Below, in pieces: positions 1 through 64,000 of a stretch of 64,000 nucleotides of DNA. The stretch comes from Niabella sp. (GTDB lineage: Bacteria; Bacteroidota; Bacteroidia; Chitinophagales; Chitinophagaceae): the NCBI GenBank assembly GCA_027493055.1, contig JAPUDO010000011.1, positions 1 to 64,000 of the forward strand, in the 5' to 3' direction. A program made the position numbers and the translations under genes. Under the pieces are notes generated by a model that worked only from the letters and a program-made list of their open reading frames with translations, did not search any database and was not told the DNA's origin. Every line of letters starts with the position of its first letter. The stretch's first letter is position 1.

Positions 1-499
1 AGACAAGCAACAAAATATTGCAATTGACATCTTCAAAAACATAGAGGCGCAACATCCTAACTGGGACCTATATTTCTGGGGTACGGGCTTTGCTTTTGAT
101 ACATTAACAGAAAAAATAAAGAAAGCGAATCTTCAGCAGAGAATATTTTTAAAAGGCTTTACAGATACTCCTTTAGAAAAATTAAAAGAAGCTGATATCT
201 TTATTTTTCCCAGCAAATTTGAAGGATTTCCCTTAGCATTAACTGAGGCTATGGCGGTTGGATTGCCCTCATTGGGATTTTCCACTTGTTCAGGAGTGAA
301 TGAACTCATTAAACATAATGAAAATGGTTTTTTGGCAAACGATCCAAATGAAATGCAACAATATTTAGAACAATTGATCTGCAGCCCTGAACTAAGAAGC
401 TACATGGGAGCAAATGCCCATAACGGCATGAAAGCGTATAGCCCAGAAATCATTAGCAACCAATGGAAAGATCTTGTAAGTGAAATCATATTCACTTAA
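1..499 (+). CDS. Glycosyltransferase, GT4-like, C-terminal part
   Basis: The frame is open from base 2, so this is the last 165 residues of a gene cut by the left edge. The fragment reads as the C-terminal Rossmann domain of a GT-B glycosyltransferase. It has a strand-turn near 'YFWGTGF', then 'FLKGFTD' and 'ADIFIFPSKFEGFPLALTEAMAVGLPSLGF', where the Glu of EGFPLALTEAMA is the sugar-nucleotide-binding position of GT4 enzymes. Such enzymes transfer a sugar from a nucleotide donor during surface-glycan assembly. The neighbouring convergent gene is also glycosyltransferase-like, suggesting the end of a polysaccharide cluster. The family call is firm; donor and acceptor cannot be told. Confidence 0.85.
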   Translation, partial: DKQQNIAIDIFKNIEAQHPNWDLYFWGTGFAFDTLTEKIKKANLQQRIFLKGFTDTPLEKLKEADIFIFPSKFEGFPLALTEAMAVGLPSLGFSTCSGVNELIKHNENGFLANDPNEMQQYLEQLICSPELRSYMGANAHNGMKAYSPEIISNQWKDLVSEIIFT

Positions 500-509
500 G
501 CTTTTAGCA

Positions 510-1535
510 TTACTTAGGTAAATTAATCTCCTGGTAAGGCGGTTCATCCAAAACATAATTGATCCAGTTGTCAAAAGCGTATTTCTCTTTAATATGCCTG
601 CTTATGGGGCAATAGGGTTTTTGCAAAAATGATTCCAGTTGTTCCCAATTATTTCCTGATAATATAAAGATATTATCCGGGTGGTAAAAATCGTACTGTG
701 TAACGGTTTCATTATCAGTTATTAACTTTTTATCATACCCTAACGCTTCAAAAGTTCTGAAAGATAACCCGGTATGTTTTTGATTTAAGAAGTCAACCAG
801 CACTGTTGCTTCTTCTGTTTCTTCTAGATATTGTTCGTAAGAAATACGCTCCGAAAAAAAGGTGATATATTCATAGTCACTTTGTAAAACGCGCCGGCCT
901 GCAGGTAAAAAAATATGAAACCGGGGCGTATAATGCAATGCGGCTATTTTCTTTGAAAAGGAATTAATGATCCCCATCCTGCTTTTTTCATAGGAGCCAA
1001 CAAAAAAGGCTGTTTTAGCGTCCTGCTCCGCTTTTTTTTCTTTTAGCTCTTTTTTAAAGTAAAAATTAGTAACAGGCAGCACTCCCTTTGTACAAAGGTC
1101 TGTGGTAGTGAAGACAAAAAAGCGGTCAAATAAAGTGATATAATCATTTATGGCTTTAAACCTGTTCAGCCCATCCCATTGATAGCCGATCAGTTTTTTG
1201 GATTTAGACTTTGCCAGCTGAATAACAGACCGGGGATAGGCATCTGCCCTTATAAATAAAGCATAGTCCGCCATTCCCTTAATGCGCATAAGTCTGGCTT
1301 TTGCGCCGTTCTCAAAGAAACGGAACCTTAATTTATTCTTATAATGCCGGTCTCTTAAAAAAATTTTTCTAAAAAAATTATATGCTTTTTGTGAGAAGTT
1401 TTTATACTTAAAATCATGCGCCTGGTAAGAAATATCAATAACTTCAAACCCTTTTTCTCTAAGATGCTTTGCAATGATCTTATAAAAGTCAAAAGTTGTA
1501 GGAAGGCCTATGATGATCCGCTTTGATGAGCTCAT
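510..1535 (-). CDS. Putative glycosyltransferase / LPS-core-type protein
   Basis: A 341-residue soluble protein with an ATG start at 1535. The N-terminus 'KRIIIGLPTTFDFYKIIAKHLREKGFEVIDI' looks like the first beta-alpha unit of a GT-B fold. The C-terminal part 'LSFRTFEALGYDKKLITDNETV' resembles the donor-binding end of CgeB/RfaS-like glycosyltransferases, in which a conserved Glu sits in the RxFEALG motif. There is no signal peptide or membrane segment. It is convergent with the GT4 gene to the left with a 10-bp gap, and lies downstream of the DUF4143 ATPase gene. Probable role is adding a sugar to a surface glycan; the specific substrate is unknown and the family call is by motif only. Confidence 0.55.
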   Translation of the reverse strand: MSSSKRIIIGLPTTFDFYKIIAKHLREKGFEVIDISYQAHDFKYKNFSQKAYNFFRKIFLRDRHYKNKLRFRFFENGAKARLMRIKGMADYALFIRADAYPRSVIQLAKSKSKKLIGYQWDGLNRFKAINDYITLFDRFFVFTTTDLCTKGVLPVTNFYFKKELKEKKAEQDAKTAFFVGSYEKSRMGIINSFSKKIAALHYTPRFHIFLPAGRRVLQSDYEYITFFSERISYEQYLEETEEATVLVDFLNQKHTGLSFRTFEALGYDKKLITDNETVTQYDFYHPDNIFILSGNNWEQLESFLQKPYCPISRHIKEKYAFDNWINYVLDEPPYQEINLPK

Positions 1536-1550
1536 AAGTATTTCTATTTT

Positions 1551-2732
1551 TCATTGCCTGTTTTGAATTTCCTGCATCAGCAACGCTAATGAAATAGCGG
1601 TAATGCCGCCTTCCATCGGGAACGTTTCATTGCCGGAATAAACCACAAAACGCCTGTCGGCTTTTATGTCATCACAAGCTATATAAAATCCCTTCGGCAC
1701 GGTGGGGGTAGTGCTGTGTTTTATTTCAATAGCCCATTTTTCTACGCCGGAAAATTCTAAAATCAAATCAATTTCGGCGCCGGAGGAAGTTCGGTAAAAA
1801 TAGGGAAGCGCTTTTTTTTCTACCACAGACAGTATGTTTTCTATAACAAACCCTTCCCAGCTTGCTCCAAGAACAGGGTGCCCCAATAAACTATTAAAGG
1901 TAGAAATATTTAATAAAGCATGAACAAGGCCGCTGTCTCTCACATAAATTTTGGGTGCACGAATTAACCGTTTTCCCACATTTACCGTCCAGGGCTGTAG
2001 CCGCCGCACTAATAAGAGATCTGTCATCAAATCAATATAGCGATTAACGGTAACACTACTTACATCAATATTCCGGCCTAATAAGGATGCATTTACCACG
2101 CCACCCTGGTTATGAGCCAGCATTGTCCAAAAACGCTCAAGGGTATGCGCCGGAATACGTGGCCCCAATTGCGGAATATCTCTTTCCAGATAAGTGCGGA
2201 TGAAATCGCGGCGCCAGCCTAAGCTATCATTATCAGATGGCGCCAATAAACTCTCGGGAAACCCGCCGCGTAGCCAAAGTTTATTAATATTACCTGCAGC
2301 AACGGTTTCAGGAAATTCAAGTGCGTTTATCCCATATAGTTCAAGATAGGCTATGCGCCCGGCCGGCGATTCGCCGGATTGTTGCAATAAATCCATTGAA
2401 GCCGATCCCAAAAATAAAAACAGCCCCGAAGTATTTCCTTCTCTTCGCTCCTGATCTATAATTCCTCTTAAAGAAGTAAAAATTTCGGGCGTACGCTGCA
2501 CCTCGTCCAATATAATTAGCCGGTTCTTATTAGCTGTATGAAAAGAAAAAATATCCTGTGTTTTTGCCCGGTCAATGCTATTTTCCAAATCGAGGTATAT
2601 CGCATTTATATTTTCACCCAGGTTCAGGGCAAGGGTAGTTTTACCTATCTGTCTTGGCCCCATCAAGGCAACCGATGGGCTCCTTCTTAAGGTGTTTATT
2701 AAAGTTTCTTCTATTTCCCTTTTTATCATCAT
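1551..2732 (-). CDS. AAA-family ATPase with DUF4143 domain
   Basis: The N-terminal AAA_14 domain carries Walker A 'GPRQIGKTTLA' and a Walker B-like 'RLIILDEVQ'. The C-terminal DUF4143 region includes the PD-(D/E)XK-like stretch 'SGAEIDLILEF...WAIEIKHS'. I place the start at the double ATG 2732/2729 rather than the longer frame beginning at 2867, because the family begins 'IKREIEETL' and the upstream DNA is a large palindrome rather than coding sequence. Proteins of this kind are common, often multicopy and mobile in Bacteroidota. Their cellular role is unresolved, with DNA-processing or defence-like functions proposed. It is separated from the pseudouridine synthase gene by about 140 bp containing the palindrome. 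Confidence 0.85.
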   Translation of the reverse strand: MMIKREIEETLINTLRRSPSVALMGPRQIGKTTLALNLGENINAIYLDLENSIDRAKTQDIFSFHTANKNRLIILDEVQRTPEIFTSLRGIIDQERREGNTSGLFLFLGSASMDLLQQSGESPAGRIAYLELYGINALEFPETVAAGNINKLWLRGGFPESLLAPSDNDSLGWRRDFIRTYLERDIPQLGPRIPAHTLERFWTMLAHNQGGVVNASLLGRNIDVSSVTVNRYIDLMTDLLLVRRLQPWTVNVGKRLIRAPKIYVRDSGLVHALLNISTFNSLLGHPVLGASWEGFVIENILSVVEKKALPYFYRTSSGAEIDLILEFSGVEKWAIEIKHSTTPTVPKGFYIACDDIKADRRFVVYSGNETFPMEGGITAISLALLMQEIQNRQ

Positions 2733-2766
2733 TGTAAATTTAATATAAAATATTAAATTTGCAATG
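2730..2766. repeat. Palindromic operator-like element upstream of the DUF4143 ATPase
   Basis: Bases 2730-2746 and 2750-2766 form an inverted repeat with 17-bp arms, one mismatch (2735/2761) and a 3-bp centre. The inner 11 bp per arm are perfect (AAATTTAATAT). The left arm contains the ATG of the ATPase gene (2732-2730), so a bound protein would cover the translation start. The symmetry also gives a CAATG on the right arm, where a short frame begins, but that frame is antisense to the pseudouridine synthase and is probably not a gene. It is either a repressor site for autoregulation or an mRNA hairpin. Confidence 0.6.
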
Positions 2767-2871
2767 TTTGTTTTGATCAATTTCAATCGTCCAAAATACC
2801 GATGTGGAGCTTTAACTACGAAGTTGTTTAAACTTTTATTATTTGAGTTTTTGAAAAATTTAAACAAAGTT

Positions 2872-3597
2872 CTACTTCAAAAACTTCTCCAGCTGCAACA
2901 CTGTTACCCTCATATCCTTATACAGCGGGGCTTCCAGCTCCAGCAGCACCCCGTTTTCATCTGTTATTTTTAATTGCTGGGCATGTAAAGCCAACCGGTT
3001 TAATAAAGGCTTTTCTTCTTCCGTCTCTTTACCCAGCTTGAATTTATTTTTGAAAGAAGATAGCAGCACCGGTTTGCCATCGCCGTAAAGAACATCGCCA
3101 ACCAGCGGATGGCCCAGCTCTTTTGCATGTACCCGTATCTGGTGCGTACGCCCCGTATGAATCCGGAACTGCACCCAGCTATATCTTTTAAAATTCTTTA
3201 GCAGCGTATAGTCGGTAATGGCGTTCTTCCCGCGTTTATGGATTAGCATTGACCCGCGCTTTACCCTGTTTTCCGCAATAGGTGCGTCTACGGTTCCCTC
3301 GGTCTTTTGTAAAGATCCTATTAGCAGTCCCAGGTAGATCTTCACCGTTTTTCTTTCCTCAAACTGTTTGCTGAAATGCTTATGAGCCGAAGCTGTTTTA
3401 GCAAAAATGATCAGGCCCGAGGTTTCCTTGTCTAAACGGTGGATGGTGTAAATTTCAGGGTACTGTTGTTTCAGGTAATCTTTTAAACTGGGCTCTTTCC
3501 CTTCCCTGTCGGGAACAGAAAGCATACCTGAGGGCTTGTTAAGTGCAACCAGGTCGTTGTTTTCAAATATTATAAGGTCACGAAGTTTGAAGTTCAA
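2872..3597 (-). CDS. RluA-family pseudouridine synthase
   Basis: A 241-residue protein with the RluA catalytic motif 'HRLDKETSGLIIFAK' (catalytic Asp in HRLDxxTSG), followed by 'RIHTGRTHQIRVHAKELGHPLVGDVLYG', the conserved RTHQIRVH block. It isomerises uridine to pseudouridine in rRNA or tRNA; the target position cannot be read from sequence. There is no S4 domain, so it resembles the short RluA/RluC-like catalytic-domain-only members. The frame's first possible start is TTG at 3597 and no in-frame ATG precedes the conserved 'IIFENNDLVALNKPSG', so a TTG start is likely. Confidence 0.9.
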   Translation of the reverse strand: MNFKLRDLIIFENNDLVALNKPSGMLSVPDREGKEPSLKDYLKQQYPEIYTIHRLDKETSGLIIFAKTASAHKHFSKQFEERKTVKIYLGLLIGSLQKTEGTVDAPIAENRVKRGSMLIHKRGKNAITDYTLLKNFKRYSWVQFRIHTGRTHQIRVHAKELGHPLVGDVLYGDGKPVLLSSFKNKFKLGKETEEEKPLLNRLALHAQQLKITDENGVLLELEAPLYKDMRVTVLQLEKFLK

Positions 3598-3688
3598 TTT
3601 CTTTTAAGTTTACTGGTTACTGGATGCTGGATACTTGAAACAAGGAACCGGGAACTCATTACTCATCACTCATCGTTTGTCCCTCTCC
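3598..3688. other. Low-complexity spacer with short repeats
   Basis: This gap holds near-repeats of TACTGGATGCTGGATAC and CATTACTCATCACTCATC type. Similar degenerate short tandem motifs occur in two other gaps in this window (9996-10100 and 61183-61264). No gene or clear terminator is visible. Confidence 0.4.
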
Positions 3689-4039
3689 TTACCCCGCTTT
3701 ATGCTGCTCCAGCTGCTTTTCCTGGAATTTTTTATAGAAATTTTTTGCAAAATCCTTCATTTCGTCCACCTGGTCGTGGTATTTGGTAGCCCGTCCATAG
3801 GTATCTGCCAGGGTCATTAAGGTCTGGTAAAAGAAATCGGCCATTTCATCCACCATCATGTCTTTTGTCCAAAGGTCAATGCGCAGTGCCGCCTTATCAG
3901 CGCTATCCCAAAAAGAAAGCATCATGGCTTTGGCCTTCTGGGCGTTTGCTGCGGTGCTTTCTGTTGCGCTCCAGCTAATGGTATCCGGCACGCGGTCCTG
4001 GTCCATTTGCACGTCTATAGTAATCGTAGATTTTATCAT
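3689..4039 (-). CDS. gldC: Gliding motility protein GldC
   Basis: A 116-residue soluble protein matching GldC throughout: 'VQMDQDRVPDTISWSAT', 'AKAMMLSFWDSADKAALRIDLWTKDMMVDEMADFFYQTLMTLADTYGRAT'. GldC is a small cytoplasmic protein that supports gliding and the linked type IX secretion machinery in Flavobacterium. It is also kept in many Bacteroidota that do not visibly glide, so motility cannot be concluded from it alone. The ATG start at 4039 is unambiguous. No other gld or spr gene is in the window. It stands alone between the pseudouridine synthase and a glycosyltransferase-like gene on the same strand. Confidence 0.9.
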   Translation of the reverse strand: MIKSTITIDVQMDQDRVPDTISWSATESTAANAQKAKAMMLSFWDSADKAALRIDLWTKDMMVDEMADFFYQTLMTLADTYGRATKYHDQVDEMKDFAKNFYKKFQEKQLEQHKAG

Positions 4040-4084
4040 TTCCGGGTTTTAGAGCGCAAAAGTAAGCAATTCCTGCACCTCTTT

Positions 4085-5119
4085 TTATGAATGCAATACC
4101 TTTATCAGCGCCTTTACAGCCACATTCACATCCAGCCGGGATTGACAATGCTCCAGCTTTCTTTTCAATTGCTGCATCGCGAACTCCTCTTTATATACCC
4201 TCATCAGCATATCGCCTATAGCACTGCTGCTATTATCGGCAGGATACATAACAGCATCTTCAAACAAATCCTTTAAAGTATGGGTAGCCGGCGCGATGGC
4301 AGGGGTTTTCACTTTGGCTGCTTCAGCCACCTGCACCGGGAATATTTCCCTGTTATCCATACTGATCAGCGAGTAAGCGCCTTCTATTTTTTCGTACAGG
4401 CGCCCTGCATCTGTAAGCACAACATCGGCCCTGTATTTGTAATGGGCCAGCAACAGGGCTGCGGCTTTATGTTTTGCCGGTTCGGCCGGGCGCAATGCTA
4501 TCATCAGCTTCCAGTTGCTTTGCAGCCGTTTTTTAAATGCGGAAAACCCTTTTAACAGGGTCACCAGTTGTTCCTTGTCCAGGTTAAAATCTGTACAGAT
4601 AAAATACTCGTTCCCTTCTGTAAAAATATCTTTTATATGCTGGGAATCAAATTCCTGTAGCAACTGCAGCGGATCAACAATACCTTCAGCCAGGAAAGAT
4701 TTTTGAGCCAGGTGCGGGTATTTTTTCTCAAAAGCTGTGTGCAGGTAATTGCTGGTTAAGCCAATAGCATTGGCGTTCAATATAGCTGCTGCATCATCCA
4801 GTTGCGCTTCTGTACTTATTATTAAAACCTGCTGAAGGGGGTGAGAGGGCTTTATAAGTGTTCGTTTAAAGCTTATAAAGGCCGTTGCCTTTGATTCCTG
4901 CAGCCATTTTCTGGTCTTTTTGCGAAGAAACAGTCCTTTTTTAGGCGGGAAAGCCACTTCCTGCATATTGGAGGGAAGCCCGTCAGCCAGTCCTGTTTTG
5001 GGAAATAAAAACTTTTCCTGCGGAAGCGATCCTGCTAATGCCCTGAACAGGTGCCCCTGAAGGTACCCGCCATAAGTGGTACTGAACAGCTCATCTGCAT
5101 CTAAAATAATTGCCATCAT
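4085..5119 (-). CDS. Glycosyltransferase-like protein, function unknown
   Basis: A 344-residue protein starting at the double ATG 5119/5116. It opens 'ILDADELFSTTYGGYLQGHLFRALAGSLP', reminiscent of the glycine-rich first loop of GT-B glycosyltransferases. Its last third 'YKYRADVVLTDAGRLYEKIEGAYSLISMDNREIFPVQVAEAAKVKTPAIA' has the layout of the donor-binding domain, with Glu-Ile-Phe-Pro followed by an Ala-rich helix. The usual EGF/EAM motif is degenerate, so it may be a diverged or inactive glycosyltransferase. There is no signal peptide or TM helix. It is divergent from the DUF4290 gene, sharing a 97-bp promoter gap. Confidence 0.5.
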   Translation of the reverse strand: MMAIILDADELFSTTYGGYLQGHLFRALAGSLPQEKFLFPKTGLADGLPSNMQEVAFPPKKGLFLRKKTRKWLQESKATAFISFKRTLIKPSHPLQQVLIISTEAQLDDAAAILNANAIGLTSNYLHTAFEKKYPHLAQKSFLAEGIVDPLQLLQEFDSQHIKDIFTEGNEYFICTDFNLDKEQLVTLLKGFSAFKKRLQSNWKLMIALRPAEPAKHKAAALLLAHYKYRADVVLTDAGRLYEKIEGAYSLISMDNREIFPVQVAEAAKVKTPAIAPATHTLKDLFEDAVMYPADNSSSAIGDMLMRVYKEEFAMQQLKRKLEHCQSRLDVNVAVKALIKVLHS

Positions 5120-5140
5120 TATTAAATAAGGTTTTTCCTA

Positions 5141-5148
5141 TATCTTTG
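5141..5148 (+). promoter_or_regulatory. Bacteroidota -7-type promoter element
   Basis: TATCTTTG matches the TAnnTTTG -7 element used by the Bacteroidota primary sigma factor and lies 69 bp upstream of the DUF4290 start. Position and orientation suit that gene. The matching -33 TTTG-type box is not clear. Confidence 0.5.
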
Positions 5149-5216
5149 CCTGATAGCTGCAAAGGTATAGCACCACACAAAATTTTAATTGCAGATACTT
5201 TTTACCAAATTTTTTT

Positions 5217-5885
5217 ATGGAATATAATACAACGAGAAACTACCTGGCGATGCGCGAGTATGGGCGTCACGTACAAAAAATGGTAGAGCATATTCTTACA
5301 ATTGAAGATCCGGAAAGAAGGCAGAATAATGCCGAGGCCGTAATTGAGCTGATGGGTTTCTTAAACCCTCATTTAAAAAACGTTGAGGATTTCAGGCATA
5401 AACTATGGGATCACCTGTTTTTGATTTCAGCTTTTAAGCTGGATGTAAAATCACCTTATCCCATTCCTACCAAAGAAACTTACAAAGCCAAACCCCAGCC
5501 CATACCATACCCTAAACGTTCTTCCCGTTTTTCGCATTTAGGCAAAAACCTGGAAGACGTAATTGATAAGGCCCTGGCTGAGCAGGACCCTGAAAAAAGG
5601 CAGGGATTTGCCAACGCCATTGCTTACTATATGAAGCTGGCTTACAATAACTGGCATAAAGAAGTGGTTCATGACGATGCTATCCAAAGCGAGCTGAACA
5701 GTATTACCGATGGCCAGCTGGAGTTTACCAATACACCTTATGTTAAAGCCTATAGCCTGAAGCAGGACCTTGCCAAAAGCAATAATTTTGGCAAACGCAA
5801 CAAGTTCCAGCAGCAACGTAACGGCAACGGCAGCAACAGTAACCGCCGTAATGGCAACAGCAATTTTAAGAAGAAAAGGTTTTAA
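5217..5885 (+). CDS. DUF4290 domain-containing protein with basic Asn-rich tail
   Basis: A 222-residue protein with the DUF4290 signature from its first residue ('MEYNTTRNYLAMREYGRHVQKMVEHILTIED...RQNNAEAVIELMGFLNPHLK...DFRHKLWDHLFLIS'). The C-terminal 40 residues are an unstructured Arg/Asn/Gly/Lys-rich tail ('NNFGKRNKFQQQRNGNGSN...KKKRF') that looks suited to nucleic-acid binding. DUF4290 is a Bacteroidota-restricted family with no established function. The ATG at 5217 has no Shine-Dalgarno sequence, as usual for this phylum. A strong intrinsic terminator follows the stop. RNA binding is my inference from the tail only. Confidence 0.85.
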   Translation: MEYNTTRNYLAMREYGRHVQKMVEHILTIEDPERRQNNAEAVIELMGFLNPHLKNVEDFRHKLWDHLFLISAFKLDVKSPYPIPTKETYKAKPQPIPYPKRSSRFSHLGKNLEDVIDKALAEQDPEKRQGFANAIAYYMKLAYNNWHKEVVHDDAIQSELNSITDGQLEFTNTPYVKAYSLKQDLAKSNNFGKRNKFQQQRNGNGSNSNRRNGNSNFKKKRF

Positions 5886-5907
5886 AATATCCTGTTAAAC
5901 AGGGGTA

Positions 5908-5934
5908 AAAGCCGGCGTGAAGCCGGCTTTTATG
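5908..5934 (+). terminator. Intrinsic terminator after the DUF4290 gene
   Basis: The 9-bp stem AAAGCCGGC/GCCGGCTTT (5908-5916 with 5922-5930) has a 5-nt loop and T-rich 3' flank. It lies 23 bp after the DUF4290 stop codon. Confidence 0.8.
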
Positions 5935-5982
5935 TTTTGCTGCATTGTTTAAAAGAGATAAATTCGTAGAAATATTACGGCT

Positions 5983-6214
5983 ATGGCAAAGCTACTTGAT
6001 AAAGAATTTATAAATTATTTTCTTCTTCTTAAATGAACCCCAAAAAAGGTCGCTGGTCGAAATGATGAAATCATTTTTGAAGCCAGATGCAATGAGTATT
6101 AATAAGCAAACCATTGAGCAATACAATAACCAACTGGACGAAGCTATTGACCGTATTAATAACGGTGAGTTTATAACCATTGACGACCTTGAAAAAGAAA
6201 TGCAAACCTGGTAA
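5983..6214 (+). pseudogene. Frameshifted antitoxin of a ParE/RelE-type TA module
   Basis: An ATG at 5983 opens 'MAKLLDKEFINYFLLL', which stops at 6034 (TGA). Shifting by one base in the (CTT)3 run at 6021-6030 continues in frame as 'NEPQKRSLVEMMKSFLKPDAMSINKQTIEQYNNQ...NNGEFITIDDLEKEMQTW' to the stop at 6212-6214. The joined product of about 75 residues reads like the short Bacteroidota antitoxins that end in 'GEF(I/Y)(T/S)..ELE..' and sit directly before a ParE/RelE toxin. The single-base insertion breaks the gene. A restart at 6062 or 6092 could still yield a C-terminal toxin-binding fragment. The partner toxin is also broken. Confidence 0.65.
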
Positions 6215-6333
6215 TGCCCAATTACAAAATCATAATTGATAAGGAGGCCAGGGATTCTATCAAACTCGCTTACTTGTATATTAGGAAAAGTTCTTTGTAA
6301 AATGCGGAAAATACAACACAGAAAGGCCAGGTA
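6214..6333 (+). pseudogene. Truncated ParE/RelE-family toxin remnant
   Basis: The ATG at 6214 overlaps the antitoxin stop (TAATG). The product 'MPNYKIIIDKEARDSIKLAYLYIRKSSL' is the N-terminal third of a RelE/ParE-superfamily toxin, whose family pattern is 'I.KEA..DI..A..YI...SL.NA'. It ends at a TAA (6298-6300) where the family usually has Gln before 'NAE'. The next codons still read 'NAE', and recognisable similarity then stops before the convergent TonB receptor gene. The toxin is therefore inactivated by both a nonsense change and a 3' deletion. Confidence 0.65.
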
Positions 6334-8259
6334 TTACTTCACCAGGCTAAAGCTCAGCCCTCCCTGCAACCATCTGCCGGGCATTACAGCGCCTAACAGG
6401 TCGCTATAACTCCTGTCAAAAATATTATCAGCCTGGGCAAAAACAGTAAGACGTTTTTGCATAAAGCTATAAGAGGCCCTTCCATTCAGTAAAAAGTAAT
6501 CCTTGCTTACAAAGGCATTAATAGCAGCAGCCTGCTGCGGATTGCGGCTTTTGTAAATCCCGGTAAGGCTCAGGCCCCAGTTGCCTGCTTCATATTGTAC
6601 ATTAAAGTTGCTTAAAAACCTTGCGTGGGAGGAGATATAAAACGAGGGGTTAGCTTCAGTGCTTTTACTGTATAACCATAGTAATCCGCCATTCAACACT
6701 AATTTATGATCCCTGCCCAACTGGTTGATGTATTGAATATCTGTTTCCCAACCGGTAGTATTTACTTCGGCAATATTCTTTGCCAGCGCATAATTGCCTG
6801 CCGGGTTAAGGTTATCCTTTCGTGGCATATCAGCATAAGGCGTGGCTATCCAATCTATCAGCCTGCTGTGAAAGCGCTGAAAAAAAGTGGATGATAACCT
6901 GAACCTGGATTGATAAAACCAGTCAGCCCCCGCTTCATAGTTCCACGAAACTTCGGGTACCAGGCCCGGATAGCCCACCCGCTGGCCATTTGGGATGCTT
7001 GATTTCCCATAATTATTGTATCGCTCCGTAAAATCCGCATCGCGTATGGTTCTGCCGCCACTTGCCCTCAGCTGCACATTACTGATGTGTAAGGACGCAT
7101 TTAACTGTGGTAGCAATTCTGCTTTATTATCCCCGATAAACTCTACCCGTATAGAGGGCAATAAATTAAAATACCGGCCAATTTTTTGAGAAATACTTGC
7201 AAAAGGCGCTGCTATGTTTAAAGAATGATCGCCCCTGTCGTTAGAAGCGATGGTTTTATGCTGGTAATTAAACCCTGTGGTCAGTAATGTATTTTCTCCC
7301 ATTTTTTGCTGAAAAAGCAATAAGGACTGGAACAGCTTCGATGTGTTTTGATTGGCAGCGGCTCCTTTATTATAGGCATAGCTGTCATCAAAGTTTTTGT
7401 ACCCGGCATCCACGCTCAGCTTTGAATGATTTTTTTCAAATCCTATTTTTACCTGGTGCCACCAGGAGGCTACCTGCTCTGTAGCTGTATCACCTATTGC
7501 AGTGGTATAAAAATTCTGCGCGCTGAAATCCCGGTTATCGTAAGCGCTCCTGGCAGATATATTCCAGTAGTTGCTCAACTGGTAACTGATCCCGGCCGAA
7601 GCGGAAGTATTATGAAAATATCCTCTTGTGCCGCGCTGTAAAATACCTGTTGAATGATTGGATAGCACACCTGCATCCGCACTTAGTTTACCCACCTGCA
7701 AAAAACCTCCAATGCTGGTGTTTACAAGGTTATACTCCCCGGCGCTCACTTGCGCCTGTAAAGCCCTGGTGTTTTTTTGTCCGGGACGAAAACTCTTGGT
7801 AATGATATTAATAACGCCTCCAACGGCATCCGAGCCATACACCGCAGCAGAAGCGCCTTTCAGCACTTCTATCCGGTCTATCTGGGCAGGCGTTACAGGA
7901 ATGTAAGCGCTAAAATGGCCTGTATTGGGGTCATTCAGCCTTAACCCATCCAGTATGACCAATACCTGCTGAAAAGTGCCACCACGCATGCTGATATCAC
8001 TTTGTGACCCCTGGGGCCCACGCATTTGTACTTCTACACCAGGAATATATTTAAGCAGCTCGTCCAAAGAATGAACCGGCAGTTTTGAGATATCATCGCC
8101 CCTGATAATGGTAATATTTCTGCCTGTTTCCGATATCCGCTTCTCTGCTAAAGAGGAGGTTACGGTTATGGGGTCCAGTGTTTGCTCCTGCGCATTGATC
8201 TTTTGTGCCGTAATCAGTATTTGCAATAAGCCGATCATTGAAATAAAGCCTTTCTTCAT
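6334..8259 (-). CDS. TonB-dependent receptor, BtuB-like
   Basis: A 641-residue outer-membrane protein with a signal peptide ending near 'LQILITAQKINAQ'. The TonB box/plug start is 'LDPITVTSSLAEKRISETGRNITIIRGDDIS', and the plug carries the conserved 'VEVQMRGPQGSQSDISMRGG...VLDGLRLNDPNTGHFS...IDRIEVLKGASAAVYGSDAVGGVINIITK'. The barrel ends with 'GLSFSLVK'. Size and plug resemble BtuB-type receptors for cobalamin or ferric chelates rather than the ~1000-residue SusC class, and there is no N-terminal carboxypeptidase-like domain. The start ATG overlaps the stop of an upstream small ORF (ATGA), so translation may be coupled. I found no conserved B12-box sequence upstream, so the ligand stays open. 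Confidence 0.88.
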   Translation of the reverse strand: MKKGFISMIGLLQILITAQKINAQEQTLDPITVTSSLAEKRISETGRNITIIRGDDISKLPVHSLDELLKYIPGVEVQMRGPQGSQSDISMRGGTFQQVLVILDGLRLNDPNTGHFSAYIPVTPAQIDRIEVLKGASAAVYGSDAVGGVINIITKSFRPGQKNTRALQAQVSAGEYNLVNTSIGGFLQVGKLSADAGVLSNHSTGILQRGTRGYFHNTSASAGISYQLSNYWNISARSAYDNRDFSAQNFYTTAIGDTATEQVASWWHQVKIGFEKNHSKLSVDAGYKNFDDSYAYNKGAAANQNTSKLFQSLLLFQQKMGENTLLTTGFNYQHKTIASNDRGDHSLNIAAPFASISQKIGRYFNLLPSIRVEFIGDNKAELLPQLNASLHISNVQLRASGGRTIRDADFTERYNNYGKSSIPNGQRVGYPGLVPEVSWNYEAGADWFYQSRFRLSSTFFQRFHSRLIDWIATPYADMPRKDNLNPAGNYALAKNIAEVNTTGWETDIQYINQLGRDHKLVLNGGLLWLYSKSTEANPSFYISSHARFLSNFNVQYEAGNWGLSLTGIYKSRNPQQAAAINAFVSKDYFLLNGRASYSFMQKRLTVFAQADNIFDRSYSDLLGAVMPGRWLQGGLSFSLVK

Positions 8260-8642
8260 ATTTCTTTTTTAGGTTTATGTTTTAAATAAAAATGGCTGAA
8301 AGAAACTATAAACGTTGCTTTCAGCCATCTGCTGTATAAAAGTGCGGGGCATAGCTTATAATGCCCGCAATCATTCTTTTTATAATTGGGAATTGCTGTT
8401 AATACTATTAACTGCTGCTGATCCTCAAGCGGATCGTCCCATTCTTCAAAATAGTTTTCTGTGGTAGCAATGATATAAACTTCTGCTTCAACCGTTTTTT
8501 GTTTTCGCAGCAGTGTATCTGCCACAATATTTTTTACATTACCAATGGTAACATGTTTGCCAATGCTGTTAAAAGCGCCATACGATTTACGGCTCCAGCT
8601 TCTGAAGCGTAAAGATTTTGTACTATGTGTTTGAGCAAACAT
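8256..8642 (-). CDS. Small conserved-looking protein coupled to the TonB receptor
   Basis: A 128-residue frame from the ATG at 8642 whose stop overlaps the receptor start (ATGA). The N-terminal 40 residues, 'LRFRSWSRKSYGAFNSIGKHVTIGNVKN', look conserved: I associate a short basic 'RWSRK.YA.F.S....V.IG' protein with TonB-receptor loci in Bacteroidota, though I cannot name the family. The middle part is acidic. The last 35 codons overlap two RNA hairpins, one of them a good intrinsic terminator, so the C-terminus may be constrained by RNA structure more than by protein function. No signal peptide is seen. No function can be assigned. Confidence 0.55.
   Translation of the reverse strand: MFAQTHSTKSLRFRSWSRKSYGAFNSIGKHVTIGNVKNIVADTLLRKQKTVEAEVYIIATTENYFEEWDDPLEDQQQLIVLTAIPNYKKNDCGHYKLCPALLYSRWLKATFIVSFSHFYLKHKPKKEI
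8287..8328 (-). terminator. Intrinsic terminator or attenuator inside the TonB receptor leader
   Basis: On the minus strand an 11-bp perfect stem (8328-8318 with 8302-8292, ATGGCTGAAAG/CTTTCAGCCAT) is followed by TTTTTATTT. It lies 33 bp before the receptor ATG and inside the last codons of the coupled small ORF. A second hairpin precedes it (8368-8344). Ribosomes finishing the small ORF would melt the stem, so it could act as a translation-dependent attenuator for the receptor. Confidence 0.6.
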
Positions 8643-8735
8643 TTTGAAGGCGCGAAAATAGGGGAGATTTATTGCAGATGGGCAGATTATTTTTTTAAGT
8701 GTGTTGAGTTGCTTATCAACCTTTCAAACTATTAA

Positions 8736-9131
8736 CTATAGGCCCAGCTCTTCCGCAGGATTCCAGAACAGCTTTTTAAAATCAACTACTTTATCATTTT
8801 TTACCTTAACGCCTTCTTTTGCTAAAAGCTCTTCCATAAGGGTAGGTGTTTTAAAAGCGTGTTTGCCAGAAAGCAGGCCTACACTGTTCACTACACGGTG
8901 CGCGGGAACTTTGGGTTTTACTTTATCGCTGCCATTCATGGCCCAGCCTACCAGCCGGGCCGATTTGCCGGTGCCTATACACCTGGCAATGGCTCCATAA
9001 GAAGTAACGCGCCCTTTAGGGATCTGGCGCGCTATATCAAACACCTGTTCAAAAAAACTTTGATCAGTTGTTCCTGAAGGCGTAATGCTTTTTAAGCTAC
9101 TTGTTTTGCGTATCGTTTTTTTGTCTTTCAT
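8736..9131 (-). CDS. Alkyltransferase-like (ATL) protein, MGMT family
   Basis: A 131-residue protein with the O6-alkylguanine-DNA alkyltransferase fold: 'FEQVFDIARQIPKGRVTSYGAIARCIGT...RLVGWAMNG' and the active-site region 'VPAHRVVNSVGLLSGKHAF'. In true alkyltransferases this reads PCHR with the acceptor Cys; here Cys is replaced by Ala. That is the hallmark of ATL proteins, which bind O6-alkylguanine without repairing it and pass the lesion to nucleotide-excision repair. It overlaps the DUF5522 gene by 35 bp and is the last gene of the trmB operon. The family call and the missing Cys are directly visible; the repair role is by family knowledge. Confidence 0.9.
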   Translation of the reverse strand: MKDKKTIRKTSSLKSITPSGTTDQSFFEQVFDIARQIPKGRVTSYGAIARCIGTGKSARLVGWAMNGSDKVKPKVPAHRVVNSVGLLSGKHAFKTPTLMEELLAKEGVKVKNDKVVDFKKLFWNPAEELGL

Positions 9132-9294
9132 CCAGCAAATAACTGCGGGTTGGTTCGGGAACTCTTATATAATCATAAGGACAATGCAGGCAACCTTTAC
9201 CACAGCAAAAGCCGCGTTCCCGTAAATATTTTGCGGTAAGCGTTACCATGCCCTCTTCATCCTGGTAGTAGTCCTCACCCTCTATCCAACTCAT
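9097..9294 (-). CDS. DUF5522 small cysteine-rich protein
   Basis: A 65-residue protein with the motif 'GEDYYQDEEGMVTLTAKYLRERGFCCGKGCLHCPYDY', the DUF5522 pattern. Four Cys in CCxxxCxxC spacing suggest a metal site, but no biochemical role is known to me. It overlaps trmB upstream by 20 bp and the ATL gene downstream by 35 bp, so the three genes form one tight transcription unit, probably translationally coupled. Its association with a tRNA methyltransferase suggests an RNA- or DNA-modification context, which is inference only. Confidence 0.85.
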   Translation of the reverse strand: MSWIEGEDYYQDEEGMVTLTAKYLRERGFCCGKGCLHCPYDYIRVPEPTRSYLLDERQKNDTQNK

Positions 9295-9985
9295 ACTTAA
9301 TGGCTTCTTTTAGTTCCAGGTCTTTTTCGGGGCCTGCAAGAACCGGGGGTAAGGTAAAACACAAATGATGTATGCGGCTGCTTTGGGCAATATCCAGCGA
9401 TTCATAATGTGTTTTTAACTTCAATGCTTCGCTGCGGTTCTCATCCTTGTACAAATCGTCTGTATCTTCCAGCAGCTCACAGCCGTACATAGCTATTACT
9501 TCTTTGGTAAACCGGTACAGATCAGGACTATCTGTTTTCAAATGTATCTTTCCGCCGGGTTTCAGCACCTGCTGGTACACTCTTAAGAACCTTGGATGTG
9601 TTAACCGCTTTTTAGCTTTGGAATAGCGCAGCTGCGGATCAGGGAAAGTGATCCAGATCTCTGATACTTCCTCTTTTGCAAAATACTGCGTAAGCTGCTC
9701 AATCTGTGCCCGCAGAAAAGCTACATTGGGAACGTTGTTTTGTATGGCTTTTTTGGCGCCTACCCAAAGGCGATTGCCTTTTATATCCACACCAATGGTA
9801 TTGATCTCCGGATGCAATTGTGCCAGCCCCAAAGCATACTCACCTTTGCCGCAGGCCAGCTCTAATACAACCGGGTGCTCATTATTAAAATGCTGATGCC
9901 AGTGGCCCGCCATATTTTCGGGATACTGAAGCACATTTTTAAAAGTATTTAATTCCGCAAAGCGGATCAATTTTTTTTGTCCCAT
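9275..9985 (-). CDS. trmB: tRNA (guanine46-N7)-methyltransferase TrmB
   Basis: The protein makes N7-methylguanosine at position 46 of tRNA variable loops using S-adenosylmethionine. It has the SAM motif 'VVLELACGKGEYALGLA', then 'NTIGVDIKGNRLWVGAKKA', and the TrmB signature 'EIWITFPDPQLRYSKAKKRLTHPRFL' (family form: FPDPWPK..H.KRR), followed by 'LKPGGKIHLKTD'. I choose the ATG at 9985 ('MGQKKLIRFAEL'); the longer frame from 10060 runs through repeated intergenic DNA. It heads an operon with the DUF5522 and ATL genes. Confidence 0.93.
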   Translation of the reverse strand: MGQKKLIRFAELNTFKNVLQYPENMAGHWHQHFNNEHPVVLELACGKGEYALGLAQLHPEINTIGVDIKGNRLWVGAKKAIQNNVPNVAFLRAQIEQLTQYFAKEEVSEIWITFPDPQLRYSKAKKRLTHPRFLRVYQQVLKPGGKIHLKTDSPDLYRFTKEVIAMYGCELLEDTDDLYKDENRSEALKLKTHYESLDIAQSSRIHHLCFTLPPVLAGPEKDLELKEAIKYELDRG

Positions 9986-10095
9986 TCTTTTTTTAGTTGA
10001 CAGATGACGGTTGACAGATGACAGACATAGCTGACTATTAGTGGTTTTTAATCCGGTCATCAGGATATATACGGTCAGCTTTCATCTGTCAATTG
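9986..10095. repeat. Spacer with direct and inverted 11-13-bp repeats
   Basis: GTTGACAGATGAC occurs twice (9996-10008 and 10010-10022). Its inverse TCATCTGTCAA lies at 10082-10092, followed by a further partial inverse. The leader of trmB can fold into a long hairpin, which could serve as a terminator for the upstream phosphatase gene or an mRNA stabiliser. It has no long T-tract. Confidence 0.5.
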
Positions 10096-10581
10096 TCAAC
10101 TCTTTGGCGAAAATACTTCAGCTAAAGTTTTTTCAGCTTCGTTAAACTGCTGCCAGTCATCACAATCTATTTTTATAACAGCTATTCCCGAAGTGGGCAG
10201 CGAATCTATATCCGAGCCCGTTATATCCGTTACAAAATTAGTAACGCCCGGGTTATGACCTACAACTGCCAGGGTATCAATATTTTTTTGCAGCCAGTTT
10301 ACAGCCTCTGTTATTTGCAGGGTATCTCCCAGGTACAGGTGGTCAAAATATTTTATATCTTCTTCTTCCACCTGGAACACTTTAGCAAAAATGGCTGTTG
10401 TTTCCTTCGTCCTTACAGCAGGACTGGAGAATATCTCATTGATCCTGTATCCTTTGTCAAGCAATCGTTTCGCCATCAGCCCGGCATCGTGCAATCCTTT
10501 TTCGGTAAGCTTTCTTTTGCTATCGGCTTCTCCATGACTTTCTTCTGCCTTTGCATGGCGGATAATTATTAATGTTTTCAT
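10096..10581 (-). CDS. SixA-like histidine phosphatase
   Basis: A 161-residue protein of the histidine phosphatase superfamily. The catalytic 'IIRHAKAEE' (RHG-type motif, here RHA) is at residues 7-13, and the second conserved His is in 'LAVVGHNPGVTNF'. The length and RHAKA motif match SixA, a phosphohistidine phosphatase acting on phosphorelay or PTS-type phosphohistidine proteins. No phosphorelay gene is nearby, so its target is unknown. The ATG at 10581 is clear. It is upstream of and co-directional with trmB, but separated by a repeat-containing gap. Confidence 0.85.
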   Translation of the reverse strand: MKTLIIIRHAKAEESHGEADSKRKLTEKGLHDAGLMAKRLLDKGYRINEIFSSPAVRTKETTAIFAKVFQVEEEDIKYFDHLYLGDTLQITEAVNWLQKNIDTLAVVGHNPGVTNFVTDITGSDIDSLPTSGIAVIKIDCDDWQQFNEAEKTLAEVFSPKS

Positions 10582-10967
10582 TTATTGCTTACAATTTTCT
10601 CAAAAATAGTAATTTAAAAGAACCAAATGTAAACAAACATCTTTCACTTTACTTAATCCTGAAGCATTTGCTAGCATTCGTTTTGTCTATGTATATCAAT
10701 CCATCATAGATATCTGGCAGCACATTTGTTCTAAATTGTGAAGTTCCCTGAAGCGCTATTGCCTTTGCCAAAAAAAATCCGGGCGGACAATAATGAAGAC
10801 TATAAATGAGCGATCATTAAGTTAACATCGCTTTTCGGGACTTATAGTCACAACGCTCCATGTTGTGGCTTTGGCCGTTTTTTAAATGTAGCCAAAGGCT
10901 ACAATATAGTCCTGCGAAACAAAATATTTCGCAGAGCATTGTTATACAGTTGCTGGAAAGTCTGTAA
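10582..10967. other. 386-bp non-coding gap with hairpins
   Basis: No frame here looks like a gene. There are short hairpins: CACAAC/GTTGTG near 10850-10868, followed by a G/T-rich run ending in TTTTTT, and TGCGAAA/TTTCGCA near 10914-10935. The first could terminate a plus-strand transcript. The second lies just after the purF stop on the minus strand and may form its 3' end. Confidence 0.4.
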
Positions 10968-12815
10968 CTAATATCCCCGCTCGTTCTTGCCTTCCATATA
11001 GTTCATAAAGGCCTGGTTCACCACGCGGTTTCCGCCGGGTGTAGGGTAGTTGCCGGTAAAATACCAGTCGCCCAGGTTGTTAGGGCAGGCTTTATGTAAA
11101 TCCTCAATGCTTTGGAAAATTACCTGGACAGGAATTTCCAGGTCTTTGGGAGTGATCATTTCGGCTATCTTATAAGCTATTTCAGTGCTGGTACTGCTTT
11201 TGTAGATTCTTTTCACAAGGTTTTCCTCGTCCAGGCGGTTTTCCGCTTTCATGTCTTTACACTGCTGCCAGAGCTCATCCAGCAGGCTTTCCTTCCCCCT
11301 GTCTTTTAAGATCTCCACTGCTGCGTTAAAGGCAATAAAATCGCCCATTTTGCTCATGTCTATACCATAGCAATCGGGGTAGCGGATCTGCGGAGCAGAA
11401 GAAAGGATCAGTATTTTTTTGGGTTTAAGGCGTGCCAGCATTTTAATAATGCTTTGCTTAAGAGTGGTGCCGCGCACAATAGAGTCATCTATTACCACAA
11501 TGGTATCAATACCCGGCCTTACGGTGCCATAGGTAACATCGTACACGTGCTGCACCATTTCGTTACGGCTGGCATCTTCGGTAATGAAAGTGCGCATTTT
11601 TACATCCTTAATGGCTATTTTGCCCACGCGAATGCGCCGGTTGATCATTTCGCTCAGCTTCTCTTCGTCATAATCTTTACCCCAGCTTAAAATACGCTCC
11701 GTCTTGATTTTGTTCAGGTACATCTGCATTCCCTTCTGCAATCCTAAAAAGGCAACTTCGGCAGTATTAGGGATATAGGAAAAGATGGTATTTTTTAAAT
11801 CAAAGTCAATAGCATTTAACACCTGCTCGCTCAGATTAAATCCAAGCGCTTTTCTTTCTTTATAAATTTTTTCATCGCTGCCACGCGAAAAATAGATACG
11901 CTCAAAACTGCAGGCTTTACGCTCTTTAGGGGTTACCACTTCTTCAATTTCATAGCTGCCGTTTTCATGAACTATCAAAGCATTGCCGGGCATGAGCTCT
12001 TTTACCTCGTTTTCGCCCACATTAAACGTGGTACGGATGGCTGCACGCTCAGATGCGGTTACAATCACTTCTTCATTAATATAATAATAGCAGGGCCTGA
12101 TACCGTGTGGATCCCTGAAAACAAAACCCACTCCATCACCAGTAACACCTCCTACGGTGAAGCCTCCGTCGAACTGGGGAATAACATCTTTCAGTACTTT
12201 TTTAATATCGGGCTTGGCAGGAGAAGCCTCATCTGCATCTACCAGGTGCTTATGAACCATTTCCATCATAGCGGCCAGGTCACTTTGCTTTTGAAAAGGA
12301 CCCGGTTCTATCCCGAGCTTATTGAAAAGTTCTTCTGTATTTACCAGGTTAAAATTACCGGCCAAAGCCAGGTTACGGGTAGTAATGGTATGCCTTTTAA
12401 TAAACGGATGGCAGAACTCCACATTATTTTTGCCCTGTGTTCCGTAGCGCAAATGTCCCAGCAACAGCTCTCCGAGAAATTTTACGTGTCCCTTCATTAA
12501 ACCGGGGTGGTTTACAATATCAGGATTATATTTTGCGAGATCGTTTACCTCTTCAGCAATATTCTGGAACAGGGCGGATATGGCTCCCGGTTGGGCGCTT
12601 CTTATACGGTGCATGAAAGGGTGCCCGGGCTCTACATTTAATTTAATGGCGGCAATGCCGGCGCCGTCCTGGCCGCGGTTATGCTGTTTTTCCATAAGCA
12701 GGTACAGCTTGTTCAGCCCCCACATTACGGTTCCATATTTTTTTAAATAATGGGAAAAGCTTTTCCGGAGTCTTATGAATGCCAATCCGCATTCGTGTTT
12801 TATTGCATCACTCAT
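10968..12815 (-). CDS. purF: Amidophosphoribosyltransferase, long Bacteroidota form
   Basis: A 615-residue class II glutamine amidotransferase joined to a phosphoribosyltransferase. The N-terminus 'MSDAIKHECGLAFIRL' would expose the nucleophile Cys9 only after processing or in a variant manner. It is followed by 'MEKQHNRGQDGAGIA' and 'LLGHLRYGTQGKNN'. The PRPP loop 'TIVVIDDSIVRGTTLKQSI' is intact. It catalyses the first step of purine synthesis, PRPP plus glutamine to phosphoribosylamine. It is about 120 residues longer than classical PurF, a form I associate with Bacteroidota, where a shorter PurF may coexist elsewhere. The ATG at 12815 is unambiguous. Confidence 0.88.
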   Translation of the reverse strand: MSDAIKHECGLAFIRLRKSFSHYLKKYGTVMWGLNKLYLLMEKQHNRGQDGAGIAAIKLNVEPGHPFMHRIRSAQPGAISALFQNIAEEVNDLAKYNPDIVNHPGLMKGHVKFLGELLLGHLRYGTQGKNNVEFCHPFIKRHTITTRNLALAGNFNLVNTEELFNKLGIEPGPFQKQSDLAAMMEMVHKHLVDADEASPAKPDIKKVLKDVIPQFDGGFTVGGVTGDGVGFVFRDPHGIRPCYYYINEEVIVTASERAAIRTTFNVGENEVKELMPGNALIVHENGSYEIEEVVTPKERKACSFERIYFSRGSDEKIYKERKALGFNLSEQVLNAIDFDLKNTIFSYIPNTAEVAFLGLQKGMQMYLNKIKTERILSWGKDYDEEKLSEMINRRIRVGKIAIKDVKMRTFITEDASRNEMVQHVYDVTYGTVRPGIDTIVVIDDSIVRGTTLKQSIIKMLARLKPKKILILSSAPQIRYPDCYGIDMSKMGDFIAFNAAVEILKDRGKESLLDELWQQCKDMKAENRLDEENLVKRIYKSSTSTEIAYKIAEMITPKDLEIPVQVIFQSIEDLHKACPNNLGDWYFTGNYPTPGGNRVVNQAFMNYMEGKNERGY

Positions 12816-13118
12816 AATTGCAAAAGGAAATGCAAATTTAGGAGAATAGTTGTTAACCGAAAATTAATATAGCTTAAGCATTATGTTCTGAAAGTTCTTA
12901 GTGTGCCTTTTCTCAAACTTATTGTAATTGGAAGCCGGGAAAATGATCCATCCAAATTTTAGCATTTAGTGTGGCTGCTTTACAACTATCTGGCAGTGCA
13001 GGTTCTTTTAATAGCAATAAGCACTGACGGATGTACATTTTTTGTACGATATTTTTATTCGTTTTTTATCTTAATCATTTGGCAACCTTTTTGGTCAGCC
13101 CCACGTAATATCGGGTAC
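12816..13118. other. Promoter side of purF and upstream edge of mobile remnants
   Basis: This stretch holds the purF leader on the minus strand and, from about 12969, an in-frame but unconserved extension of the 'mobile mystery protein A' remnant starting with GTG. The extension encodes a hydrophobic, unrecognisable stretch, so I treat it as non-coding. TGTAC repeated around an AT-rich core at 13033-13049 could be an old operator. Confidence 0.35.
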
Positions 13119-13487
13119 CCGAAAGAAGGCTGGGTTGCGCTCATCCGGAAAACACTCAATATGTCCTTACTACAATTGGGTGGGCGTCTTTCCATTACTC
13201 CACAGGGTATGTCAAAGATAGAAAAGAATGAGGCGGAAGGAAGTATTACGCTTAACAGTCTGCGTGAGGCCGGTGCTGCCTTAAACATGAAGTTGGTGTA
13301 TGGTTTTGTTCCTCAAGACGATTCCCTGGAAAAGATGATTGAAAAGCGGGCTATTGAGCTGGCCCATAAAATCATCATGCGTACTTCGACGACGATGAAG
13401 TTGGAAGACCAGGAAAACTCTGCACAGCGAATCAGGGAAGCCATTGCCGATATGACCGAAGAACTCAAACGGGGAATGCCAAAATAG
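13119..13487 (+). pseudogene. N-terminally truncated 'mobile mystery protein A' (HTH protein)
   Basis: From 13119 the frame reads 'PKEGWVALIRKTLNMSLLQLGGRLSITPQGMSKIEKNEAEGSITLNSLREAGAALNMKLVYGFVPQDDSLEKMIEKRA...MKLEDQENSAQRI'. This is the mobile-mystery-A pattern: an Xre-type helix-turn-helix followed by 'VYGFVP.D.SLE..IE..A'. The family normally has about 30 more N-terminal residues before the GW motif, and upstream sequence does not supply them. The first in-frame ATG is 13161, inside the HTH. This gene is normally paired with a Fic-domain 'mobile mystery protein B' as a TA-like mobile cassette. The partner follows after 2 bp and is also truncated. Confidence 0.75.
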
Positions 13488-13489
13488 CT

Positions 13490-13642
13490 ATGGGATTAGA
13501 GAATCTGGAATATGAAGAAGGGCAAACACCGCTTGATCCTGATGAGAAAGATGGATTGCTGATTCCTGCCATTTCAAACCGACGTGAACTGGACGAAGCA
13601 GCGCAGCGTAATATTGAAGAAGCGAGAGGCTATTATTGGTAA
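13490..13642 (+). pseudogene. Truncated 'mobile mystery protein B' (Fic protein) remnant
   Basis: The ATG at 13490, 2 bp after the mobile-mystery-A stop, opens 'MGLENLEYEEGQTPLDPDEKDGLLIPAISNRRELDEAAQRNIEEARGYYW' and stops at 13640. This equals the first 50 or so of about 200 residues of mobile mystery protein B ('G.TPLD.DE..GL......R.ELDE.E..NI..A'). The Fic domain with its HPFxxGNGR AMP-transfer motif is absent, and no continuation is visible in any frame to 13800. The toxin half of the cassette is lost. Confidence 0.75.
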
Positions 13643-13802
13643 GGTTACTAAAACTGTGAGTTGCTGGAGGGAGATTGCCGTGCGTTTGGGTTTTCACGGA
13701 ATGAGGTATTATGAATGGAAGGCGCTTTTTAGAAGCTTAAACCAACGTTGTAGTAATTGTCGTTTAATTTTCTATGAGATTTTCCCATCTGGAAAAAATT
13801 TG
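13643..13802. other. Non-coding spacer after the mobile remnant
   Basis: No recognisable gene. A CATGAATGG-like frame is open for a short stretch but matches no family I know. It ends immediately before the 3' end of the tRNA-Arg gene. Confidence 0.4.
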
Positions 13803-13874
13803 TAGCCCGGACAAGAATCGAACTTGTATCTAGAGTTTAGGAAACTCCTATTCTATCCATTGAACTACCGGGCC
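13803..13874 (-). tRNA. tRNA-Arg (anticodon CCT)
   Basis: On the minus strand the full cloverleaf is present. The acceptor GGCCCGG pairs with CCGGGCT (one G-U pair). The D-arm GTTC/GAAT has a GG-containing loop, the anticodon stem GGAGT/ACTCT carries loop TTCCTAA with anticodon CCT, and the T-arm ACAAG/CTTGT carries loop TTCGATT. The discriminator is A and CCA is not encoded. It decodes AGG. Its 5' end is 1 bp from the stop codon of a GIY-YIG nuclease gene on the same strand, and its first 26 bases are repeated exactly at 14158-14183. No own promoter is visible next to it; the likely promoter lies upstream of the duplicated copy. Confidence 0.93.
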
Positions 13875-13875
13875 A

Positions 13876-14115
13876 TTATAATAAAGACTTTAAGAACTCT
13901 TTACCTATTCCTGATTTCAAATACTTTTCGCGCTTTCGGGCGCTTAGCCTGTTCTCCGCTTCTTCTGTGTAGATCAACTCCCATGGCCTATATGCCTTTG
14001 TTGACTGAGTTTTACCTGCATTATGCTGTTGAACTCTGCTTTCAACATTAGTTGTTAATCCAACATAAATCCTGCCGTCTTTTTTGCTTTTAATAGCATA
14101 AATGTAATATTTCAT
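13876..14115 (-). CDS. GIY-YIG nuclease family protein inserted at tRNA-Arg
   Basis: A 79-residue single-domain GIY-YIG protein. 'YYIYAIKSKKDGRIYVGLT' holds the two Tyr-containing motifs (YIY...YVG), 'NVESRVQQHN' holds the catalytic Arg, and 'ENRLSARKREKYLKSGIGKEFL' holds the metal-binding Glu. It resembles the short UPF0213/YhbQ-like nucleases, which are multicopy in many Bacteroidota. The stop codon is 1 bp from the tRNA-Arg 5' end, and the ATG at 14115 is 6 bp from a truncated copy of that tRNA's 5' half. It is the only ORF within the 309-bp unit bounded by 26-bp direct repeats, so it is a strong candidate for the nuclease that created or spread the unit. Confidence 0.9.
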   Translation of the reverse strand: MKYYIYAIKSKKDGRIYVGLTTNVESRVQQHNAGKTQSTKAYRPWELIYTEEAENRLSARKREKYLKSGIGKEFLKSLL

Positions 14116-14120
14116 ACAAT

Positions 14121-14183
14121 GTAGTTTAGGAAACTACCCTACCTGCCGGCAGGCAGGTATTCTATCCATTGAACTACCGGGCC
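14121..14183 (-). pseudogene. Truncated duplicate of tRNA-Arg(CCT) 5' half, with palindrome insert
   Basis: Minus strand: acceptor 5' strand plus D-arm (14183-14158, identical over 26 bp to the intact tRNA), then a 20-bp near-perfect palindrome (14157-14138), then an anticodon stem-loop GTAGT-TTCCTAA-ACTAC (14137-14121) that keeps the CCT anticodon loop but has a different stem. T-arm and 3' acceptor strand are missing, so no functional tRNA can form from this copy. Confidence 0.85.
14138..14157. repeat. 20-bp CTGCCGGCAGGCAGG-type palindrome
   Basis: CCTACCTGCCGGCAGGCAGG equals its own reverse complement except for one position pair. It is GC-rich against an AT-rich flank and interrupts the duplicated tRNA between D-arm and anticodon stem. 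From memory, such palindromes recur in Bacteroidota genomes, often near small GIY-YIG genes. That association needs a database check. Confidence 0.7.
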
Positions 14184-14204
14184 AAAAAGAACTGAAAAGG
14201 GTGG

Positions 14205-14212
14205 CAAATATA
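14205..14212 (-). promoter_or_regulatory. Likely native tRNA-Arg promoter (-7 element TATATTTG)
   Basis: On the minus strand TATATTTG matches TAnnTTTG and ends 22 bp before the first base of the truncated tRNA copy. No equivalent element sits directly before the intact tRNA, where the GIY-YIG gene ends. Transcription from here would pass through the truncated copy and the nuclease gene before reaching the intact tRNA. Confidence 0.55.
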
Positions 14213-14251
14213 TATAATAAAGCATTATTGAAGGCACCTTTTTTAAGGGAA

Positions 14252-15403
14252 TCAGTACGGATAATGCTTTATGCCGGAATGGATGATCTGCCTGCATATT
14301 GCTGAACCGGTTTTTACCAGGTTCGGGTAGGTTTGTGTTAAGGCCTCACTCAACGGGGTGCCGGGCTCATTAATGCAGATCAGTTTATTGAAATACTTTC
14401 CCAGTTCCCGGTCTTCCTTTTCAGGTATTTTACCTGCTACCCCTATCACTTTTACGCCTTTTCCCATAGCCATTTTTGCCACGCCAAAAGGTGCTTTGCC
14501 GTCCAGTGTCTGGTGGTCTATAGCGCCTTCACCTGTGATTACCCAATCGGCTTTTTCCAGATGTTGCCCAAAGCCCGTAAGCTCCAAAAAATAGTCGATG
14601 CCCTGTACGATTTCTGCATTACAATAAGCTGCCAATGCCGCTGCAATACCACCGGCGGCACCACCCGATACCAGGGACCTCATCCGGATTCCGGTTGTTT
14701 TTTCGGTAACCGCGTCCAGCCGTGCAAGCGCTTTTTCCAACTCCGTAACCTCTTGCGGGGTTGCCCCTTTTTGGGGGCCAAAAACAGCTGCTGCACCGGC
14801 GGTACCCAGTAATTTATTTTTAACATCACATAGAATAGTAATGCCTGTGCCGGCCAACCGACGGTCTAAAGCTTTAATTGATACAGTCTCCAGGTTTTGC
14901 AGTCCGATTGGCAGATTTTCTATAGAAGTTCCATTTTTATCATAAAAAATAATTCCCAGTTCTTTTAATATTCCCGCCCCGCCGTCCACGGTAGCGCTGC
15001 CACCAATACAAAGAATAATTTGCTTCGCTTTTTTGTCCAGGGCTGCTTTTATTAACTGTCCGCATCCTGCCGTAGTGGCCTTAAGCGGAGCATACGCTTC
15101 GGGCTTTAATAACCGCAGGCCGGAGGCATCTGCCATTTCTATGATGGCCGTCTGCTTTTCCGGTATCCATCCCCAGGGGGCTTGTATGGGTCTTCCCAGC
15201 GGGTCCTTTACATCACAATAAAACGGTACCGCATTAAAATACCGGCATAACAATGTTCCTGTTCCATCGCCCCCATCCCCCACCGGGCAATGACTGATAA
15301 TGCCTTTGAACCTGGCTTTCTGAAATCCTTCAGCAAGAGCGGCGGCCGCCTCACTGGCAGGTAAGCTGTTTTTAAAAGCATTGGGTGCCATTACAATTTT
15401 CAT
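14252..15403 (-). CDS. Glycerate kinase (GlxK/GarK family)
   Basis: A 383-residue protein phosphorylating glycerate (usually to 2-phosphoglycerate in this family). The N-terminus 'MKIVMAPNAFKNSLPASEAAAALAEGF' and 'PVGDGGDGTGTLL' are the family hallmarks, followed by 'IILCIGGSATVDGGAGILKELG' and 'DWVITGEGAIDHQTLDGKAPFGVAKMA'. It is the last gene of the leftward arm (LacI regulator, GntP-type permease, glycerate kinase), with 36 bp between it and the permease. Glycerate arises from tartronate semialdehyde in sugar-acid degradation, which fits a locus for uronic-acid-containing polysaccharide, but the supplying enzymes are not here. Confidence 0.93.
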   Translation of the reverse strand: MKIVMAPNAFKNSLPASEAAAALAEGFQKARFKGIISHCPVGDGGDGTGTLLCRYFNAVPFYCDVKDPLGRPIQAPWGWIPEKQTAIIEMADASGLRLLKPEAYAPLKATTAGCGQLIKAALDKKAKQIILCIGGSATVDGGAGILKELGIIFYDKNGTSIENLPIGLQNLETVSIKALDRRLAGTGITILCDVKNKLLGTAGAAAVFGPQKGATPQEVTELEKALARLDAVTEKTTGIRMRSLVSGGAAGGIAAALAAYCNAEIVQGIDYFLELTGFGQHLEKADWVITGEGAIDHQTLDGKAPFGVAKMAMGKGVKVIGVAGKIPEKEDRELGKYFNKLICINEPGTPLSEALTQTYPNLVKTGSAICRQIIHSGIKHYPY

Positions 15404-15439
15404 CAGTATATTTTTTATGCCTGAAGGCTGATGGATATC

Positions 15440-16777
15440 TCACAATAAAAACAGGGATAGCACATACACGGCTAAAAATCCGGCTACGGCCATCAGCAAC
15501 GAAGCTACGGTAAACACCCTTAGCATGGGCTTTAATTCAAGATCCGCGAAATTCGCAATTACCCAGAAATAAGAATCGTTGACATGAGAAACGGCCATGG
15601 AGCCCGCTCCCATTGCCAATACTGCCAGTATGCGGCCATTGTCAGAGTCCAGGCCCAGCCCGGAAAGAAAAGGAAGCACAATAGAAGCTGCGGTAACAAT
15701 AGCTACGGTGGAGGATCCCTGCGCTGTTTTTAAAATAGCGGTAACCAGGAAGGGGAACAGCAAACCCATGGTATTCAATATTTCTATTCCGGCCAGGTGA
15801 TCCTGAATTTTAAGTGCGCCGATAATAGCGCCGAAAGCAGCTCCTGCCCCAATAATCACCAATATGCCCCCGGCCTTATCTATGCCCTGGTTCATTAATT
15901 TTCCCAGCTCATTTTTTGTCCATTTTTTAGGCACCAGCAATGCCAGCAATAAACCAGCAGAGAGCGCTACAGAAGGGTCGCCGATAATTAAAACAGCTCC
16001 TGGCAGGGAAGTATGGATATCCGGAATATTGGTCAGGATGGCTTTAACCGCTATTAAAGAAATAGGCACCAGTACCGGGATAAAGGAAAGCCATTTTGGC
16101 GGAAGCCCCTGGAGGGTTTCTTCGGTAACTGCCGAGGAATTGCTGTTCATATCCGGGAACTGCCTGCCCTTCCACACGGACCACCCGTATCCTGCAAGCA
16201 TTGCGGGAACCGCAACGATAAGCCCATACAGGATCACCCATCCAAAATCAGCAGTTAAGGTACCGGCAGCGGAAGTGATACCGGGATGAGGAGGAATAAA
16301 ACAATGTACGGCATACAGGCCGGTGGCCAGTGCTGCGCTCATAACAATAGCAGGGGTAGCTGTTTTGCGGATCATGGAGGCATTCAAGCCGCTTAAAACT
16401 ATAAAGCCAGAGTCGCAGAAAATAGGCAATCCCACCATAAATCCTGTAAGGCTTACAGCCAGGACAGAGCGGCGGCGGCCTACCCATTTCAAAATAGTAG
16501 CAGCCATTACCGTGGTGGCGCCGTTAGACTGTAATACCATTCCCAGTGCAGTGCCTACGGCAATGATATAACCCAGCGAGCTCATTATTTTACCAAACCC
16601 CTCTTTCATTGCTGTAAGAATGCTTGTAGTATCCAGCCCGCCGATCCAGCCGGTAACAAGGCAGGACAGGGACAGTGAAAAGAACGGGTGCATTTTATAC
16701 CGGGTGCTGAGCACAATAATGAGCAGGATACCGGTACCCAATGCAAGAATAACAGAAAGAAAGGGAGAGACAAGCAT
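15440..16777 (-). CDS. GntP-family sugar-acid permease
   Basis: A polytopic inner-membrane protein of about 445 residues with a dozen hydrophobic segments. Family motifs are 'GFGKIMSSLGYIIAVGTALGMVLQSNGA', 'GLPIFCDSGFIVL', 'HPGITSAAGTL' and 'GAGSMAVSHVNDSYFWVI'. GntP proteins are proton symporters for gluconate and related acids, such as glycerate or keto-deoxy acids. The ATG at 16777 is preferred over an upstream TTG at 16783. Lying between a LacI regulator and glycerate kinase, it probably imports glycerate or a uronate-derived acid; the substrate is inference. Confidence 0.92.
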   Translation of the reverse strand: MLVSPFLSVILALGTGILLIIVLSTRYKMHPFFSLSLSCLVTGWIGGLDTTSILTAMKEGFGKIMSSLGYIIAVGTALGMVLQSNGATTVMAATILKWVGRRRSVLAVSLTGFMVGLPIFCDSGFIVLSGLNASMIRKTATPAIVMSAALATGLYAVHCFIPPHPGITSAAGTLTADFGWVILYGLIVAVPAMLAGYGWSVWKGRQFPDMNSNSSAVTEETLQGLPPKWLSFIPVLVPISLIAVKAILTNIPDIHTSLPGAVLIIGDPSVALSAGLLLALLVPKKWTKNELGKLMNQGIDKAGGILVIIGAGAAFGAIIGALKIQDHLAGIEILNTMGLLFPFLVTAILKTAQGSSTVAIVTAASIVLPFLSGLGLDSDNGRILAVLAMGAGSMAVSHVNDSYFWVIANFADLELKPMLRVFTVASLLMAVAGFLAVYVLSLFLL

Positions 16778-16845
16778 AACCAATCAAATAAAGAATTGTA
16801 AAATATATCTCCGTTGTTAAAAGGAGTATCGGAATGTAAGCACTG

Positions 16846-17886
16846 TTAATCTCCCATAGGGAACCTGCTGCTTTTTCTTATAATAATATCCGGTGGAAGA
16901 CTTTCCAGCTTATACTCAGTTACAGTACGTTTACTTTCTATAAGATTCAAAAGAAGTGATGCCGCTTTTGTGCCCATTTCAAATGCCGGCTGGCTGATAA
17001 CAGACAAAGCCGGATCGAACAAAGAGGTGTATTTGGAATTATTAAAACCTATTACGCCCATGTCTCCGGGCATATTAATGCCTTTCTTTTTAAGAATGCT
17101 GAACGTTTCGGTAGTTATTTTATCGGCCAGCAAAACCAGCGCATCAGGTTTTTTCTTAGCCATAAGGAGCGCTTCTACGGCCTGTTCTACTTCTTCAACC
17201 AAAAGCCCGCCATGATCGCAATACTTTATTAGAGATTCATCAACTGGTATAGCATGGTCTTCCAGCGCTTTCATATAACCCGCCAGCCGGTCCCTGGTTA
17301 TAGAAAGGTTGGCATTGTTGGCAATTACGGCAATTCTTTTAAATTCATTTTCCAGCAGATGCCCGGTAGCCCTGTAAACACCCGTAAAATTATCAGTAAT
17401 CACCTTATGGGTGTGAATTCCTTCAACCACCCTGTCAAAAAAGACAATAGGCAATCCTTTTTTATGTAGCTGCTCCAGGTTGCTGAAATCATTGGTTTCC
17501 GCTGATACGGATATAATTAGCCCGTCAACAGACCTGGAAACAAGGTAGTCCAGTATCATCTGTTCTCTTTCTACCGACTCTTTACTTTGGGTGATAATGA
17601 CATTATAACCATTTTTATAAGCAATGGACTCAATGCCATTAATTACCTGGCTAAAGAAAGTATTGGCGATTTCAGAAACCACCACGCCAATGGACAGGGT
17701 TCTTTTTTCTTTCAGGCTTAAGGCAACAGGATTGGGGCGGTAATTGATTGCTGCTGCATAATCTCTTATTTTTTTCTTGGTAGCTTCACTGATTTCGTAA
17801 CTGTCTCTTAACGCCCGGGATACGGTGGAAGTGGACAGCCCCAGTGCTTTGGCAATATCCTTTATAGTAGCAGCTTCAAACTTCAT
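16846..17886 (-). CDS. LacI-family transcriptional regulator of the pectin locus
   Basis: A 346-residue repressor. The N-terminal HTH and hinge helix are 'ATIKDIAKALGLSTSTVSRALRDSYEISEATKKKIRDYAAAINYRPNPVALSLK'. A periplasmic-binding-protein-like sensor domain follows ('TLSIGVVVSEIANTFFSQVINGIESIAYKNGYNVIITQS'), ending 'PPDIIIRKS'. It is divergent from the susC gene and co-directional with the permease and glycerate kinase genes. Two near-identical 31-bp elements with an AACGTT centre, the typical LacI-family operator core, lie at its own promoter and at the susC promoter, so it probably controls both arms. The inducer is presumably a pectin breakdown product. Confidence 0.92.
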   Translation of the reverse strand: MKFEAATIKDIAKALGLSTSTVSRALRDSYEISEATKKKIRDYAAAINYRPNPVALSLKEKRTLSIGVVVSEIANTFFSQVINGIESIAYKNGYNVIITQSKESVEREQMILDYLVSRSVDGLIISVSAETNDFSNLEQLHKKGLPIVFFDRVVEGIHTHKVITDNFTGVYRATGHLLENEFKRIAVIANNANLSITRDRLAGYMKALEDHAIPVDESLIKYCDHGGLLVEEVEQAVEALLMAKKKPDALVLLADKITTETFSILKKKGINMPGDMGVIGFNNSKYTSLFDPALSVISQPAFEMGTKAASLLLNLIESKRTVTEYKLESLPPDIIIRKSSRFPMGD

Positions 17887-17926
17887 ATACGCATTGCACC
17901 TTTCTTGCGAAGATAATCAATTATAT

Positions 17927-17957
17927 ATACGATACCGGCAACGTTTGTGTAAATAAA
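17927..17957. promoter_or_regulatory. Predicted LacI operator O1 (regulator side)
   Basis: A 31-bp sequence starting ATACGATACCGGCAACGTTT and continuing TGTGTAAATAAA. It has a 6-bp palindromic AACGTT core typical of LacI-family sites and lies 41 bp before the regulator ATG. It is identical in 30 of 31 positions, and in the same orientation, to the site at 18109-18139. Confidence 0.7.
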
Positions 17958-18108
17958 CCGGCTATACTTTATAAAGTGGAAACTAACCTTTTCAGAAATT
18001 ATCCCTTATTTATATAAAAGCAATACTGAAACCGATTGTATTTTTTTATAGGAAAAACGCATTTTTCAGTACTCTGAAAACACAGTCATATGGTAAAATA
18101 CTTTATGC

Positions 18109-18139
18109 ATACGATACCGGCAACGTTTGCGTAAATAAA
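18109..18139. promoter_or_regulatory. Predicted LacI operator O2 (susC side)
   Basis: Second copy of the 31-bp element, differing from O1 by one base (GTTTGCG versus GTTTGTG). It lies 103 bp upstream of the susC ATG and 182 bp from O1. The distance would allow looping between the two sites. No further copy was found before the PL1 cluster or elsewhere in the locus. Confidence 0.7.
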
Positions 18140-18241
18140 TCCATCCTGTGCCATCCTGCACACAGGAAAAAAGGTTAAACTTGCTGAACGATTGTGGTTC
18201 TGCAAACCAGCTTAACTGATACTAAAATAAAAAAATGCCGT

Positions 18242-21200
18242 ATGAACAGATTATTGTTGACAATGTTGATTGCCCTCTTTTGTATTACTGTAAAGGCTCA
18301 AACGAAACCGATTTCAGGCACTGTATTGGATGATACAGGGCAGCCGCTTGCAGGTGTGAATGTATCTTTGGTCAATACCAGCACAGTTACACAAACTGAT
18401 GATAATGGTAAGTTCACTGTAAGGGTGCCCGAAGCGGGAGAGACCGAACTTACTTTTAGCTTTACAGGCTATATTTCGCAAACACTGGCTGCTGTTAATG
18501 ACATGACCGTAGCTCTTATAAAAAATGTTGTTGCCGGGGATGAAGTAGTGGTGATAGGGTATGGTTCTGCTACCGCCGTACGGGATCTCACCGGCTCTGT
18601 TTCGTCCGTTTCGGGAAAAACCTTGGCCCGTGTTCCTGTGTCTTCGGCTGCAGAGGCTTTACAGGGTAAGGCGGCGGGTGTACAGGTAACCATCGCAGAC
18701 GGCGCTCCGGGCGCCGAAATCAACATTCGTATCAGGGGAGGTACCTCTGTTACTCAAAGTAACGCTCCTCTTTTTATAGTTGACGGATTCCAGGTAGATA
18801 ACATCAATGATATCCCACCAACAGATATTCAGAGTATTGACATTCTTAAAGACGCTTCCTTAACGGCTATTTATGGCGCCCGCGGGGGAAACGGAGTAGT
18901 GGTGGTAACTACCAAGCGTGCCCAGGCTGGTAAACTCAGTGTTACTTTCAACCATAATACCCAGATGAGAACCCTGGTGCGCAAAATTGAGCTGATGGAT
19001 CCTTATGAGTTTGTAAAAGTTCAATATGAATCCGTTGTAGGAAACAATACCAATCGTCAAAAATTCAGGGGCAATTTTGGTAATCCGGCCGATTTTAGCT
19101 TGTATAAAAGATTTGAAGGGAATGACTGGCAGGATGAAATTTTAGGAGGTTCTCCTTTGAGCCATATGTATAATCTTACGCTGAATGGTGGCACACAAAC
19201 CCTGAAGTTTAATACCAGCATCACCCATAATGAGGAGAACGGCGTACTGATTGGCTCCGGCGTTTCGCGTACCAATGTGATTACAAAATTTAATGCTGAT
19301 CTCTCCAAGAATGTGAAGATATCTATCATTCCGCGGTTTACCTACCGCCAGGACAGGGGTGCCGGCGCAGATGCGGTGGGCGGCGGCGGTATTATAGATG
19401 TGCTGCGTTACCGGCCTACCAATGGGCTCAGAGAGTTTTCCTATCTGCCGCAGGAAGATATTGATCCGGAAGATGAGCGATATTTCGCATACACTAACCC
19501 CAAAGGTGATATTGATCAAAACTACAGACGCGGCAATCGCTATGAGTTTACCAACCAGGCTTCTGTTGACTGGAGAATATTGCAGGGGCTTACTTTCCGT
19601 ACTTTGGGTACACAGTATATGGCGTTTAACTATAATGACCGTTTCTGGGGTGATTTAACCTCGGAAGCAAGAAATAACAACGGGCTGCCTATTGTTGAAT
19701 TAACCAACCAAAGACGGAACAAATACGGATGGACCAATACCCTGGAATATAAACGCTCAAAGGATAAACATAATTATACCTTTCTGGTGGGGCAGGAAAT
19801 TTCGAGCATAACACAGTTCAATGCTGTGAATAACTCCCGTTATTTTCCAAAAGCAATTGAACCCAAAAGAGCTATCCGGAACCTGACCCTGGGAACACCC
19901 TGGAAAGCCACATCATTTATAACTTCTCCTGAAAGACTATCCTCCTATTTCGCTCAGGCAAATTATAATTTTGAGCGGAAGTACCTGCTTTCTCTTACTT
20001 ATCGCGCAGATGGCTCTACCAAGTTTGCACCGGGCAATCAATGGGGGTATTTCCCTGCTATTTCGGGCGCCTGGGTGCTGACAGAAGAAAAGTTTATGGC
20101 CGGTCAAAACTTATTTTCACAGCTTAAAGTGCGGGCAGCGGTGGGTAAGTCAGGAAATAACCGTATTACAGATGATATGTGGCGCTATCAGTACGAAATT
20201 AGTGCATCCGGTGGTCCGGGCTGGGGCGAAGCCAACGAAAACGGCTTTGAATACTATATAAATACTGGTGGCAAAACACTTCCTAATCCCAGTATTAAAT
20301 GGGAAACCACACTTACCCGCAACCTGGCTTTCGATATCGGAATGTTCAAAGACCGCTTAACTATTACACCCGAGGTGTACTGGAATACTACAACAGATTT
20401 GCTTTACCTGAGCAATATCCCTACCACCACCGGGTATACACAACAAATGCAAAATATTGGCCAGGTAACCAACCGGGGGTTCGACCTTACTATTAACGCA
20501 CAAATTATTCAACGTAAAAACGGCTACTTCAATACAACATTCACCTTTGGGGCTAACAGAACACGTATCGATAAACTGAATGGCAGGGAGGATGTTATCT
20601 GGATGACTCCTTCCAAAGGATGGAAATCTTCCGAAGCTGATTATATGCTGAAAGTGGGTGACCAGTTAGGGCTTATTTATGGCTATGTGTATGATGGCAT
20701 ATACCGGTTTGATGAATTTGACCTGCAGGGCCTTAACTATGTAGCTAAACCCGGTACCGTAAATAATGATGCACTTTTTGGCACGCAACCAGGCCGGCCC
20801 AAATTCAAAAATTTTGTAGATGATGAAGGTGCAGAGAATGTGGTAAATGAAAAGGACAAGGTTGTTATAGGTAATACCAACCCTAAATTCAGCGGCGGTT
20901 TAAACCTGTTTGGCGGTTGGGGTAATTTTGATATGTCGGCCAACTTCTTTTTCATGTACGGGTTTGATGTGAACAATGCAACGCGTTATACTTTGTCTTC
21001 ATTTGAAAATAACACCAACAACTACTACAATGTGCTGCCCGAGTTTAATGAAAAAGCACGCTGGAGATATGCAGAGGATGTGTATGGAGACAGGTTGATA
21101 AGCGATGCGCGTTATGTGCAGCTATACCAGGAGATGAACGCCAACGCTACAATCTTCAGCCCGGTTGATATTGGTAAGAAAGTAACGCACTCTTACTTTA

Positions 21201-21448
21201 TAGAAGACGGTTCTTTCCTGCGTTTGCAGGATGTAACGGTAGGATATACGTTGCCGAAACATACTTTAGGCCGTGTTAAGCTGAATACGGTGCGCGTATT
21301 CCTTAGCGGTTATAACCTGTTTTTGTGGACTAAATATACAGGGTACGATCCTGAGGTAGATGTGCAAACCGGTCTTACTCCCGGCATAGATTACAACCGT
21401 TATCCAAGAAGCCGGAACTTTTTGGCAGGCATAAACATTACTTTTTAA
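18242..21448 (+). CDS. SusC-like TonB-dependent outer-membrane transporter
   Basis: A 1068-residue receptor from the ATG at 18242, with a signal peptide 'MNRLLLTMLIALFCITVKAQ'. The N-terminal carboxypeptidase-regulatory-like domain is 'ISGTVLDDTGQPLAGVNVSLVNTSTVTQTDDNGKFTV' (residues ~20-95). The TonB-box region is 'DEVVVIGYG', and the SusC-type plug includes 'GKAAGVQVTIADGAPGAEINIRIRGGTSV...PLFIVDGF...IQSIDILKDASLTAIYGARGGNGVVVVTTK'. It imports oligosaccharides with its SusD partner, 38 bp downstream. Enzymes encoded behind it point to pectin oligomers. A predicted LacI operator lies upstream, and no ECF sigma or hybrid two-component gene is adjacent. Confidence 0.96.
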   Translation: MNRLLLTMLIALFCITVKAQTKPISGTVLDDTGQPLAGVNVSLVNTSTVTQTDDNGKFTVRVPEAGETELTFSFTGYISQTLAAVNDMTVALIKNVVAGDEVVVIGYGSATAVRDLTGSVSSVSGKTLARVPVSSAAEALQGKAAGVQVTIADGAPGAEINIRIRGGTSVTQSNAPLFIVDGFQVDNINDIPPTDIQSIDILKDASLTAIYGARGGNGVVVVTTKRAQAGKLSVTFNHNTQMRTLVRKIELMDPYEFVKVQYESVVGNNTNRQKFRGNFGNPADFSLYKRFEGNDWQDEILGGSPLSHMYNLTLNGGTQTLKFNTSITHNEENGVLIGSGVSRTNVITKFNADLSKNVKISIIPRFTYRQDRGAGADAVGGGGIIDVLRYRPTNGLREFSYLPQEDIDPEDERYFAYTNPKGDIDQNYRRGNRYEFTNQASVDWRILQGLTFRTLGTQYMAFNYNDRFWGDLTSEARNNNGLPIVELTNQRRNKYGWTNTLEYKRSKDKHNYTFLVGQEISSITQFNAVNNSRYFPKAIEPKRAIRNLTLGTPWKATSFITSPERLSSYFAQANYNFERKYLLSLTYRADGSTKFAPGNQWGYFPAISGAWVLTEEKFMAGQNLFSQLKVRAAVGKSGNNRITDDMWRYQYEISASGGPGWGEANENGFEYYINTGGKTLPNPSIKWETTLTRNLAFDIGMFKDRLTITPEVYWNTTTDLLYLSNIPTTTGYTQQMQNIGQVTNRGFDLTINAQIIQRKNGYFNTTFTFGANRTRIDKLNGREDVIWMTPSKGWKSSEADYMLKVGDQLGLIYGYVYDGIYRFDEFDLQGLNYVAKPGTVNNDALFGTQPGRPKFKNFVDDEGAENVVNEKDKVVIGNTNPKFSGGLNLFGGWGNFDMSANFFFMYGFDVNNATRYTLSSFENNTNNYYNVLPEFNEKARWRYAEDVYGDRLISDARYVQLYQEMNANATIFSPVDIGKKVTHSYFIEDGSFLRLQDVTVGYTLPKHTLGRVKLNTVRVFLSGYNLFLWTKYTGYDPEVDVQTGLTPGIDYNRYPRSRNFLAGINITF

Positions 21449-21486
21449 TCCAAGATGCTCTTATTACAATATAAATTTTATATAAG

Positions 21487-23418
21487 ATGAGAAAATATAT
21501 TATCCTTCTCAGCACCCTGTTAATACTCCTCACTTCCTGTGAAAAAAGGTTCCTGGAAGTGAGTTCCGATTCGAAATACGAAAACAATTATGTCTTTGGT
21601 AATAAGGATGAAATTAATCGGGTATTAACCGCCGTTTATGCTTCTTTAATGAGTAATGATACTTACGGCAATGCATTCTTCAGCACTTTTGCTTTAAACT
21701 GTGATGTGGAGTTTACGGCCTTCGCAGGTGTACTCCCCAGTGTAAACGGGGAAGACTTCAGGGCTTTTGACGGCGCCCGTCATGCACCTTCCGTTCAGAG
21801 ATTCTGGGATAAGCAATATGAAGGTATAGAACGGGCTAATATCTTTATTGATGGCATCCAGGGCAGCCCGGTGTTTAATAAGGATGATAAAGACCTTACA
21901 CAGCAGTTGGGCGAAGCAAAAGTGCTGAGAGCCATGTTTTACCACGACCTGGTAGTAATGTTTGGCGATGTGCCATTTAATACAAAGCCCACTATGCAGC
22001 TTGGGACAGATTTTGTGATACCGGTTACTGACCGTAATGAGATCCTCAGCTTTCTTATTGAGGATTTGAGAGAGGCAGCTTCGGGCATGAAATATGCAAA
22101 TGGACTGGCACAGGGTGTGGAACGGGCTTCCAGGGAATTTTGCTTTGGCATGATTGCCCGGATAGCCTTAACACGGGGAGGGTATGCCCTGTATCCTGAG
22201 GGAGCCAGCGGTATTATGAAACGGATGCCTGATTATAGAGATTATTACGCGATTGCCATGCAATATGCCGATTCGGTTATTTCATCCGGAACGCATAGCC
22301 TCAATAAATCATACAGGAATGTATTTATTGATGAAACCAACAATATAGTAAGCAATAATGATGACCCTGTTTTTGAGATCCCTTTTTTAAGAAACGGAAG
22401 CAGCGGCAATGTGGGTTATAATACCGGTCCGGCTGTTGGCTCTACCGAGGGTATCACTACCCACATTTGGGGCGCTGCAGGCGGAGGCACAAGGCTGAAT
22501 GCCTTCTACCACTACTCTTTCGATCGTAGTGATATCAGGAAGGACTATACAGTGGGCCAGTGGAGCTATGATGCTGCGGGGCAACCCCAGGTATTGACTG
22601 ACTATAGTATGTACAATAACAAATGGTCAAAACTATGGGCAAATGCGGCAAATGCTTTAGGCAATCAAAGCCAGGGTGGCACCGGTATTAATTTCCCCTA
22701 TATGCGGTATGCCGACATCCTGCTGATGTATGCGGAGGCCGTTAATGAAGTGGAGGGGGGTGTAACCGGCGCAAACGGGGCAAAAGCCATTGATGCTTTC
22801 AAACAGGTGCGCAGGCGGGCATTCCTGGCTGAACACCAGTCGCAGAAAGTAGAAAGCTATACTAATACAGCTGCTGCGTCTAAAGAATCTTTCTTTAATG
22901 CTATAGTACAGGAACGCAAATGGGAATTTGGCGGTGAAAATATGCGCTGGAAAGACCTGGTTCGCTGGAATCTTTATTCCAAAGTAGTGTACGATAGTTT
23001 TATGGAATATCTTATTGTGGCTTCAATGGTTGGCGGCGACTATATGGAGGGTTCCGAAAACTACCAGACGCTTCCTTTTAACAAGTTTTATAAGCGGGCG
23101 CCCAACCCAAGTAATAAAGACATTTATCCCAATACCACTTTGCCCATTATTGAATTTTATAACCCATGGGAAGCGGTGCTGCACCCGGGCACCGGTTGGG
23201 AAATGGCAACCTTTTATAACTGGTATGATGAAAATACTTCCATGCCCAGGGCTCAGATCCTTTATTCCTTCCGTGGCTTTATCAAAGGTGGCTCCGGAGG
23301 TAACTGGGAGTCCTTAAACCGTAATAACCTGCCGCCTGTGCGTTATATACTGCCGTTCCCTAACCAGGCTATTGTAATGAGCAACGGCGTCTATAAAAAT
23401 CAATATGGGTATAATTAA
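21487..23418 (+). CDS. SusD-like surface glycan-binding lipoprotein
   Basis: A 643-residue lipoprotein with signal peptide and lipobox 'ILLTSCEK' (Cys18). It then has 'RFLEVSSDSKYENNYVFGNKDEINRVLTAVYASL', a SusD-like start, and C-terminal RagB/SusD features 'FPYMRYADILLMYAEAVNEV', 'AIDAFKQVRRRAF', 'IVQERKWEFGGENMRWKDLVRWN'. It caps SusC and captures oligosaccharide at the cell surface. The protein is longer than classic SusD (about 550 residues), mainly through insertions in the C-terminal half. It is in the same operon as susC and the beta-helix lipoprotein gene that overlaps its 3' region. Confidence 0.95.
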   Translation: MRKYIILLSTLLILLTSCEKRFLEVSSDSKYENNYVFGNKDEINRVLTAVYASLMSNDTYGNAFFSTFALNCDVEFTAFAGVLPSVNGEDFRAFDGARHAPSVQRFWDKQYEGIERANIFIDGIQGSPVFNKDDKDLTQQLGEAKVLRAMFYHDLVVMFGDVPFNTKPTMQLGTDFVIPVTDRNEILSFLIEDLREAASGMKYANGLAQGVERASREFCFGMIARIALTRGGYALYPEGASGIMKRMPDYRDYYAIAMQYADSVISSGTHSLNKSYRNVFIDETNNIVSNNDDPVFEIPFLRNGSSGNVGYNTGPAVGSTEGITTHIWGAAGGGTRLNAFYHYSFDRSDIRKDYTVGQWSYDAAGQPQVLTDYSMYNNKWSKLWANAANALGNQSQGGTGINFPYMRYADILLMYAEAVNEVEGGVTGANGAKAIDAFKQVRRRAFLAEHQSQKVESYTNTAAASKESFFNAIVQERKWEFGGENMRWKDLVRWNLYSKVVYDSFMEYLIVASMVGGDYMEGSENYQTLPFNKFYKRAPNPSNKDIYPNTTLPIIEFYNPWEAVLHPGTGWEMATFYNWYDENTSMPRAQILYSFRGFIKGGSGGNWESLNRNNLPPVRYILPFPNQAIVMSNGVYKNQYGYN

Positions 23419-23440
23419 TTATCGTATTAAAAAAAGAAAT

Positions 23441-25591
23441 ATGAGCATTAAAATTTTAATACAGAACATTGCTATAGCAGGTTTGCTGACAATGATGTTC
23501 AACGCCTGCAAAAAGGATCAGTATCAGCTTACTGATGAAGAGGAAAACAGATCCTTTATGGCTGTGTTCCGTTACCAGGCCAATACCGGGAAATCCAATG
23601 ATCCATTGGCCAGCCAGGTGGTGAATACCAACGACATGTACCTGGTATGGAACGGCATTAACGGCGCTGCCGGCTACCGCCTCCAGATGAAAGTGCAATC
23701 CGGTTCCTGGGATATTCCGGGAGATATTCTTTGGGATACCATTGTAGGGCCTGATGTGCTGAAAATTACCAAGCAGGATCTGCAGTATTCAACCAAGCAT
23801 AATTTTGCCATACAAACCCTTTCTCCCCTGGGAGAAGCCTATCATTCCAAATGGTATGGGAAAGGAGATGTGGGTCATAATGACGAGCGTGCAGAATGGG
23901 AAATGGGAGAACGCAGAGGGATTCCGGATGTTGTATCTGTTGGAAGCGTAACTGAAACCAGTATGCGTGTTTTTTTTGATTTAACGGTCGGTAGTACAGA
24001 TCCTGCTGTTTTGAACCCCAGCTTTCAATATGAAAACGGCAAATTTTTGATAGACGAGATCTTGGTCCAGCCGGCTTCTGTGAACCGGGATCTGCCTTCG
24101 CAATCCATCAAGCTAACCCAGGAAGATCGGAATAGAGGATATCTTGATGTTGCAGGATTGAGCGCCAATTCCCTGTACGTTGTGAATGGGTTGAATAGCA
24201 AAGTTGGACGCTACTGGGACAGGCTGTACAATACCAGCATGGTTCGTATGAGAGGTCAGGTAGGTGAGCCCATACTTATTCCGCATGTAGTGGATAATAA
24301 CAACACCTGGGCCCAGCAAAATAATGCCTGCCGTATAGACACTATACTCAATAATTTCCTGTTTGATAATACACTGGCCGAAGGCACTGTATTCCTGCTT
24401 GAAGCAGGCAAAAATTACTATATAAACAGCACAGTAGTTTTAGCTAAAGGATTAACCTTAAAATCAAACAGCCCCACTACAAAGGCCATTGTTTTTATGG
24501 GGCTTGGTTATAATGATGCCAATACGGGGTCAAATGGTTATAACTTCCAGCTTGGCCGCCCGGCACAAGCCGGCGAAATTGGCAGTATTACTGTGGGTGA
24601 TGTTATCTTTGACAATATTAGCTTTGAGCTTCCGCTGGCGGTTAATTTTTTCAACCAATCCCTGTTCCCCGGTAAGTCCATTAATGGTAACTATTTCATC
24701 AATCAGCACTCAGCCTCCATGCCGTTTACCTGCTCTAAATTAGAGGTTAGGAATTGCAATTACCAGGGTATGGTGCGGAGCTGGTTCAGAACACAGGGAT
24801 CTAACCGCCAGGTTATTGAAAATATTATTGTAGATAATTGTTTATTCCATGATGATGGTATGTATGATGTTAACGGACGCGGATATCCGTTTATTACGGG
24901 AGACGCCAAATCGGAAAAAACCAATATTTTCAATAATGTGGTCATTAAAAATAACTCATTTATTGGCATCAGCTGGGACCAGCTTTTGCGTGAAAATGCC
25001 AACTTAGCCTGGGCGCCAAGTGTGGTTTGGAACGTGACTATTGAAAATAATACTTTTTTAAATGCCTTTTCAATATCAAACGGCCGTTTCCTGATACAGC
25101 ATCAGAACCCTCCGGCCAACAGTAAATATACCGTTAAGAAAAACCTCTTTATCTCCGTCAAAGCAGCCGGTGACAGCAGGGATTTTTTCCAAAGCGGTAT
25201 GGACTTCAGAACCTATCGTCCGGGTTTAAGTTTTGATATTGCGGATAACTATTCAACGGCATCAAAATCGGCAAACAATGCAATTACCTACTATTCGTCT
25301 GCAGACATATTCAACAATCAGCCGTTTAGTCATACCAGCAGGGGCGCCGGTTTTAACGGAGGTTCCCTGAATGTGGGAGGTTTGGATGCAACAAGAGTAA
25401 TAACCGGCCCAACACCTATTGCTCCGGAGAACCTGATGGTGGATCCTTATCCGAAAGGTAAAAAAACAGGTGCCAACTGGGATGCTAATGCACATATTTA
25501 CAATATAAATGGCCTGCGTTTCAAGAGCACTCCTGAAGTACTTAACCATCCTATTTATACCAAGGGTATTGGAGATCCCCGCTGGAGGTAA
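23441..25591 (+). CDS. Surface lipoprotein with FN3-like and pectate-lyase-like beta-helix (DUF5123-type) domains
   Basis: A 716-residue lipoprotein from the ATG at 23441 (lipobox 'MFNACKK', Cys23). Residues ~50-140 and ~150-260 look like two beta-sandwich fibronectin-III-type modules ('DMYLVWNGINGAAGYRLQMKV'). From about 290 the pattern 'GTVFLLEAGKNYYINSTVVLAKGLTLKSNSP', then many 'NN.FI.ISW'-type rungs, is a right-handed beta-helix of the DUF4957/DUF5123 type found next to SusCD pairs. It occupies the SusE/F position, so I infer a pectin-binding surface protein, possibly with a degenerate lyase fold. No clear catalytic residues are visible. A terminator follows it. Confidence 0.8.
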   Translation: MSIKILIQNIAIAGLLTMMFNACKKDQYQLTDEEENRSFMAVFRYQANTGKSNDPLASQVVNTNDMYLVWNGINGAAGYRLQMKVQSGSWDIPGDILWDTIVGPDVLKITKQDLQYSTKHNFAIQTLSPLGEAYHSKWYGKGDVGHNDERAEWEMGERRGIPDVVSVGSVTETSMRVFFDLTVGSTDPAVLNPSFQYENGKFLIDEILVQPASVNRDLPSQSIKLTQEDRNRGYLDVAGLSANSLYVVNGLNSKVGRYWDRLYNTSMVRMRGQVGEPILIPHVVDNNNTWAQQNNACRIDTILNNFLFDNTLAEGTVFLLEAGKNYYINSTVVLAKGLTLKSNSPTTKAIVFMGLGYNDANTGSNGYNFQLGRPAQAGEIGSITVGDVIFDNISFELPLAVNFFNQSLFPGKSINGNYFINQHSASMPFTCSKLEVRNCNYQGMVRSWFRTQGSNRQVIENIIVDNCLFHDDGMYDVNGRGYPFITGDAKSEKTNIFNNVVIKNNSFIGISWDQLLRENANLAWAPSVVWNVTIENNTFLNAFSISNGRFLIQHQNPPANSKYTVKKNLFISVKAAGDSRDFFQSGMDFRTYRPGLSFDIADNYSTASKSANNAITYYSSADIFNNQPFSHTSRGAGFNGGSLNVGGLDATRVITGPTPIAPENLMVDPYPKGKKTGANWDANAHIYNINGLRFKSTPEVLNHPIYTKGIGDPRWR

Positions 25592-25645
25592 TTCATGGGA
25601 AATGCTTAAATATGAATTTGAATATTAATTTTCAATAAAGTTCTG

Positions 25646-25691
25646 ACCTGAAGCCGGTTTACTGAAATAGTAGTGGCTTCAGGTTATTTTT
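25646..25691 (+). terminator. Intrinsic terminator after the SusCD-lipoprotein operon
   Basis: A perfect 10-bp stem ACCTGAAGCC/GGCTTCAGGT (25646-25655 with 25675-25684) is followed by TATTTTTT. It separates transport genes from the pectate lyase genes, which therefore probably have their own promoter in 25692-25823. Confidence 0.85.
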
Positions 25692-25823
25692 TCCCCGGTG
25701 CCTGCAGTTAATTCCTTAGCTCATATCCTGTTTAAAAGAACAGGGAAGAAGGATGTTAGTTGATAGTGTTGATCAGATAGCAAATATGAAAGTCATTAGG
25801 CCGGTTTAACTGTCTAATACAAT

Positions 25824-27329
25824 ATGAAAAGGTTACTTACATTAATGATTTCCGTGATGATAGTCATGGCCTGTTCCAAGGGAGGTAATATTCTTTCCGG
25901 AAATAAGCCTGATCCAGATCCGCCTGCCCCTCCTGCGCCCGTTAAGCCAACGCCCGTAAATGAAACCGCCATCGCTTTTCCTGGTGCGGAGGGTTTTGCC
26001 AGAGGAATTACGGGTGGCCGTGGAGGCAAGGTTATAAAGGTTACCAACTTAAACGATGCCGGAGCAGGGAGCCTGCGTGCTGCTGTCAGCGAAACGGGAA
26101 AAAGAATTATTGTGTTTGAGGTGTCGGGTACAATTACGCTGAAATCAAATCTCAATATTAAAGGCAATGATGTAACCATTGCAGGGCAAACTGCACCCGG
26201 TGATGGCATTACGCTCCGGGATTATCCTGTGTATATTGATGCTGATAATGTGATTCTCCGCTTCCTTCGCTTCCGTATGGGCGATGCAGCCCGGCAGGAA
26301 GGCGATGCCCTGGGCGGGAGATTCAGAAAAAATATTATCATAGACCATTGTTCTATGAGCTGGAGCACGGACGAATGTGTTTCTTTCTATGCTAATGAAA
26401 ACACTACAATACAATGGTGCCTGATTGCTGAAAGCCTGCGCAATTCAGTCCATGGAAAAGGAGCGCATGGGTATGGCGGCATCTGGGGCGGGAAAAAAGC
26501 TTCGTTTCATCATAACCTTTTAGCACATCACGATAGCCGTAATGCTCGCCTGGGCGAGGAAGCGGGAAAGGCATTTGCATTAACTGACCTTGTTGACATC
26601 CGTAATAATGTAATTTATAATTGGGGCAGTAACAGCTTTTATGGCGGGGAAGCCATGAATGTAAACCTGATCAGCAATTATTTCAAACCCGGTCCTGCTA
26701 CTATTGCCAACAATGGCACAACCAAGCAGGGTCGCATCATATCTATTGATAAGAATAAAACCCGGGGAACAGAAGTGTATGATATCTGGGGTAAATTTTA
26801 CATCAATGGCAATGTAGTGGAAGGCAACACCAATGCCACTAATGATAACTGGGCCTATGGAGTGTACAATCAGTTTCATAGCAGTTATGGTGCGGTTTCG
26901 GAAGCTGATAAAGCGGCCATGCGGTTAAGTCAGCTACATGCTATGAATGACAATGTAGTTACTTATGATGCAGCCAGGGCCTATCAGCAGGTTGTGAATT
27001 ATACAGGGGCTTCGCTGGTTCGGGATGCAGTGGATATAAGAATCCTTGATAATGTAAAGAATAAAGCCTTTACTTCAAACGGCTCTAATGGAAGTGAAAA
27101 TGGAATTATAGATACACAATCTGATGTTGGTGGCTGGCCTGAGCTAAAGTCTTTACCGGCACCAAAAGATACAGACGGGGATGGAATGCCCGATGACTGG
27201 GAAATAGCCAACAAGCTTGACTCCAATAAGGCAAACGCTAATGGAAAGGATTTAAGTACCCGCTATGATAATATCGAAGTGTACCTAAACAGCCTGGTAA
27301 TATCTGTTACAGAAAATCAAAATAAGTAA
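25824..27329 (+). CDS. Pectate lyase, PL1-type, lipoprotein (copy 1)
   Basis: A 501-residue lipoprotein: 'MISVMIVMACSKGG' (Cys17), then a Pro-rich linker ('DPDPPAPPAPVKPTPV'). The beta-helix domain begins 'IAFPGAEGFARGITGGRGGKVIKVTNLNDAGAGSLRAAV', and core motifs are 'IIIDHCSMSWSTDE', 'HGYGGIWGGKKASFHHNLLAHHDSRNARLGE'. PL1 enzymes cleave polygalacturonate by beta-elimination using Ca2+ and a catalytic Arg; the SRNAR motif holds the likely Arg. The C-terminus has a Ca-binding-type 'DTDGDGMPDDWE' repeat. The lipid anchor and linker suggest surface display. It is the first of three tandem paralogues and shares a near-identical 128-bp block with copy 2. Confidence 0.93.
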   Translation: MKRLLTLMISVMIVMACSKGGNILSGNKPDPDPPAPPAPVKPTPVNETAIAFPGAEGFARGITGGRGGKVIKVTNLNDAGAGSLRAAVSETGKRIIVFEVSGTITLKSNLNIKGNDVTIAGQTAPGDGITLRDYPVYIDADNVILRFLRFRMGDAARQEGDALGGRFRKNIIIDHCSMSWSTDECVSFYANENTTIQWCLIAESLRNSVHGKGAHGYGGIWGGKKASFHHNLLAHHDSRNARLGEEAGKAFALTDLVDIRNNVIYNWGSNSFYGGEAMNVNLISNYFKPGPATIANNGTTKQGRIISIDKNKTRGTEVYDIWGKFYINGNVVEGNTNATNDNWAYGVYNQFHSSYGAVSEADKAAMRLSQLHAMNDNVVTYDAARAYQQVVNYTGASLVRDAVDIRILDNVKNKAFTSNGSNGSENGIIDTQSDVGGWPELKSLPAPKDTDGDGMPDDWEIANKLDSNKANANGKDLSTRYDNIEVYLNSLVISVTENQNK

Positions 27330-27335
27330 TAACCA

Positions 27336-28760
27336 ATGATCTGCCATTCTTTTTTGCGAATATTTGTTTTAGTGATCTGTTTGCAGGCCGCAGGCCTTCA
27401 ATCTGCCGGTCAGCAGGCGGATGCCTTCCCGGGGGCGGAGGGTTTTGGCCGCTATACTACAGGGGGCCGTGGTGGGAAACTAATAAAAGTAACCAACCTT
27501 AATGATGCGGGAGCAGGCAGTTTACGTGCAGCGGTTAATGAAAGTGGTAAACGCATTATTGTTTTTGAAGTATCTGGAACTATTACGCTCCAATCCAGGT
27601 TAAATATCAGGAATGGTGACCTTACCATTGCGGGGCAAACAGCTCCCGGAGATGGTATTACATTGCGGGATTACCCGGTATATGTAGATGCAGATAATGT
27701 TATTATCCGGTTCCTGCGATTCAGGATGGGCGATGCGGCTAAGCAGGAAGACGATGCTTTAGGCGGAAGGTTCAGAACAAATATTATTATTGATCATTGC
27801 TCTATGAGCTGGAGTACCGATGAGTGTGTTTCTTTCTACGCTAACGAGAATACTACTGTACAATGGTGCATCATTTCTGAAAGCCTGAGAAATTCGGCCC
27901 ATCACAAAGGTGCACATGGGTATGGTGGTATCTGGGGTGGTAAGTATGCAACCTTTCATCATAATTTATTGGCGCATCATGACAGCCGTAACCCGCGTTT
28001 CGGAGAACGGGCCAACCATGAGTCTGCCCTGACTGACCTGGTAGATGTACGTAATAATGTGATATATAACTGGGGCAATAACAGTGCTTATGGCGGTGAA
28101 GGGATGAATATCAATCTCATCAATAATTATTATAAACCCGGCCCGGCAACATTAAGGAGAGAGAGGATCTATTCACCTGATAAAAACAAAAAGCCAGACG
28201 CACCGGTATTTGACAAATGGGGGAAGTTTTTCATTGAAGGTAATTATGTAGAAGGAAGCACCCGCACTACTAAAGACAATTGGGCTTACGGCGTGTACAG
28301 CCAGATGCAGCACAATTACCCTAACCTTACAGACGATGAAAAGAAAGCAATGAAACTTTCCCGGCCACATCACATACGCAATAATATTGTTACGTATGAA
28401 GCAGCAAAAGCATATAAGCAGGTGCTGAATTTTAGCGGCGCGTCATTAGTGCGTGATGCCGTGGATATCAGGGTAATTAATGATGTGAAAAAAGGGAGCT
28501 TTACTTCAAACGGCTCTAATGGAAGTGAAAATGGAATTATAGATACACAATCTGATGTTGGAGGCTGGCCTGAGCTAAAGTCTTTACCGGTACCAAAAGA
28601 TACAGACGGAGATGGAATGCCTGATGAATGGGAAAAGGCCAACAGCCTTGATCCCGGAGTGTATAATGCAAATGGCAGGGACCTAAGCGCAGGCTACGAT
28701 AATATTGAAGTGTATGTAAATAGCCTCGTAAAAGAAATTACAGATAAACAGAAGCTGTGA
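27336..28760 (+). CDS. Pectate lyase, PL1-type, secreted (copy 2)
   Basis: A 474-residue paralogue starting 6 bp after copy 1. The signal peptide 'ICHSFLRIFVLVICLQAAGLQSAGQQ' has no lipobox, so this copy is periplasmic or secreted rather than lipid-anchored. Lyase motifs match copy 1 ('FPGAEGFGRYTTGGRGGKLIKVTNLNDAGAGSLRAAV', 'IIIDHCSMSWSTDE', 'HHDSRNPRFGE'), as does the terminal 'DTDGDGMPDEWE' repeat. Sequence 28500-28627 is 124/128 identical to copy 1, far above the rest, indicating recent gene conversion. Different export signals suggest the copies work in different compartments. Confidence 0.93.
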   Translation: MICHSFLRIFVLVICLQAAGLQSAGQQADAFPGAEGFGRYTTGGRGGKLIKVTNLNDAGAGSLRAAVNESGKRIIVFEVSGTITLQSRLNIRNGDLTIAGQTAPGDGITLRDYPVYVDADNVIIRFLRFRMGDAAKQEDDALGGRFRTNIIIDHCSMSWSTDECVSFYANENTTVQWCIISESLRNSAHHKGAHGYGGIWGGKYATFHHNLLAHHDSRNPRFGERANHESALTDLVDVRNNVIYNWGNNSAYGGEGMNINLINNYYKPGPATLRRERIYSPDKNKKPDAPVFDKWGKFFIEGNYVEGSTRTTKDNWAYGVYSQMQHNYPNLTDDEKKAMKLSRPHHIRNNIVTYEAAKAYKQVLNFSGASLVRDAVDIRVINDVKKGSFTSNGSNGSENGIIDTQSDVGGWPELKSLPVPKDTDGDGMPDEWEKANSLDPGVYNANGRDLSAGYDNIEVYVNSLVKEITDKQKL

Positions 28761-28788
28761 TTTTTGTAGGCCCCTTAAAAGAACAAGA

Positions 28789-30231
28789 ATGATGACTATA
28801 AACTACATGGCATTTTTCCATCTTATGTTTTTGCTGGTTATCTTTTCCTGCAAACCGGTGCAGCCTGTTACAACAAACAGCAACGGTGAAGACAAACCCC
28901 TTGCCTTTCCCGGAGCCGAAGGCTTTGGCAAATATACTGCTGGCGGGCGCGGAGGGAAAGTACTGATTGTTTCAAACTTAAATGATGATGGAGATGGGAG
29001 CCTGAGAAAGGCTGTAAGTGCTAAAGGTCCGCGTATTATTGTTTTTAGCGTTTCGGGCACCATACATTTACAGTCGAAGCTGAATATTAAAGGCGATGTA
29101 ACTATTGCCGGACAAACGGCTCCTGGCGGAGGCATTTGTTTGGCCGATTATCCTGTTTCCCTGGCGGGGGGTAATATCATTATCCGGTTTTTAAGATTCC
29201 GGATGGGCGATCGCTATCAGAACAAAGGAATGGTAGATGGCGGTGGTTCTGATGATGCATTTAGCGGATCAGGAAGAAAAAATATTATTATAGACCAGTG
29301 CAGCATGAGCTGGAGCACCGATGAGGTTTGCTCTGTTTACAGGGGCGATAGTACAACGTTGCAATGGAACATCATCAGCGAGCCATTAAACTATTCCTAT
29401 CATTTTGAAAAAGGAGACACAGACTTTGAGCATCATGGCTATGGCGGTATCTGGGGCGGGAAACATTTCAGCGCCCACCATAATTTATTTGCTCATTGTA
29501 ACAGCCGCACCCCAAGATTTAACGGGGTACGAATGGGAGAAAGTGAAGAGCTGGCCGATTTCAGGAATAATGTAATTTATAACTGGGGACATAACAATGT
29601 ATATGGTGGCGAAAATGGTAGCTACAACATCGTAAACAATTATTATAAATATGGTCCGGAAACCAATAAGGCTGTCCGGTTTAGAATAGTCAACCCAACC
29701 AAAAGCAAAGATGTAAGCAACCCTTATGGCCGTTTTTATGTAAACGGAAATTATGTGGATGGCGCTGCTGATGTAAGCACAAACAACTGGCTGGGCATAC
29801 ATTTAGATAAAAAAGCTGCAGAAAGCGATAAGCAGCTGGCTGTTGCGGCTAATGCTTTTGGGGTAGTGGATATACCTGTAATATCAGCTATAGATGCTTA
29901 TAACGATGTATTGAAAAGTGCAGGTGCAATAATGCCCGAAAGAGATACTTTGGATGAAAGAATTATCAGCGATGTTAAGAACAGGACAGGACGGTTGATT
30001 GATGTGCAGGGCGGATATTTGCACGGAACAGCGTATGAAACAACGGTAAATGCCTGGCCTTATTTAAAACAGTCAGATGCTCCTGCTGATACAGATAAGG
30101 ATGGCATACCTGATGAATGGGAAATAAAGAATAAGCTTAATCCGCATAGTGCTGCTGATGCTTCAGCATATACATTGGATAAGCATTATACCAATATTGA
30201 AATATATTTAAATGGATTGGTAACGGAATAA
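28789..30231 (+). CDS. Pectate lyase, PL1-type, lipoprotein (copy 3)
   Basis: A 480-residue paralogue with lipobox 'LLVIFSCKP' (Cys21). It is more diverged than copies 1 and 2: 'FPGAEGFGKYTAGGRGGKVLIVSNLNDDGDGSLRKAV', an insertion 'RYQNKGMVDGGGSDDAFSG', then 'IIIDQCSMSWSTDEVCSVYRGD' and 'HNLFAHCNSRTPRFNGVRMGE'. The C-terminal 'DTDKDGIPDEWE' repeat is kept. The altered substrate-facing segments suggest preference for a different pectin form, such as partly esterified or shorter chains, which is inference. A 28-bp gap after copy 2 indicates one operon. Confidence 0.92.
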   Translation: MMTINYMAFFHLMFLLVIFSCKPVQPVTTNSNGEDKPLAFPGAEGFGKYTAGGRGGKVLIVSNLNDDGDGSLRKAVSAKGPRIIVFSVSGTIHLQSKLNIKGDVTIAGQTAPGGGICLADYPVSLAGGNIIIRFLRFRMGDRYQNKGMVDGGGSDDAFSGSGRKNIIIDQCSMSWSTDEVCSVYRGDSTTLQWNIISEPLNYSYHFEKGDTDFEHHGYGGIWGGKHFSAHHNLFAHCNSRTPRFNGVRMGESEELADFRNNVIYNWGHNNVYGGENGSYNIVNNYYKYGPETNKAVRFRIVNPTKSKDVSNPYGRFYVNGNYVDGAADVSTNNWLGIHLDKKAAESDKQLAVAANAFGVVDIPVISAIDAYNDVLKSAGAIMPERDTLDERIISDVKNRTGRLIDVQGGYLHGTAYETTVNAWPYLKQSDAPADTDKDGIPDEWEIKNKLNPHSAADASAYTLDKHYTNIEIYLNGLVTE

Positions 30232-30286
30232 GAAGCGTTTTATTTGTAGGATCGTAGAAGCAGTAACAATAAAAAAATATGTACAG

Positions 30287-31459
30287 ATGAAGAAACTAAT
30301 GATCGCCGCTTTTTCATTGCTGTTTTCCGCTTCGCTAAATGCGCAGCAGGAGATCGCTCAGATAGATCCCCGGCCTTTTGCAGACAATGCCGGCCACTGG
30401 TATGGTATTGCCGACAAAAACAACATGATCAATGCACTGCCGGGCAAGCCACGGTATAAGCCTACCGACATCAGGCAGATAGCCGATAACATCCTGCTCT
30501 TCCAGAAAGCCAATGGGGGATGGCCTAAAAACTACGATATGTTTGCGGTTCTTACTGAAGAGCAAAAACAGGAAGTGGCCAAACATAAAAACGTGCTGAA
30601 CACTACTTTTGACAATGGCACCGGCTACACACAGGTGAGGGCGCTGGCTATTGCCTATAAAGCAACAAAAGAAGTAAAATATAAAGAGGCAGCGGTCCGC
30701 GGGTTGCAATACATACTTGCTGCACAATATAAAAACGGTGGCTGGCCACAGTACTATCCGTTACAGAATAATTATAGCAGTCATATAACTTATAATGATG
30801 GTGGCATGGAAGGTATTGTGCAGGCTTTAAAACATGTTGCAGACAAAGAATCTTTGTACGATTTTATAGATGATAAGCTGAGGGCAAGGATCATAAAGGC
30901 TTATGAAAAGGGTATTGATTGTATTTTAAAAACACAGATAATAGATAATGGCGCTTTAACCGCATGGTGCCAGCAACATGATGAAGTAACTTTAGCGCCT
31001 GCCTGGGCAAGAAAGTTTGAGCCGCCTTCGATCTGTAACGGGGAAAGTTCGGGTCTGGTTCTCTTCCTGATGAGCATCGATCATCCCGATCAAAAAATAA
31101 TCAATGCTATACAGGCTGCCGTGCGCTGGTTTGAAAATTCAAAGATTTATAATACAAGGATTAAAACTGTTAAGGCCGATACGTTGGTTACCAACTACCG
31201 TATCAGCACTACCGACAGGGTAGTAGTTACAGATTCTGCAGCTCCTCCTGTATGGACCAGGTATTACGAATTAGGTACCCACAAACCCCTGTTTTGCAAC
31301 AGGGACAGCAAAGTGGTGTATTCGCTGGCAGAAGTAGAAAGGGAACGACGGGACGGATACGCCTGGTACACTTATGCTCCGGAACGGGTGTTGGAGCTTT
31401 ACGCCCAATGGCAGAAAAAATGGGCTCCTGAAATTAATGTACTTAATAAAAAGAGCTGA
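30287..31459 (+). CDS. Pectate lyase, PL10-type (PelA family)
   Basis: A 390-residue secreted enzyme with signal peptide 'MKKLMIAAFSLLFSASLNAQQ'. PL10 signatures are clear: 'LLFQKANGGWPKNYDM', 'TTFDNGTGYTQVRALA', 'YKNGGWPQYYPL...YSSHITYNDGGM', and 'AWCQQHDEVTLAPAWARKFEPPSICNGESSG'. The fold is an alpha/alpha-toroid, unrelated to PL1, with the same Ca2+-dependent beta-elimination chemistry on polygalacturonate. No lipobox is present. Placed after the three PL1 genes, it gives the locus two structurally independent pectate lyase activities. Confidence 0.93.
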   Translation: MKKLMIAAFSLLFSASLNAQQEIAQIDPRPFADNAGHWYGIADKNNMINALPGKPRYKPTDIRQIADNILLFQKANGGWPKNYDMFAVLTEEQKQEVAKHKNVLNTTFDNGTGYTQVRALAIAYKATKEVKYKEAAVRGLQYILAAQYKNGGWPQYYPLQNNYSSHITYNDGGMEGIVQALKHVADKESLYDFIDDKLRARIIKAYEKGIDCILKTQIIDNGALTAWCQQHDEVTLAPAWARKFEPPSICNGESSGLVLFLMSIDHPDQKIINAIQAAVRWFENSKIYNTRIKTVKADTLVTNYRISTTDRVVVTDSAAPPVWTRYYELGTHKPLFCNRDSKVVYSLAEVERERRDGYAWYTYAPERVLELYAQWQKKWAPEINVLNKKS

Positions 31460-31463
31460 CACA

Positions 31464-32213
31464 ATGAACAAAAGATTCCTGTTATCAATGGCTTTAGTGC
31501 CGCTGCTTGCTTTTATGCTGCCTCAAAAGAAAGTGGAGATCTTTTTGGCCGGTGATTCTACCTGCGCCATTAAAGAAACCAAAGCCTACCCCGAAACCGG
31601 GTGGGGAATGCCTTTTGTATATTTTTGGGATAGTACCGTACAGGTAGTGAACCTTGCAAAGAACGGGCGCAGCACTTCCTCTTTCAGAAGAGAAGGTTTG
31701 TGGGATAAGATCATGAACGAATGCAGCAAAGGAGATTATGTATTGATACAGTTTGGACATAACGATGAGATCCCGACCAAAAAAAATGCTACTACCGAAA
31801 CCGAATTTAAAAATAACCTTACACTGTATGTGAACGAAACAAAGGCTAAGGGAGCCAACCCCGTTTTGATTACTCCTGTAGCCAGGAGAAAGTTTGACAG
31901 CTCTGGTAAGATAGTGGGCACGCACGATGTATATGCGCAGATCGTTCGTGTTGTTGCGGCAGAACAGAAAGTTCCGCTGATTGACCTGGATGTGCAATCC
32001 CAGCAATTATATCAGCAGTTAGGGGTGGAGCATTCAAAGTTCCTGTTTCTGCATCTGGCTCCCGGGGAACATCCAAATTATCCCAATGGGAAAGTTGATG
32101 ATACGCATTTTAGCGAGCTGGGCGCAAGGCTGATAGCACAAATAGTACTTAAAAACATCAGGACAATAGTACCTGAGCTTGCTCAAAGAAGTAAAGATGC
32201 TACTGTAAAATAG
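31464..32213 (+). CDS. Rhamnogalacturonan acetylesterase-like SGNH hydrolase (CE12-type)
   Basis: A 249-residue protein from the ATG at 31464, 4 bp after the PL10 stop. It has an N-terminal hydrophobic signal, then SGNH blocks: 'IFLAGDSTCA' (block I, nucleophile Ser), 'NLAKNGRSTSSFRREGLWD' (block II Gly), 'IQFGHNDE' (block III Asn), and 'DDTHFSELGA' (block V Asp-x-x-His). This arrangement fits CE12 enzymes removing acetyl groups from rhamnogalacturonan or homogalacturonan. De-acetylation exposes the chain to the lyases encoded upstream. No lipobox was seen. The family call is strong; exact substrate is inferred from the neighbourhood. Confidence 0.9.
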   Translation: MNKRFLLSMALVPLLAFMLPQKKVEIFLAGDSTCAIKETKAYPETGWGMPFVYFWDSTVQVVNLAKNGRSTSSFRREGLWDKIMNECSKGDYVLIQFGHNDEIPTKKNATTETEFKNNLTLYVNETKAKGANPVLITPVARRKFDSSGKIVGTHDVYAQIVRVVAAEQKVPLIDLDVQSQQLYQQLGVEHSKFLFLHLAPGEHPNYPNGKVDDTHFSELGARLIAQIVLKNIRTIVPELAQRSKDATVK

Positions 32214-32346
32214 ATAACTTTAAATGTGGAACGAGGTTTATAAGATGCATAAAAACTTTTGGGGCTTAGCTGTTGGTCAGAAGACGCAACAGCGGCAGCA
32301 TGGCCATTGCTGGTGTTTTTCACCAGCTATACTGCAAAAAAGGTTT

Positions 32347-33318
32347 ATGCACCTGATTTATATCTGGATAGTGCTTTTCTGCGCTAGCCTCAATACAGGT
32401 TATGCCCAGATAGTCCAGGGACTTACCGGCGTGCCCGACACATCTTTTAATACTCCATCCGCTTTTCAGAAAGAAAAAAAATACCATCCGCAAATACAAA
32501 TGCCTGTAGTGCCTGCATCAAAGGCAGTAGTTGAAAAGAGGAATATCGTTTATCATCAGGTGAATAAAAGAAAGCTTGTAACGGATGCTTTTTATCCTGT
32601 AAAAGGTAAGGGTAACGGCATCGCAGTAATCATTATTCATGGAGGAGGCTGGCGAAGCGGTAACCGTACCCAGCATCATGATCTGGCAAGGGCATTGGCA
32701 GCAAAAGGATATGCCTGTTTCACGCCCGAATACAGGTTGTCCACCGAAGCTTTTTATCCTGCCGCCATTTTCGATATTAAAGAAGCTATTAAGTGGATAA
32801 GAGTACATGCAAAAGACTTTGGCGTAGATACTGCAAAGCTGGCTGTAGCAGGCTTTTCAGCAGGCGGACAAATGGCGGCTCTTATTGGGTGCACAGGAAA
32901 TATGCCTGCTTTTGAAAACTATGATACCAAGAATGGGATCAGCACCAGGGTCAGTGCTATTATTGACATAGACGGAACACTGTCTTTTGTTCATGCCGAA
33001 AGCAGTGAGCAGAAAGAGCCGTCTAAAGTGGGCGCTTCGGCTTACTGGCTGGGATATTCTCCCCGGGAGAATCCTGTGCTTTGGGCATCAGCATCGCCCC
33101 TGAGCTATGCTGCATGTAGCCCGCCTGTATTATTTCTCAACAGTTCAGTAGAGCGTATGCACGCCGGTCGGGATGATTATATAAAAGTTTTAAAAGATAG
33201 AAATGTTTATAGCGAGGTGCATACTTTCGAAAACAGCCCTCACGCATTTTGTTTGTTTGAGCCATGGTTCACACCAACGGTAACATTAATGGCTGATTTC
33301 TTAAAAAAAGTGTTTTAA
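32347..33318 (+). CDS. Alpha/beta-hydrolase esterase (first copy)
   Basis: A 323-residue secreted protein from the ATG at 32347, signal peptide 'MHLIYIWIVLFCASLNTGYAQ'. The oxyanion loop is 'VIIIHGGGWRSG', the nucleophile elbow 'VAGFSAGGQMAAL' (Ser), and the catalytic His lies near 'FENSPHAFCLFEPW'. This is the carboxylesterase / BD-FAE-like group often seen in plant-polysaccharide loci, acting on acetyl or feruloyl esters. The longer frame starting at 32224 lacks signal-peptide logic and spans a leader with a 7-bp hairpin (GCTGGTG/CACCAGC). Pectin ester specificity is inferred from the neighbours only. Confidence 0.85.
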   Translation: MHLIYIWIVLFCASLNTGYAQIVQGLTGVPDTSFNTPSAFQKEKKYHPQIQMPVVPASKAVVEKRNIVYHQVNKRKLVTDAFYPVKGKGNGIAVIIIHGGGWRSGNRTQHHDLARALAAKGYACFTPEYRLSTEAFYPAAIFDIKEAIKWIRVHAKDFGVDTAKLAVAGFSAGGQMAALIGCTGNMPAFENYDTKNGISTRVSAIIDIDGTLSFVHAESSEQKEPSKVGASAYWLGYSPRENPVLWASASPLSYAACSPPVLFLNSSVERMHAGRDDYIKVLKDRNVYSEVHTFENSPHAFCLFEPWFTPTVTLMADFLKKVF

Positions 33319-33320
33319 AA

Positions 33321-34613
33321 ATGAGTATGAAAACCCTCCTGTTATTATTATCTGTCTTCTGTTGTATGGCAGCAGCAGCACAGCAGCCTGTACCGGTTAA
33401 GCCGCGCGTGCTTATCAGTACTGACATTGGCGGTACTGACCCTGATGATAACCAGTCCATCACTCATTTTTTGATGTATGCCCACCTCTTTCATACAGAA
33501 GGGCTGGTGTCTTCACCTTCTTACGGGGCAGGAAATAAAAGTGAATTGCTACGTATGATTGATCTGTATGAAAAAGATTTACCGAAGCTGCAAAAGCATC
33601 AGAAAGGATATCCGGCTCCTGATGAGCTGCGGGCTGTTTGTAAGCAGGGCCGATTAGGGGCCGCTCCTTATAAAGGGTATTTAACGGCAACAGAAGGCTC
33701 CGACTGGATCATTAAGTGTGCCAGAAAAAAGAACACACTACCTTTATGGGTACTGGTTTGGGGCGGACTGGATGATCTGGCGCAGGCGCTACATGATGCA
33801 CCTGATATTCAGAAGAACATAAAAGTGTACTGGATAGGAGGACCTAATAAAAAATGGAGCGCCAACAGCTATGCTTACATTGCTGAGCATTTTCCCAACC
33901 TTTGGTTTATAGAGGTGAATGCTTCATATTATGGCTTTTTTTCTAACAGCACGATCCTTGATAGTGTACAGTCGTCAGACTATTACGGGAAGTATATTAA
34001 GGCTGCCGGGCATTTGGGAAAAGATTTCAAAAATTATTACGGTGGCGAGGTAAAAATGGGTGATACACCTTCGCTGTTATATTTAATGGATGGTGATCCC
34101 AATAACCCTGCGCGTGAAAGCTGGGGCGGCAGTTTTTCAAAATTTAAACATAGCCCACGTGTTGTTTATGACAGGGTAACAACTTTAAAGGATACAGCAG
34201 CCTTTTGCACCATTGTAGAGTTTAGGCTGAAAGGACCTGAAATAGAAATACCTGCGGATTCCGCTTGTTTCTGGATGGAGACACCCTATCAGAAAAGTAC
34301 ACAAAAATGGGCCGGTTATTACCTGGGTAATGGACAATATGCGCTGAAATATGCGCCCAAACAGGCAGAAACAGTGGCGTATAAATTTACTTCCGCTATA
34401 CCCGGTTTCCCTGCAGGCAGTGGCAAATTGGTTGTGACAAATAGCTGGCCGGGAAAAAGGAATACAACAGATTATGTGTTAGGCGATAATTGGTACACAG
34501 ACAGGTCCGAGCCAGAATTGTATGATGGGAAAATACAGGGCGGTAAAACAATTTCCAGATGGAGAAGCGATGTTTTGCTTGATTGGGCAAAGTACTGGAG
34601 CTGGCTTCAATAA
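33321..34613 (+). CDS. DUF1593 protein, nucleoside-hydrolase-like, secreted
   Basis: A 430-residue protein with signal peptide 'MSMKTLLLLLSVFCCMAAAAQQ', starting 2 bp after the esterase stop. The DUF1593 N-domain opens 'KPRVLISTDIGGTDPDDNQSITHFLMYA', in which the Asp cluster resembles the Ca2+-binding DTDxGxDDxxA site of nucleoside hydrolases, and contains 'LPLWVLVWGGLDDLAQAL'. The C-terminal ~120 residues form a beta-sandwich-like module. Its presence inside a pectin operon argues for a glycosidase or glycan-processing role, but I know of no assigned activity for it. The Asp-rich site is intact, so it is probably an enzyme. Confidence 0.85.
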   Translation: MSMKTLLLLLSVFCCMAAAAQQPVPVKPRVLISTDIGGTDPDDNQSITHFLMYAHLFHTEGLVSSPSYGAGNKSELLRMIDLYEKDLPKLQKHQKGYPAPDELRAVCKQGRLGAAPYKGYLTATEGSDWIIKCARKKNTLPLWVLVWGGLDDLAQALHDAPDIQKNIKVYWIGGPNKKWSANSYAYIAEHFPNLWFIEVNASYYGFFSNSTILDSVQSSDYYGKYIKAAGHLGKDFKNYYGGEVKMGDTPSLLYLMDGDPNNPARESWGGSFSKFKHSPRVVYDRVTTLKDTAAFCTIVEFRLKGPEIEIPADSACFWMETPYQKSTQKWAGYYLGNGQYALKYAPKQAETVAYKFTSAIPGFPAGSGKLVVTNSWPGKRNTTDYVLGDNWYTDRSEPELYDGKIQGGKTISRWRSDVLLDWAKYWSWLQ

Positions 34614-34636
34614 AACTGGTTAAAAAATACTTATTG

Positions 34637-35713
34637 ATGAAAAAAGTAGTAAAAAACAAATGTTGGAGCTATAGCAGCGCTGTTACTGGTTTTATAATAA
34701 TGGTGGTGATGATGGCAACTGGTGTTTTGCAGGCGCAAACCTCAAATCCGCAGCAATACAAATACACTTTTACTGTTGCAAAAGACGGCAGCGGGGAGTT
34801 TAAATATATACAGGATGCTATTGATGCCATGCGGGTTTATCCGCTGGCGCCAATAACACTGTATATAAAAAATGGTGTGTATAATGAAAAGATAGAATTA
34901 CCGGCAAATAATACCGATGTTACTTTTATTGGTGAAGATGCAGACAAAACCATTATCACCTTCAATGATTATTCAGGGCGTGGCAAGCTTACTACCTTCA
35001 CTTCATTTACTGCTAAGATATCGGGTAACAGGTTTACAGCGCAGAATATCACCTTTGTAAATAATGCCGGCCGTGTAGGACAGGCTGTAGCATTATATGT
35101 TGATGCAGATAAAGCAGTGTTCAGGAGCTGTAAGTTTATAGGCGACCAGGATACTATATTCAGCGCCGGTGAAACTTCAAGACAATTATTTATAGACTGT
35201 TATATAGAAGGCACTACCGATTTTATCTTCGGCCCGTCCACGGCTGTTTTTCAAAATTGTGTGATCAAAGAAAAATCAAATTCTTACATTACTGCTGCCA
35301 GCACCACACCGGGCCAGAAATTTGGCTACGTGTTTTTAGACTGTAAAATTCAGGCAGCTGATGAAGTTAGTAAAGTATATCTCGGCAGGCCCTGGCGCGC
35401 ACATGCTAAAACGGTTTTTATACGTTGTGAGCTACCCAAACAAATTGTTGCAGCAGGTTGGCATAACTGGGGCAACCCCGAAAACGAAAAAACAGTGTTA
35501 TATGCAGAGTATAAAAGTACCGGGGATGGCGCTATCCCGATAGGTATGGGGGCTGCAGGTCGCGTTCCCTGGGCAAAACAGCTTACAGATAAAGAAGCTG
35601 CGGCATATACTTTAGAAAATATTTTTACCTCCTGCAATCCCGGTCTGCCGGGAGAAAAAGACTGGTTCAGGCAAACTTCCTTAAAACCTTTTATATGGCC
35701 GGAAAAAAAATAG
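34637..35713 (+). CDS. Pectinesterase CE8 (first copy)
   Basis: A 358-residue pectin methylesterase from the ATG at 34637, with a signal peptide ending at 'GVLQAQ'. The family motifs are all present: 'IKNGVYNEKIEL' (GxYxE), 'VGQAVALYV', 'CKFIGDQDTIF' (QDT, catalytic Asp), 'TTDFIFGPSTAVFQNC' (DFIFG, catalytic Asp) and 'VYLGRPWRAHAKTVF' (LGRPW, Arg). It removes methyl esters from homogalacturonan, producing the de-esterified pectate that PL1 and PL10 enzymes cut. A second copy lies about 1.1 kb downstream on the same strand. Confidence 0.95.
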   Translation: MKKVVKNKCWSYSSAVTGFIIMVVMMATGVLQAQTSNPQQYKYTFTVAKDGSGEFKYIQDAIDAMRVYPLAPITLYIKNGVYNEKIELPANNTDVTFIGEDADKTIITFNDYSGRGKLTTFTSFTAKISGNRFTAQNITFVNNAGRVGQAVALYVDADKAVFRSCKFIGDQDTIFSAGETSRQLFIDCYIEGTTDFIFGPSTAVFQNCVIKEKSNSYITAASTTPGQKFGYVFLDCKIQAADEVSKVYLGRPWRAHAKTVFIRCELPKQIVAAGWHNWGNPENEKTVLYAEYKSTGDGAIPIGMGAAGRVPWAKQLTDKEAAAYTLENIFTSCNPGLPGEKDWFRQTSLKPFIWPEKK

Positions 35714-35739
35714 TGAATTGTAAGGATTCTTTGTACTGT

Positions 35740-35762
35740 CACCCTGAGCTTGACGAAGGGTG
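35740..35762. repeat. CCTGAGCTTGACGAAGG-type intergenic hairpin repeat
   Basis: A 23-bp element with inverted ends CACCCT/AGGGTG around GAGCTTGACGA. Similar sequence recurs at 36853-36873 and, degenerate, at 36829-36845. It resembles a REP-like hairpin family I recognise as dispersed in Bacteroidota genomes. It lies between the first pectinesterase gene and the second esterase gene. Confidence 0.65.
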
Positions 35763-35841
35763 GTTTTCCGGGCGCACCATTACAGCGCTCTTTTATCGCC
35801 CCAACAAATCCGGCAGAAAACCGTGGGAGGCAACTTTTCGC

Positions 35842-36789
35842 ATGAGGAGAAGATCCCTTCTTTCAGTTGGAATGATGGTAGCGAATATTTTTTTGCTGGT
35901 TGCATTTAATAAAGTCCGGGCCCAGGAGTTTTATCCTGTTTGGGAAAAAGGAAAGATACCCGGGGTTAATAAAATTCCTGTCAAAGATAGTATTGTAGCT
36001 GAACGGATATGGCAGGTGGAAACACCGGGTATTTATGCTTTTCCTGCTACCCGGGCAGAGAATACCGGAACTACGGTTTTGATATGTCCCGGCGGTGGTT
36101 ATCAGAGAGCCTCCTATGTATATAATGGTTTCAATTTTGCCAAATGGTTCAACACGCTTGGCATTAATGTTTTTGTGCTCATCTACCGGCTGCCGCATCA
36201 ACGCAATCTTACTGATCGTGCCAATGCGCCTGTGCAGGATGCCCAGCGGGCCATCAAATACATCAGGGCCAATGCGGGTAAATGGAAGGTCAATCCTGAT
36301 AAAGTAGGTGTGATGGGCATTAGCGCCGGAGGGCACCTGGTATCCACACTTTCCACGCAGCCTGATGATCTAACCAGGATAAAAGATATACTGGATACGG
36401 TTAAGTATCGCCCCGATTTTGCAATACTGCTGTCTCCGGTTGTTTCAATGGGACAATGGGCGCATAAAGGCAGCAAGGCAAACCTGCTGGGTGCAGATAC
36501 TTCTAGTGTAAGGGTTGAAAAATATTCTGCCGAGAAACAGGTGTCTGGTTACACACCACCCACTTTTATTGTTCATGCCCTCAATGATAAAACAGTGAAT
36601 GTTCGCAACAGCCTTATGTATTACAATGCGCTGGTTGATCATAATATCAATGCCAGCCTGCATGTATTTCCCCAGGGTAGCCATGGCATACGCCTCACAG
36701 AAAATCCCGGCAGTACTGAGCTGTGGCTACCGCTGCTGCATTCATGGATGAAAGAAATGAATTTTTTAACACCTATACCTTTTAAATGA
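35842..36789 (+). CDS. Alpha/beta-hydrolase esterase (second copy)
   Basis: A 315-residue secreted protein from the ATG at 35842, with a signal peptide ending near 'FNKVRAQ'. The oxyanion region is 'VLICPGGGYQRAS', the nucleophile elbow 'VGVMGISAGGHLVSTL', the acid in 'FIVHALNDKTV' and the His in 'VFPQGSHGIRL'. This is the acetyl-xylan-esterase-like / pectin-acetylesterase-like group, clearly diverged from the copy at 32347. Together with the CE12-type enzyme the locus encodes three candidate deacetylases. The longer frame from 35695 is excluded because it runs through a REP-like repeat. Confidence 0.87.
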   Translation: MRRRSLLSVGMMVANIFLLVAFNKVRAQEFYPVWEKGKIPGVNKIPVKDSIVAERIWQVETPGIYAFPATRAENTGTTVLICPGGGYQRASYVYNGFNFAKWFNTLGINVFVLIYRLPHQRNLTDRANAPVQDAQRAIKYIRANAGKWKVNPDKVGVMGISAGGHLVSTLSTQPDDLTRIKDILDTVKYRPDFAILLSPVVSMGQWAHKGSKANLLGADTSSVRVEKYSAEKQVSGYTPPTFIVHALNDKTVNVRNSLMYYNALVDHNINASLHVFPQGSHGIRLTENPGSTELWLPLLHSWMKEMNFLTPIPFK

Positions 36790-37886
36790 TGAATTTGTTT
36801 GCAACCGAGGTTCTGGAAAAAGAGGAATGTCATCCTGGGCCTGACGTATGTTATCCTGAGCTTGACGAAGGAGGCGTTCTCCCGAAAAAACTTTGGCAGT
36901 ACGTCAATAACAACCAGCCTTATTTTTTTAGAACTCTTCTGACTACCATAATTTTTTTGTTTTTTTTCAGCCTGACGGCTTTTTGCATCAAACCTGATTT
37001 TGTTGTTGCCAAAGATGGCAGCGGGGATTTTAAAACCGTACAGGAAGCCATCAACGCCGTGCCTGATCTGCGTAAGGAGCAGACCTTCATTTATATTAAG
37101 AACGGTGTGTACAAGGAAAAGCTGATATTACCCGATACCAAGACCAATGTGAAATTTGTTGGACAGCATGCAGACAGTGTTATTTTAACCTTTGACGATT
37201 ACGCTTCTAAAAAGAATCAATCTGGTAAAGACATAGGAACAAGCTGCAGTGCCTCCTTTTTTATACATGGCAATGGTTTTACCGCAGAAAATATTACGTT
37301 TGAGAATAGCTCCGGTCCCGTTGGGCAGGCAGTGGCGGTAAGAGTGGCTGCAGACAGGGTAAAGTTTCTGAATTGCAAATTCCTGGGTTTTCAGGACACC
37401 TTATATACCTGGGGCTATGGAGCGGGAGCCAGGCAGTATTATAAGAACTGTTATATAGAAGGGACGGTAGATTTCATCTTTGGCTCATCAACAGCAGTGT
37501 TTGAAGAGTGCCGTATTTATGGGAAGAAAGCAGGTTATTTCACAGCAGCCAGTACACCGGATTCTGCAAAATACGGCTACGTGTTTATCAAATGCAGCAT
37601 AGAAGGAGATGCGCCGCCGGCTTCATTTTTTCTGGGGCGCCCCTGGAGGCCCTACGCCAAAACAGTGTTTATAGATTGCACTATGACAGCAATTGTAAAG
37701 CCGGAAGGCTGGAACAACTGGCGTAAGGAATCTAACGAGCAAACTGTTTTTTATGGCGAATATCATTCAACTGGGAAAGGCGCTGACAAAACAATGCGTG
37801 TTGGCTGGTCGCATCAGCTAACTAAAGAGCAGGCAGCACAGTACACGCTTAGTAATATTTTATATGGATGGAATGTAAACGATTAA
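36786..37886 (+). CDS. Pectinesterase CE8 (second copy), with repeat-derived N-terminus
   Basis: A 366-residue frame with intact CE8 motifs: 'IKNGVYKEKLIL', 'VGQAVAVRV', 'CKFLGFQDTLYT', 'TVDFIFGSSTAVFEEC' and 'FFLGRPWRPYAKTVF'. The only ATGs before the catalytic domain are at 36786/36789, overlapping the previous gene's stop. The first ~45 codons run through REP-like repeats ('CYPELDEGG') before a hydrophobic signal-like stretch 'TLLTTIIFLFFFSLTAFC'. The native start seems to have been replaced by the repeat, unless a non-ATG start nearer the signal is used. Function is pectin demethylation; export efficiency is uncertain. Confidence 0.88.
   Translation: MMNLFATEVLEKEECHPGPDVCYPELDEGGVLPKKLWQYVNNNQPYFFRTLLTTIIFLFFFSLTAFCIKPDFVVAKDGSGDFKTVQEAINAVPDLRKEQTFIYIKNGVYKEKLILPDTKTNVKFVGQHADSVILTFDDYASKKNQSGKDIGTSCSASFFIHGNGFTAENITFENSSGPVGQAVAVRVAADRVKFLNCKFLGFQDTLYTWGYGAGARQYYKNCYIEGTVDFIFGSSTAVFEECRIYGKKAGYFTAASTPDSAKYGYVFIKCSIEGDAPPASFFLGRPWRPYAKTVFIDCTMTAIVKPEGWNNWRKESNEQTVFYGEYHSTGKGADKTMRVGWSHQLTKEQAAQYTLSNILYGWNVND
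36829..36873. repeat. Tandem REP-like repeats within a pectinesterase 5' end
   Basis: Two degenerate units, GTCATCCTGGGCCTGACG and TTATCCTGAGCTTGACGAAGG, lie in tandem inside the coding frame of the second pectinesterase. They are related to the element at 35740-35762 and encode the peptides 'CHPGPD' and 'CYPELDEG'. Confidence 0.6.
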
Positions 37887-37924
37887 GCCATCTGTAAAAC
37901 ATACCTGAATAAAATATATAACAC

Positions 37925-39541
37925 ATGATGAAAACGATTTTTACCATAGCATTGATGGCTTTGGGTTATGCACTCTACGCTCAACAGCCTTATGTATCGC
38001 AGGTTTGGAGCCCCGATAACGGGGATGGCACTTATAAGAATCCTGTTATCAATGCAGATTATTCGGATCCCGATGCTATAAGAGTAGGAGATGATTTTTA
38101 CATGATTGCGTCCAGCTTTGATCAGGTACCGGGTTTGCCTATCCTGCATTCAAAAGACCTGGTGAACTGGAAGATCATCGGCCATGCCCTGCAACGCCAG
38201 GTGCCGTTAAAAGTGTTTAATAAAAATCAGCATGGCAATGGCGTGTGGGCGCCGGCAATACGTTATCATAAAGATGAATTTTATATCTATTATCCCGATC
38301 CTGATTTTGGGATTTATGTTACCAAAGCAAAAAGTATTACCGGCCCCTGGAGCGATCCGGTATTAGTAGATGCGGGTTCAGGTTTGATAGATCCCTGCCC
38401 TTTCTGGGACGAAGATGGTAAAGTGTATTTATCCATTGCGTATGCTGGAAGTCGGGCAGGCATCAAAAGCATCCTGGTGATGAAAGAGCTGAATGCGGAA
38501 GGGACCAAAGTAATTAATAACGGTGTGATGGTATATGATGGGCATGGAATAGACCCCACCATTGAAGGTCCTAAAATTTATAAACGCAACGGCTTCTATT
38601 ATTTATTTGCACCGGCAGGTGGTGTAGCCACCGGATGGCAGCTGGTATTGCGCAGCAAAAATATTTATGGACCTTACGAGCGTAAAGTAGTGATGGAGCA
38701 GGGAAAAACTTCTGTAAACGGGCCGCACCAGGGTGCATGGGTCAATACACAAACGGGCGAAGGCTGGTTCCTGCATTTCCAGGATAAAGAAGCTATCGGG
38801 CGCGTGGTGCATTTACAACCCATGAAATGGGTGAACGACTGGCCTGTAATTGGCGAAGACAAAGATGGAGATGGCACCGGCAACCCGGTATTAAAATATA
38901 AAAAGCCCAATGTAGGTAAAACTTATCCTGTACAAAACCCTGCAGAGTCTGATGAATTTAACAACCTGCAATTAGGTTTGCAATGGCAGTGGCAGGCCAA
39001 CCCCCAGGCCACCTGGAGTTTTATGAATACTCAGAAAGGCACGTTACGTTTGTTCGCTCACCCGGTAGAAAAAGATCAGACCTTGTGGAACACGCCCCAT
39101 GTGCTGTTGCAAAAATTTCCTCATGATGCTTTTACAGCTACTGCTAAGATCAGTTTTACACCCAGTGAAAAATTTACCGGGGAGAAAGCCGGCTTAACCA
39201 CAATGGCTATGAACTATGGAAGCATCGCTATAAAAAGAAAACAGGATGCCAGCTACATTGTTTTTACTTCCTGCGAGAAAGCAGACCGTGGCGGTAAGGA
39301 AACAGAAAAAGAACTGGTGAAGCTGAACCAGGGGGAAGTATACTTCCGTATGCAGTTTAAAGCAGATACTACCTGTGTGTTCAGCTACAGCCTGGACGGT
39401 AAAAAATTTACTGAAGCAGGCAGTATAAAATCCACTCCCGGCAAATGGATCGGTTCCAAAGTAGGCTTGTTCATAACCAGTGATGTAAAAATTAATGACG
39501 CAGGATTTATAGATGTGGACTGGTTCAGGGTGACGAAGTAA
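37925..39541 (+). CDS. GH43 family glycoside hydrolase (arabinofuranosidase/xylosidase)
   Basis: A 538-residue secreted enzyme, signal peptide 'MMKTIFTIALMALGYALYAQQ'. The N-terminal five-bladed propeller has 'NPVINADYSDPDAIRVGDDFYMIASSF' (catalytic base Asp in SDPDAIR), 'GSGLIDPCPFWDEDGKVYL' (pKa-modulating Asp) and 'DPTIEGPKIYKRNGFYYLF' (acid Glu). From about residue 340 a concanavalin-like beta-sandwich follows ('WQWQANPQATWSFMNTQKGTLRLFA'), as in two-domain GH43 beta-xylosidases. In a pectin locus it most likely removes arabinose or xylose side chains. It ends the enzyme cluster and a hairpin follows the stop. Confidence 0.9.
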   Translation: MMKTIFTIALMALGYALYAQQPYVSQVWSPDNGDGTYKNPVINADYSDPDAIRVGDDFYMIASSFDQVPGLPILHSKDLVNWKIIGHALQRQVPLKVFNKNQHGNGVWAPAIRYHKDEFYIYYPDPDFGIYVTKAKSITGPWSDPVLVDAGSGLIDPCPFWDEDGKVYLSIAYAGSRAGIKSILVMKELNAEGTKVINNGVMVYDGHGIDPTIEGPKIYKRNGFYYLFAPAGGVATGWQLVLRSKNIYGPYERKVVMEQGKTSVNGPHQGAWVNTQTGEGWFLHFQDKEAIGRVVHLQPMKWVNDWPVIGEDKDGDGTGNPVLKYKKPNVGKTYPVQNPAESDEFNNLQLGLQWQWQANPQATWSFMNTQKGTLRLFAHPVEKDQTLWNTPHVLLQKFPHDAFTATAKISFTPSEKFTGEKAGLTTMAMNYGSIAIKRKQDASYIVFTSCEKADRGGKETEKELVKLNQGEVYFRMQFKADTTCVFSYSLDGKKFTEAGSIKSTPGKWIGSKVGLFITSDVKINDAGFIDVDWFRVTK

Positions 39542-39737
39542 CAATATCATAATACTTCCATAAGGTGCTGTGCGAAGCGAGGACGCTTCGCACTTTATCA
39601 TATATCAATAAGGTCTTTTACTATTATACAAGAAAGACTATCCCGTAAATTTTGGCCCAGGCAATTCATAACAATCTCATAATACTTCCATAACAATTAG
39701 TTTATAACAGGGATGGAGTTTTGATAAACTCTAAACC
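39541..39737. other. Intergenic region with a terminator and a 23-bp direct repeat
   Basis: A 10-bp perfect stem GTGCGAAGCG/CGCTTCGCAC at 39570-39593, followed by TTTAT, likely ends the pectin operon. A 23-bp sequence (ACAATaTCATAATACTTCCA and onward) at 39541-39563 recurs at 39671-39693 with one difference. The promoter of the following phosphoesterase gene must lie after the second repeat. Confidence 0.65.
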
Positions 39738-40583
39738 ATGAATAAAAGACCGGTTGAAGTGGTGGTGATATCTGACCTGCATCTGGGTACCTATGCCTCC
39801 AGGGCTAAGGAGTTTACAGCCTACCTGAAAAGTATCGAGCCGCGTCTCTTAGTGCTTAACGGGGATATTATTGACGGGTGGCAGTTTAGTAAACGCTATT
39901 TTCCCCCTGCTCATATATCAGCTATTAAAGAAATTTTCAGCAAGCTTACCAATGGAACCCGTGTGGTGTACATTACAGGCAACCACGATGACGCTTTCAG
40001 GAAGTACGCTGATCTGGAGCTGGGTAATTTTTTGCTGGCAGACAAAATTGCTATAGAAGTAAACGGGAAAAGAACATGGATTTTTCATGGTGATGTATTT
40101 GACCATACCACTTCCCGGCAGGCAAAATTTTTAGGTAAGCTGGGAAGTAACGGGTATGCGGTGCTGCTGGGCTTTAACAGGGGGGTTAACTTTTTTATGC
40201 AGCTTTTAGGAAAGGAAAAACTTTCGCTGTCCAGATCTGTCATGCAGCAGTTTAATAAACGGGTCATCAAAATTGATGAATATGAGCAGAAGATAGCAGA
40301 GATTGCTATTGAAAAGAATTTTGATACGGTTATATGCGGGCATATTCATCAGCCGCAAAAAAGAATGATCACCAACGGGAAAGGCTCTGTTTGTTATCTC
40401 AATTCAGGTGACTGGGTAGAAAACATGACATCACTGGAATATTATGATGGCGAGTGGCATATATATAATTATAACGAAAATGATATTGTGCCTGAAAAAC
40501 CGGTACGCCATATATCCCGGCCCCAGGTGCTAACCAGCGAAATTGCCTTTTACCTGCATTCTTTAACCCCTAATAATTTATGA
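39738..40583 (+). CDS. LpxH-like metallophosphoesterase
   Basis: A 281-residue cytosolic enzyme with all calcineurin-like motifs: 'VISDLHLGT', 'LLVLNGDIIDGWQF', 'YITGNHDDA', 'WIFHGDVFDHT', 'VICGHIHQPQ'. It resembles UDP-2,3-diacylglucosamine hydrolase relatives of the LpxH2 type, so a role in lipid A or another surface lipid is plausible. The stop overlaps the start of the next glycosyltransferase gene (ATGA), indicating coupled expression and a shared surface-glycolipid pathway. True LpxH function is not proven by motif alone. Confidence 0.85.
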   Translation: MNKRPVEVVVISDLHLGTYASRAKEFTAYLKSIEPRLLVLNGDIIDGWQFSKRYFPPAHISAIKEIFSKLTNGTRVVYITGNHDDAFRKYADLELGNFLLADKIAIEVNGKRTWIFHGDVFDHTTSRQAKFLGKLGSNGYAVLLGFNRGVNFFMQLLGKEKLSLSRSVMQQFNKRVIKIDEYEQKIAEIAIEKNFDTVICGHIHQPQKRMITNGKGSVCYLNSGDWVENMTSLEYYDGEWHIYNYNENDIVPEKPVRHISRPQVLTSEIAFYLHSLTPNNL

Positions 40584-41560
40584 AGATCTTTTATGCGGTA
40601 CAGGCCACAGGTAATGGGCATATAAGCCGGAGCATGGAGCTGTTGCCCTATCTGCAGCAATATGGACAGGTAGATATTTTTTTAAGTGGCGATAACAGTC
40701 ATTTAAAGCTGGATGCGCCCATAGCATACAGAAGCAAAGGCCTTAGCTTATACTATACCTGCAACGGTTCGCTCAATTACTGGAAAACTGCAAAATCCAT
40801 TAACCCTGTTGCTTTAAGCAAACTGGTTAAAGAGCTGCCTGTAGAAAAATATGATCTTGTGATCAATGATTATGAATATATAACCGCCAAAGCCTGTGCT
40901 GCCAAACATATCCCATCCGTTAACTTCGGCCACCAGGCCAGCTTCCAGTCAATGAAAGTACCGCGCCCGCAGCAAAAAAGCATTACCGGCGAATGGCTTC
41001 TAAAAAATTATGCAAAGGCCGACAGGTATATGGGTCTGCATTTTAAAAATTATGATGATTTTATAGTTACCCCGGTTATTAAAGAGGATATACTTAAAGC
41101 CGATCCCACGGATGCGGGCCATATAACCGTGTACCTGCCCTCTTATTGTGAGCCTCAGCTGATAGAAATATTCTCTCCTTTTAAGGATTTCCGGTTTGAG
41201 ATTTTCAGCGGGCAAAGTACTGCTGAGCATCAGGTAGGCAATATCCGCTTTTTACCGGTAAACAAAAAACGTTTTAATGAAAGTATGATAAGCTGTCATG
41301 CTATCATTACAGGCGGTGGTTTTGAAACACCTTCAGAGGCGATCCACCTGGGTAAAAAAATAATGGCCGTGCCCATTCGCGGCCAGTACGAGCAATGCTG
41401 CAATGCTGCCGCATTAAGCGGGCTGGGTATTATGACGGTTGAAAAAATAGATACAGGCTTTGTCTCTCTGTTTCAGGACTGGATCCATAACTGGCCGCCT
41501 GTTCAGATAGATTACAGCAGGAGTATTCCGCAATGTATGGAGCGGTTGTTTGGCAATTGA
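40580..41560 (+). CDS. Glycosyltransferase, GT-B fold (MurG-like)
   Basis: A 326-residue protein starting in an ATGA overlap with the phosphoesterase gene. It opens 'MKIFYAVQATGNGHISRSMELLPYL', the glycine-rich GxGH loop of MurG/UGT-like transferases, and has a donor-site segment 'CHAIITGGGFETPSEAIHLGKKIMAVPIRGQYEQCCNAA'. This layout matches the uncharacterised bacterial family often annotated 'glycosyltransferase family protein'. The paired phosphoesterase suggests modification of a membrane glycolipid. Acceptor and sugar are unknown. Confidence 0.82.
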   Translation: MKIFYAVQATGNGHISRSMELLPYLQQYGQVDIFLSGDNSHLKLDAPIAYRSKGLSLYYTCNGSLNYWKTAKSINPVALSKLVKELPVEKYDLVINDYEYITAKACAAKHIPSVNFGHQASFQSMKVPRPQQKSITGEWLLKNYAKADRYMGLHFKNYDDFIVTPVIKEDILKADPTDAGHITVYLPSYCEPQLIEIFSPFKDFRFEIFSGQSTAEHQVGNIRFLPVNKKRFNESMISCHAIITGGGFETPSEAIHLGKKIMAVPIRGQYEQCCNAAALSGLGIMTVEKIDTGFVSLFQDWIHNWPPVQIDYSRSIPQCMERLFGN

Positions 41561-41563
41561 TTT

Positions 41564-42352
41564 TTATAGCATTAGCAGCTTTTTAATAGTATGTGTTACG
41601 CCGCCATGATTATTATCCAGCTCCGTAACATATTTTGCTGCCTCTAATATATCCGGGTGTGCGTTTTTCATAGCATAACTGTAACCTGCGTTCTGGATCA
41701 TGTCCAGGTCGTTCAGGTAATCGCCAAAAACCAAAGTCTCTGCAGCGCTAATATTCAGCCTGTCTTGTATCGCCCTGATGGCATTACCCTTGCTGCCATC
41801 GATATTAGTGATATCCAGCCACATTTCGCCGGCAACGGCTATTTTAAAGTCTTTCTCAAATTGTTTATAAAAAGGATAGCTGTTTGTTTCAGAACCTGCC
41901 AGGTCACATAACGATATTTTTACAATCATATCAGCAACTGTTGTAAGATCTTCAACAATTTTAAATTCCTGGTAATATTTAAGCGCCTGTTTTTTAAAGG
42001 TTTCATCGCAATCCTCAAGATAGGCTATATGTTTGCTGCATAAAACAGGATAGGCATCTTTTATAGGCCGTGATATTTCTATAAATTTTTTAATAGAGGC
42101 TTTATCAAGCTGGCTTACCAGTATCTCCTCATGGGCATGTACCACGTAGCTGCCATTATCGCAGGCAAAATACAGATGGTCCTTAATACTTTCAAAAACA
42201 GCCGCTATATTATGAAAAGGGCGTCCGCTGGCAATAACCACTGTAATGCCTTGTTCAAAAATCTGAGGGATCAGCTGCCAGAAATCCGGGGGTAGCTTTT
42301 TATCATCACTTAATAAAGATCCATCCAGGTCGATGGCTATCAGTTTTATCAT
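41564..42352 (-). CDS. Cof-type HAD-IIB phosphatase
   Basis: A 262-residue haloacid-dehalogenase superfamily phosphatase. Motif I is 'LIAIDLDGSLLSDDKKLP' (DxDGxL nucleophile), motif II 'VVIASGRPFHN', motif III Lys near 'DGSKGNAIRAIQDRL', and motif IV 'VFGDYLNDLDMIQNAGYSYAMKNAHPDILEAA'. The IIB cap occupies residues ~85-190. Such enzymes dephosphorylate sugar phosphates or cofactors such as FMN or PLP; substrate is not predictable. It is convergent with the glycosyltransferase gene with only 3 bp between stops. Confidence 0.92.
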   Translation of the reverse strand: MIKLIAIDLDGSLLSDDKKLPPDFWQLIPQIFEQGITVVIASGRPFHNIAAVFESIKDHLYFACDNGSYVVHAHEEILVSQLDKASIKKFIEISRPIKDAYPVLCSKHIAYLEDCDETFKKQALKYYQEFKIVEDLTTVADMIVKISLCDLAGSETNSYPFYKQFEKDFKIAVAGEMWLDITNIDGSKGNAIRAIQDRLNISAAETLVFGDYLNDLDMIQNAGYSYAMKNAHPDILEAAKYVTELDNNHGGVTHTIKKLLML

Positions 42353-42492
42353 TTTCGCAATATGGTTTAACTAAAAAATGGAGCTATTCATCGAAAAAAT
42401 CACTGTGTTGGTCTAAAAGGTCTTTACAGGCTTTTTCAAAATAACTTACTTAGCATTCTGTTTCGGTAATTTATTTTAACCGCCCTCATTAA

Positions 42493-43668
42493 ATGCAACA
42501 TTCAGAAGCAAATATAACTAATAGGATTGAAGTCATAGATGTACTTCGGGGCTTTGCTTTACTGGGAATTTCTCTGAGGCATTTCATTTCCAGGTTTGAT
42601 TATGAGGGCAGGGCTTACTCGAACAACCCTTTTTTATATAAAATCGATAATTTCATCGAAGTTGCAGATTATCACTTTCTTATGGACAAAACCTACCCTA
42701 TTTTTGCGCTGCTTTTTGGGTTCTCCATGTTTTTAGTGAATCAATCCTCTTCCCACACCACATCTTTCATGCGTTCTGCCAAAAGGTTATTGGGACTGAT
42801 ACCGTTTGCATGTATAAACGCTCTTTTCTTTCCTGATGGCGATATACTTGGTTTATATGTAATTATAGGGCTTATTGTTTTATTATTAGTAAAATTGCCG
42901 CTGAAATGGTTACCTTACGTTGCCAGCTTCTTTCTATTGCAACCATTGGTTTGGTTTCAGATTATCATTCATCTCTTTAACGGGAACATCAATATAATTG
43001 AACATAATTCCTCCTCACTCCTTAACGCTGTCAATCATACTATAGCTAACGGCAGCTTCCTGGAAATAATGTGGGTAAACCTTACTAAAGGTCAAATCGG
43101 AAACTTTGTGTGGGCGTTTGAAGTAGGAAGGGTAAGTCAAACAATTGGCCTGATGCTATTAGGCTATTATTTGGGAGAGAGCGGCCGGTTGGTGCAATTT
43201 ATAGAAAAAGGCAAAAAGGTGCTGCGCTATTTAGTGATCCCTGTATCAGTGATAGCCGGAGGCATGTTTGTTAAAAGTTGGGCCGCCGGAACGCCGGTGT
43301 CAAAAGAGCTCCTGTTAATAATATCCAGCTGGTCCGGTTTGTCCGTTGCATTTATATATATTATTTTAATTATTTTTATTTATAATGTATTTCCGGCGCA
43401 CCTTTTCTCATCATTGCGCCTTTATGGAAGAATGAGCCTTACCAATTATATCCTGCAGTCTATAATTGGCGGTATCCTGTTTGCTCCGTTTGCTTTTAAT
43501 GGTGCGGCCTATTTGCCAAATGTGTCCATTGTTCTCCTGTTTGCTATAACAACTCTGGGCCAGGTTGCTTTCTCAAAGTATTGGCTTACAGCAAACCGGT
43601 ATGGTCCCCTGGAGTTTTATTGGCGCCGGATTTCCCTGCTGGTATTCAGTAAAAATGTGAGCCTCTAA
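42493..43668 (+). CDS. DUF418 domain integral membrane protein
   Basis: A 391-residue polytopic membrane protein. It opens 'RIEVIDVLRGFALLGISLRHFISRF', the DUF418/acyltransferase-3-like 'ID.LRG.AL.GI' start. It has about ten hydrophobic segments and ends with the DUF418 hallmarks 'LRLYGRMSLTNYILQSIIGGILF', '...LGQVAFSKYWLTANRYGPLEFYWRRI'. DUF418 proteins are inner-membrane proteins of unknown or putative transport/acyl-transfer function. It stands beside a surface-protein gene with which it may form a pair; both run rightward and are nearly adjacent. Confidence 0.88.
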   Translation: MQHSEANITNRIEVIDVLRGFALLGISLRHFISRFDYEGRAYSNNPFLYKIDNFIEVADYHFLMDKTYPIFALLFGFSMFLVNQSSSHTTSFMRSAKRLLGLIPFACINALFFPDGDILGLYVIIGLIVLLLVKLPLKWLPYVASFFLLQPLVWFQIIIHLFNGNINIIEHNSSSLLNAVNHTIANGSFLEIMWVNLTKGQIGNFVWAFEVGRVSQTIGLMLLGYYLGESGRLVQFIEKGKKVLRYLVIPVSVIAGGMFVKSWAAGTPVSKELLLIISSWSGLSVAFIYIILIIFIYNVFPAHLFSSLRLYGRMSLTNYILQSIIGGILFAPFAFNGAAYLPNVSIVLLFAITTLGQVAFSKYWLTANRYGPLEFYWRRISLLVFSKNVSL

Positions 43669-43698
43669 TTGTGTTTATTAATATTAAAATTTCATCTT

Positions 43699-45129
43699 AT
43701 GAAAAATGGATTAGTTTTTTTAAGTTTTTTTCTTTTTACGGCTTTCTCAATCAAAGCGCAAACTACAGATACAATCTATACGGTAAGTAATTATACTTCC
43801 CCCGGTATCAGACAAATTACAGGCGTTGACCCCAACACCGGATCCGGTGCCATCGTTACTTCTTACGCTGAAACTGATGGAACAACGCTAAGCGCTGCAA
43901 TGGCTTTAGGTAATAACGGCTATTTATATTATATCCCTTATGTTCCGAGCGAAGGAGGGGGCAGTGAGAATGAGGGCACGTTTAAGATACACTCAATAGC
44001 CGCTTATCCAACAATTTCAACTCCTGCAGAACCTTCATCACAGGAAGTGTATTCCGGTGATGTGAATGGTGCATCAACTGATAAAGCAATATTCAGAACT
44101 ATGTCGGCGGCTCCTGACGGCCTGATATACCTGACTTTTTCTGACGGAAACGGTAACATCTCCTTAGCTAGGTTTCAGCCTGGCCTGGGAGGTACTGTAG
44201 TGGCCAACAGCTTTGAGTTACTTGGTGGCATTACTTTAAATGGCGCTCCCCCCTCCTTAAATCTTCGCAATGGCGATATTGCTTTTGACGGAAGCGGAAA
44301 CCTTTACGCTTTGATTAACGAAGACCAGGCAGGGGGTGCTGCTGTTATTTATTTTGCATCGGCAAACGCTATATCTACAACAAGCGGTGGTACTACCAAT
44401 CTTGTAACAAAGTACAATGTAGTTAAACCCGGACCAGGCGGCGGTAATTTTTCTGAGTATGTGACAGGGCTGGCAGTGTCCTCAACAGGTAATTTTTATA
44501 TTGCTGTACAGGACGACCATGATCCAAGCCAGGGAGGTGTGTATTTATTAACCCGTAATGTCAACAATAATAATGAATTAGTGATATCTCCCAGCCCTGT
44601 CAGCAATGATAATGCAAGAGCTATAGCAGACCTTGCTACACACTATTTTCCTTCTTCAACTATTTTGCCGGTTGAGTATGGGGCAATTGATGCTAAAATA
44701 GCAAGAGGATCTTTAATTGTTAACTGGAGCACCTTAACAGAAACCAATAATGACCATTTTGAAATTGAAGTTTCAACAGACGGGAAGCAGTTTGTTAATA
44801 TAGGAACAATGAATACAAAGGCGGCGGGCGGAAACTCCGATAAAACCATTTATTACAGCTTTACCAAAACGGTTGATGTACCTGTTGCTGTTATGGGTAT
44901 ATCCTTGCTTTCTTTAGCTGTGGTTCTTTTATTAGTGAACAGGAAAAACAGGCTGCTGCTTTCATTGATGATGGTAATGGGCATAGGATTGTCCTTTGCT
45001 TCCTGCAGTAAAAATGGGGAACAGGTAGATGTTAGCGGAGAAGGAAAATTGTTTGTAAGAATTGTACAGGTAGATAAAGACGGTACAAAATCTGTTACAG
45101 ATGCCATAACCGCTTATAAAGCAGATTAA
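43699..45129 (+). CDS. Secreted propeller-like protein with C-terminal membrane anchor
   Basis: A 476-residue protein from the ATG at 43699, signal peptide 'MKNGLVFLSFFLFTAFSIKAQ'. Residues ~25-330 are Gly/Ser/Thr-rich beta repeats of propeller type ('GLIYLTFSDGNGNISLARF', 'FDGSGNLYALINED', 'SSTGNFYIAVQDDHD'). A beta-sandwich 'GSLIVNWSTLTETNNDHFEIEVSTDGKQF' follows, of the kind usually placed before type IX sorting domains. Instead of a sorting domain it has a TM segment 'VAVMGISLLSLAVVLLLVN', a basic stop, a second hydrophobic stretch and 'SFASCSKNGEQ', which looks like a lipobox in a misplaced position. No function is recognised. A strong terminator follows. Confidence 0.75.
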   Translation: MKNGLVFLSFFLFTAFSIKAQTTDTIYTVSNYTSPGIRQITGVDPNTGSGAIVTSYAETDGTTLSAAMALGNNGYLYYIPYVPSEGGGSENEGTFKIHSIAAYPTISTPAEPSSQEVYSGDVNGASTDKAIFRTMSAAPDGLIYLTFSDGNGNISLARFQPGLGGTVVANSFELLGGITLNGAPPSLNLRNGDIAFDGSGNLYALINEDQAGGAAVIYFASANAISTTSGGTTNLVTKYNVVKPGPGGGNFSEYVTGLAVSSTGNFYIAVQDDHDPSQGGVYLLTRNVNNNNELVISPSPVSNDNARAIADLATHYFPSSTILPVEYGAIDAKIARGSLIVNWSTLTETNNDHFEIEVSTDGKQFVNIGTMNTKAAGGNSDKTIYYSFTKTVDVPVAVMGISLLSLAVVLLLVNRKNRLLLSLMMVMGIGLSFASCSKNGEQVDVSGEGKLFVRIVQVDKDGTKSVTDAITAYKAD

Positions 45130-45161
45130 TTTTTAGCATACCAAAGTTTACATATATCCAG

Positions 45162-45189
45162 GAGCTGCCCCATAGGGGCGGCTCTTTTT
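45162..45189 (+). terminator. Intrinsic terminator
   Basis: A 10-bp stem GAGCTGCCCC/GGGGCGGCTC (one G-U pair) with loop ATA, followed by TTTTT. It lies 32 bp after the stop of the propeller-like protein gene. Confidence 0.88.
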
Positions 45190-45747
45190 AATAAATGTTA
45201 ATATGCCCTGTGCATAATGTGCATTTATGTGAATTATATTCGTAATAAATGTGCATAACACTGTTCGAAACAGGTGCGTACAAAAAGGGGTAAAAATTTG
45301 GAACAGGCCAGTTTCAGGTCGTATCTTCATAATGCACAGTTGATAAATAAAAAACAAAGCCCTGCAAAGGATTAAGTTTGAAGTTTTGAAACGGGCAATT
45401 TTACAGCAGCCTCTTTGACAAATGTATCGTGTAATTATTGGAAAAACAGTCAGCAATGCCTGGGAAATCAATAGTGATCGTATACAAATGTAAATGCAGA
45501 AAGCTGTAAAAAGCTGAAGCAATAAAGGGCAGATATGAGCTATAATACAGCCGGAAATATAGAATGTAGTAAAATACAGGAAGTATCCTGGCTCTGTAAC
45601 GCTGATGAAGCCTGTATATAGCTGAAGCAAAATTTTAGCGGAAGCCTTGCCATTTGTTCTGTAGGTTGATGGGCTTTTAACTTTGTATAGAAATATACTT
45701 ACTTAAAATTCCAATATCTGCACTACAAGACAATGCAGAAGCTATTA

Positions 45748-45817
45748 AAAGCATCGGGTTTAAGCAGAAGAACCGGGTAACCGGCTCCGAAGCGACAAGC
45801 ACGATGCTTTTTTTTAT
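45748..45817 (+). ncRNA. Possible small RNA 3' end closed by a 9-bp stem and T-tract
   Basis: AAAGCATCG (45748-45756) pairs with CGATGCTTT (45802-45810), enclosing a GC-rich 45-nt interior with a further CCGG/CCGG helix, and is followed by TTTTTTT. No coding gene precedes it on this strand, so it may terminate a non-coding transcript or an antisense transcript to galE. I do not recognise an RNA family. Confidence 0.25.
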
Positions 45818-45892
45818 GCCAGACAGGAATCTTTTACAAAGCCTGTATCGAAAATCTTCTGCGCTATTCAGTGCTTTCTGTGAGCCGTTTTT

Positions 45893-46918
45893 TCAGGCCT
45901 CCGCTTTCAGCTTCTGCTCCCACTTCCACGCAGTGCCCATCATATCATCAATACCATATTGTATATCCCAGCCCAGACTTTTTACTGCATAATCATTATT
46001 GGCATAAATAGCAATAACATCTCCTGCACGGCGCGGGCCAATTTCATAATTCAGCTTTTCGCCGCTTACCCTTTCAAAAGCGTTAATGGCTTCCAAAACG
46101 GTAACCCCGTTGCCGGTACCCAGGTTGAAAATTTCGTAGTTGGATGTATTCTTATGATTTTCTAAAAACTGGATGGCCAGCGTATGCGCGTGAGATATAT
46201 CGCTTACGTGGATGAAATCGCGCAGGCAGCTGCCGTCACGCGTGTCATAATCGGCGCCGTGAACAGTCATTTTAGGCAATTTCCCAATAGCTGTTTGGGT
46301 GATAGCCGGGAAAAGATTTTGCGGGCGGCCAATAGGCAGCTCTCCAATCTCAATAGACGGATGTGCCCCTACAGGATTGAAATACCTTAATGCAATAATA
46401 TTGGTAAAGTCAAACACTTTTGCAAAATCGGTCAGTACCTGTTCGCCCATTTGCTTGGTAGCTCCGTAAGGGCTTTCGGCCGGCTTAGTGGGCGTTTGCT
46501 CTGTAACCGGTATGGCATCGGGGTTGCCATACACCGTGCAGGAAGAAGAGAAAACAAAATAAGGAATCTTAAAATCGCGTACACATTTCAGCACGTTCAT
46601 TAAGGAGTTGAGGTTGTTTTCATAGTACATTAATGGCTTCTCCACTGATTCGCCTACAGCTTTATAAGCAGCAAAATGTATAATTCCTTCTATATCCGGA
46701 TTTTCCTGGAAAACGGCGTGCGTATCATCAAAGTTGCACAGGTCTACCTTATAGTTTTTTACCGCCTTGCCGGTGATTTTTTCCACACCTTTTAATACAT
46801 CAGGATTGGAGCGGCTGTTATTATCAATTGAGATCACATCGTAACCATTTTGAATAAGATCAACAACTGTGTGAGAGCCAATGTAGCCGCAGCCACCGGT
46901 AACTAAAATTTTTGCCAT
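45893..46918 (-). CDS. galE: UDP-glucose 4-epimerase GalE
   Basis: A 341-residue short-chain dehydrogenase/reductase of the extended class. The NAD+ loop is 'ILVTGGCGYIGSHTVVDLI', the substrate region 'VFSSSCTVYGNPDAIPVTE' provides the catalytic Ser/Thr, and the catalytic pair is 'ESPYGATKQMGEQVL' (YxxxK). Later GalE signatures are 'IALRYFNPVGAHPS' and 'GDGSCLRDFIHVSD'-like 'TRDGSCLRDFIHVSDI'. It interconverts UDP-glucose and UDP-galactose for surface glycans and galactose use. The ATG at 46918 is clear. It is monocistronic, behind a bidirectional terminator. Confidence 0.96.
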   Translation of the reverse strand: MAKILVTGGCGYIGSHTVVDLIQNGYDVISIDNNSRSNPDVLKGVEKITGKAVKNYKVDLCNFDDTHAVFQENPDIEGIIHFAAYKAVGESVEKPLMYYENNLNSLMNVLKCVRDFKIPYFVFSSSCTVYGNPDAIPVTEQTPTKPAESPYGATKQMGEQVLTDFAKVFDFTNIIALRYFNPVGAHPSIEIGELPIGRPQNLFPAITQTAIGKLPKMTVHGADYDTRDGSCLRDFIHVSDISHAHTLAIQFLENHKNTSNYEIFNLGTGNGVTVLEAINAFERVSGEKLNYEIGPRRAGDVIAIYANNDYAVKSLGWDIQYGIDDMMGTAWKWEQKLKAEA

Positions 46919-47024
46919 AGAAAGATATTATTAATTTTCTTAAAATGTTTGATTAAGAGCACCAATGCATTTTGCCGCAATCAATTACCGGTTACATACA
47001 TCTTCCGGAGGTTGTTACAGAAAA

Positions 47025-47059
47025 CACCTTTGCGCTTTTTAAGACACAGCGCAAAGGTG
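47025..47059. terminator. Terminator between the Pit transporter gene and galE
   Basis: A perfect 12-bp stem CACCTTTGCGCT/AGCGCAAAGGTG (47025-47036 with 47048-47059) with an 11-nt loop. On the minus strand it is followed by TTTTCTG after the Pit stop codon, and it has a T-rich run on the plus side too, so it could act in both directions. Confidence 0.8.
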
Positions 47060-47089
47060 AGCGTTTTTTGATAAAAATCAGTAGGATTT

Positions 47090-48481
47090 TTAGCCGCCTA
47101 TCAACCTTACAATAAAATAAACAATACCAGCCAGGATGGCGCTGATAGGAATGGTCAATATCCAGGCCCAGAGCAGGTTGGTAGTTACCCCCCAGCGCAC
47201 AGCGCTCAGGCGCTTGGTAGCGCCCACACCAATAATAGAGCCGGTAATAGTGTGTGTAGTGCTTACGGGTATTTTTAGCATTTCTGTGGCAAACAGGGTA
47301 ATGGCACCTGCGGTTTCTGCGGCCACACCTTCAAATGGGGTTACTTTGGTGATTTTAGTACCCATTGTTTTAATGATTTTCCAGCCACCGCTAAGCGTAC
47401 CTAAAGCTATCATAGAGTAACAGGCCAGCGGTACCCAGCTTACCATGCCATCCAGCGAATATTTGGAAGGATCAAAAGCCACAAAAGCCGCCATAATAAT
47501 GCCCATTACTTTCTGGCTGTCGTTACCACCATGCCCTAAACTAAAGGCGGCAGAAGATACCAATTGCATTCGCTTGAACCATATTTCGGACTTGGCATAA
47601 TTAAGCGTATGCAGGAACATTGAAAATATAGACATTACAATAAGTATGAAAGCCAGCAAAAACCATTTCATATTATGGCCAAATAACACTACTTTAAGGG
47701 AGTAAGGCTTATTGCTATTATAAAGCCTGCTTGCATTTTCAAGATCTTTTTGCTTTACCATAATAGTGGCCTTAGCTTTCTCCGCAGCTTTTTCAAGGTG
47801 AATATCGCTGGGGGTAGCGCTGGCTGCCAGTTGCTTTTCTTCGTAATCTTTTTTAGCGGTTGCTACACTGTTTTCGATGGTCACCATTTCTTTTTCCGGC
47901 AAATGAACCACTGATATAAGTAATAGCACACTGCCCACAATTACCAGCACAGAAATGAGGCGGGGCCAGATGGTTTTGCTGAAAGAATGCAAAAACCAGA
48001 TGGAAATCAGGAAAGCCACTATCATCCCAATAAGTGGCGCCAGTACAATGAATATTACCGTAGGCATTATTTTGCCCATATTCACAATTTCAGAAATGAA
48101 CAGCCCGCTTCCGGTATGTGAAAAATAAGCGTGTGCCACCCCTGCGCCGGCAAAACCACCAATAAGTGTATGCGAAGAACTTGAAGGGATACCAAACCAC
48201 CATGTAAGCAGGTTCCATGCAATGGCGGCTATCAGCCCGGAAAAAATAACATTGAGCGTTACAAACTCGGAGTTTACGATCTGGCTTACGGTTTGTGCAA
48301 CTCCATGATCAAAAATAAAATAGGCCAGAAAGTTGAAAAAAGCTGCCCAGGTCACGGCCTGAAGCGGTGTAAGCACCTTGGTGGAAACTACAGTAGCAAT
48401 AGAGTTGGCAGCATCATGAAAACCATTAATATAATCAAAAATGAGCGCCAGCGCTATGATAATTACGAGATAGGTAAACAT
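47090..48481 (-). CDS. Inorganic phosphate transporter, Pit family
   Basis: A 463-residue polytopic membrane protein. Both Pit signature repeats are visible: 'FDYINGFHDAANSIATVVSTKVLTPLQAV' near the N-terminus and 'AFSLGHGGNDSQKVMGIIMAAFV' plus 'IPVSTTHTITGSIIGVGATKRLSAV' in the C-terminal half. A long charged cytosolic insert ('VATAKKDYEEKQ...IHLEKAAEKAKATIMVKQKDLENASRLY') separates the halves. It takes up phosphate (probably as metal-phosphate with H+). The PhoU-like gene lies just upstream on the same strand, forming the usual Pit/DUF47 pair. Confidence 0.95.
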   Translation of the reverse strand: MFTYLVIIIALALIFDYINGFHDAANSIATVVSTKVLTPLQAVTWAAFFNFLAYFIFDHGVAQTVSQIVNSEFVTLNVIFSGLIAAIAWNLLTWWFGIPSSSSHTLIGGFAGAGVAHAYFSHTGSGLFISEIVNMGKIMPTVIFIVLAPLIGMIVAFLISIWFLHSFSKTIWPRLISVLVIVGSVLLLISVVHLPEKEMVTIENSVATAKKDYEEKQLAASATPSDIHLEKAAEKAKATIMVKQKDLENASRLYNSNKPYSLKVVLFGHNMKWFLLAFILIVMSIFSMFLHTLNYAKSEIWFKRMQLVSSAAFSLGHGGNDSQKVMGIIMAAFVAFDPSKYSLDGMVSWVPLACYSMIALGTLSGGWKIIKTMGTKITKVTPFEGVAAETAGAITLFATEMLKIPVSTTHTITGSIIGVGATKRLSAVRWGVTTNLLWAWILTIPISAILAGIVYFIVRLIGG

Positions 48482-48571
48482 AGTTTTTAATATGCTGATG
48501 TGATAATTTGCAAATGTGCTGATGCCGTGGTATAAAAGAGTTTCCCCAACTTACCACTTGCTATTTACTAA

Positions 48572-49219
48572 TTATGCGTATTTAATAATGATAGATTCAA
48601 TCACATTGCCTGCGTCTTCACATTTATCTGTAACAGTTTCCATTACCTGGTAAATATCTCTTCTTTTTATCAGCTCCTTTGCATCAATATCGCTGTTAAA
48701 CAGCTTTTCAATGCTCATATCAAACACATCGTCCGCCTGGTTCTCAATACTGTTTATTTTAACAAGCGCTTCTGTTATGTTTCTTATTTTTTTCATGTTC
48801 CTGAGCTCTGCTACTGCGGTCTTTACATGCTGGGTGCCCTGTTCAATCAGCTCAGCCATTTTTTGAAAACCGGTATCGTTAGGGTTAACACGGTAAAAGT
48901 TGATTTTTTTGGCAGCAGAATAGGTATAATCAACAATATCATCCAGCGATGTAGCCAGGTAGTGTATGTCTTCCCTGTCAAAAGGAGTAATAAAGTTTCT
49001 GCTGAGCTCTGTAAAAACATTATGGGTCAGCTCATCACTATGGTGCTCCAGGTCTGTAAGATCCTGAACCAGTTTGCTGCGTTTATCATAATCAGGCTCA
49101 TTAATTACCTGTTTCAAAAGGCTGCCGGACCTGGACACGTTCTCGGCGATCTTTTCAAATAATTCGTAAAAAGTGGTGCTTGCAGGAGTAAAGATTTTAA
49201 GTATTGAGTTAAGACCCAT
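48572..49219 (-). CDS. PhoU-like DUF47 Pit accessory protein
   Basis: A 215-residue all-helical protein of the DUF47 family. Features are 'FYELFEKIAENVSRSGSLLKQVI', 'DLTDLEHHSDELTHNVFTELSRNFITPFDREDIHYLATSLDDIVDYTYSAAKKI' with the conserved PFDREDI motif, and 'KRRDIYQVMETVTDKCEDAGNVIESIIIKYA'. It is thought to regulate or assist the neighbouring Pit transporter. It precedes the transporter gene with a 90-bp gap in the same direction. The gene starting divergently at 49465 is a TonB receptor, so the 245-bp gap holds two promoters. Confidence 0.94.
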   Translation of the reverse strand: MGLNSILKIFTPASTTFYELFEKIAENVSRSGSLLKQVINEPDYDKRSKLVQDLTDLEHHSDELTHNVFTELSRNFITPFDREDIHYLATSLDDIVDYTYSAAKKINFYRVNPNDTGFQKMAELIEQGTQHVKTAVAELRNMKKIRNITEALVKINSIENQADDVFDMSIEKLFNSDIDAKELIKRRDIYQVMETVTDKCEDAGNVIESIIIKYA

Positions 49220-49464
49220 AATAAATGGTTTTAAAATGATGGCAAAAGTATTTCGTTAAGAGTTTGTATTCCTTAAAATTACAGGAATTAATAATTCCTT
49301 AATATTGGTTGTGGGTAAAATAGGGAGAGATATAATATATTGTATAAGCTTATCCACCTTCTGTCAACCTGTTAATACAAAAGAAATATTAGTGTTACAA
49401 TTTGGTAACATGGCCGTAACAATCCGGTAATATAGCAGGTACACCTTTGCAGCAAAATTAATGT

Positions 49465-52248
49465 ATGCGACTAAAGCTGCTTTGGTGTGGTTTATTATTA
49501 AGTATAGCAGGTGCTATACAGGCTCAAAAGTTAAGTGGAAAGGTAATAAATACCCAAAATGAACCTGTGGCTGGAGCCTCAATAAAAATCAGCAACACAA
49601 CCGCAGGAACTTCAACCAATCAAAATGGGATTTACAATATCCAGTTAAAAGCGGGGCAGCAATATGAAATAGAAGTATCCGCTATAGGGTATGAAACAAA
49701 AATAATCAGCGATGTAGAAATAAAATCTGCAACCGTAACTACCCTCGATGTGGTCCTGGAGGGCAAAGCGGCAAGTATGGAAGGTGTTGTAGTTAGTGCA
49801 AAGCGTACCACTGCCAGGATGGAAACAGCGGCATCTGTTATACAGTTTCAGAAAAACACCAATACGGTAGCTTCTGTGGTTTCGGCTGAAACCATCCGCC
49901 GCTCGCCCGACAAAAACACCGGTGATGTTTTAAAAAGAACACCAGGCGCGAGCTTACAGGATGGAAAATTCTTAATTGTGAGAGGTTTGGCCGACAGGTA
50001 TAACACGGCTATGCTCAATGGTATCCTGCTTACCAGCACCGAGCCTGACAGGAAAACCTTTGCTTTTAACCTCATCCCTTCTGCTATTATTGATAATATA
50101 ATTATTAATAAAGCGTTTGTTCCGGAGCATCCGGGTGAGTGGTCGGGAGGTTTGATACAGGTAAATACCAAAGACATTCCTAGCCGGAACTTTTTAAATG
50201 TCCAGATCGGTACCGGTTTTAACACCCAAACGGTTGGGAAAGATTTCTATAAATCGCCCGGGGGCAAGCTGGATTGGTTAGGTATTGATGATGGCACCAG
50301 GGCCCTGCCCACCTCTTACAAAACCAAAACACAGTTTGATGAATTGTCAAGAGAAGAAAAAACCGCTATTGGCAAAGAGCTACCTAATGCATGGGTAGCC
50401 AATAAAGTATCGGCGCCTATGGATGCTTCATTCCAGGTAAATGGCGGTGTAAATACAAAGTTGTTTGGTAAAACAGCCGGACTCACTTTAGGACTGAATT
50501 ACAACAAAAGCAACAGGTTTCAAAAGTTGCTGAACCGGCAAAATACTTTCAGTGGTACACAGTTTGACCAGAACTATAATTATTATGATGACCGCTACAA
50601 CCAGGAAGTGTCTGCCGGCGCCATTGCTGCAGCTTCTGTACAGCTGAACAATCTCAATAAAATTTCCATCAAATCTATTCTGAATGTAAATACACATAAC
50701 TATACCACAAACAGGAATGGAGATGACTATGCGAGGGGCAATGATGTTATGGCCAATGAGTTTACATTTAAACAGCATATTTTCTTCACTACCCAGCTTA
50801 TTGGTGAGCATAGTATTATAACACCGCTTAAATTAAGGTGGTATGGCGCTTTCAATATCCTGGATGCACAAAGCCCCGACCAGAAACGTATCCAGTACAC
50901 ACGCACTGCCGGTACACAAAACGCTTATTCCCTGCTGGTAGGCAACTCCTTATCACAGGAAAGCGGCAGCCGCATCTTCCAGGACCTGAGCGACTATATC
51001 TACACGGCCGGTGGCGACCTGTCGTATAACTTTAATGCTTTTGCCGGTAAACAAACCCTCAAAGGAGGTTATATGATCCAGGTAAAAGACCGCCTTTATG
51101 ATGCCAAACTATTTGCAAATTATTTACCAAGAGATAACGCCGCTTTAAGATTACAAACTGCCGACAGGATATTTGCGGCAGAGAACTTTGGTGATGGTTC
51201 TGCAACAAGCACCCTTTTTGCTTTTGACGCTATTAAAGGAAATAATTTCCGGTATATGGCTAACACTATTCTAAATGCCGGCTTTGTACAGTTTGACAAC
51301 CAGTTCTCAAAAGCCTTCAGGGTAGTATGGGGCGCACGCCTGGAGCATTACGACCAGCTGGTAGGAAGCGTCAGGCAGTCTGATCCCCGCCACATCCATT
51401 CAAAAATATTTGATGTACTGCCTGGCCTGAACGCAACTTACAAACTCAGCAATACCACCAACTTTCGGTTATCTGCCTCGCAAACAGTTATCCGTCCCGA
51501 GCTGCGCGAGCTTTCTTTCCTGAACCTGTATGATTTTGAGCTCAACGCATCCATCCAGGGTAACCCCTTACTGAAAAGATCCAAAAATACCAATGTGGAT
51601 ATAAGGTATGAGCTTTATCCTAGAGCAGGCGAGGTGTTTACAGCAGGGGTGTTCTATAAATTGTTTAAAGATCCTATTGAGCAAATGTTCAGCGAAGGCA
51701 GCGGCGGCGCCAGCACATTCAGCTTTCAAAACCCCCAGCAGGCCAATGCCTATGGAGTGGAAGCAGAGTACAGGAAACGCCTGGATTTTGTTGACTTATT
51801 GAAAAACTTCACTATACAGGCAAATGCTTCCTACATCTATAGCCGTGTAAAAGATTCAACATTCCAGATAGACAGGCCATTGCAGGGACAATCCCCTTAC
51901 TTAATCAATGTGGGGCTATTATACGATCATGAAGAAAAAGGCATAAATGCTACATTATTGTTTAACCAGATTGGCCATCGTATTTACCTGGTGGGAGACC
52001 TTACCGCAGGCGCCGGCTCTCCCGACATTTACGAAGCGCCACGACCTGTTCTTGATTTTCAGCTGGGTAAAAAAATACTGGATAAAAAAGCAGAAATAAG
52101 GTTAAATGTATCAGATCTTTTAAACCATACCCAGTACTTCTACCAGAACGCAACGGATAAAACAAGCTTTCAGAAAAATGAAGACGCGCTCCGCTTTACC
52201 AGGAAGTACGGAACCTCCTTCAGCATCTCATTTAATTATTCTTTATAA
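49465..52248 (+). CDS. TonB-dependent receptor with carboxypeptidase-like N-domain
   Basis: A 927-residue outer-membrane receptor, signal peptide 'MRLKLLWCGLLLSIAGAIQAQ'. The N-domain is 'LSGKVINTQNEPVAGASIKISNTTAGTSTNQNGIYNI'. The plug segment is 'EGVVVSAKRTTARMETAASVIQFQKNTNTVASVVSAETIRRSPDKNTGDVLKRTPG', followed by 'VRGLADRYNTAMLNGILLTSTEPDRKTFAFNLIPSAIIDNI'. It is not of SusC type and has no SusD partner. A -7-like TACACCTTTG lies just upstream at 49440-49449. It is followed 22 bp later by a lipoprotein gene. Proximity to the phosphate transporter hints at uptake of a phosphorus compound, which is inference. Confidence 0.92.
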   Translation: MRLKLLWCGLLLSIAGAIQAQKLSGKVINTQNEPVAGASIKISNTTAGTSTNQNGIYNIQLKAGQQYEIEVSAIGYETKIISDVEIKSATVTTLDVVLEGKAASMEGVVVSAKRTTARMETAASVIQFQKNTNTVASVVSAETIRRSPDKNTGDVLKRTPGASLQDGKFLIVRGLADRYNTAMLNGILLTSTEPDRKTFAFNLIPSAIIDNIIINKAFVPEHPGEWSGGLIQVNTKDIPSRNFLNVQIGTGFNTQTVGKDFYKSPGGKLDWLGIDDGTRALPTSYKTKTQFDELSREEKTAIGKELPNAWVANKVSAPMDASFQVNGGVNTKLFGKTAGLTLGLNYNKSNRFQKLLNRQNTFSGTQFDQNYNYYDDRYNQEVSAGAIAAASVQLNNLNKISIKSILNVNTHNYTTNRNGDDYARGNDVMANEFTFKQHIFFTTQLIGEHSIITPLKLRWYGAFNILDAQSPDQKRIQYTRTAGTQNAYSLLVGNSLSQESGSRIFQDLSDYIYTAGGDLSYNFNAFAGKQTLKGGYMIQVKDRLYDAKLFANYLPRDNAALRLQTADRIFAAENFGDGSATSTLFAFDAIKGNNFRYMANTILNAGFVQFDNQFSKAFRVVWGARLEHYDQLVGSVRQSDPRHIHSKIFDVLPGLNATYKLSNTTNFRLSASQTVIRPELRELSFLNLYDFELNASIQGNPLLKRSKNTNVDIRYELYPRAGEVFTAGVFYKLFKDPIEQMFSEGSGGASTFSFQNPQQANAYGVEAEYRKRLDFVDLLKNFTIQANASYIYSRVKDSTFQIDRPLQGQSPYLINVGLLYDHEEKGINATLLFNQIGHRIYLVGDLTAGAGSPDIYEAPRPVLDFQLGKKILDKKAEIRLNVSDLLNHTQYFYQNATDKTSFQKNEDALRFTRKYGTSFSISFNYSL

Positions 52249-52270
52249 ATAAAATCTAAAATATACGAAA

Positions 52271-53740
52271 ATGAAAAAAAATATCCTTTTACTGACTGTA
52301 CTTGCAATGCTTACTATTGTAAGCTGCCGGAAAATAGAGATTGATGGGAATCCTGGGGGGTTTGGAAACGGGAACGGCAATGGTAATGGAAACGGTAATG
52401 GAAACGGCGGTGGTAATTCCGTTGTTCTTTCAGGCAGGATTACTACAAGCACAACCTTAAAAAAAGGAGATAATAATATATTGAAGGGAAAAGTATACAT
52501 TGCCAACGGGGCAACACTTACTATAGAAAAAGGTGCTACTGTAAAAGGTAATTATACCGGGTCTGATGTTGCCGTTTTGATAATAACAAGGGGCGCTAAA
52601 CTTATTGCAGATGGCACTCAGGAAGAGCCGATCGTATTCACTTCTTCCTCTCCCACTCCGCAATCCGGCGATTGGGGCGGTATTGTTCTTTGCGGAAAAG
52701 CTGCGGTAAACAGCAGCTACAATGGCACCAACGGGCTGTTCCAGGTAGAGGGAGAGATTGACAATGCTAACGGCGATGGTCTTGCCGGTAGCGGCGATGC
52801 CGTAGCTCCTGCCCCTGTAAATGATGATAACTCCGGTATTTTGCGCTATGTACGCATTGAGTATGCAGGATATGCGTTTCAACCGGATAAGGAAGTGAAC
52901 AGCCTTACTATGGCAGCGGTAGGCAGCGGCACCACTATTGATCACGTGCAGGTTACTTATGCCAAAGATGATGCTTTTGAATGGTTTGGTGGCTCGGTAA
53001 ACTGTAAATACCTTATTGCCTATAAAACACAGGACGATGATTTTGACAGCGATAACGGGTATAGCGGAAGTGTGCAGTTTGGCCTGATCGTTCGGGATTC
53101 TGCAATTGCCGACATTTCCAAATCGGAAGCATTTGAAAGTGATAATAACAGCAGCGGCAGTGCGGCAACGCCTCAAACCAGCGCTGTGTTCTGCAATGTT
53201 TCAGCCTTTGGTCCTTCGGCTAAATTAACCAGCGTTCCCAATTCTAATTATTTAGGCGCTGCTGTGCAGATCAGGAGGAACTCTTCCATTTCTATTTTCA
53301 ACTCTGCATTTGTAGGATGGCCCGTGGGTATTCAAATAAACGCCTCGCAGGGTAATACCGATTTAAATATCCAGGCCGGTAAATCAAAACTGAGCGGCAT
53401 CCTGATTGCAGGAGCCTCTAAAAAAGCCATTGAGTTTATTGCGGGTACAGGAAGCGCATACACCGAAGCTTCTCTTACTGATTGGTTTACATCAAATACA
53501 AAAAATAAAATTCTGACAACCGTAGATGATATCAGGTACACAAGGCCGTTTGACTATACTAACCCCGACTGGCAGCCATTTGGGAATTCACCTGTTGTAA
53601 TACCTTCTGCCTCAAACGATTATTTTGATGACCCAATTATAAAAGCACGTCCTTTTATTACTAAGGTTGATTTTATTGGCGGTATTGCTCCTTCGGGCGC
53701 TGATGCAAACTGGCACAAAGGATGGACCAGGTTTAACTAA
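52271..53740 (+). CDS. Lipoprotein with Gly-Asn linker and beta-helix-like domain
   Basis: A 489-residue lipoprotein (lipobox 'MLTIVSCRK', Cys19). A 20-residue Gly-Asn linker (codons at 52361-52417, repeats of GGN AAY) leads to a beta-rich domain: 'GRITTSTTLKKGDNNILKGKVYIANGATLTIEKGATVKGNYTGS...GAKLIADGTQEEPIVFTSSSPTPQSGDWGGIVLCGKA', typical of right-handed parallel repeats. 'DDAFEWFGGSVNCKYLIAYKTQDDDFDSDNGYSG' is a distinctive Asp-rich block, probably for metal binding. I recall proteins with this block paired with TonB receptors of the preceding type in many Bacteroidota, but no function is known to me. A terminator follows. Confidence 0.82.
   Translation: MKKNILLLTVLAMLTIVSCRKIEIDGNPGGFGNGNGNGNGNGNGNGGGNSVVLSGRITTSTTLKKGDNNILKGKVYIANGATLTIEKGATVKGNYTGSDVAVLIITRGAKLIADGTQEEPIVFTSSSPTPQSGDWGGIVLCGKAAVNSSYNGTNGLFQVEGEIDNANGDGLAGSGDAVAPAPVNDDNSGILRYVRIEYAGYAFQPDKEVNSLTMAAVGSGTTIDHVQVTYAKDDAFEWFGGSVNCKYLIAYKTQDDDFDSDNGYSGSVQFGLIVRDSAIADISKSEAFESDNNSSGSAATPQTSAVFCNVSAFGPSAKLTSVPNSNYLGAAVQIRRNSSISIFNSAFVGWPVGIQINASQGNTDLNIQAGKSKLSGILIAGASKKAIEFIAGTGSAYTEASLTDWFTSNTKNKILTTVDDIRYTRPFDYTNPDWQPFGNSPVVIPSASNDYFDDPIIKARPFITKVDFIGGIAPSGADANWHKGWTRFN
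52361..52417 (+). repeat. Hexanucleotide repeat coding a (Gly-Asn)n linker
   Basis: Around nine in-frame GGN-AAY units encode GNGNGNGN. Codon choice alternates between units (AAC/AAT, GGA/GGG/GGC/GGT), so the repeat is old enough to have diverged or is selected for flexibility. Length change by slippage would keep the frame. Confidence 0.8.
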
Positions 53741-53767
53741 TAAGAACGTATTAAATATTTTTTCCGG

Positions 53768-53798
53768 GGCTGTCTGTTACATATAGGCAGCCTTTTTT
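53768..53798 (+). terminator. Intrinsic terminator after the lipoprotein gene
   Basis: An 8-bp stem GGCTGTCT/AGGCAGCC (one G-U pair) with a loop of 9 nt, then TTTTTT. It separates the receptor-lipoprotein pair from the next gene. Confidence 0.82.
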
Positions 53799-53994
53799 AT
53801 TTGCTGTGGATGCCTGTATCTGCGCTCATAAATAAAGAATCTGTTCATTAAAACATAACAGTTATTTAGCAGTTCATGATTATTTCTTGTTAAAAAATGC
53901 GCCGTTCTAAACCATAAAGTACGAAGAACGTCTTATCAGTGTAAAATATTTTGCTGAAAAATCCGTTTTACTACAAATTGACAGGCACAGGTTT

Positions 53995-55173
53995 ATGATA
54001 AGAAGGAATAGCGCACTTGTTTTAATTATTTTGATGCTTGCCCAGACCAGGCTGTTGGCCCAGCCGCCCCATATTCAGAAAACTGCTGAATGGTTTCAAA
54101 AAGGATTTTATATACTTAACCCCGCACTGGCAAAGAACGGGCAGGAAATAGCATTTGTGCGGCAGCTGAGCGGGAAAGACAGCACTGTGGGCAACAGTAG
54201 TTTTTGGGATGGAGTAAAAGACAATTATCTTTCAAAGAACGATATGCCGGCCAGGCTTTACGACCCGGTAATTACTATGTACAATTTCTCCGGAAAACAA
54301 TTGTCTTTGATAGATTACGGCTGGTCTCCCGCATTTTCAGTAAATGATAACAGGCTGGCCTATGCTTACCAGTTTCAGCCGCTTCAAAGGCAGGACAGGC
54401 TGTATGCCGATGCATATAAAGGAAATACCATCAGGGTTTTTAATAAAGCTACGCATAAGACAGAAGAAGTAGCAAAGCCCCTCGGCAATTACCTGCTTGA
54501 TCCTTTTTTTGCAGATTCTTTAACCATTGTTTATAAAGCCGGCGATAAAGTTAACGGCCCTTACGGAGCGGCTATATCCGTGAGCCAGGTAGATGTTGTT
54601 ACCAAAAAAACAAAGCTTATCAGGCAACCGGGTATAAAATACCGTATGTATGAGCTTATAGGTGAGCCCTCTCTGGTCAATAAAAAGCTGGCTTACGTGG
54701 TTTACAGTCCTGCCGATTCAGGAACTGGTATGGCAAATGGGTATCACCACCTGCTATTAAGCGAAAAAGATACCATTCAAAACTTTGGCATACGCAGGTT
54801 TACCAATCTTGCTTACAAGTTTGCCTTAGATCCCAACAACAACCTGCTGTTTTTAGATGATGCGCCTCTTTGGACGGAAGATACCAGCTACCTTGCTGTT
54901 TACCGGAATGATAAACTGGTAGAAAGCAGGCCCTTACCTTTTAATTACAGCAAGGCCTGGTTAAGCCCTGGCGGCAAATACATGCTTTATCTTACCCAGG
55001 AAAAGGAAGCGTATGTAGTAAATATAAAAGACTTTAGCAAAACAAAAATAAACCTGCCGCAAAAAGAAATACTTGTTGCTGCCTGGAGCGCCGGTGAGGA
55101 TTGCCTGGCAGTAGTACAGAGTCATGAAAGTTATACTGGTACTGATAAGCTGCTGATATTCAGCATCAGGTAG
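53995..55173 (+). CDS. Secreted beta-propeller-like protein, function unknown
   Basis: A 392-residue protein with signal peptide 'RNSALVLIILMLAQTRLLAQ'. The body is a series of WD40/TolB-like strands: 'NPALAKNGQEIAFVRQL', 'YGWSPAFSVNDNRLAYAYQF', 'IRVFNKATHKTEEVAKPLG', 'YSKAWLSPGGKYMLYLTQ', 'VAAWSAGEDCLAVVQSHESYTGTDKLLIFSIR'. This is typical of six- or seven-bladed propellers acting as binding platforms. No peptidase domain follows, unlike DPP-IV-type enzymes. It lies in its own transcription unit after a terminator and faces a convergent envelope-stress-type operon. No specific family was recognised. Confidence 0.7.
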   Translation: MIRRNSALVLIILMLAQTRLLAQPPHIQKTAEWFQKGFYILNPALAKNGQEIAFVRQLSGKDSTVGNSSFWDGVKDNYLSKNDMPARLYDPVITMYNFSGKQLSLIDYGWSPAFSVNDNRLAYAYQFQPLQRQDRLYADAYKGNTIRVFNKATHKTEEVAKPLGNYLLDPFFADSLTIVYKAGDKVNGPYGAAISVSQVDVVTKKTKLIRQPGIKYRMYELIGEPSLVNKKLAYVVYSPADSGTGMANGYHHLLLSEKDTIQNFGIRRFTNLAYKFALDPNNNLLFLDDAPLWTEDTSYLAVYRNDKLVESRPLPFNYSKAWLSPGGKYMLYLTQEKEAYVVNIKDFSKTKINLPQKEILVAAWSAGEDCLAVVQSHESYTGTDKLLIFSIR

Positions 55174-55180
55174 TGTTTTA

Positions 55181-55591
55181 TTACCGGCGTTTGTGTAAAG
55201 AAGGCTCAATTTCGCCCTTCCATTTTTTATATTGTTCTTCTGTGAGCTCTTTTTTCAGTCGTTTATCCCTCTCATCTATAAGGGCTTCATTCTTTTTTCT
55301 TACACTTTGAAAATCCTGCCCCGCCAAACCCTGTGCTAAACCAGATGCCGGGGCCGGTCTTTGGATATTATTTTTTATTTTTTGCTGACCCTGGTAAAAT
55401 GTGCTGAAAATATCTTCAATAACGCTGTGCTTCTCCTTATCAAGTTTAAACGCCTCATCTAATCTTTCAACCGCCAGCGTAACTTTGGCTTTAACCTCGT
55501 CTTTATCAGAGCTGGTCTGGGCCAGCACCGAACCCGTTCCTGAAATCAGGAATAAGCAAACAGCGAAAAAAAAGGTTTTGGTTTTCATCAT
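55181..55591 (-). CDS. Small periplasmic helical protein, last gene of the ECF sigma operon
   Basis: A 136-residue protein from the double ATG 55591/55588, signal peptide 'KTKTFFFAVCLFLISGTGSVLAQ'. The mature part is highly charged and helical ('VKAKVTLAVERLDEAFKLDKEKHSVIEDIFSTFYQGQQKIKNN...RKKNEALIDERDKRLKKELTEEQYKKWKGEIEP'). The LTEEQYKKW-type motif is common in small CpxP/Spy-like and DUF4890-like periplasmic proteins of Bacteroidota. It lies downstream of sigma, anti-sigma-like and another such protein. A ten-G tract sits about 40 bp upstream of the start. Role is probably envelope-stress sensing or chaperoning. Confidence 0.7.
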   Translation of the reverse strand: MMKTKTFFFAVCLFLISGTGSVLAQTSSDKDEVKAKVTLAVERLDEAFKLDKEKHSVIEDIFSTFYQGQQKIKNNIQRPAPASGLAQGLAGQDFQSVRKKNEALIDERDKRLKKELTEEQYKKWKGEIEPSLHKRR

Positions 55592-55629
55592 TGTTTTTTG
55601 TAGGACACCCTGCACTAACAAATTTCCTT

Positions 55630-55639
55630 GGGGGGGGGG
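55630..55639. repeat. Homopolymeric G10 (C10 on the coding strand) tract
   Basis: Ten consecutive G on the plus strand lie 39-48 bp upstream of the minus-strand ATG at 55591, in the gap after the preceding gene's stop at 55715. Such a long G/C run is slippage-prone and lies where it could affect a promoter or leader. Confidence 0.85.
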
Positions 55640-55714
55640 TATATGTATCATGCTTTTCATTTGTAAGACTTTACTATAAGAGGGTAAAATCCCGCAAAAG
55701 TTGCAAATCTGTAA

Positions 55715-56221
55715 TTATTTCTCTTTCGGCGGGGGAGGGGGCGCATCGCCCGGTTTTTTAGATTTTCCTTTATTGATCATGTTTCTTATTAATGAATCAT
55801 ACACCGGTCTCTGTTCGGGAGTGCATATTTTCCGGGTAGCCCTTACATGCTTATAAAGATTGATTTCTACCTGCTTTTGTAATCCGCCAATAGAATCCGC
55901 CAGTTTTTCTATAACAGAATCAGGAGTGCCTTCCTGCCTGTTGAGGTCAAGTATGGTGTTTTTAACAGAGAGTATCTCATCCATTTTACGTTTAGCATCA
56001 TCCCAGTAAGTTTTCCTGAGTTCGGTGAACCGGGTTACCTGCTCATCGTTAAATCCTACCTTGTTACGCAGTGCGGTAACAAACCCGTCCTTGTCTTTGC
56101 TTTTTTGTTCGGGTTTCTTTTTAGGGCAACACAAGAAATAACCCACTACCAGTATATTGGTTAGTAACAGCAGGATAATGATAAATACAAGTACCTTATT
56201 AACGGAGCGGCTTTGGGTCAT
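55715..56221 (-). CDS. Membrane-anchored periplasmic heavy-metal-sensor/CpxP-like protein
   Basis: A 168-residue protein with a single N-terminal TM helix ('VNKVLVFIIILLLLTNILVVGYFLCC') and a charged helical periplasmic domain: 'LRNKVGFNDEQVTRFTELRKTYWDDAKRKMDEILSVKNTILDLN...CTPEQRPVYDSLIRNMI'. This matches the layout of periplasmic heavy-metal sensor / CpxP-Spy-type proteins, where an N-terminal helix pair is followed by '(L/C)TPEQ'. The C-terminus is a short Pro/Lys tail. Its start overlaps closely with the anti-sigma-like gene (6-bp gap), so it is probably regulated with the ECF sigma factor. Confidence 0.78.
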   Translation of the reverse strand: MTQSRSVNKVLVFIIILLLLTNILVVGYFLCCPKKKPEQKSKDKDGFVTALRNKVGFNDEQVTRFTELRKTYWDDAKRKMDEILSVKNTILDLNRQEGTPDSVIEKLADSIGGLQKQVEINLYKHVRATRKICTPEQRPVYDSLIRNMINKGKSKKPGDAPPPPPKEK

Positions 56222-56227
56222 GAATAT

Positions 56228-56569
56228 TTATTGATTAACATATTGATTAACATCGCTAACTGCCAGTATATAATTGTCATTCTGCAAAACATCGGAAGTA
56301 AGGTTTGCGGATGCAACAGAAGGCACGGTAGTTTCCTGTTGCTTATAATCAGAAGTAAATACGGTGTACACATTAGCCGTTAAAACAGCTGATAAACAGG
56401 CAAAAGCAACAACAGGACGTGCAAAAAAACCAACAGCGCGAGCCAGGAAGGTATTTTCTTCCCGGATTCTTGCCATAACACGGGTGTACATAAAAGGACG
56501 GGCATTGGCTCGACTTATTCCATCAAGGCTGCTTAAAATGTCATCTATTTCGGTGCTGGATCTTTTCAT
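56228..56569 (-). CDS. Probable anti-sigma-like membrane protein
   Basis: A 113-residue protein with a ~45-residue cytoplasmic N-terminus ('SSTEIDDILSSLDGISRANARPFMYTRVMARIREE'), one TM helix ('VVAFACLSAVLTANVYTVFT') and a short periplasmic tail. The layout and the position between an ECF sigma gene (131 bp upstream) and a CpxP-like gene (6 bp downstream) suggest an anti-sigma factor. It lacks the zinc-binding HxxxCxxC motif of ZAS anti-sigma factors, so the mechanism would be different. The call is from context. Confidence 0.65.
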   Translation of the reverse strand: MKRSSTEIDDILSSLDGISRANARPFMYTRVMARIREENTFLARAVGFFARPVVAFACLSAVLTANVYTVFTSDYKQQETTVPSVASANLTSDVLQNDNYILAVSDVNQYVNQ

Positions 56570-56700
56570 CCGTTATAACTTTATATTTTTATAATTGCCC
56601 TGGCACACATTGCATAAGCACTTTTTATAAAAGAAATTTCTCATGCACATCTCAGTATTTTGACGTTATTTTTTTATTTTTCTTGTAAAATAATCTTTTT

Positions 56701-57258
56701 TTAACCTTCTAATATTTTTCTCAGGTTATTTTTTGCCCTGTGCAGCAACGACTCAATGGCCGAGATGGTAGTTCCCATGATCTCGCTGATTTCCTGGTAA
56801 CTGCGTCCTTCTACCTTACTTAAAATAAATGCAACTCTTTGGTTATCAGGAAGCTTATCAACTGCTTTAAACAAAATGGCTGCGCGCTCTTTCTTATCCA
56901 GAACCACACCGGGATGATTAAAATCTGGTGGATTGATCTCTACCTGGGCATCTTCTCCAAAAATACTTTTTACAAACCCAAATCTTTTTTTACGCTTCTT
57001 TTTACGTTCATGGTCAAGCGATTTTGTAGTAGCGATCCGATACAACCAGGTAGAGAATTTGGATTCTCCCTTAAATGAATGAACAGACTGGTACACCTGT
57101 ACAAATACTTCCTGGGTCAGGTCTTCTGCATCCTCTTCACTTTTAACGATACTGAGACAGGTATTGTACACCATATTCTGATATGTGTCTACAATATATT
57201 TAAAAGCAGTCTGATCTCCCTGCTTTAAACGCTCTACCAGTATATCCTCGCTGACCAA
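56701..57258 (-). CDS. ECF-type RNA polymerase sigma factor
   Basis: A 185-residue sigma-70 factor. Region 2 is 'GDQTAFKYIVDTYQNMVYNTCLSIVKSEEDAEDLTQEVFVQVYQSVHSFKGESKFSTWLYRIATTKSLDHERKKKRKK'. Region 4 is 'DKLPDNQRVAFILSKVEGRSYQEISEIMGTTISAIESLLHRAKNNLRKIL', with a clear HTH. The frame begins with a TTG at 57258; there is no in-frame ATG nearby, and the frame stays open further upstream, so the true start may be TTG or another alternative codon. It lies 59 bp after a large outer-membrane protein gene on the same strand and upstream of anti-sigma-like and CpxP-like genes, probably an envelope-stress operon. Confidence 0.93.
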   Translation of the reverse strand: MVSEDILVERLKQGDQTAFKYIVDTYQNMVYNTCLSIVKSEEDAEDLTQEVFVQVYQSVHSFKGESKFSTWLYRIATTKSLDHERKKKRKKRFGFVKSIFGEDAQVEINPPDFNHPGVVLDKKERAAILFKAVDKLPDNQRVAFILSKVEGRSYQEISEIMGTTISAIESLLHRAKNNLRKILEG

Positions 57259-57317
57259 AAGCTTTTGTTTTGATAAAATTTCTGTCAGCGATATTACTAC
57301 ATTTTTGGCATTTATTT

Positions 57318-60146
57318 TTAGAAACCACCTGGCCGGCCACCGGGGCCCATTCCACCAGGGCCAAAGCCGCCGCCTCTCCAGTCGCGTCTTTCTTCATTTC
57401 CCTGCTGCGATGAGGTTTTGCTTTTTCCAAAATTCCGGAGGCTGTAAGTAAAGGTAAGCATAAAGTATTGTTGTAATACCCTGGTGGTTGTAGTTTGAAT
57501 CAGGTTAAAATTGTTCAGTGTCTGGCTAAAACTGTTATTCTGCTTCAGGATATCAAAAACAGAAAGCTTAAGTTCAGCCTGCCTTTTGGCAAGAAACTTT
57601 TTACCAACGGCCGCATTCCACAAAGTGTATTCAACGCCGTCTGCATTTTCCAGCTTATAATTCTGATACGCTATGTTTGTGTTGAAAAACCAGCCGCTTT
57701 CGGACAGGAGGTTTAAAGTGGCGCTGGGGCTTTGCTGAAGGTAGTTTTGACCGGCGCTGGCGTTATTTAACGTACTGCTTGTTTTGGTATAGTTTATATC
57801 GTACCCAACTGTAAAATCTATATACTCACTGATATTACTGCTTAAAACGGCACCACCGCCCATTGTGTTTCGTGTAACAAATCCGGTCACACCATTGTAT
57901 TTACTTGGAGTTTTACCATAATTATAGCTACCGGTAATATTAAAGTTGGATTTGAGCGGTTTGAGCGGAAATGAATATACCAGTAAACCTGAGTAAGCTC
58001 TGTACCCGTTCAGGTTGATATAAGTAGTATTGGTTATACCCTTATCATTGATCACATCGCTTGTAATATAGTTATTGATAGTATTGAAGGATATGTTTGC
58101 TGTAAAGCTGGTATTGTTTTTAGTATTGGCATAAATATACCGGGCCGTACCCCTGTGGTTGTATGCCTGTGCCAGGTTAGGGTTACCCACTATTATGCTT
58201 GTTTGATTGGAGCTGTCAATCACATCCTGCAATTGCTCAATAGATGGAAAATCGGTACCTGCACGGTAATAAATGCGCATATTGCCGTAACGGCCCAGTT
58301 TCCGGGTCCATCTTAAATTAGGTAAGAATGCAAAAAAGTTCTGATCAATAGTAGATGGCATGGGCTTTACCCTGTCACTGGCTAAATTAGAATATTGCAG
58401 ATCAAAACCTGTAGAGAACTGGTTGTCGCGCCCTTTGCCAAGCCTGTAGTTGATTCCACCGTTGTGTGTGGTCACCGTATTTTCAAATACGTTAGACTGG
58501 GACTGATTGGGGATATTATAATCAGTACCATCATGGTCAAAGGTTTCCTGGTTGCGTTTGTTAATACGTATTGACGGTGTATAGCTAAATTCCATCATAC
58601 CCTGTTTGCCAACAGGTTCGGTATAGTTTATCCTGGCTGAGTAATTAGTGCTATTGGTAGGGTTGGTTCTGTACTGGTTACGGACAGCCGGGAGGTTAAT
58701 ATCTTCAAATTTCTCGATATGTGTGAGGTTGTAACTTTCTCCATCGTTTTTGCTGAATTCAGCACGTAAAAAAACAGAAAACGTTCTGCCGGCTTTGCCC
58801 AGGGAACGCCGGTACATCAGGTTGTTTCCAATATTATAGCCATTCCTGTTAGAGGTGCTGCCGGCATCGCTTATATACGAGCTATCCCCGTTTGCATAAA
58901 TAGATGACGTATAATTGGTTGATTTACTATCATTAGTCTGGAAGTTCCAGTTAGGCATAAACATGATGGTATTGTTGGAATCCGGCTTAAACTCAAACCT
59001 CATATTCAACCTGTGGTTATAGTTGGTGGAAGTGGAGGTGCTTTTTGTGGTAAGATTAAGCACCTTTTCATCGGTTGTCATTGTTGGTGAGAACCTGTCT
59101 GTTTCATTTTCATTTTTACTGTTGTTAAAGAAATAGCTTCCGGTAACATTTAGTTTTTCACTCCATTTGTCAGAGTAATTAATTCCAAAAGCATTGGTTG
59201 TGCTGATACCTGATTGCTGGCCATAGAACATGCTGCCACCACCAAAGCCGCCGCCATAACTGCGTCCGCCGCCACCCATAATACCTAACAGGTCTTGCTG
59301 GCCAAAGTTTTGCTGGTTAATATTATTAAAATTCCCAACCAGCGATATGCGCCTGTTGCCATTAAAAAAGCTGGTATTGCCACCCGCCTGGTAGCGGTTA
59401 TCAGTACCATATCCGGCATATATGCGACCAAACTGGCTGTTGCGCATACCGCCACCGCCACGGGTAACAATATTTATAGCTTTTACCGCATTACCGTCAT
59501 CAAACCCTGTAAGCTGGGCCTGTTCGCTTAACCTGTCAAATACCTGGATCTTATCCACCACCTCGGCAGGAAGGTTTCTTATGGCCGTAGTAGCATCATC
59601 TCCAAAAAAGTCCTTACCGTCTACCGTTACTTTCTTTATTTGTTCGCCCTGCCCGGTTACGGTACCATCCCTGGCTACGGTTATACCCGGCATTTTCTTG
59701 ATCAGGTCTTCTACCGTGGCATCGGGGTTTACTTTATACTGGCTGGCACTGAACTGGGTGGTATCTCCTTTTTGAGATACTGCAGGGGCAGAAGCCAGGA
59801 TCACTACACCTTCCAGGGTAGTGGTTTTTTTAGGAATATATACATCGTCCAGGTCCAGAGACGGTGTAGAATCGTTAAGCGCCACAGGCTTTAAAAGCGT
59901 TTCAAATCCTATAGAGGTGGCTCTTAGTATATAATTTCCGCGGGAAACATTAGTAAACAAAAAAGAGCCGGATGAATCGGAAACAGCAGACCGGATAGCA
60001 GCGCTGTCAGATGGATTTAATAGCTGAACGGTGACGCCTTTTACCACAATCCCTTCTACAGGGTCCATTAAGGTGCCTTTAATGGTTTGCGCCTGAACAG
60101 CGATTGTAAAGAGCAAAAACAGCGATAAAAATCCGGTTACTTTCAT
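57318..60146 (-). CDS. Outer-membrane beta-barrel protein with carboxypeptidase-like domain
   Basis: A 942-residue TonB-receptor-like protein from the ATG at 60146, signal peptide 'MKVTGFLSLFLLFTIAVQAQ'. It has an N-domain 'IKGTLMDPVEGIVVKGVTVQLL', then a plug 'QYKVNPDATVEDLIKKMPGITVARDGTVTGQGEQIKKVTVDGKDFFGDDATTAIRNLPAEVVDKIQVFDRLSEQAQLTGFDDGNAVKAINIVT', and a barrel rich in Asn. This matches the 'outer membrane beta-barrel family' (OMP_b-brl_3) seen widely in Bacteroidota, of unknown substrate. The C-terminus is a Gly/Pro/Arg tail ('GGGFGPGGMGPGGRPGGF') after the last strand, which is unusual for a barrel end. It precedes the ECF sigma gene by 59 bp. Confidence 0.88.
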   Translation of the reverse strand: MKVTGFLSLFLLFTIAVQAQTIKGTLMDPVEGIVVKGVTVQLLNPSDSAAIRSAVSDSSGSFLFTNVSRGNYILRATSIGFETLLKPVALNDSTPSLDLDDVYIPKKTTTLEGVVILASAPAVSQKGDTTQFSASQYKVNPDATVEDLIKKMPGITVARDGTVTGQGEQIKKVTVDGKDFFGDDATTAIRNLPAEVVDKIQVFDRLSEQAQLTGFDDGNAVKAINIVTRGGGGMRNSQFGRIYAGYGTDNRYQAGGNTSFFNGNRRISLVGNFNNINQQNFGQQDLLGIMGGGGRSYGGGFGGGSMFYGQQSGISTTNAFGINYSDKWSEKLNVTGSYFFNNSKNENETDRFSPTMTTDEKVLNLTTKSTSTSTNYNHRLNMRFEFKPDSNNTIMFMPNWNFQTNDSKSTNYTSSIYANGDSSYISDAGSTSNRNGYNIGNNLMYRRSLGKAGRTFSVFLRAEFSKNDGESYNLTHIEKFEDINLPAVRNQYRTNPTNSTNYSARINYTEPVGKQGMMEFSYTPSIRINKRNQETFDHDGTDYNIPNQSQSNVFENTVTTHNGGINYRLGKGRDNQFSTGFDLQYSNLASDRVKPMPSTIDQNFFAFLPNLRWTRKLGRYGNMRIYYRAGTDFPSIEQLQDVIDSSNQTSIIVGNPNLAQAYNHRGTARYIYANTKNNTSFTANISFNTINNYITSDVINDKGITNTTYINLNGYRAYSGLLVYSFPLKPLKSNFNITGSYNYGKTPSKYNGVTGFVTRNTMGGGAVLSSNISEYIDFTVGYDINYTKTSSTLNNASAGQNYLQQSPSATLNLLSESGWFFNTNIAYQNYKLENADGVEYTLWNAAVGKKFLAKRQAELKLSVFDILKQNNSFSQTLNNFNLIQTTTTRVLQQYFMLTFTYSLRNFGKSKTSSQQGNEERRDWRGGGFGPGGMGPGGRPGGF

Positions 60147-60567
60147 GTGTATATTGTTATTGATTTTAGTCATCCCGACGTATCGGGAGAATTGCCGCAT
60201 AAAAATCTATCATCGCTATGAACATAGTGTGCTTGAAAATTTTATGCTTCATTTCATAAAAAACTTCTTGTTCGCCTTGTTGGACGCTCAAAAAAACGGA
60301 ATCCTTCGGCATCACTTGATAAAAATCAAGTTGATAGCTCAGGCATTAACGTTTCTTTTTACCGGAGCGGTACAGGTTGTTTACGCATAAATATTTAAAC
60401 CGATAGGCAATTTTTCATTCATAAAATACACAAAGAATGAATGAATCCCGGATGCTTTCGGGATAGGGAAGTTTCCCATGGCTAAAAACAATAATAAATA
60501 TTCATGGGGAAAATTTAGCAGATTAAATGGCTTAGAATATTTATCTTGCGCCACTCAATATTTTTGT
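60147..60567. other. 421-bp gap with hairpins and a promoter-like element
   Basis: Contains two TCCCGA/TCGGGA-type hairpins (60173-60188; and ATCCCG/CGGGAT at 60445-60464), a TTCATTC/GAATGAA stem near 60413-60443, and the promoter-like TATCTTGC at 60542-60549. An ATG frame at 60478 is open into the DUF5606 gene but starts before this promoter and encodes no conserved sequence. An 81-codon frame at 60145-60390 overlaps the hairpins and looks accidental. Confidence 0.5.
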
Positions 60568-61161
60568 ATGGAATATTATAAGTTAGTTGCGGTTACGGGT
60601 TTACCGGGCCTGTATGAATTGATAAGCAGTAAAAAGGACGGTGCTATTGTGCGTTCTTTACAGGACAAATCAACAAAATTTGCATCAACCCGCATTCACC
60701 AGTTTTCGCATTTGGAAAGTATTGAAATTTATACTACCGGCGATAATGTGAACCTGATTGAAGTGTTTAATGCTATGGACAAGGACGGCTCCGGATTGCC
60801 GGACGCCAAAGATGATAAAGCTGTAAAAGCTTATTTTCAGAAAGTTTACCCCGAAATGGATTTTGACCGCGTTTACAACAGCGATATGAAGAAGATTGTA
60901 AAATGGTTCGAGATCTTAAAGAAAAATGACATAGAGTTAAAGCTTTCTGAACCGGAAGAGGAAGTGGCTGAAGAAGCACCGGAAGCTGCTGCAGCAGTTA
61001 CCGAAGCGCCAAAAGAAGAAGTATCAGCAGAAGAAAAACCTAAAAAGAAAAAGGCGGCTGAAAAATCTGCAGAGGCAGCAGTGGAAGAGGAAACGCCAAA
61101 AGCTGCACCCAAAAAAGCAGCCGCTAAAAAGAAAGCAGCCGCTAAGAAAAAAGCTGAATAA
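60568..61161 (+). CDS. DUF5606 protein with histone-H1-like Lys/Ala tail
   Basis: A 197-residue protein from the ATG at 60568 ('MEYYKLVAVTGLPGLYELISSKKDGAIVRSLQDKSTKFASTRIHQFSHLESIEIYTTGDNVNLIEVF'). This is the DUF5606 pattern, with a small SH3-like beta-barrel start. I prefer this ATG over the one at 60478 because a -7-like TATCTTGC lies 19 bp upstream of it and the family begins with 'EYxKLVxVTGxPGLYE'. Residues ~125-197 are an acidic linker followed by a basic Lys/Ala tail ('KKAAAKKKAAAKKKAE') like histone H1 or HU-tail proteins, suggesting nucleic-acid binding. Function is unknown. Confidence 0.85.
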   Translation: MEYYKLVAVTGLPGLYELISSKKDGAIVRSLQDKSTKFASTRIHQFSHLESIEIYTTGDNVNLIEVFNAMDKDGSGLPDAKDDKAVKAYFQKVYPEMDFDRVYNSDMKKIVKWFEILKKNDIELKLSEPEEEVAEEAPEAAAAVTEAPKEEVSAEEKPKKKKAAEKSAEAAVEEETPKAAPKKAAAKKKAAAKKKAE

Positions 61162-61278
61162 TATTTGATAATAGTCAGAAAAGTCAGGAAAGTCCGTAAG
61201 TCGGGAAGACAATATTTATAAAACTCCTAACTTACGGACTTTTGGACTTACTGACTTACGGACTATAATCAGGCAGCC
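61162..61278. repeat. Spacer with inverted 10-bp repeats
   Basis: AGTCCGTAAG at 61191-61200 has inverted copies CTTACGGACT at 61231-61240 and 61255-61264, together with GTCAG/CTGAC half-sites. The transcript can fold into a 20-bp-class imperfect stem, which may act as a terminator for the DUF5606 gene. It is the same kind of degenerate short-repeat spacer as at 9996-10100. Confidence 0.55.
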
Positions 61279-62991
61279 ATGAACGCAGATATAAAACCGG
61301 TACCGAGGCATTTTTTACCCGCAGATTTTGTAATTACAGATTGGCCCGCGCTAGAGCCTTTTTTTACAGAATTGCTGAAAAGGGATATTGCTTCATTTGA
61401 GCAGCTGGAGCAGTGGCTGCAGGACGTAAGCGAGCTGGAAGCAGCCGTAAGCGAAGATGCCTGCTGGCGGCAGATCAAAATGACCTGTGATACAGAAAAT
61501 CAGCAATTGGCCGAGTCGTTTAATTACTTTATGCTGGAAATTCAGCCAAAGATACAGGCCTGCTCCGATCTGCTTAACAGGAAACTGGTGGATTGCCCTT
61601 TTACGGAGAACCTGGAAGGCCCTGCTTATTTCACCTATTTAAGAAACGTAAAGAAGAATATTGATCTTTTCAGGGAAGAAAATATTCCGCTGCAATCTGA
61701 GCTGGCTGTAGAAGCCCAGCAGTTTGGTGTCATAAACGGGAAAATGAGCGTTGAGGTAAACGGGAAGGAGTACACACTGCAACAGGCGGCCCGGTTTTTA
61801 GAAGATCCTGACAGGACCCTGAGGGAGTTTGTTTACAGGAAAATATGGGACCGGAGATTGCAGGATAAAGAGGCGCTGAATAAACTTTATGACAGTCTTT
61901 TGCACAAAAGGAACCAGGTGGCTTTAAACGCCGGCTTTGACAACTACCGCGATTACAGGTTTGCAGAGTTAGGGAGGTTTGACTATACCAAAGAGGATTG
62001 TGTGCAGTTTCATGAAGCGGTAAAACAATATGTTTTACCTATCGTGGACAGCATCTATAAAAAGAAAAAAGCCAGGCTGGGCGTGGATAGCTTCAGGCCC
62101 TGGGATGTAGATGCAGAACCTGTTGGTACAGCGCCGCTGAAGCCATTTCAAACAGGCAGTGAGTTACTGCAGAAAACAACAGATTGCTTTAACAGGTTAA
62201 ACCCGTTTTTTGGTAATTGCCTGCAAAAAATGGATGAGCTGAAAAGATTTGACCTGGAAAGCCGTAAAGGTAAAGCTCCCGGCGGCTATAATTGCCCGCT
62301 GGCAGAAACCGGTGCGCCTTTCATTTTTATGAATGCTGCCGGTACGCTTAATGATGTAATAACCATGGTGCATGAGGGCGGCCACGCCATACATTCTTTC
62401 CTGTCGCACCCGCTAAAGCTTACAGGGTTTAAAGATTACCCTACCGAGTTTGCAGAAGTGGCCAGTATGAGCATGGAGCTTTTTAGCATGAATGAATGGG
62501 GCGTGTTTTTTGAGAAGGAAGAGGAATTAAAACGGGCCAGGGAGCTTCAGTTGGAACGCGTGATCACTGTTTTCCCGTGGATTGCCACTATCGATAAATT
62601 TCAGCAATGGATATATGAAAATCCAGTGCATACGCATGAGGAAAGGTTGAAGAACTGGACCCGCATTTTAAATGAGTTTACGCCTGAAACACTTGATGTA
62701 AGCGATCTGGAAGCGTACCGTAACTATAGCTGGCAGCGGCAGCTGCATTTATTTGAAGTGCCTTTTTATTATATTGAATACGGCATTGCCCAGTTAGGCG
62801 CCATTGGCCTGTGGCAGCAGTTTCAGCAGAATAAAGAACAGGCGTTAAGCAATTATACCAATGCATTAAGCCTCGGAGGCACGCGCCCGTTACCGCAATT
62901 ATTTGAGGCAGCAGGTTTAAAGTTCGATCTTTCTCCGGCGCATATCAAAGGATTGATGGAGTTTGTGAAGGCGGAGATGGAGCGTGTGTAA
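61279..62991 (+). CDS. M3 family oligoendopeptidase
   Basis: A 570-residue zinc metallopeptidase of the thimet/oligopeptidase F (M3) clan. The catalytic region is 'NDVITMVHEGGHAIHSFLSHPL' (HExxH with Zn-binding His and catalytic Glu) and the third ligand Glu lies in 'YPTEFAEVASMSMELFSM'. There is no signal peptide, so it is cytoplasmic and degrades short peptides. The ATG at 61279 is the first in frame and there is no upstream conservation. It forms its own transcription unit. Confidence 0.95.
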   Translation: MNADIKPVPRHFLPADFVITDWPALEPFFTELLKRDIASFEQLEQWLQDVSELEAAVSEDACWRQIKMTCDTENQQLAESFNYFMLEIQPKIQACSDLLNRKLVDCPFTENLEGPAYFTYLRNVKKNIDLFREENIPLQSELAVEAQQFGVINGKMSVEVNGKEYTLQQAARFLEDPDRTLREFVYRKIWDRRLQDKEALNKLYDSLLHKRNQVALNAGFDNYRDYRFAELGRFDYTKEDCVQFHEAVKQYVLPIVDSIYKKKKARLGVDSFRPWDVDAEPVGTAPLKPFQTGSELLQKTTDCFNRLNPFFGNCLQKMDELKRFDLESRKGKAPGGYNCPLAETGAPFIFMNAAGTLNDVITMVHEGGHAIHSFLSHPLKLTGFKDYPTEFAEVASMSMELFSMNEWGVFFEKEEELKRARELQLERVITVFPWIATIDKFQQWIYENPVHTHEERLKNWTRILNEFTPETLDVSDLEAYRNYSWQRQLHLFEVPFYYIEYGIAQLGAIGLWQQFQQNKEQALSNYTNALSLGGTRPLPQLFEAAGLKFDLSPAHIKGLMEFVKAEMERV

Positions 62992-62995
62992 CAGG

Positions 62996-64000
62996 TCATC
63001 TCTTATTTGTACGCTTTGTTTCAAAGTAGATAAGATAAAAGGGGATGGGGTCATACACTGTCTCATGATGAGTCAGAGACTGGTAAAATACCCCTTTAGC
63101 TGTTTCAATTTCCAGCTTTAGCCCGTCAGATTGTAAACTACTGCTATTACTATAAGGAGGCAATAATAACTTTTTGCCCGAGACGTCTATTGCCCTGTCA
63201 TATTTTGAAGCGCTATCCCAGCTATATGCAAAATTCCAGTTTTGAATATCAAACTCACCCTCTGGAAGCTGTTTGTAATAATCTAAAAGAAGTACCATTC
63301 TTCCCTCGTCAAAAAGGGGCGTATTAACCGGGAATAAAATTGATGAAGAGGGCATCCAGAAATTTTCCAGGATATGAGTAGCGATGAGAGTAAAGCCGCC
63401 ACAATGCCGAAGATTAAGACGAGGGCCTTTCTTTCTTTTAATAAGAACACCATTCCTCAGATTATAGGTTTTCCTGTTAGGATATATTTTTTTAGTTTTA
63501 TTGTCAATGAAGTTTGTTTCTGTTGTTTGCCATAACAGAAGCTCTCCTCCTGGGGTGGGATAATACCTGTGCGATACTTTTTTTAAGGTATCAGCATTAT
63601 TCACAAAATACACTTCGTTCAAAGAGCGGGTTCCTAATAATGTTTTTTCGTAAATCTTTCTCCCGGCTACAGTAAGGGTTTCATGAGTAGTATCTTTAAT
63701 GATTTTTGTAAAAACGGAATCTAAAACGCACTGGTGTTGATATTGGATTATGCCTGCATGGCCTCCGGATATTACGGAGTCATATATTGTCATAGCTCCA
63801 TTCAGGCTTTGAGAAACATTGATACCATTGAAATACTTTTTATGTGTATATCCCTTCTTTGTAGTAAGCTGGTAACTCCATTGATCATCATTTTTGTTCA
63901 GAACTGTTGTAGTTAAAAGCTGTGCTAATGTATCGTTTGAAGCTTTTGAAAATACGTAGTTTTCTTTCTGTTTGATACCAGAATTTTCGGGGTAAGGGAT
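62996..64000 (-). CDS. Protein of unknown function, 5' end beyond the window
   Basis: The frame is open from the right edge and ends at 62996, so at least 334 residues are encoded; an internal ATG at 63793 is not the start. The sequence is soluble and beta-rich, with three internal segments 'MTIYDSVISGGHAGIIQYQHQCVLDSVF', 'YYPTPGGELLLWQTTETNFIDNKTKKIYPNRKTYNLRNG' and 'GEFDIQNWNFAYSWDSASKYDRAIDVSGKKLLLPPY'. I do not recognise the family. It is convergent with the M3 peptidase gene, with 4 bp between stops. No signal peptide can be judged because the N-terminus is missing. Confidence 0.7.
   Translation of the reverse strand: MPYPENSGIKQKENYVFSKASNDTLAQLLTTTVLNKNDDQWSYQLTTKKGYTHKKYFNGINVSQSLNGAMTIYDSVISGGHAGIIQYQHQCVLDSVFTKIIKDTTHETLTVAGRKIYEKTLLGTRSLNEVYFVNNADTLKKVSHRYYPTPGGELLLWQTTETNFIDNKTKKIYPNRKTYNLRNGVLIKRKKGPRLNLRHCGGFTLIATHILENFWMPSSSILFPVNTPLFDEGRMVLLLDYYKQLPEGEFDIQNWNFAYSWDSASKYDRAIDVSGKKLLLPPYSNSSSLQSDGLKLEIETAKGVFYQSLTHHETVYDPIPFYLIYFETKRTNKR

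Follow-up and report, generated by a model that had tools for sequence, protein, structure and literature searches.

Small GIY-YIG nuclease genes and hairpin-broken tRNA copies beside tRNA genes of Bacteroidota: candidate minimal mobile elements

How did a tRNA-Arg(CCT) gene come to lie apart from a promoter-like box, with a nuclease gene and a second copy of the tRNA's own 5' end in between? The window, by which we mean the whole analyzed stretch of 64,000 nucleotides, carries at this tRNA a unit of about 300 bases made up of a nuclease gene, a hairpin, and a broken copy of the tRNA end. Its anatomy can be read directly on the minus strand, where the order is the TATATTTG box, the 5'-end copy, a palindrome, an anticodon-arm copy, the nuclease ORF, and the intact tRNA-Arg(CCT):

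13802-13874, minus strand: intact tRNA-Arg(CCT) (ARAGORN; Rfam tRNA, 65.4 bits)
13876-14115, minus strand, as the tRNA: 79-aa GIY-YIG nuclease ORF (PF01541 GIY-YIG, E 2.9e-18)
14121-14137, minus strand: anticodon-arm copy GTAGTTTCCTAAACTAC, a predicted 7-bp hairpin
14138-14157, minus strand: 20-nt near-perfect palindrome/hairpin CCTGCCTGCCGGCAGGTAGG, inside the broken tRNA copy exactly after position 26
14158-14184, minus strand: 27 nt identical to the tRNA 5' end, comprising 26 bases of the tRNA and one base upstream of it
14205-14212, minus strand: promoter-like TATATTTG (alignments with L127, L130, L131, L134, L137, and L140)

An earlier note on this DNA had described an exact 26-nt repeat of the tRNA 5' end. 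The repeat (13849-13875 and 14158-14184) is there with a spacing of 309, but at 27 nt it is one base longer. The note was also right that the distal copy is partial, but not that it is a simple 26-nt stub. A second repeat (13834-13846 and 14123-14135) is part of the anticodon arm, and the distal copy runs from tRNA position 1 to about position 43, with the 20-bp palindrome at 14138-14157 breaking it directly behind position 26 and separating the two repeat pieces. The note does not mention this palindrome, which is the most distinctive feature of the unit. Rfam matches the distal copy only weakly to tRNA (model 8-63, E 0.34), its 19.4 bits falling short of the curated 29. Three bases distinguish the anticodon-arm copy from the intact arm, each of them keeping or improving pairing, and the copy/palindrome segment, folded as single-stranded DNA, forms two hairpins and folds better than shuffles (z -2.76). 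A TATATTTG box, which we take to be a Bacteroidota promoter, stands before the intact tRNA in relatives and before the broken copy in the window; no promoter or terminator was detected between 13700 and 14400 by a sigma-70-type scan.

The GIY-YIG ORF is the only ORF of at least 40 aa on the tRNA strand between the repeats. We rejected a genomic-island scar, as the 309-bp unit has no integrase, and a group I intron, as the tRNA is uninterrupted and Rfam over 13600-14400 gave nothing but tRNA family matches up to E 1. We also rejected an assembly artefact, since genomes assembled as one contig, G003, G007, and G011 among them, show the same arrangement.

The PF01541 match spans residues 2-68 of 79 and, with the catalytic residues present, places the protein in the GIY-YIG nuclease superfamily; this agrees with the note, as does the stop codon one base from the intact tRNA. 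No separate DNA-binding part beyond the catalytic domain was found in the 79-aa protein. Each of the residues Y4, Y15, G17, R25, H29, and E61 is conserved in 90% or more of the 44 family members compared; R25, H29, and E61 are invariant. The nuclease is under purifying selection, with a median pN/pS of 0.145 over 59 pairs of a wider set that includes unlinked members, all below 0.5. The closest solved relatives by sequence are the UPF0213 proteins (1zg2, E 1e-16; 1ywl, 1.6e-14) and SLX1 (7cq2, 5.4e-8), with I-TevI a weak match. SLX1 is, judging from its name, presumably a structure-specific nuclease, and kinship with it would suit hairpin or branched-DNA substrates. A tblastn search of phage records with the window protein matched 10 at E 1e-5, all Rhizobium phages with 37-38% identity, and PHROGs homing-endonuclease families matched it weakly, over residues 1-39 only.

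The genome to which the window belongs (5.75 Mb, 131 contigs) was searched with the window protein and then with the family profile, yielding six members and a seventh (L315), respectively. Six of the seven lie beside a tRNA, or a fragment of one, together with a partial copy broken by a hairpin; two of these six are at contig ends, beside tRNA pieces, and were judged by blast or by eye. Two members stand downstream of tRNA-Phe(GAA) in tandem 386-bp units and one downstream of tRNA-Ala(GGC). The five members besides that of the window are all of the 3' type, each followed by a partial 3' copy with one or two hairpins, for example CCCCGATACATCGGGG and TCCCGATTTTCGGGA.

From genus to order, matches at E 1e-3 or better were obtained in 41 of 59 genomes, own genome included, and the loci of those listed were fetched. 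A profile of 44 linked members matched in 190 of 296 sampled phylum genomes and 101 of 139 genera (E 1e-8), counts of profile matches among which tRNA linkage was examined for a minority. These matches reach 19 per genome, with runs of five evenly spaced copies among the matches listed. Six Arg-lineage proteins, scanned against named GTDB genomes, contributed the best 80 of 381 confirmed stretches. After deduplication, the set held 242 domains, own genome included (121 from the order set, 35 from the phylum set, and 86 from the named set); L004, L007, L039, L044, L049, L064, L082, L172, and L184 had been left out before counting as duplicate places, along with domains under about 50 residues and L048. 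Where counts before deduplication are given below, they include six domains later removed: L239 (= L008), two in L255 (= L009), L213 (= L190), L046 (= L047), and the second unit of L003, of which L046 and the L003 unit are real but sequence-identical places. The loci are mutually related, so the counts are not independent. Linkage and copy counts use domain coordinates rather than stop-to-stop ORFs.

A tRNA lies within 500 bp of 186 of the 242 domains, and the nearest one is always on the same strand. The 56 domains with no tRNA within that distance are distributed over the order set (48/121, weak matches included), the phylum set (6/35), and the named set (2/86); in the last, which is closest to the window protein, 84 of 86 are thus tRNA-linked. 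Short GIY-YIG ORFs with partial tRNA copies, which the earlier note proposed to seek in other Bacteroidota, were found there in number. A partial copy on the far side of the nuclease, taken as an exact shared run of at least 12 nt, was present in 165 of the 183 linked domains (out of 186) whose far side could be compared and was not detected in the other 18, compared with 0 of 549 dinucleotide-shuffled regions; on this ground a chance repeat was rejected. The side of the copy is matched to that of the nuclease: where the nuclease precedes the tRNA, the 5' end is copied, and where it follows, the 3' end. Accordingly placed, the shared runs fall in the 5' half of the tRNA in 81 of 87 cases of the 5' type and in the 3' half in 75 of 78 of the 3' type. 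The note's emphasis on 5' ends as special was not supported, 3' units being as common in the fetched set (92 of 183 linked domains). In 56 of 91 5' units of that set, the nuclease stop codon lies inside the downstream tRNA, and in 38 of those 56 it is a TAG at one of two fixed places, with an overlap of 10 or 23 nt; the tRNA therefore supplies the nuclease stop. The stop of the window nuclease is not of this kind.

Linked domains stand at 26 tRNA identities, with Arg(CCT) the commonest (40), a lead due in part to the use of Arg-lineage proteins in assembling the named set. In a quick tree of 122 domains, tRNA-linked and unlinked members separate, with 8 label changes versus 31.3 in shuffled labels; the tree rests on 75 usable columns and leaves 50 of its 113 inner branches open; ten of its labels were assigned manually (blast or eye), and its 5'/3' labels, taken from stop-to-stop ORFs, are partly wrong. 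The linked lineages tend to follow the tRNA species: all 11 rows of one clade are at tRNA-Phe, and other lineages are at Val, Met, Asn, and Ser tRNAs. Many unlinked domains form a separate clade, while L014 and L023 fall inside the linked part with neither tRNA nor repeat. Tandem arrays were seen directly, with 26 pairs of neighboring units (one from a record fetched twice). One unit, L091 (G015), stands before a tmRNA (725-1102, minus strand), the only one that Rfam gave on 40 loci. Its repeat (1092-1170 and 1479-1557) is a 79-nt duplication of the first 11 tmRNA bases and 68 bases upstream, so that a tRNA-like gene other than a tRNA is a target. Some loci of the named set are labeled Patescibacteria, Omnitrophota, Chlorobiota, or Neomarinimicrobiota, labels that are record titles of mostly MAGs, possibly misbinned. 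At L171 (1501-1800), a 3' tRNA copy with a hairpin comes after a nuclease, but the stretch contains no intact tRNA; this reads as a stranded or rearranged unit.

The interruption seen in the window recurs in these copies. Inserts of at least 15 nt occur in 112 of the 165 deduplicated copies (126 inserts), 123 of them without loss of a tRNA base in an alignment whose cheap long gaps favor clean insertions. Their positions in loop-coding parts are recurrent by direct observation: 55 of 126 lie after standard position 21, 14 after position 26, and 7 after position 55, inside the T-loop between GTTC and GA. The 53 copies without such an insert are mostly of the 3' type; in the set before deduplication, an insert was present in 80 of 89 copies of the 5' type and in 35 of 80 of the 3' type. 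Hairpin arms of at least 8 were found in 97 of 169 copies (94 of 165 after deduplication) versus 5 of 169 single-base shuffles and 7 of 169 intact tRNAs. The perfect form of the window's palindrome, CCTGCCTGCCGGCAGGCAGG, is inserted in 39 of the 165 deduplicated copies at 36 loci, some of them on contigs, possibly misbinned, whose record titles name Patescibacteria, Omnitrophota, or Chlorobiota. Searches for the hairpin junction gave no matches in viral contigs and one weak match in plasmids.

We compared occupied and unoccupied sites in close relatives. The tRNA-Arg(CCT) gene is present in all 17 genus genomes, and in the stretches fetched, the nuclease accompanies it only in that of the window; the other 16 have no GIY gene there, which bears out the note's claim of a nuclease-only unit in a tRNA gene that stays intact. 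A second run of at least 12 nt is absent in 13 of these 16. For L130 (G014), the 3' flank aligns with that of the window over about 115 nt and a promoter-like box precedes the intact tRNA, so this locus looks like an orthologous clean empty site. The note had also held that the same partial copy in relatives without the ORF would speak against insertion. ORF-less partial copies bearing hairpins do exist at this tRNA in G015 and G012, but with other hairpins at other positions, and we therefore read them as separate ORF-less units. L138 and L129 have ORF-less 5' copies at tRNA-Arg(CCT) with a D-loop hairpin, and L129 additionally has four 3' copies, spaced at about 160 bp, whose hairpin is in the T-loop. 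Among 16 genus genomes compared at one orthologous tRNA-Phe locus, the nuclease is intact in 8, broken in 1, and missing in 7; of these seven loci, one has an ORF-less copy and two keep an apparent gene start. Orthology was judged, partly by eye, from an upstream flank 71-89% identical over up to 1.5 kb, and for G010 from about 350 nt at a contig end. These states amount to turnover, whether by gain or by loss. As would be asked of a free-standing homing endonuclease, the gene lies beside its presumed target and relatives have empty alleles.

ORF-less hairpin-bearing tRNA copies were observed at L129 (1300-2260), L138, L097 (800-1106), L099 (534-1084), L020 (1170-1358), and L108 (1-800). In these, the hairpin replaces the anticodon arm or sits in the D- or T-loop, and most are in tandem, 100-182 bp apart; they look like non-autonomous units.

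Several known systems invite comparison. Genomic islands that target tRNA genes leave the tRNA gene intact with a partial tRNA copy as a direct repeat; unlike these, the 309-bp unit lacks an integrase and has its direct repeat at the 5' end. REP/RAYT and Rickettsia palindromic elements are dispersed palindromes, possibly with a dedicated nuclease, but their type of enzyme and linkage to tRNA are other than those of the present units.

SegB of phages T4 and T6 is a free-standing GIY-YIG homing endonuclease in a tRNA cluster (PMC13096335, PMC2988022). Its mapped cuts lie inside tRNA genes, with the enriched motif RAWTSGAAC at 23 of 83 sites, and its activity causes tandem repeats of tRNA plus segB (PMC13096335). 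By our reading, the reverse complement of this motif, GTTCSAWTY, is the tRNA T-loop; in 3' copies, some of the hairpins fall at that very point. Like SegB, the proteins described here are GIY-YIG enzymes beside tRNA genes of many isotypes, with tandem arrays (PMC13096335; PMC2988022). Unlike the phage-borne SegB, the window protein is a bare 79-aa domain, and the present units carry a hairpin-interrupted partial tRNA copy; the word "hairpin" does not occur in the main text of PMC13096335. Phage tblastn and PHROGs, rather than a direct SegB alignment, revealed no homology to SegB beyond the shared domain. A second parallel is offered by the mORFs of Allomyces atp6 and of Glomus atp6, atp9, cox2, and nad3, where an endonuclease ORF lies between the complete gene end and a displaced duplicate end (PMC3630166). 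The window and the 165 linked domains with a copy have this geometry. The mORFs, however, belong to protein genes of fungal mitochondria, act at 3' ends, and are mostly LAGLIDADG, whereas the present units occupy either end of bacterial tRNA genes and bear hairpins.

Given SegB cutting and arrays and the geometry of the fungal mORFs, we favor cutting followed by insertion or duplication that leaves one complete tRNA. The units probably form a family of minimal mobile elements, driven by their nuclease and landing in tRNA genes, with mobility and cutting being what we infer. The GIY-YIG enzyme would cut a tRNA gene at a conserved loop-coding point, the candidates being, on the D side, the points that follow positions 21 and 26 and, in the T-loop, the junction between GTTC and GA. 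Repair would insert or duplicate the nuclease gene together with one end of the tRNA, which would leave one complete tRNA and let the cell survive. The hairpin may mark the join and break the leftover copy, leaving only the complete tRNA functional and a target, and renewed cutting could produce tandem arrays. The nuclease would be transcribed from the tRNA promoter. On this model, the window would be read as the native promoter with tRNA positions 1-26, the hairpin, an anticodon-arm remnant, the nuclease, and the complete tRNA. Against a mobile element, the intact tRNA beside it would still be cuttable, and lineages specific to one tRNA could also reflect vertical descent. The 18 linked domains in which no copy was detected, the 53 copies that lack an insert, the 56 domains away from any tRNA (L014 and L023 above all), the unlinked own-genome member L315, and the negative sigma-70-type scan weigh against it as well.

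One form of the mobile-element reading, similar to mORFs and proposed in the earlier note, is the insertion of a carried segment, in which a donor tRNA end displaces the native end. We regard it as a serious possibility, short of probable. The geometry is that of the Allomyces and Glomus genes (PMC3630166), and the window's anticodon-arm copy, three bases off its own tRNA, resembles the arms of L224 and L262, although it is not identical to them. These three differences keep pairing, however, and selection on the hairpin could therefore explain them equally. Many copies also track the local tRNA: in 80 rows of the 5' type, 1613 of 1765 bases match it before the hairpin and 1059 of 1360 after it. 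In the note's insertion model, the nuclease unit in a tRNA gene that stays intact is supported, whereas the carried 5' segment is a less secure proposal.

Copies that often match the local tRNA on both sides of the hairpin also fit local segmental duplication. A resident GIY-YIG enzyme would cut the neighboring tRNA and faulty repair would duplicate the tRNA end and the nuclease in place, as for SegB in phage T6, with the partial copies as debris and little movement of the unit from one tRNA gene to another. In 36 of 61 3'-type loci, the duplication takes in the flank that follows the tRNA, as it does the 68 bases upstream of the tmRNA in L091, and tandem neighbors are common. In the 5' type, however, most upstream flanks show no duplication (18 of 64 exceed the 95% control, and the highest of these 18 matches are mostly tails of a preceding nuclease gene). 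Nor does local duplication alone account for distant genera sharing a hairpin at an identical tRNA position, or for the genus members without a nuclease at tRNA-Arg(CCT), and we consider it unlikely.

Could the hairpins instead be independent dispersed palindromes that landed in free tRNA copies? The pattern TCCCGA(N2-10)TCGGGA occurs at 28 places in the own genome, at least 3 of them in tRNA copies, while the reversed control pattern gave 0. The 20-mer CCTGCCTGCCGGCAGGCAGG was found in 14 of 198 phylum genomes (reversed control, 0), and of 16 such genomic loci read, one has an adjacent tRNA, 15 have no tRNA in the stretch, and none has a GIY gene in it. At two of the 16 (L276 and L290, at about position 1501), the palindrome interrupts another repeat (gcttcggtcgt.. 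/ ctccctcgcaatgacg), so hairpins may nest in other repeats. Against such landing, the insert positions recur, above all after position 21, and all 14 genomes with the 20-mer have GIY profile matches versus 125 of 198 overall (Fisher p 0.0012, ignoring relatedness). Independence of the palindromes therefore seems to us improbable. That the broken tRNA and hairpin are a regulatory RNA element of the nuclease mRNA, rather than a mark of insertion, would accord with the folding of the window segment and the pairing-preserving base changes of its anticodon-arm copy, but is very improbable, as the 3'-type copy stands downstream of the nuclease and the ORF-less units L097, L099, L129, and L138 bear the same structures.

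A broader proposal, which we make tentatively and think somewhat unlikely as it stands, is a two-part system of a single-domain GIY-YIG nuclease and a short palindromic hairpin that together invade loop-coding points of tRNA genes. The hairpin would be the terminus and a nuclease substrate or product, the ORF-less units would be non-autonomous, and the scattered hairpins would be mobilized in trans, making a GIY-YIG-based bacterial counterpart of REP/RAYT over Bacteroidota and perhaps beyond.

No account of such units was found among the open-access published papers listed in our searches, as judged from titles and the starts of abstracts. Free-standing GIY-YIG nucleases linked to tRNA and mORF-like units at gene ends are known already in the sources cited above. 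We read the present units as resembling phage SegB and fungal mORFs, yet bacterial, tiny, and hairpin-marked; given the hairpin and the ORF-less units, a system new in kind is conceivable. If our preferred reading is true, tRNA genes across a bacterial phylum would be recurrent safe landing sites for self-coding mobile units that may be some of the smallest. One testable system would unite free-standing homing nucleases with gene-end replacement and palindromic repeats, a class of broken tRNA copies beside tRNA genes would be explained, and miniature nucleases aimed at tRNA genes would be on offer.

Not every family member is tRNA-linked, as is evident from the seventh member in the own genome, L315 (C80:44101-44316), which has no tRNA and sits among dispersed CTTCGTCAAGCTCAGG-like repeats. 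Short GIY-YIG genes likewise stand amid dispersed or tandem intergenic repeats that do not derive from tRNA at L068 (1-560), L084 (700-1900), and L070 (700-1900), and these genes are perhaps a second type of nuclease-plus-repeat arrangement.
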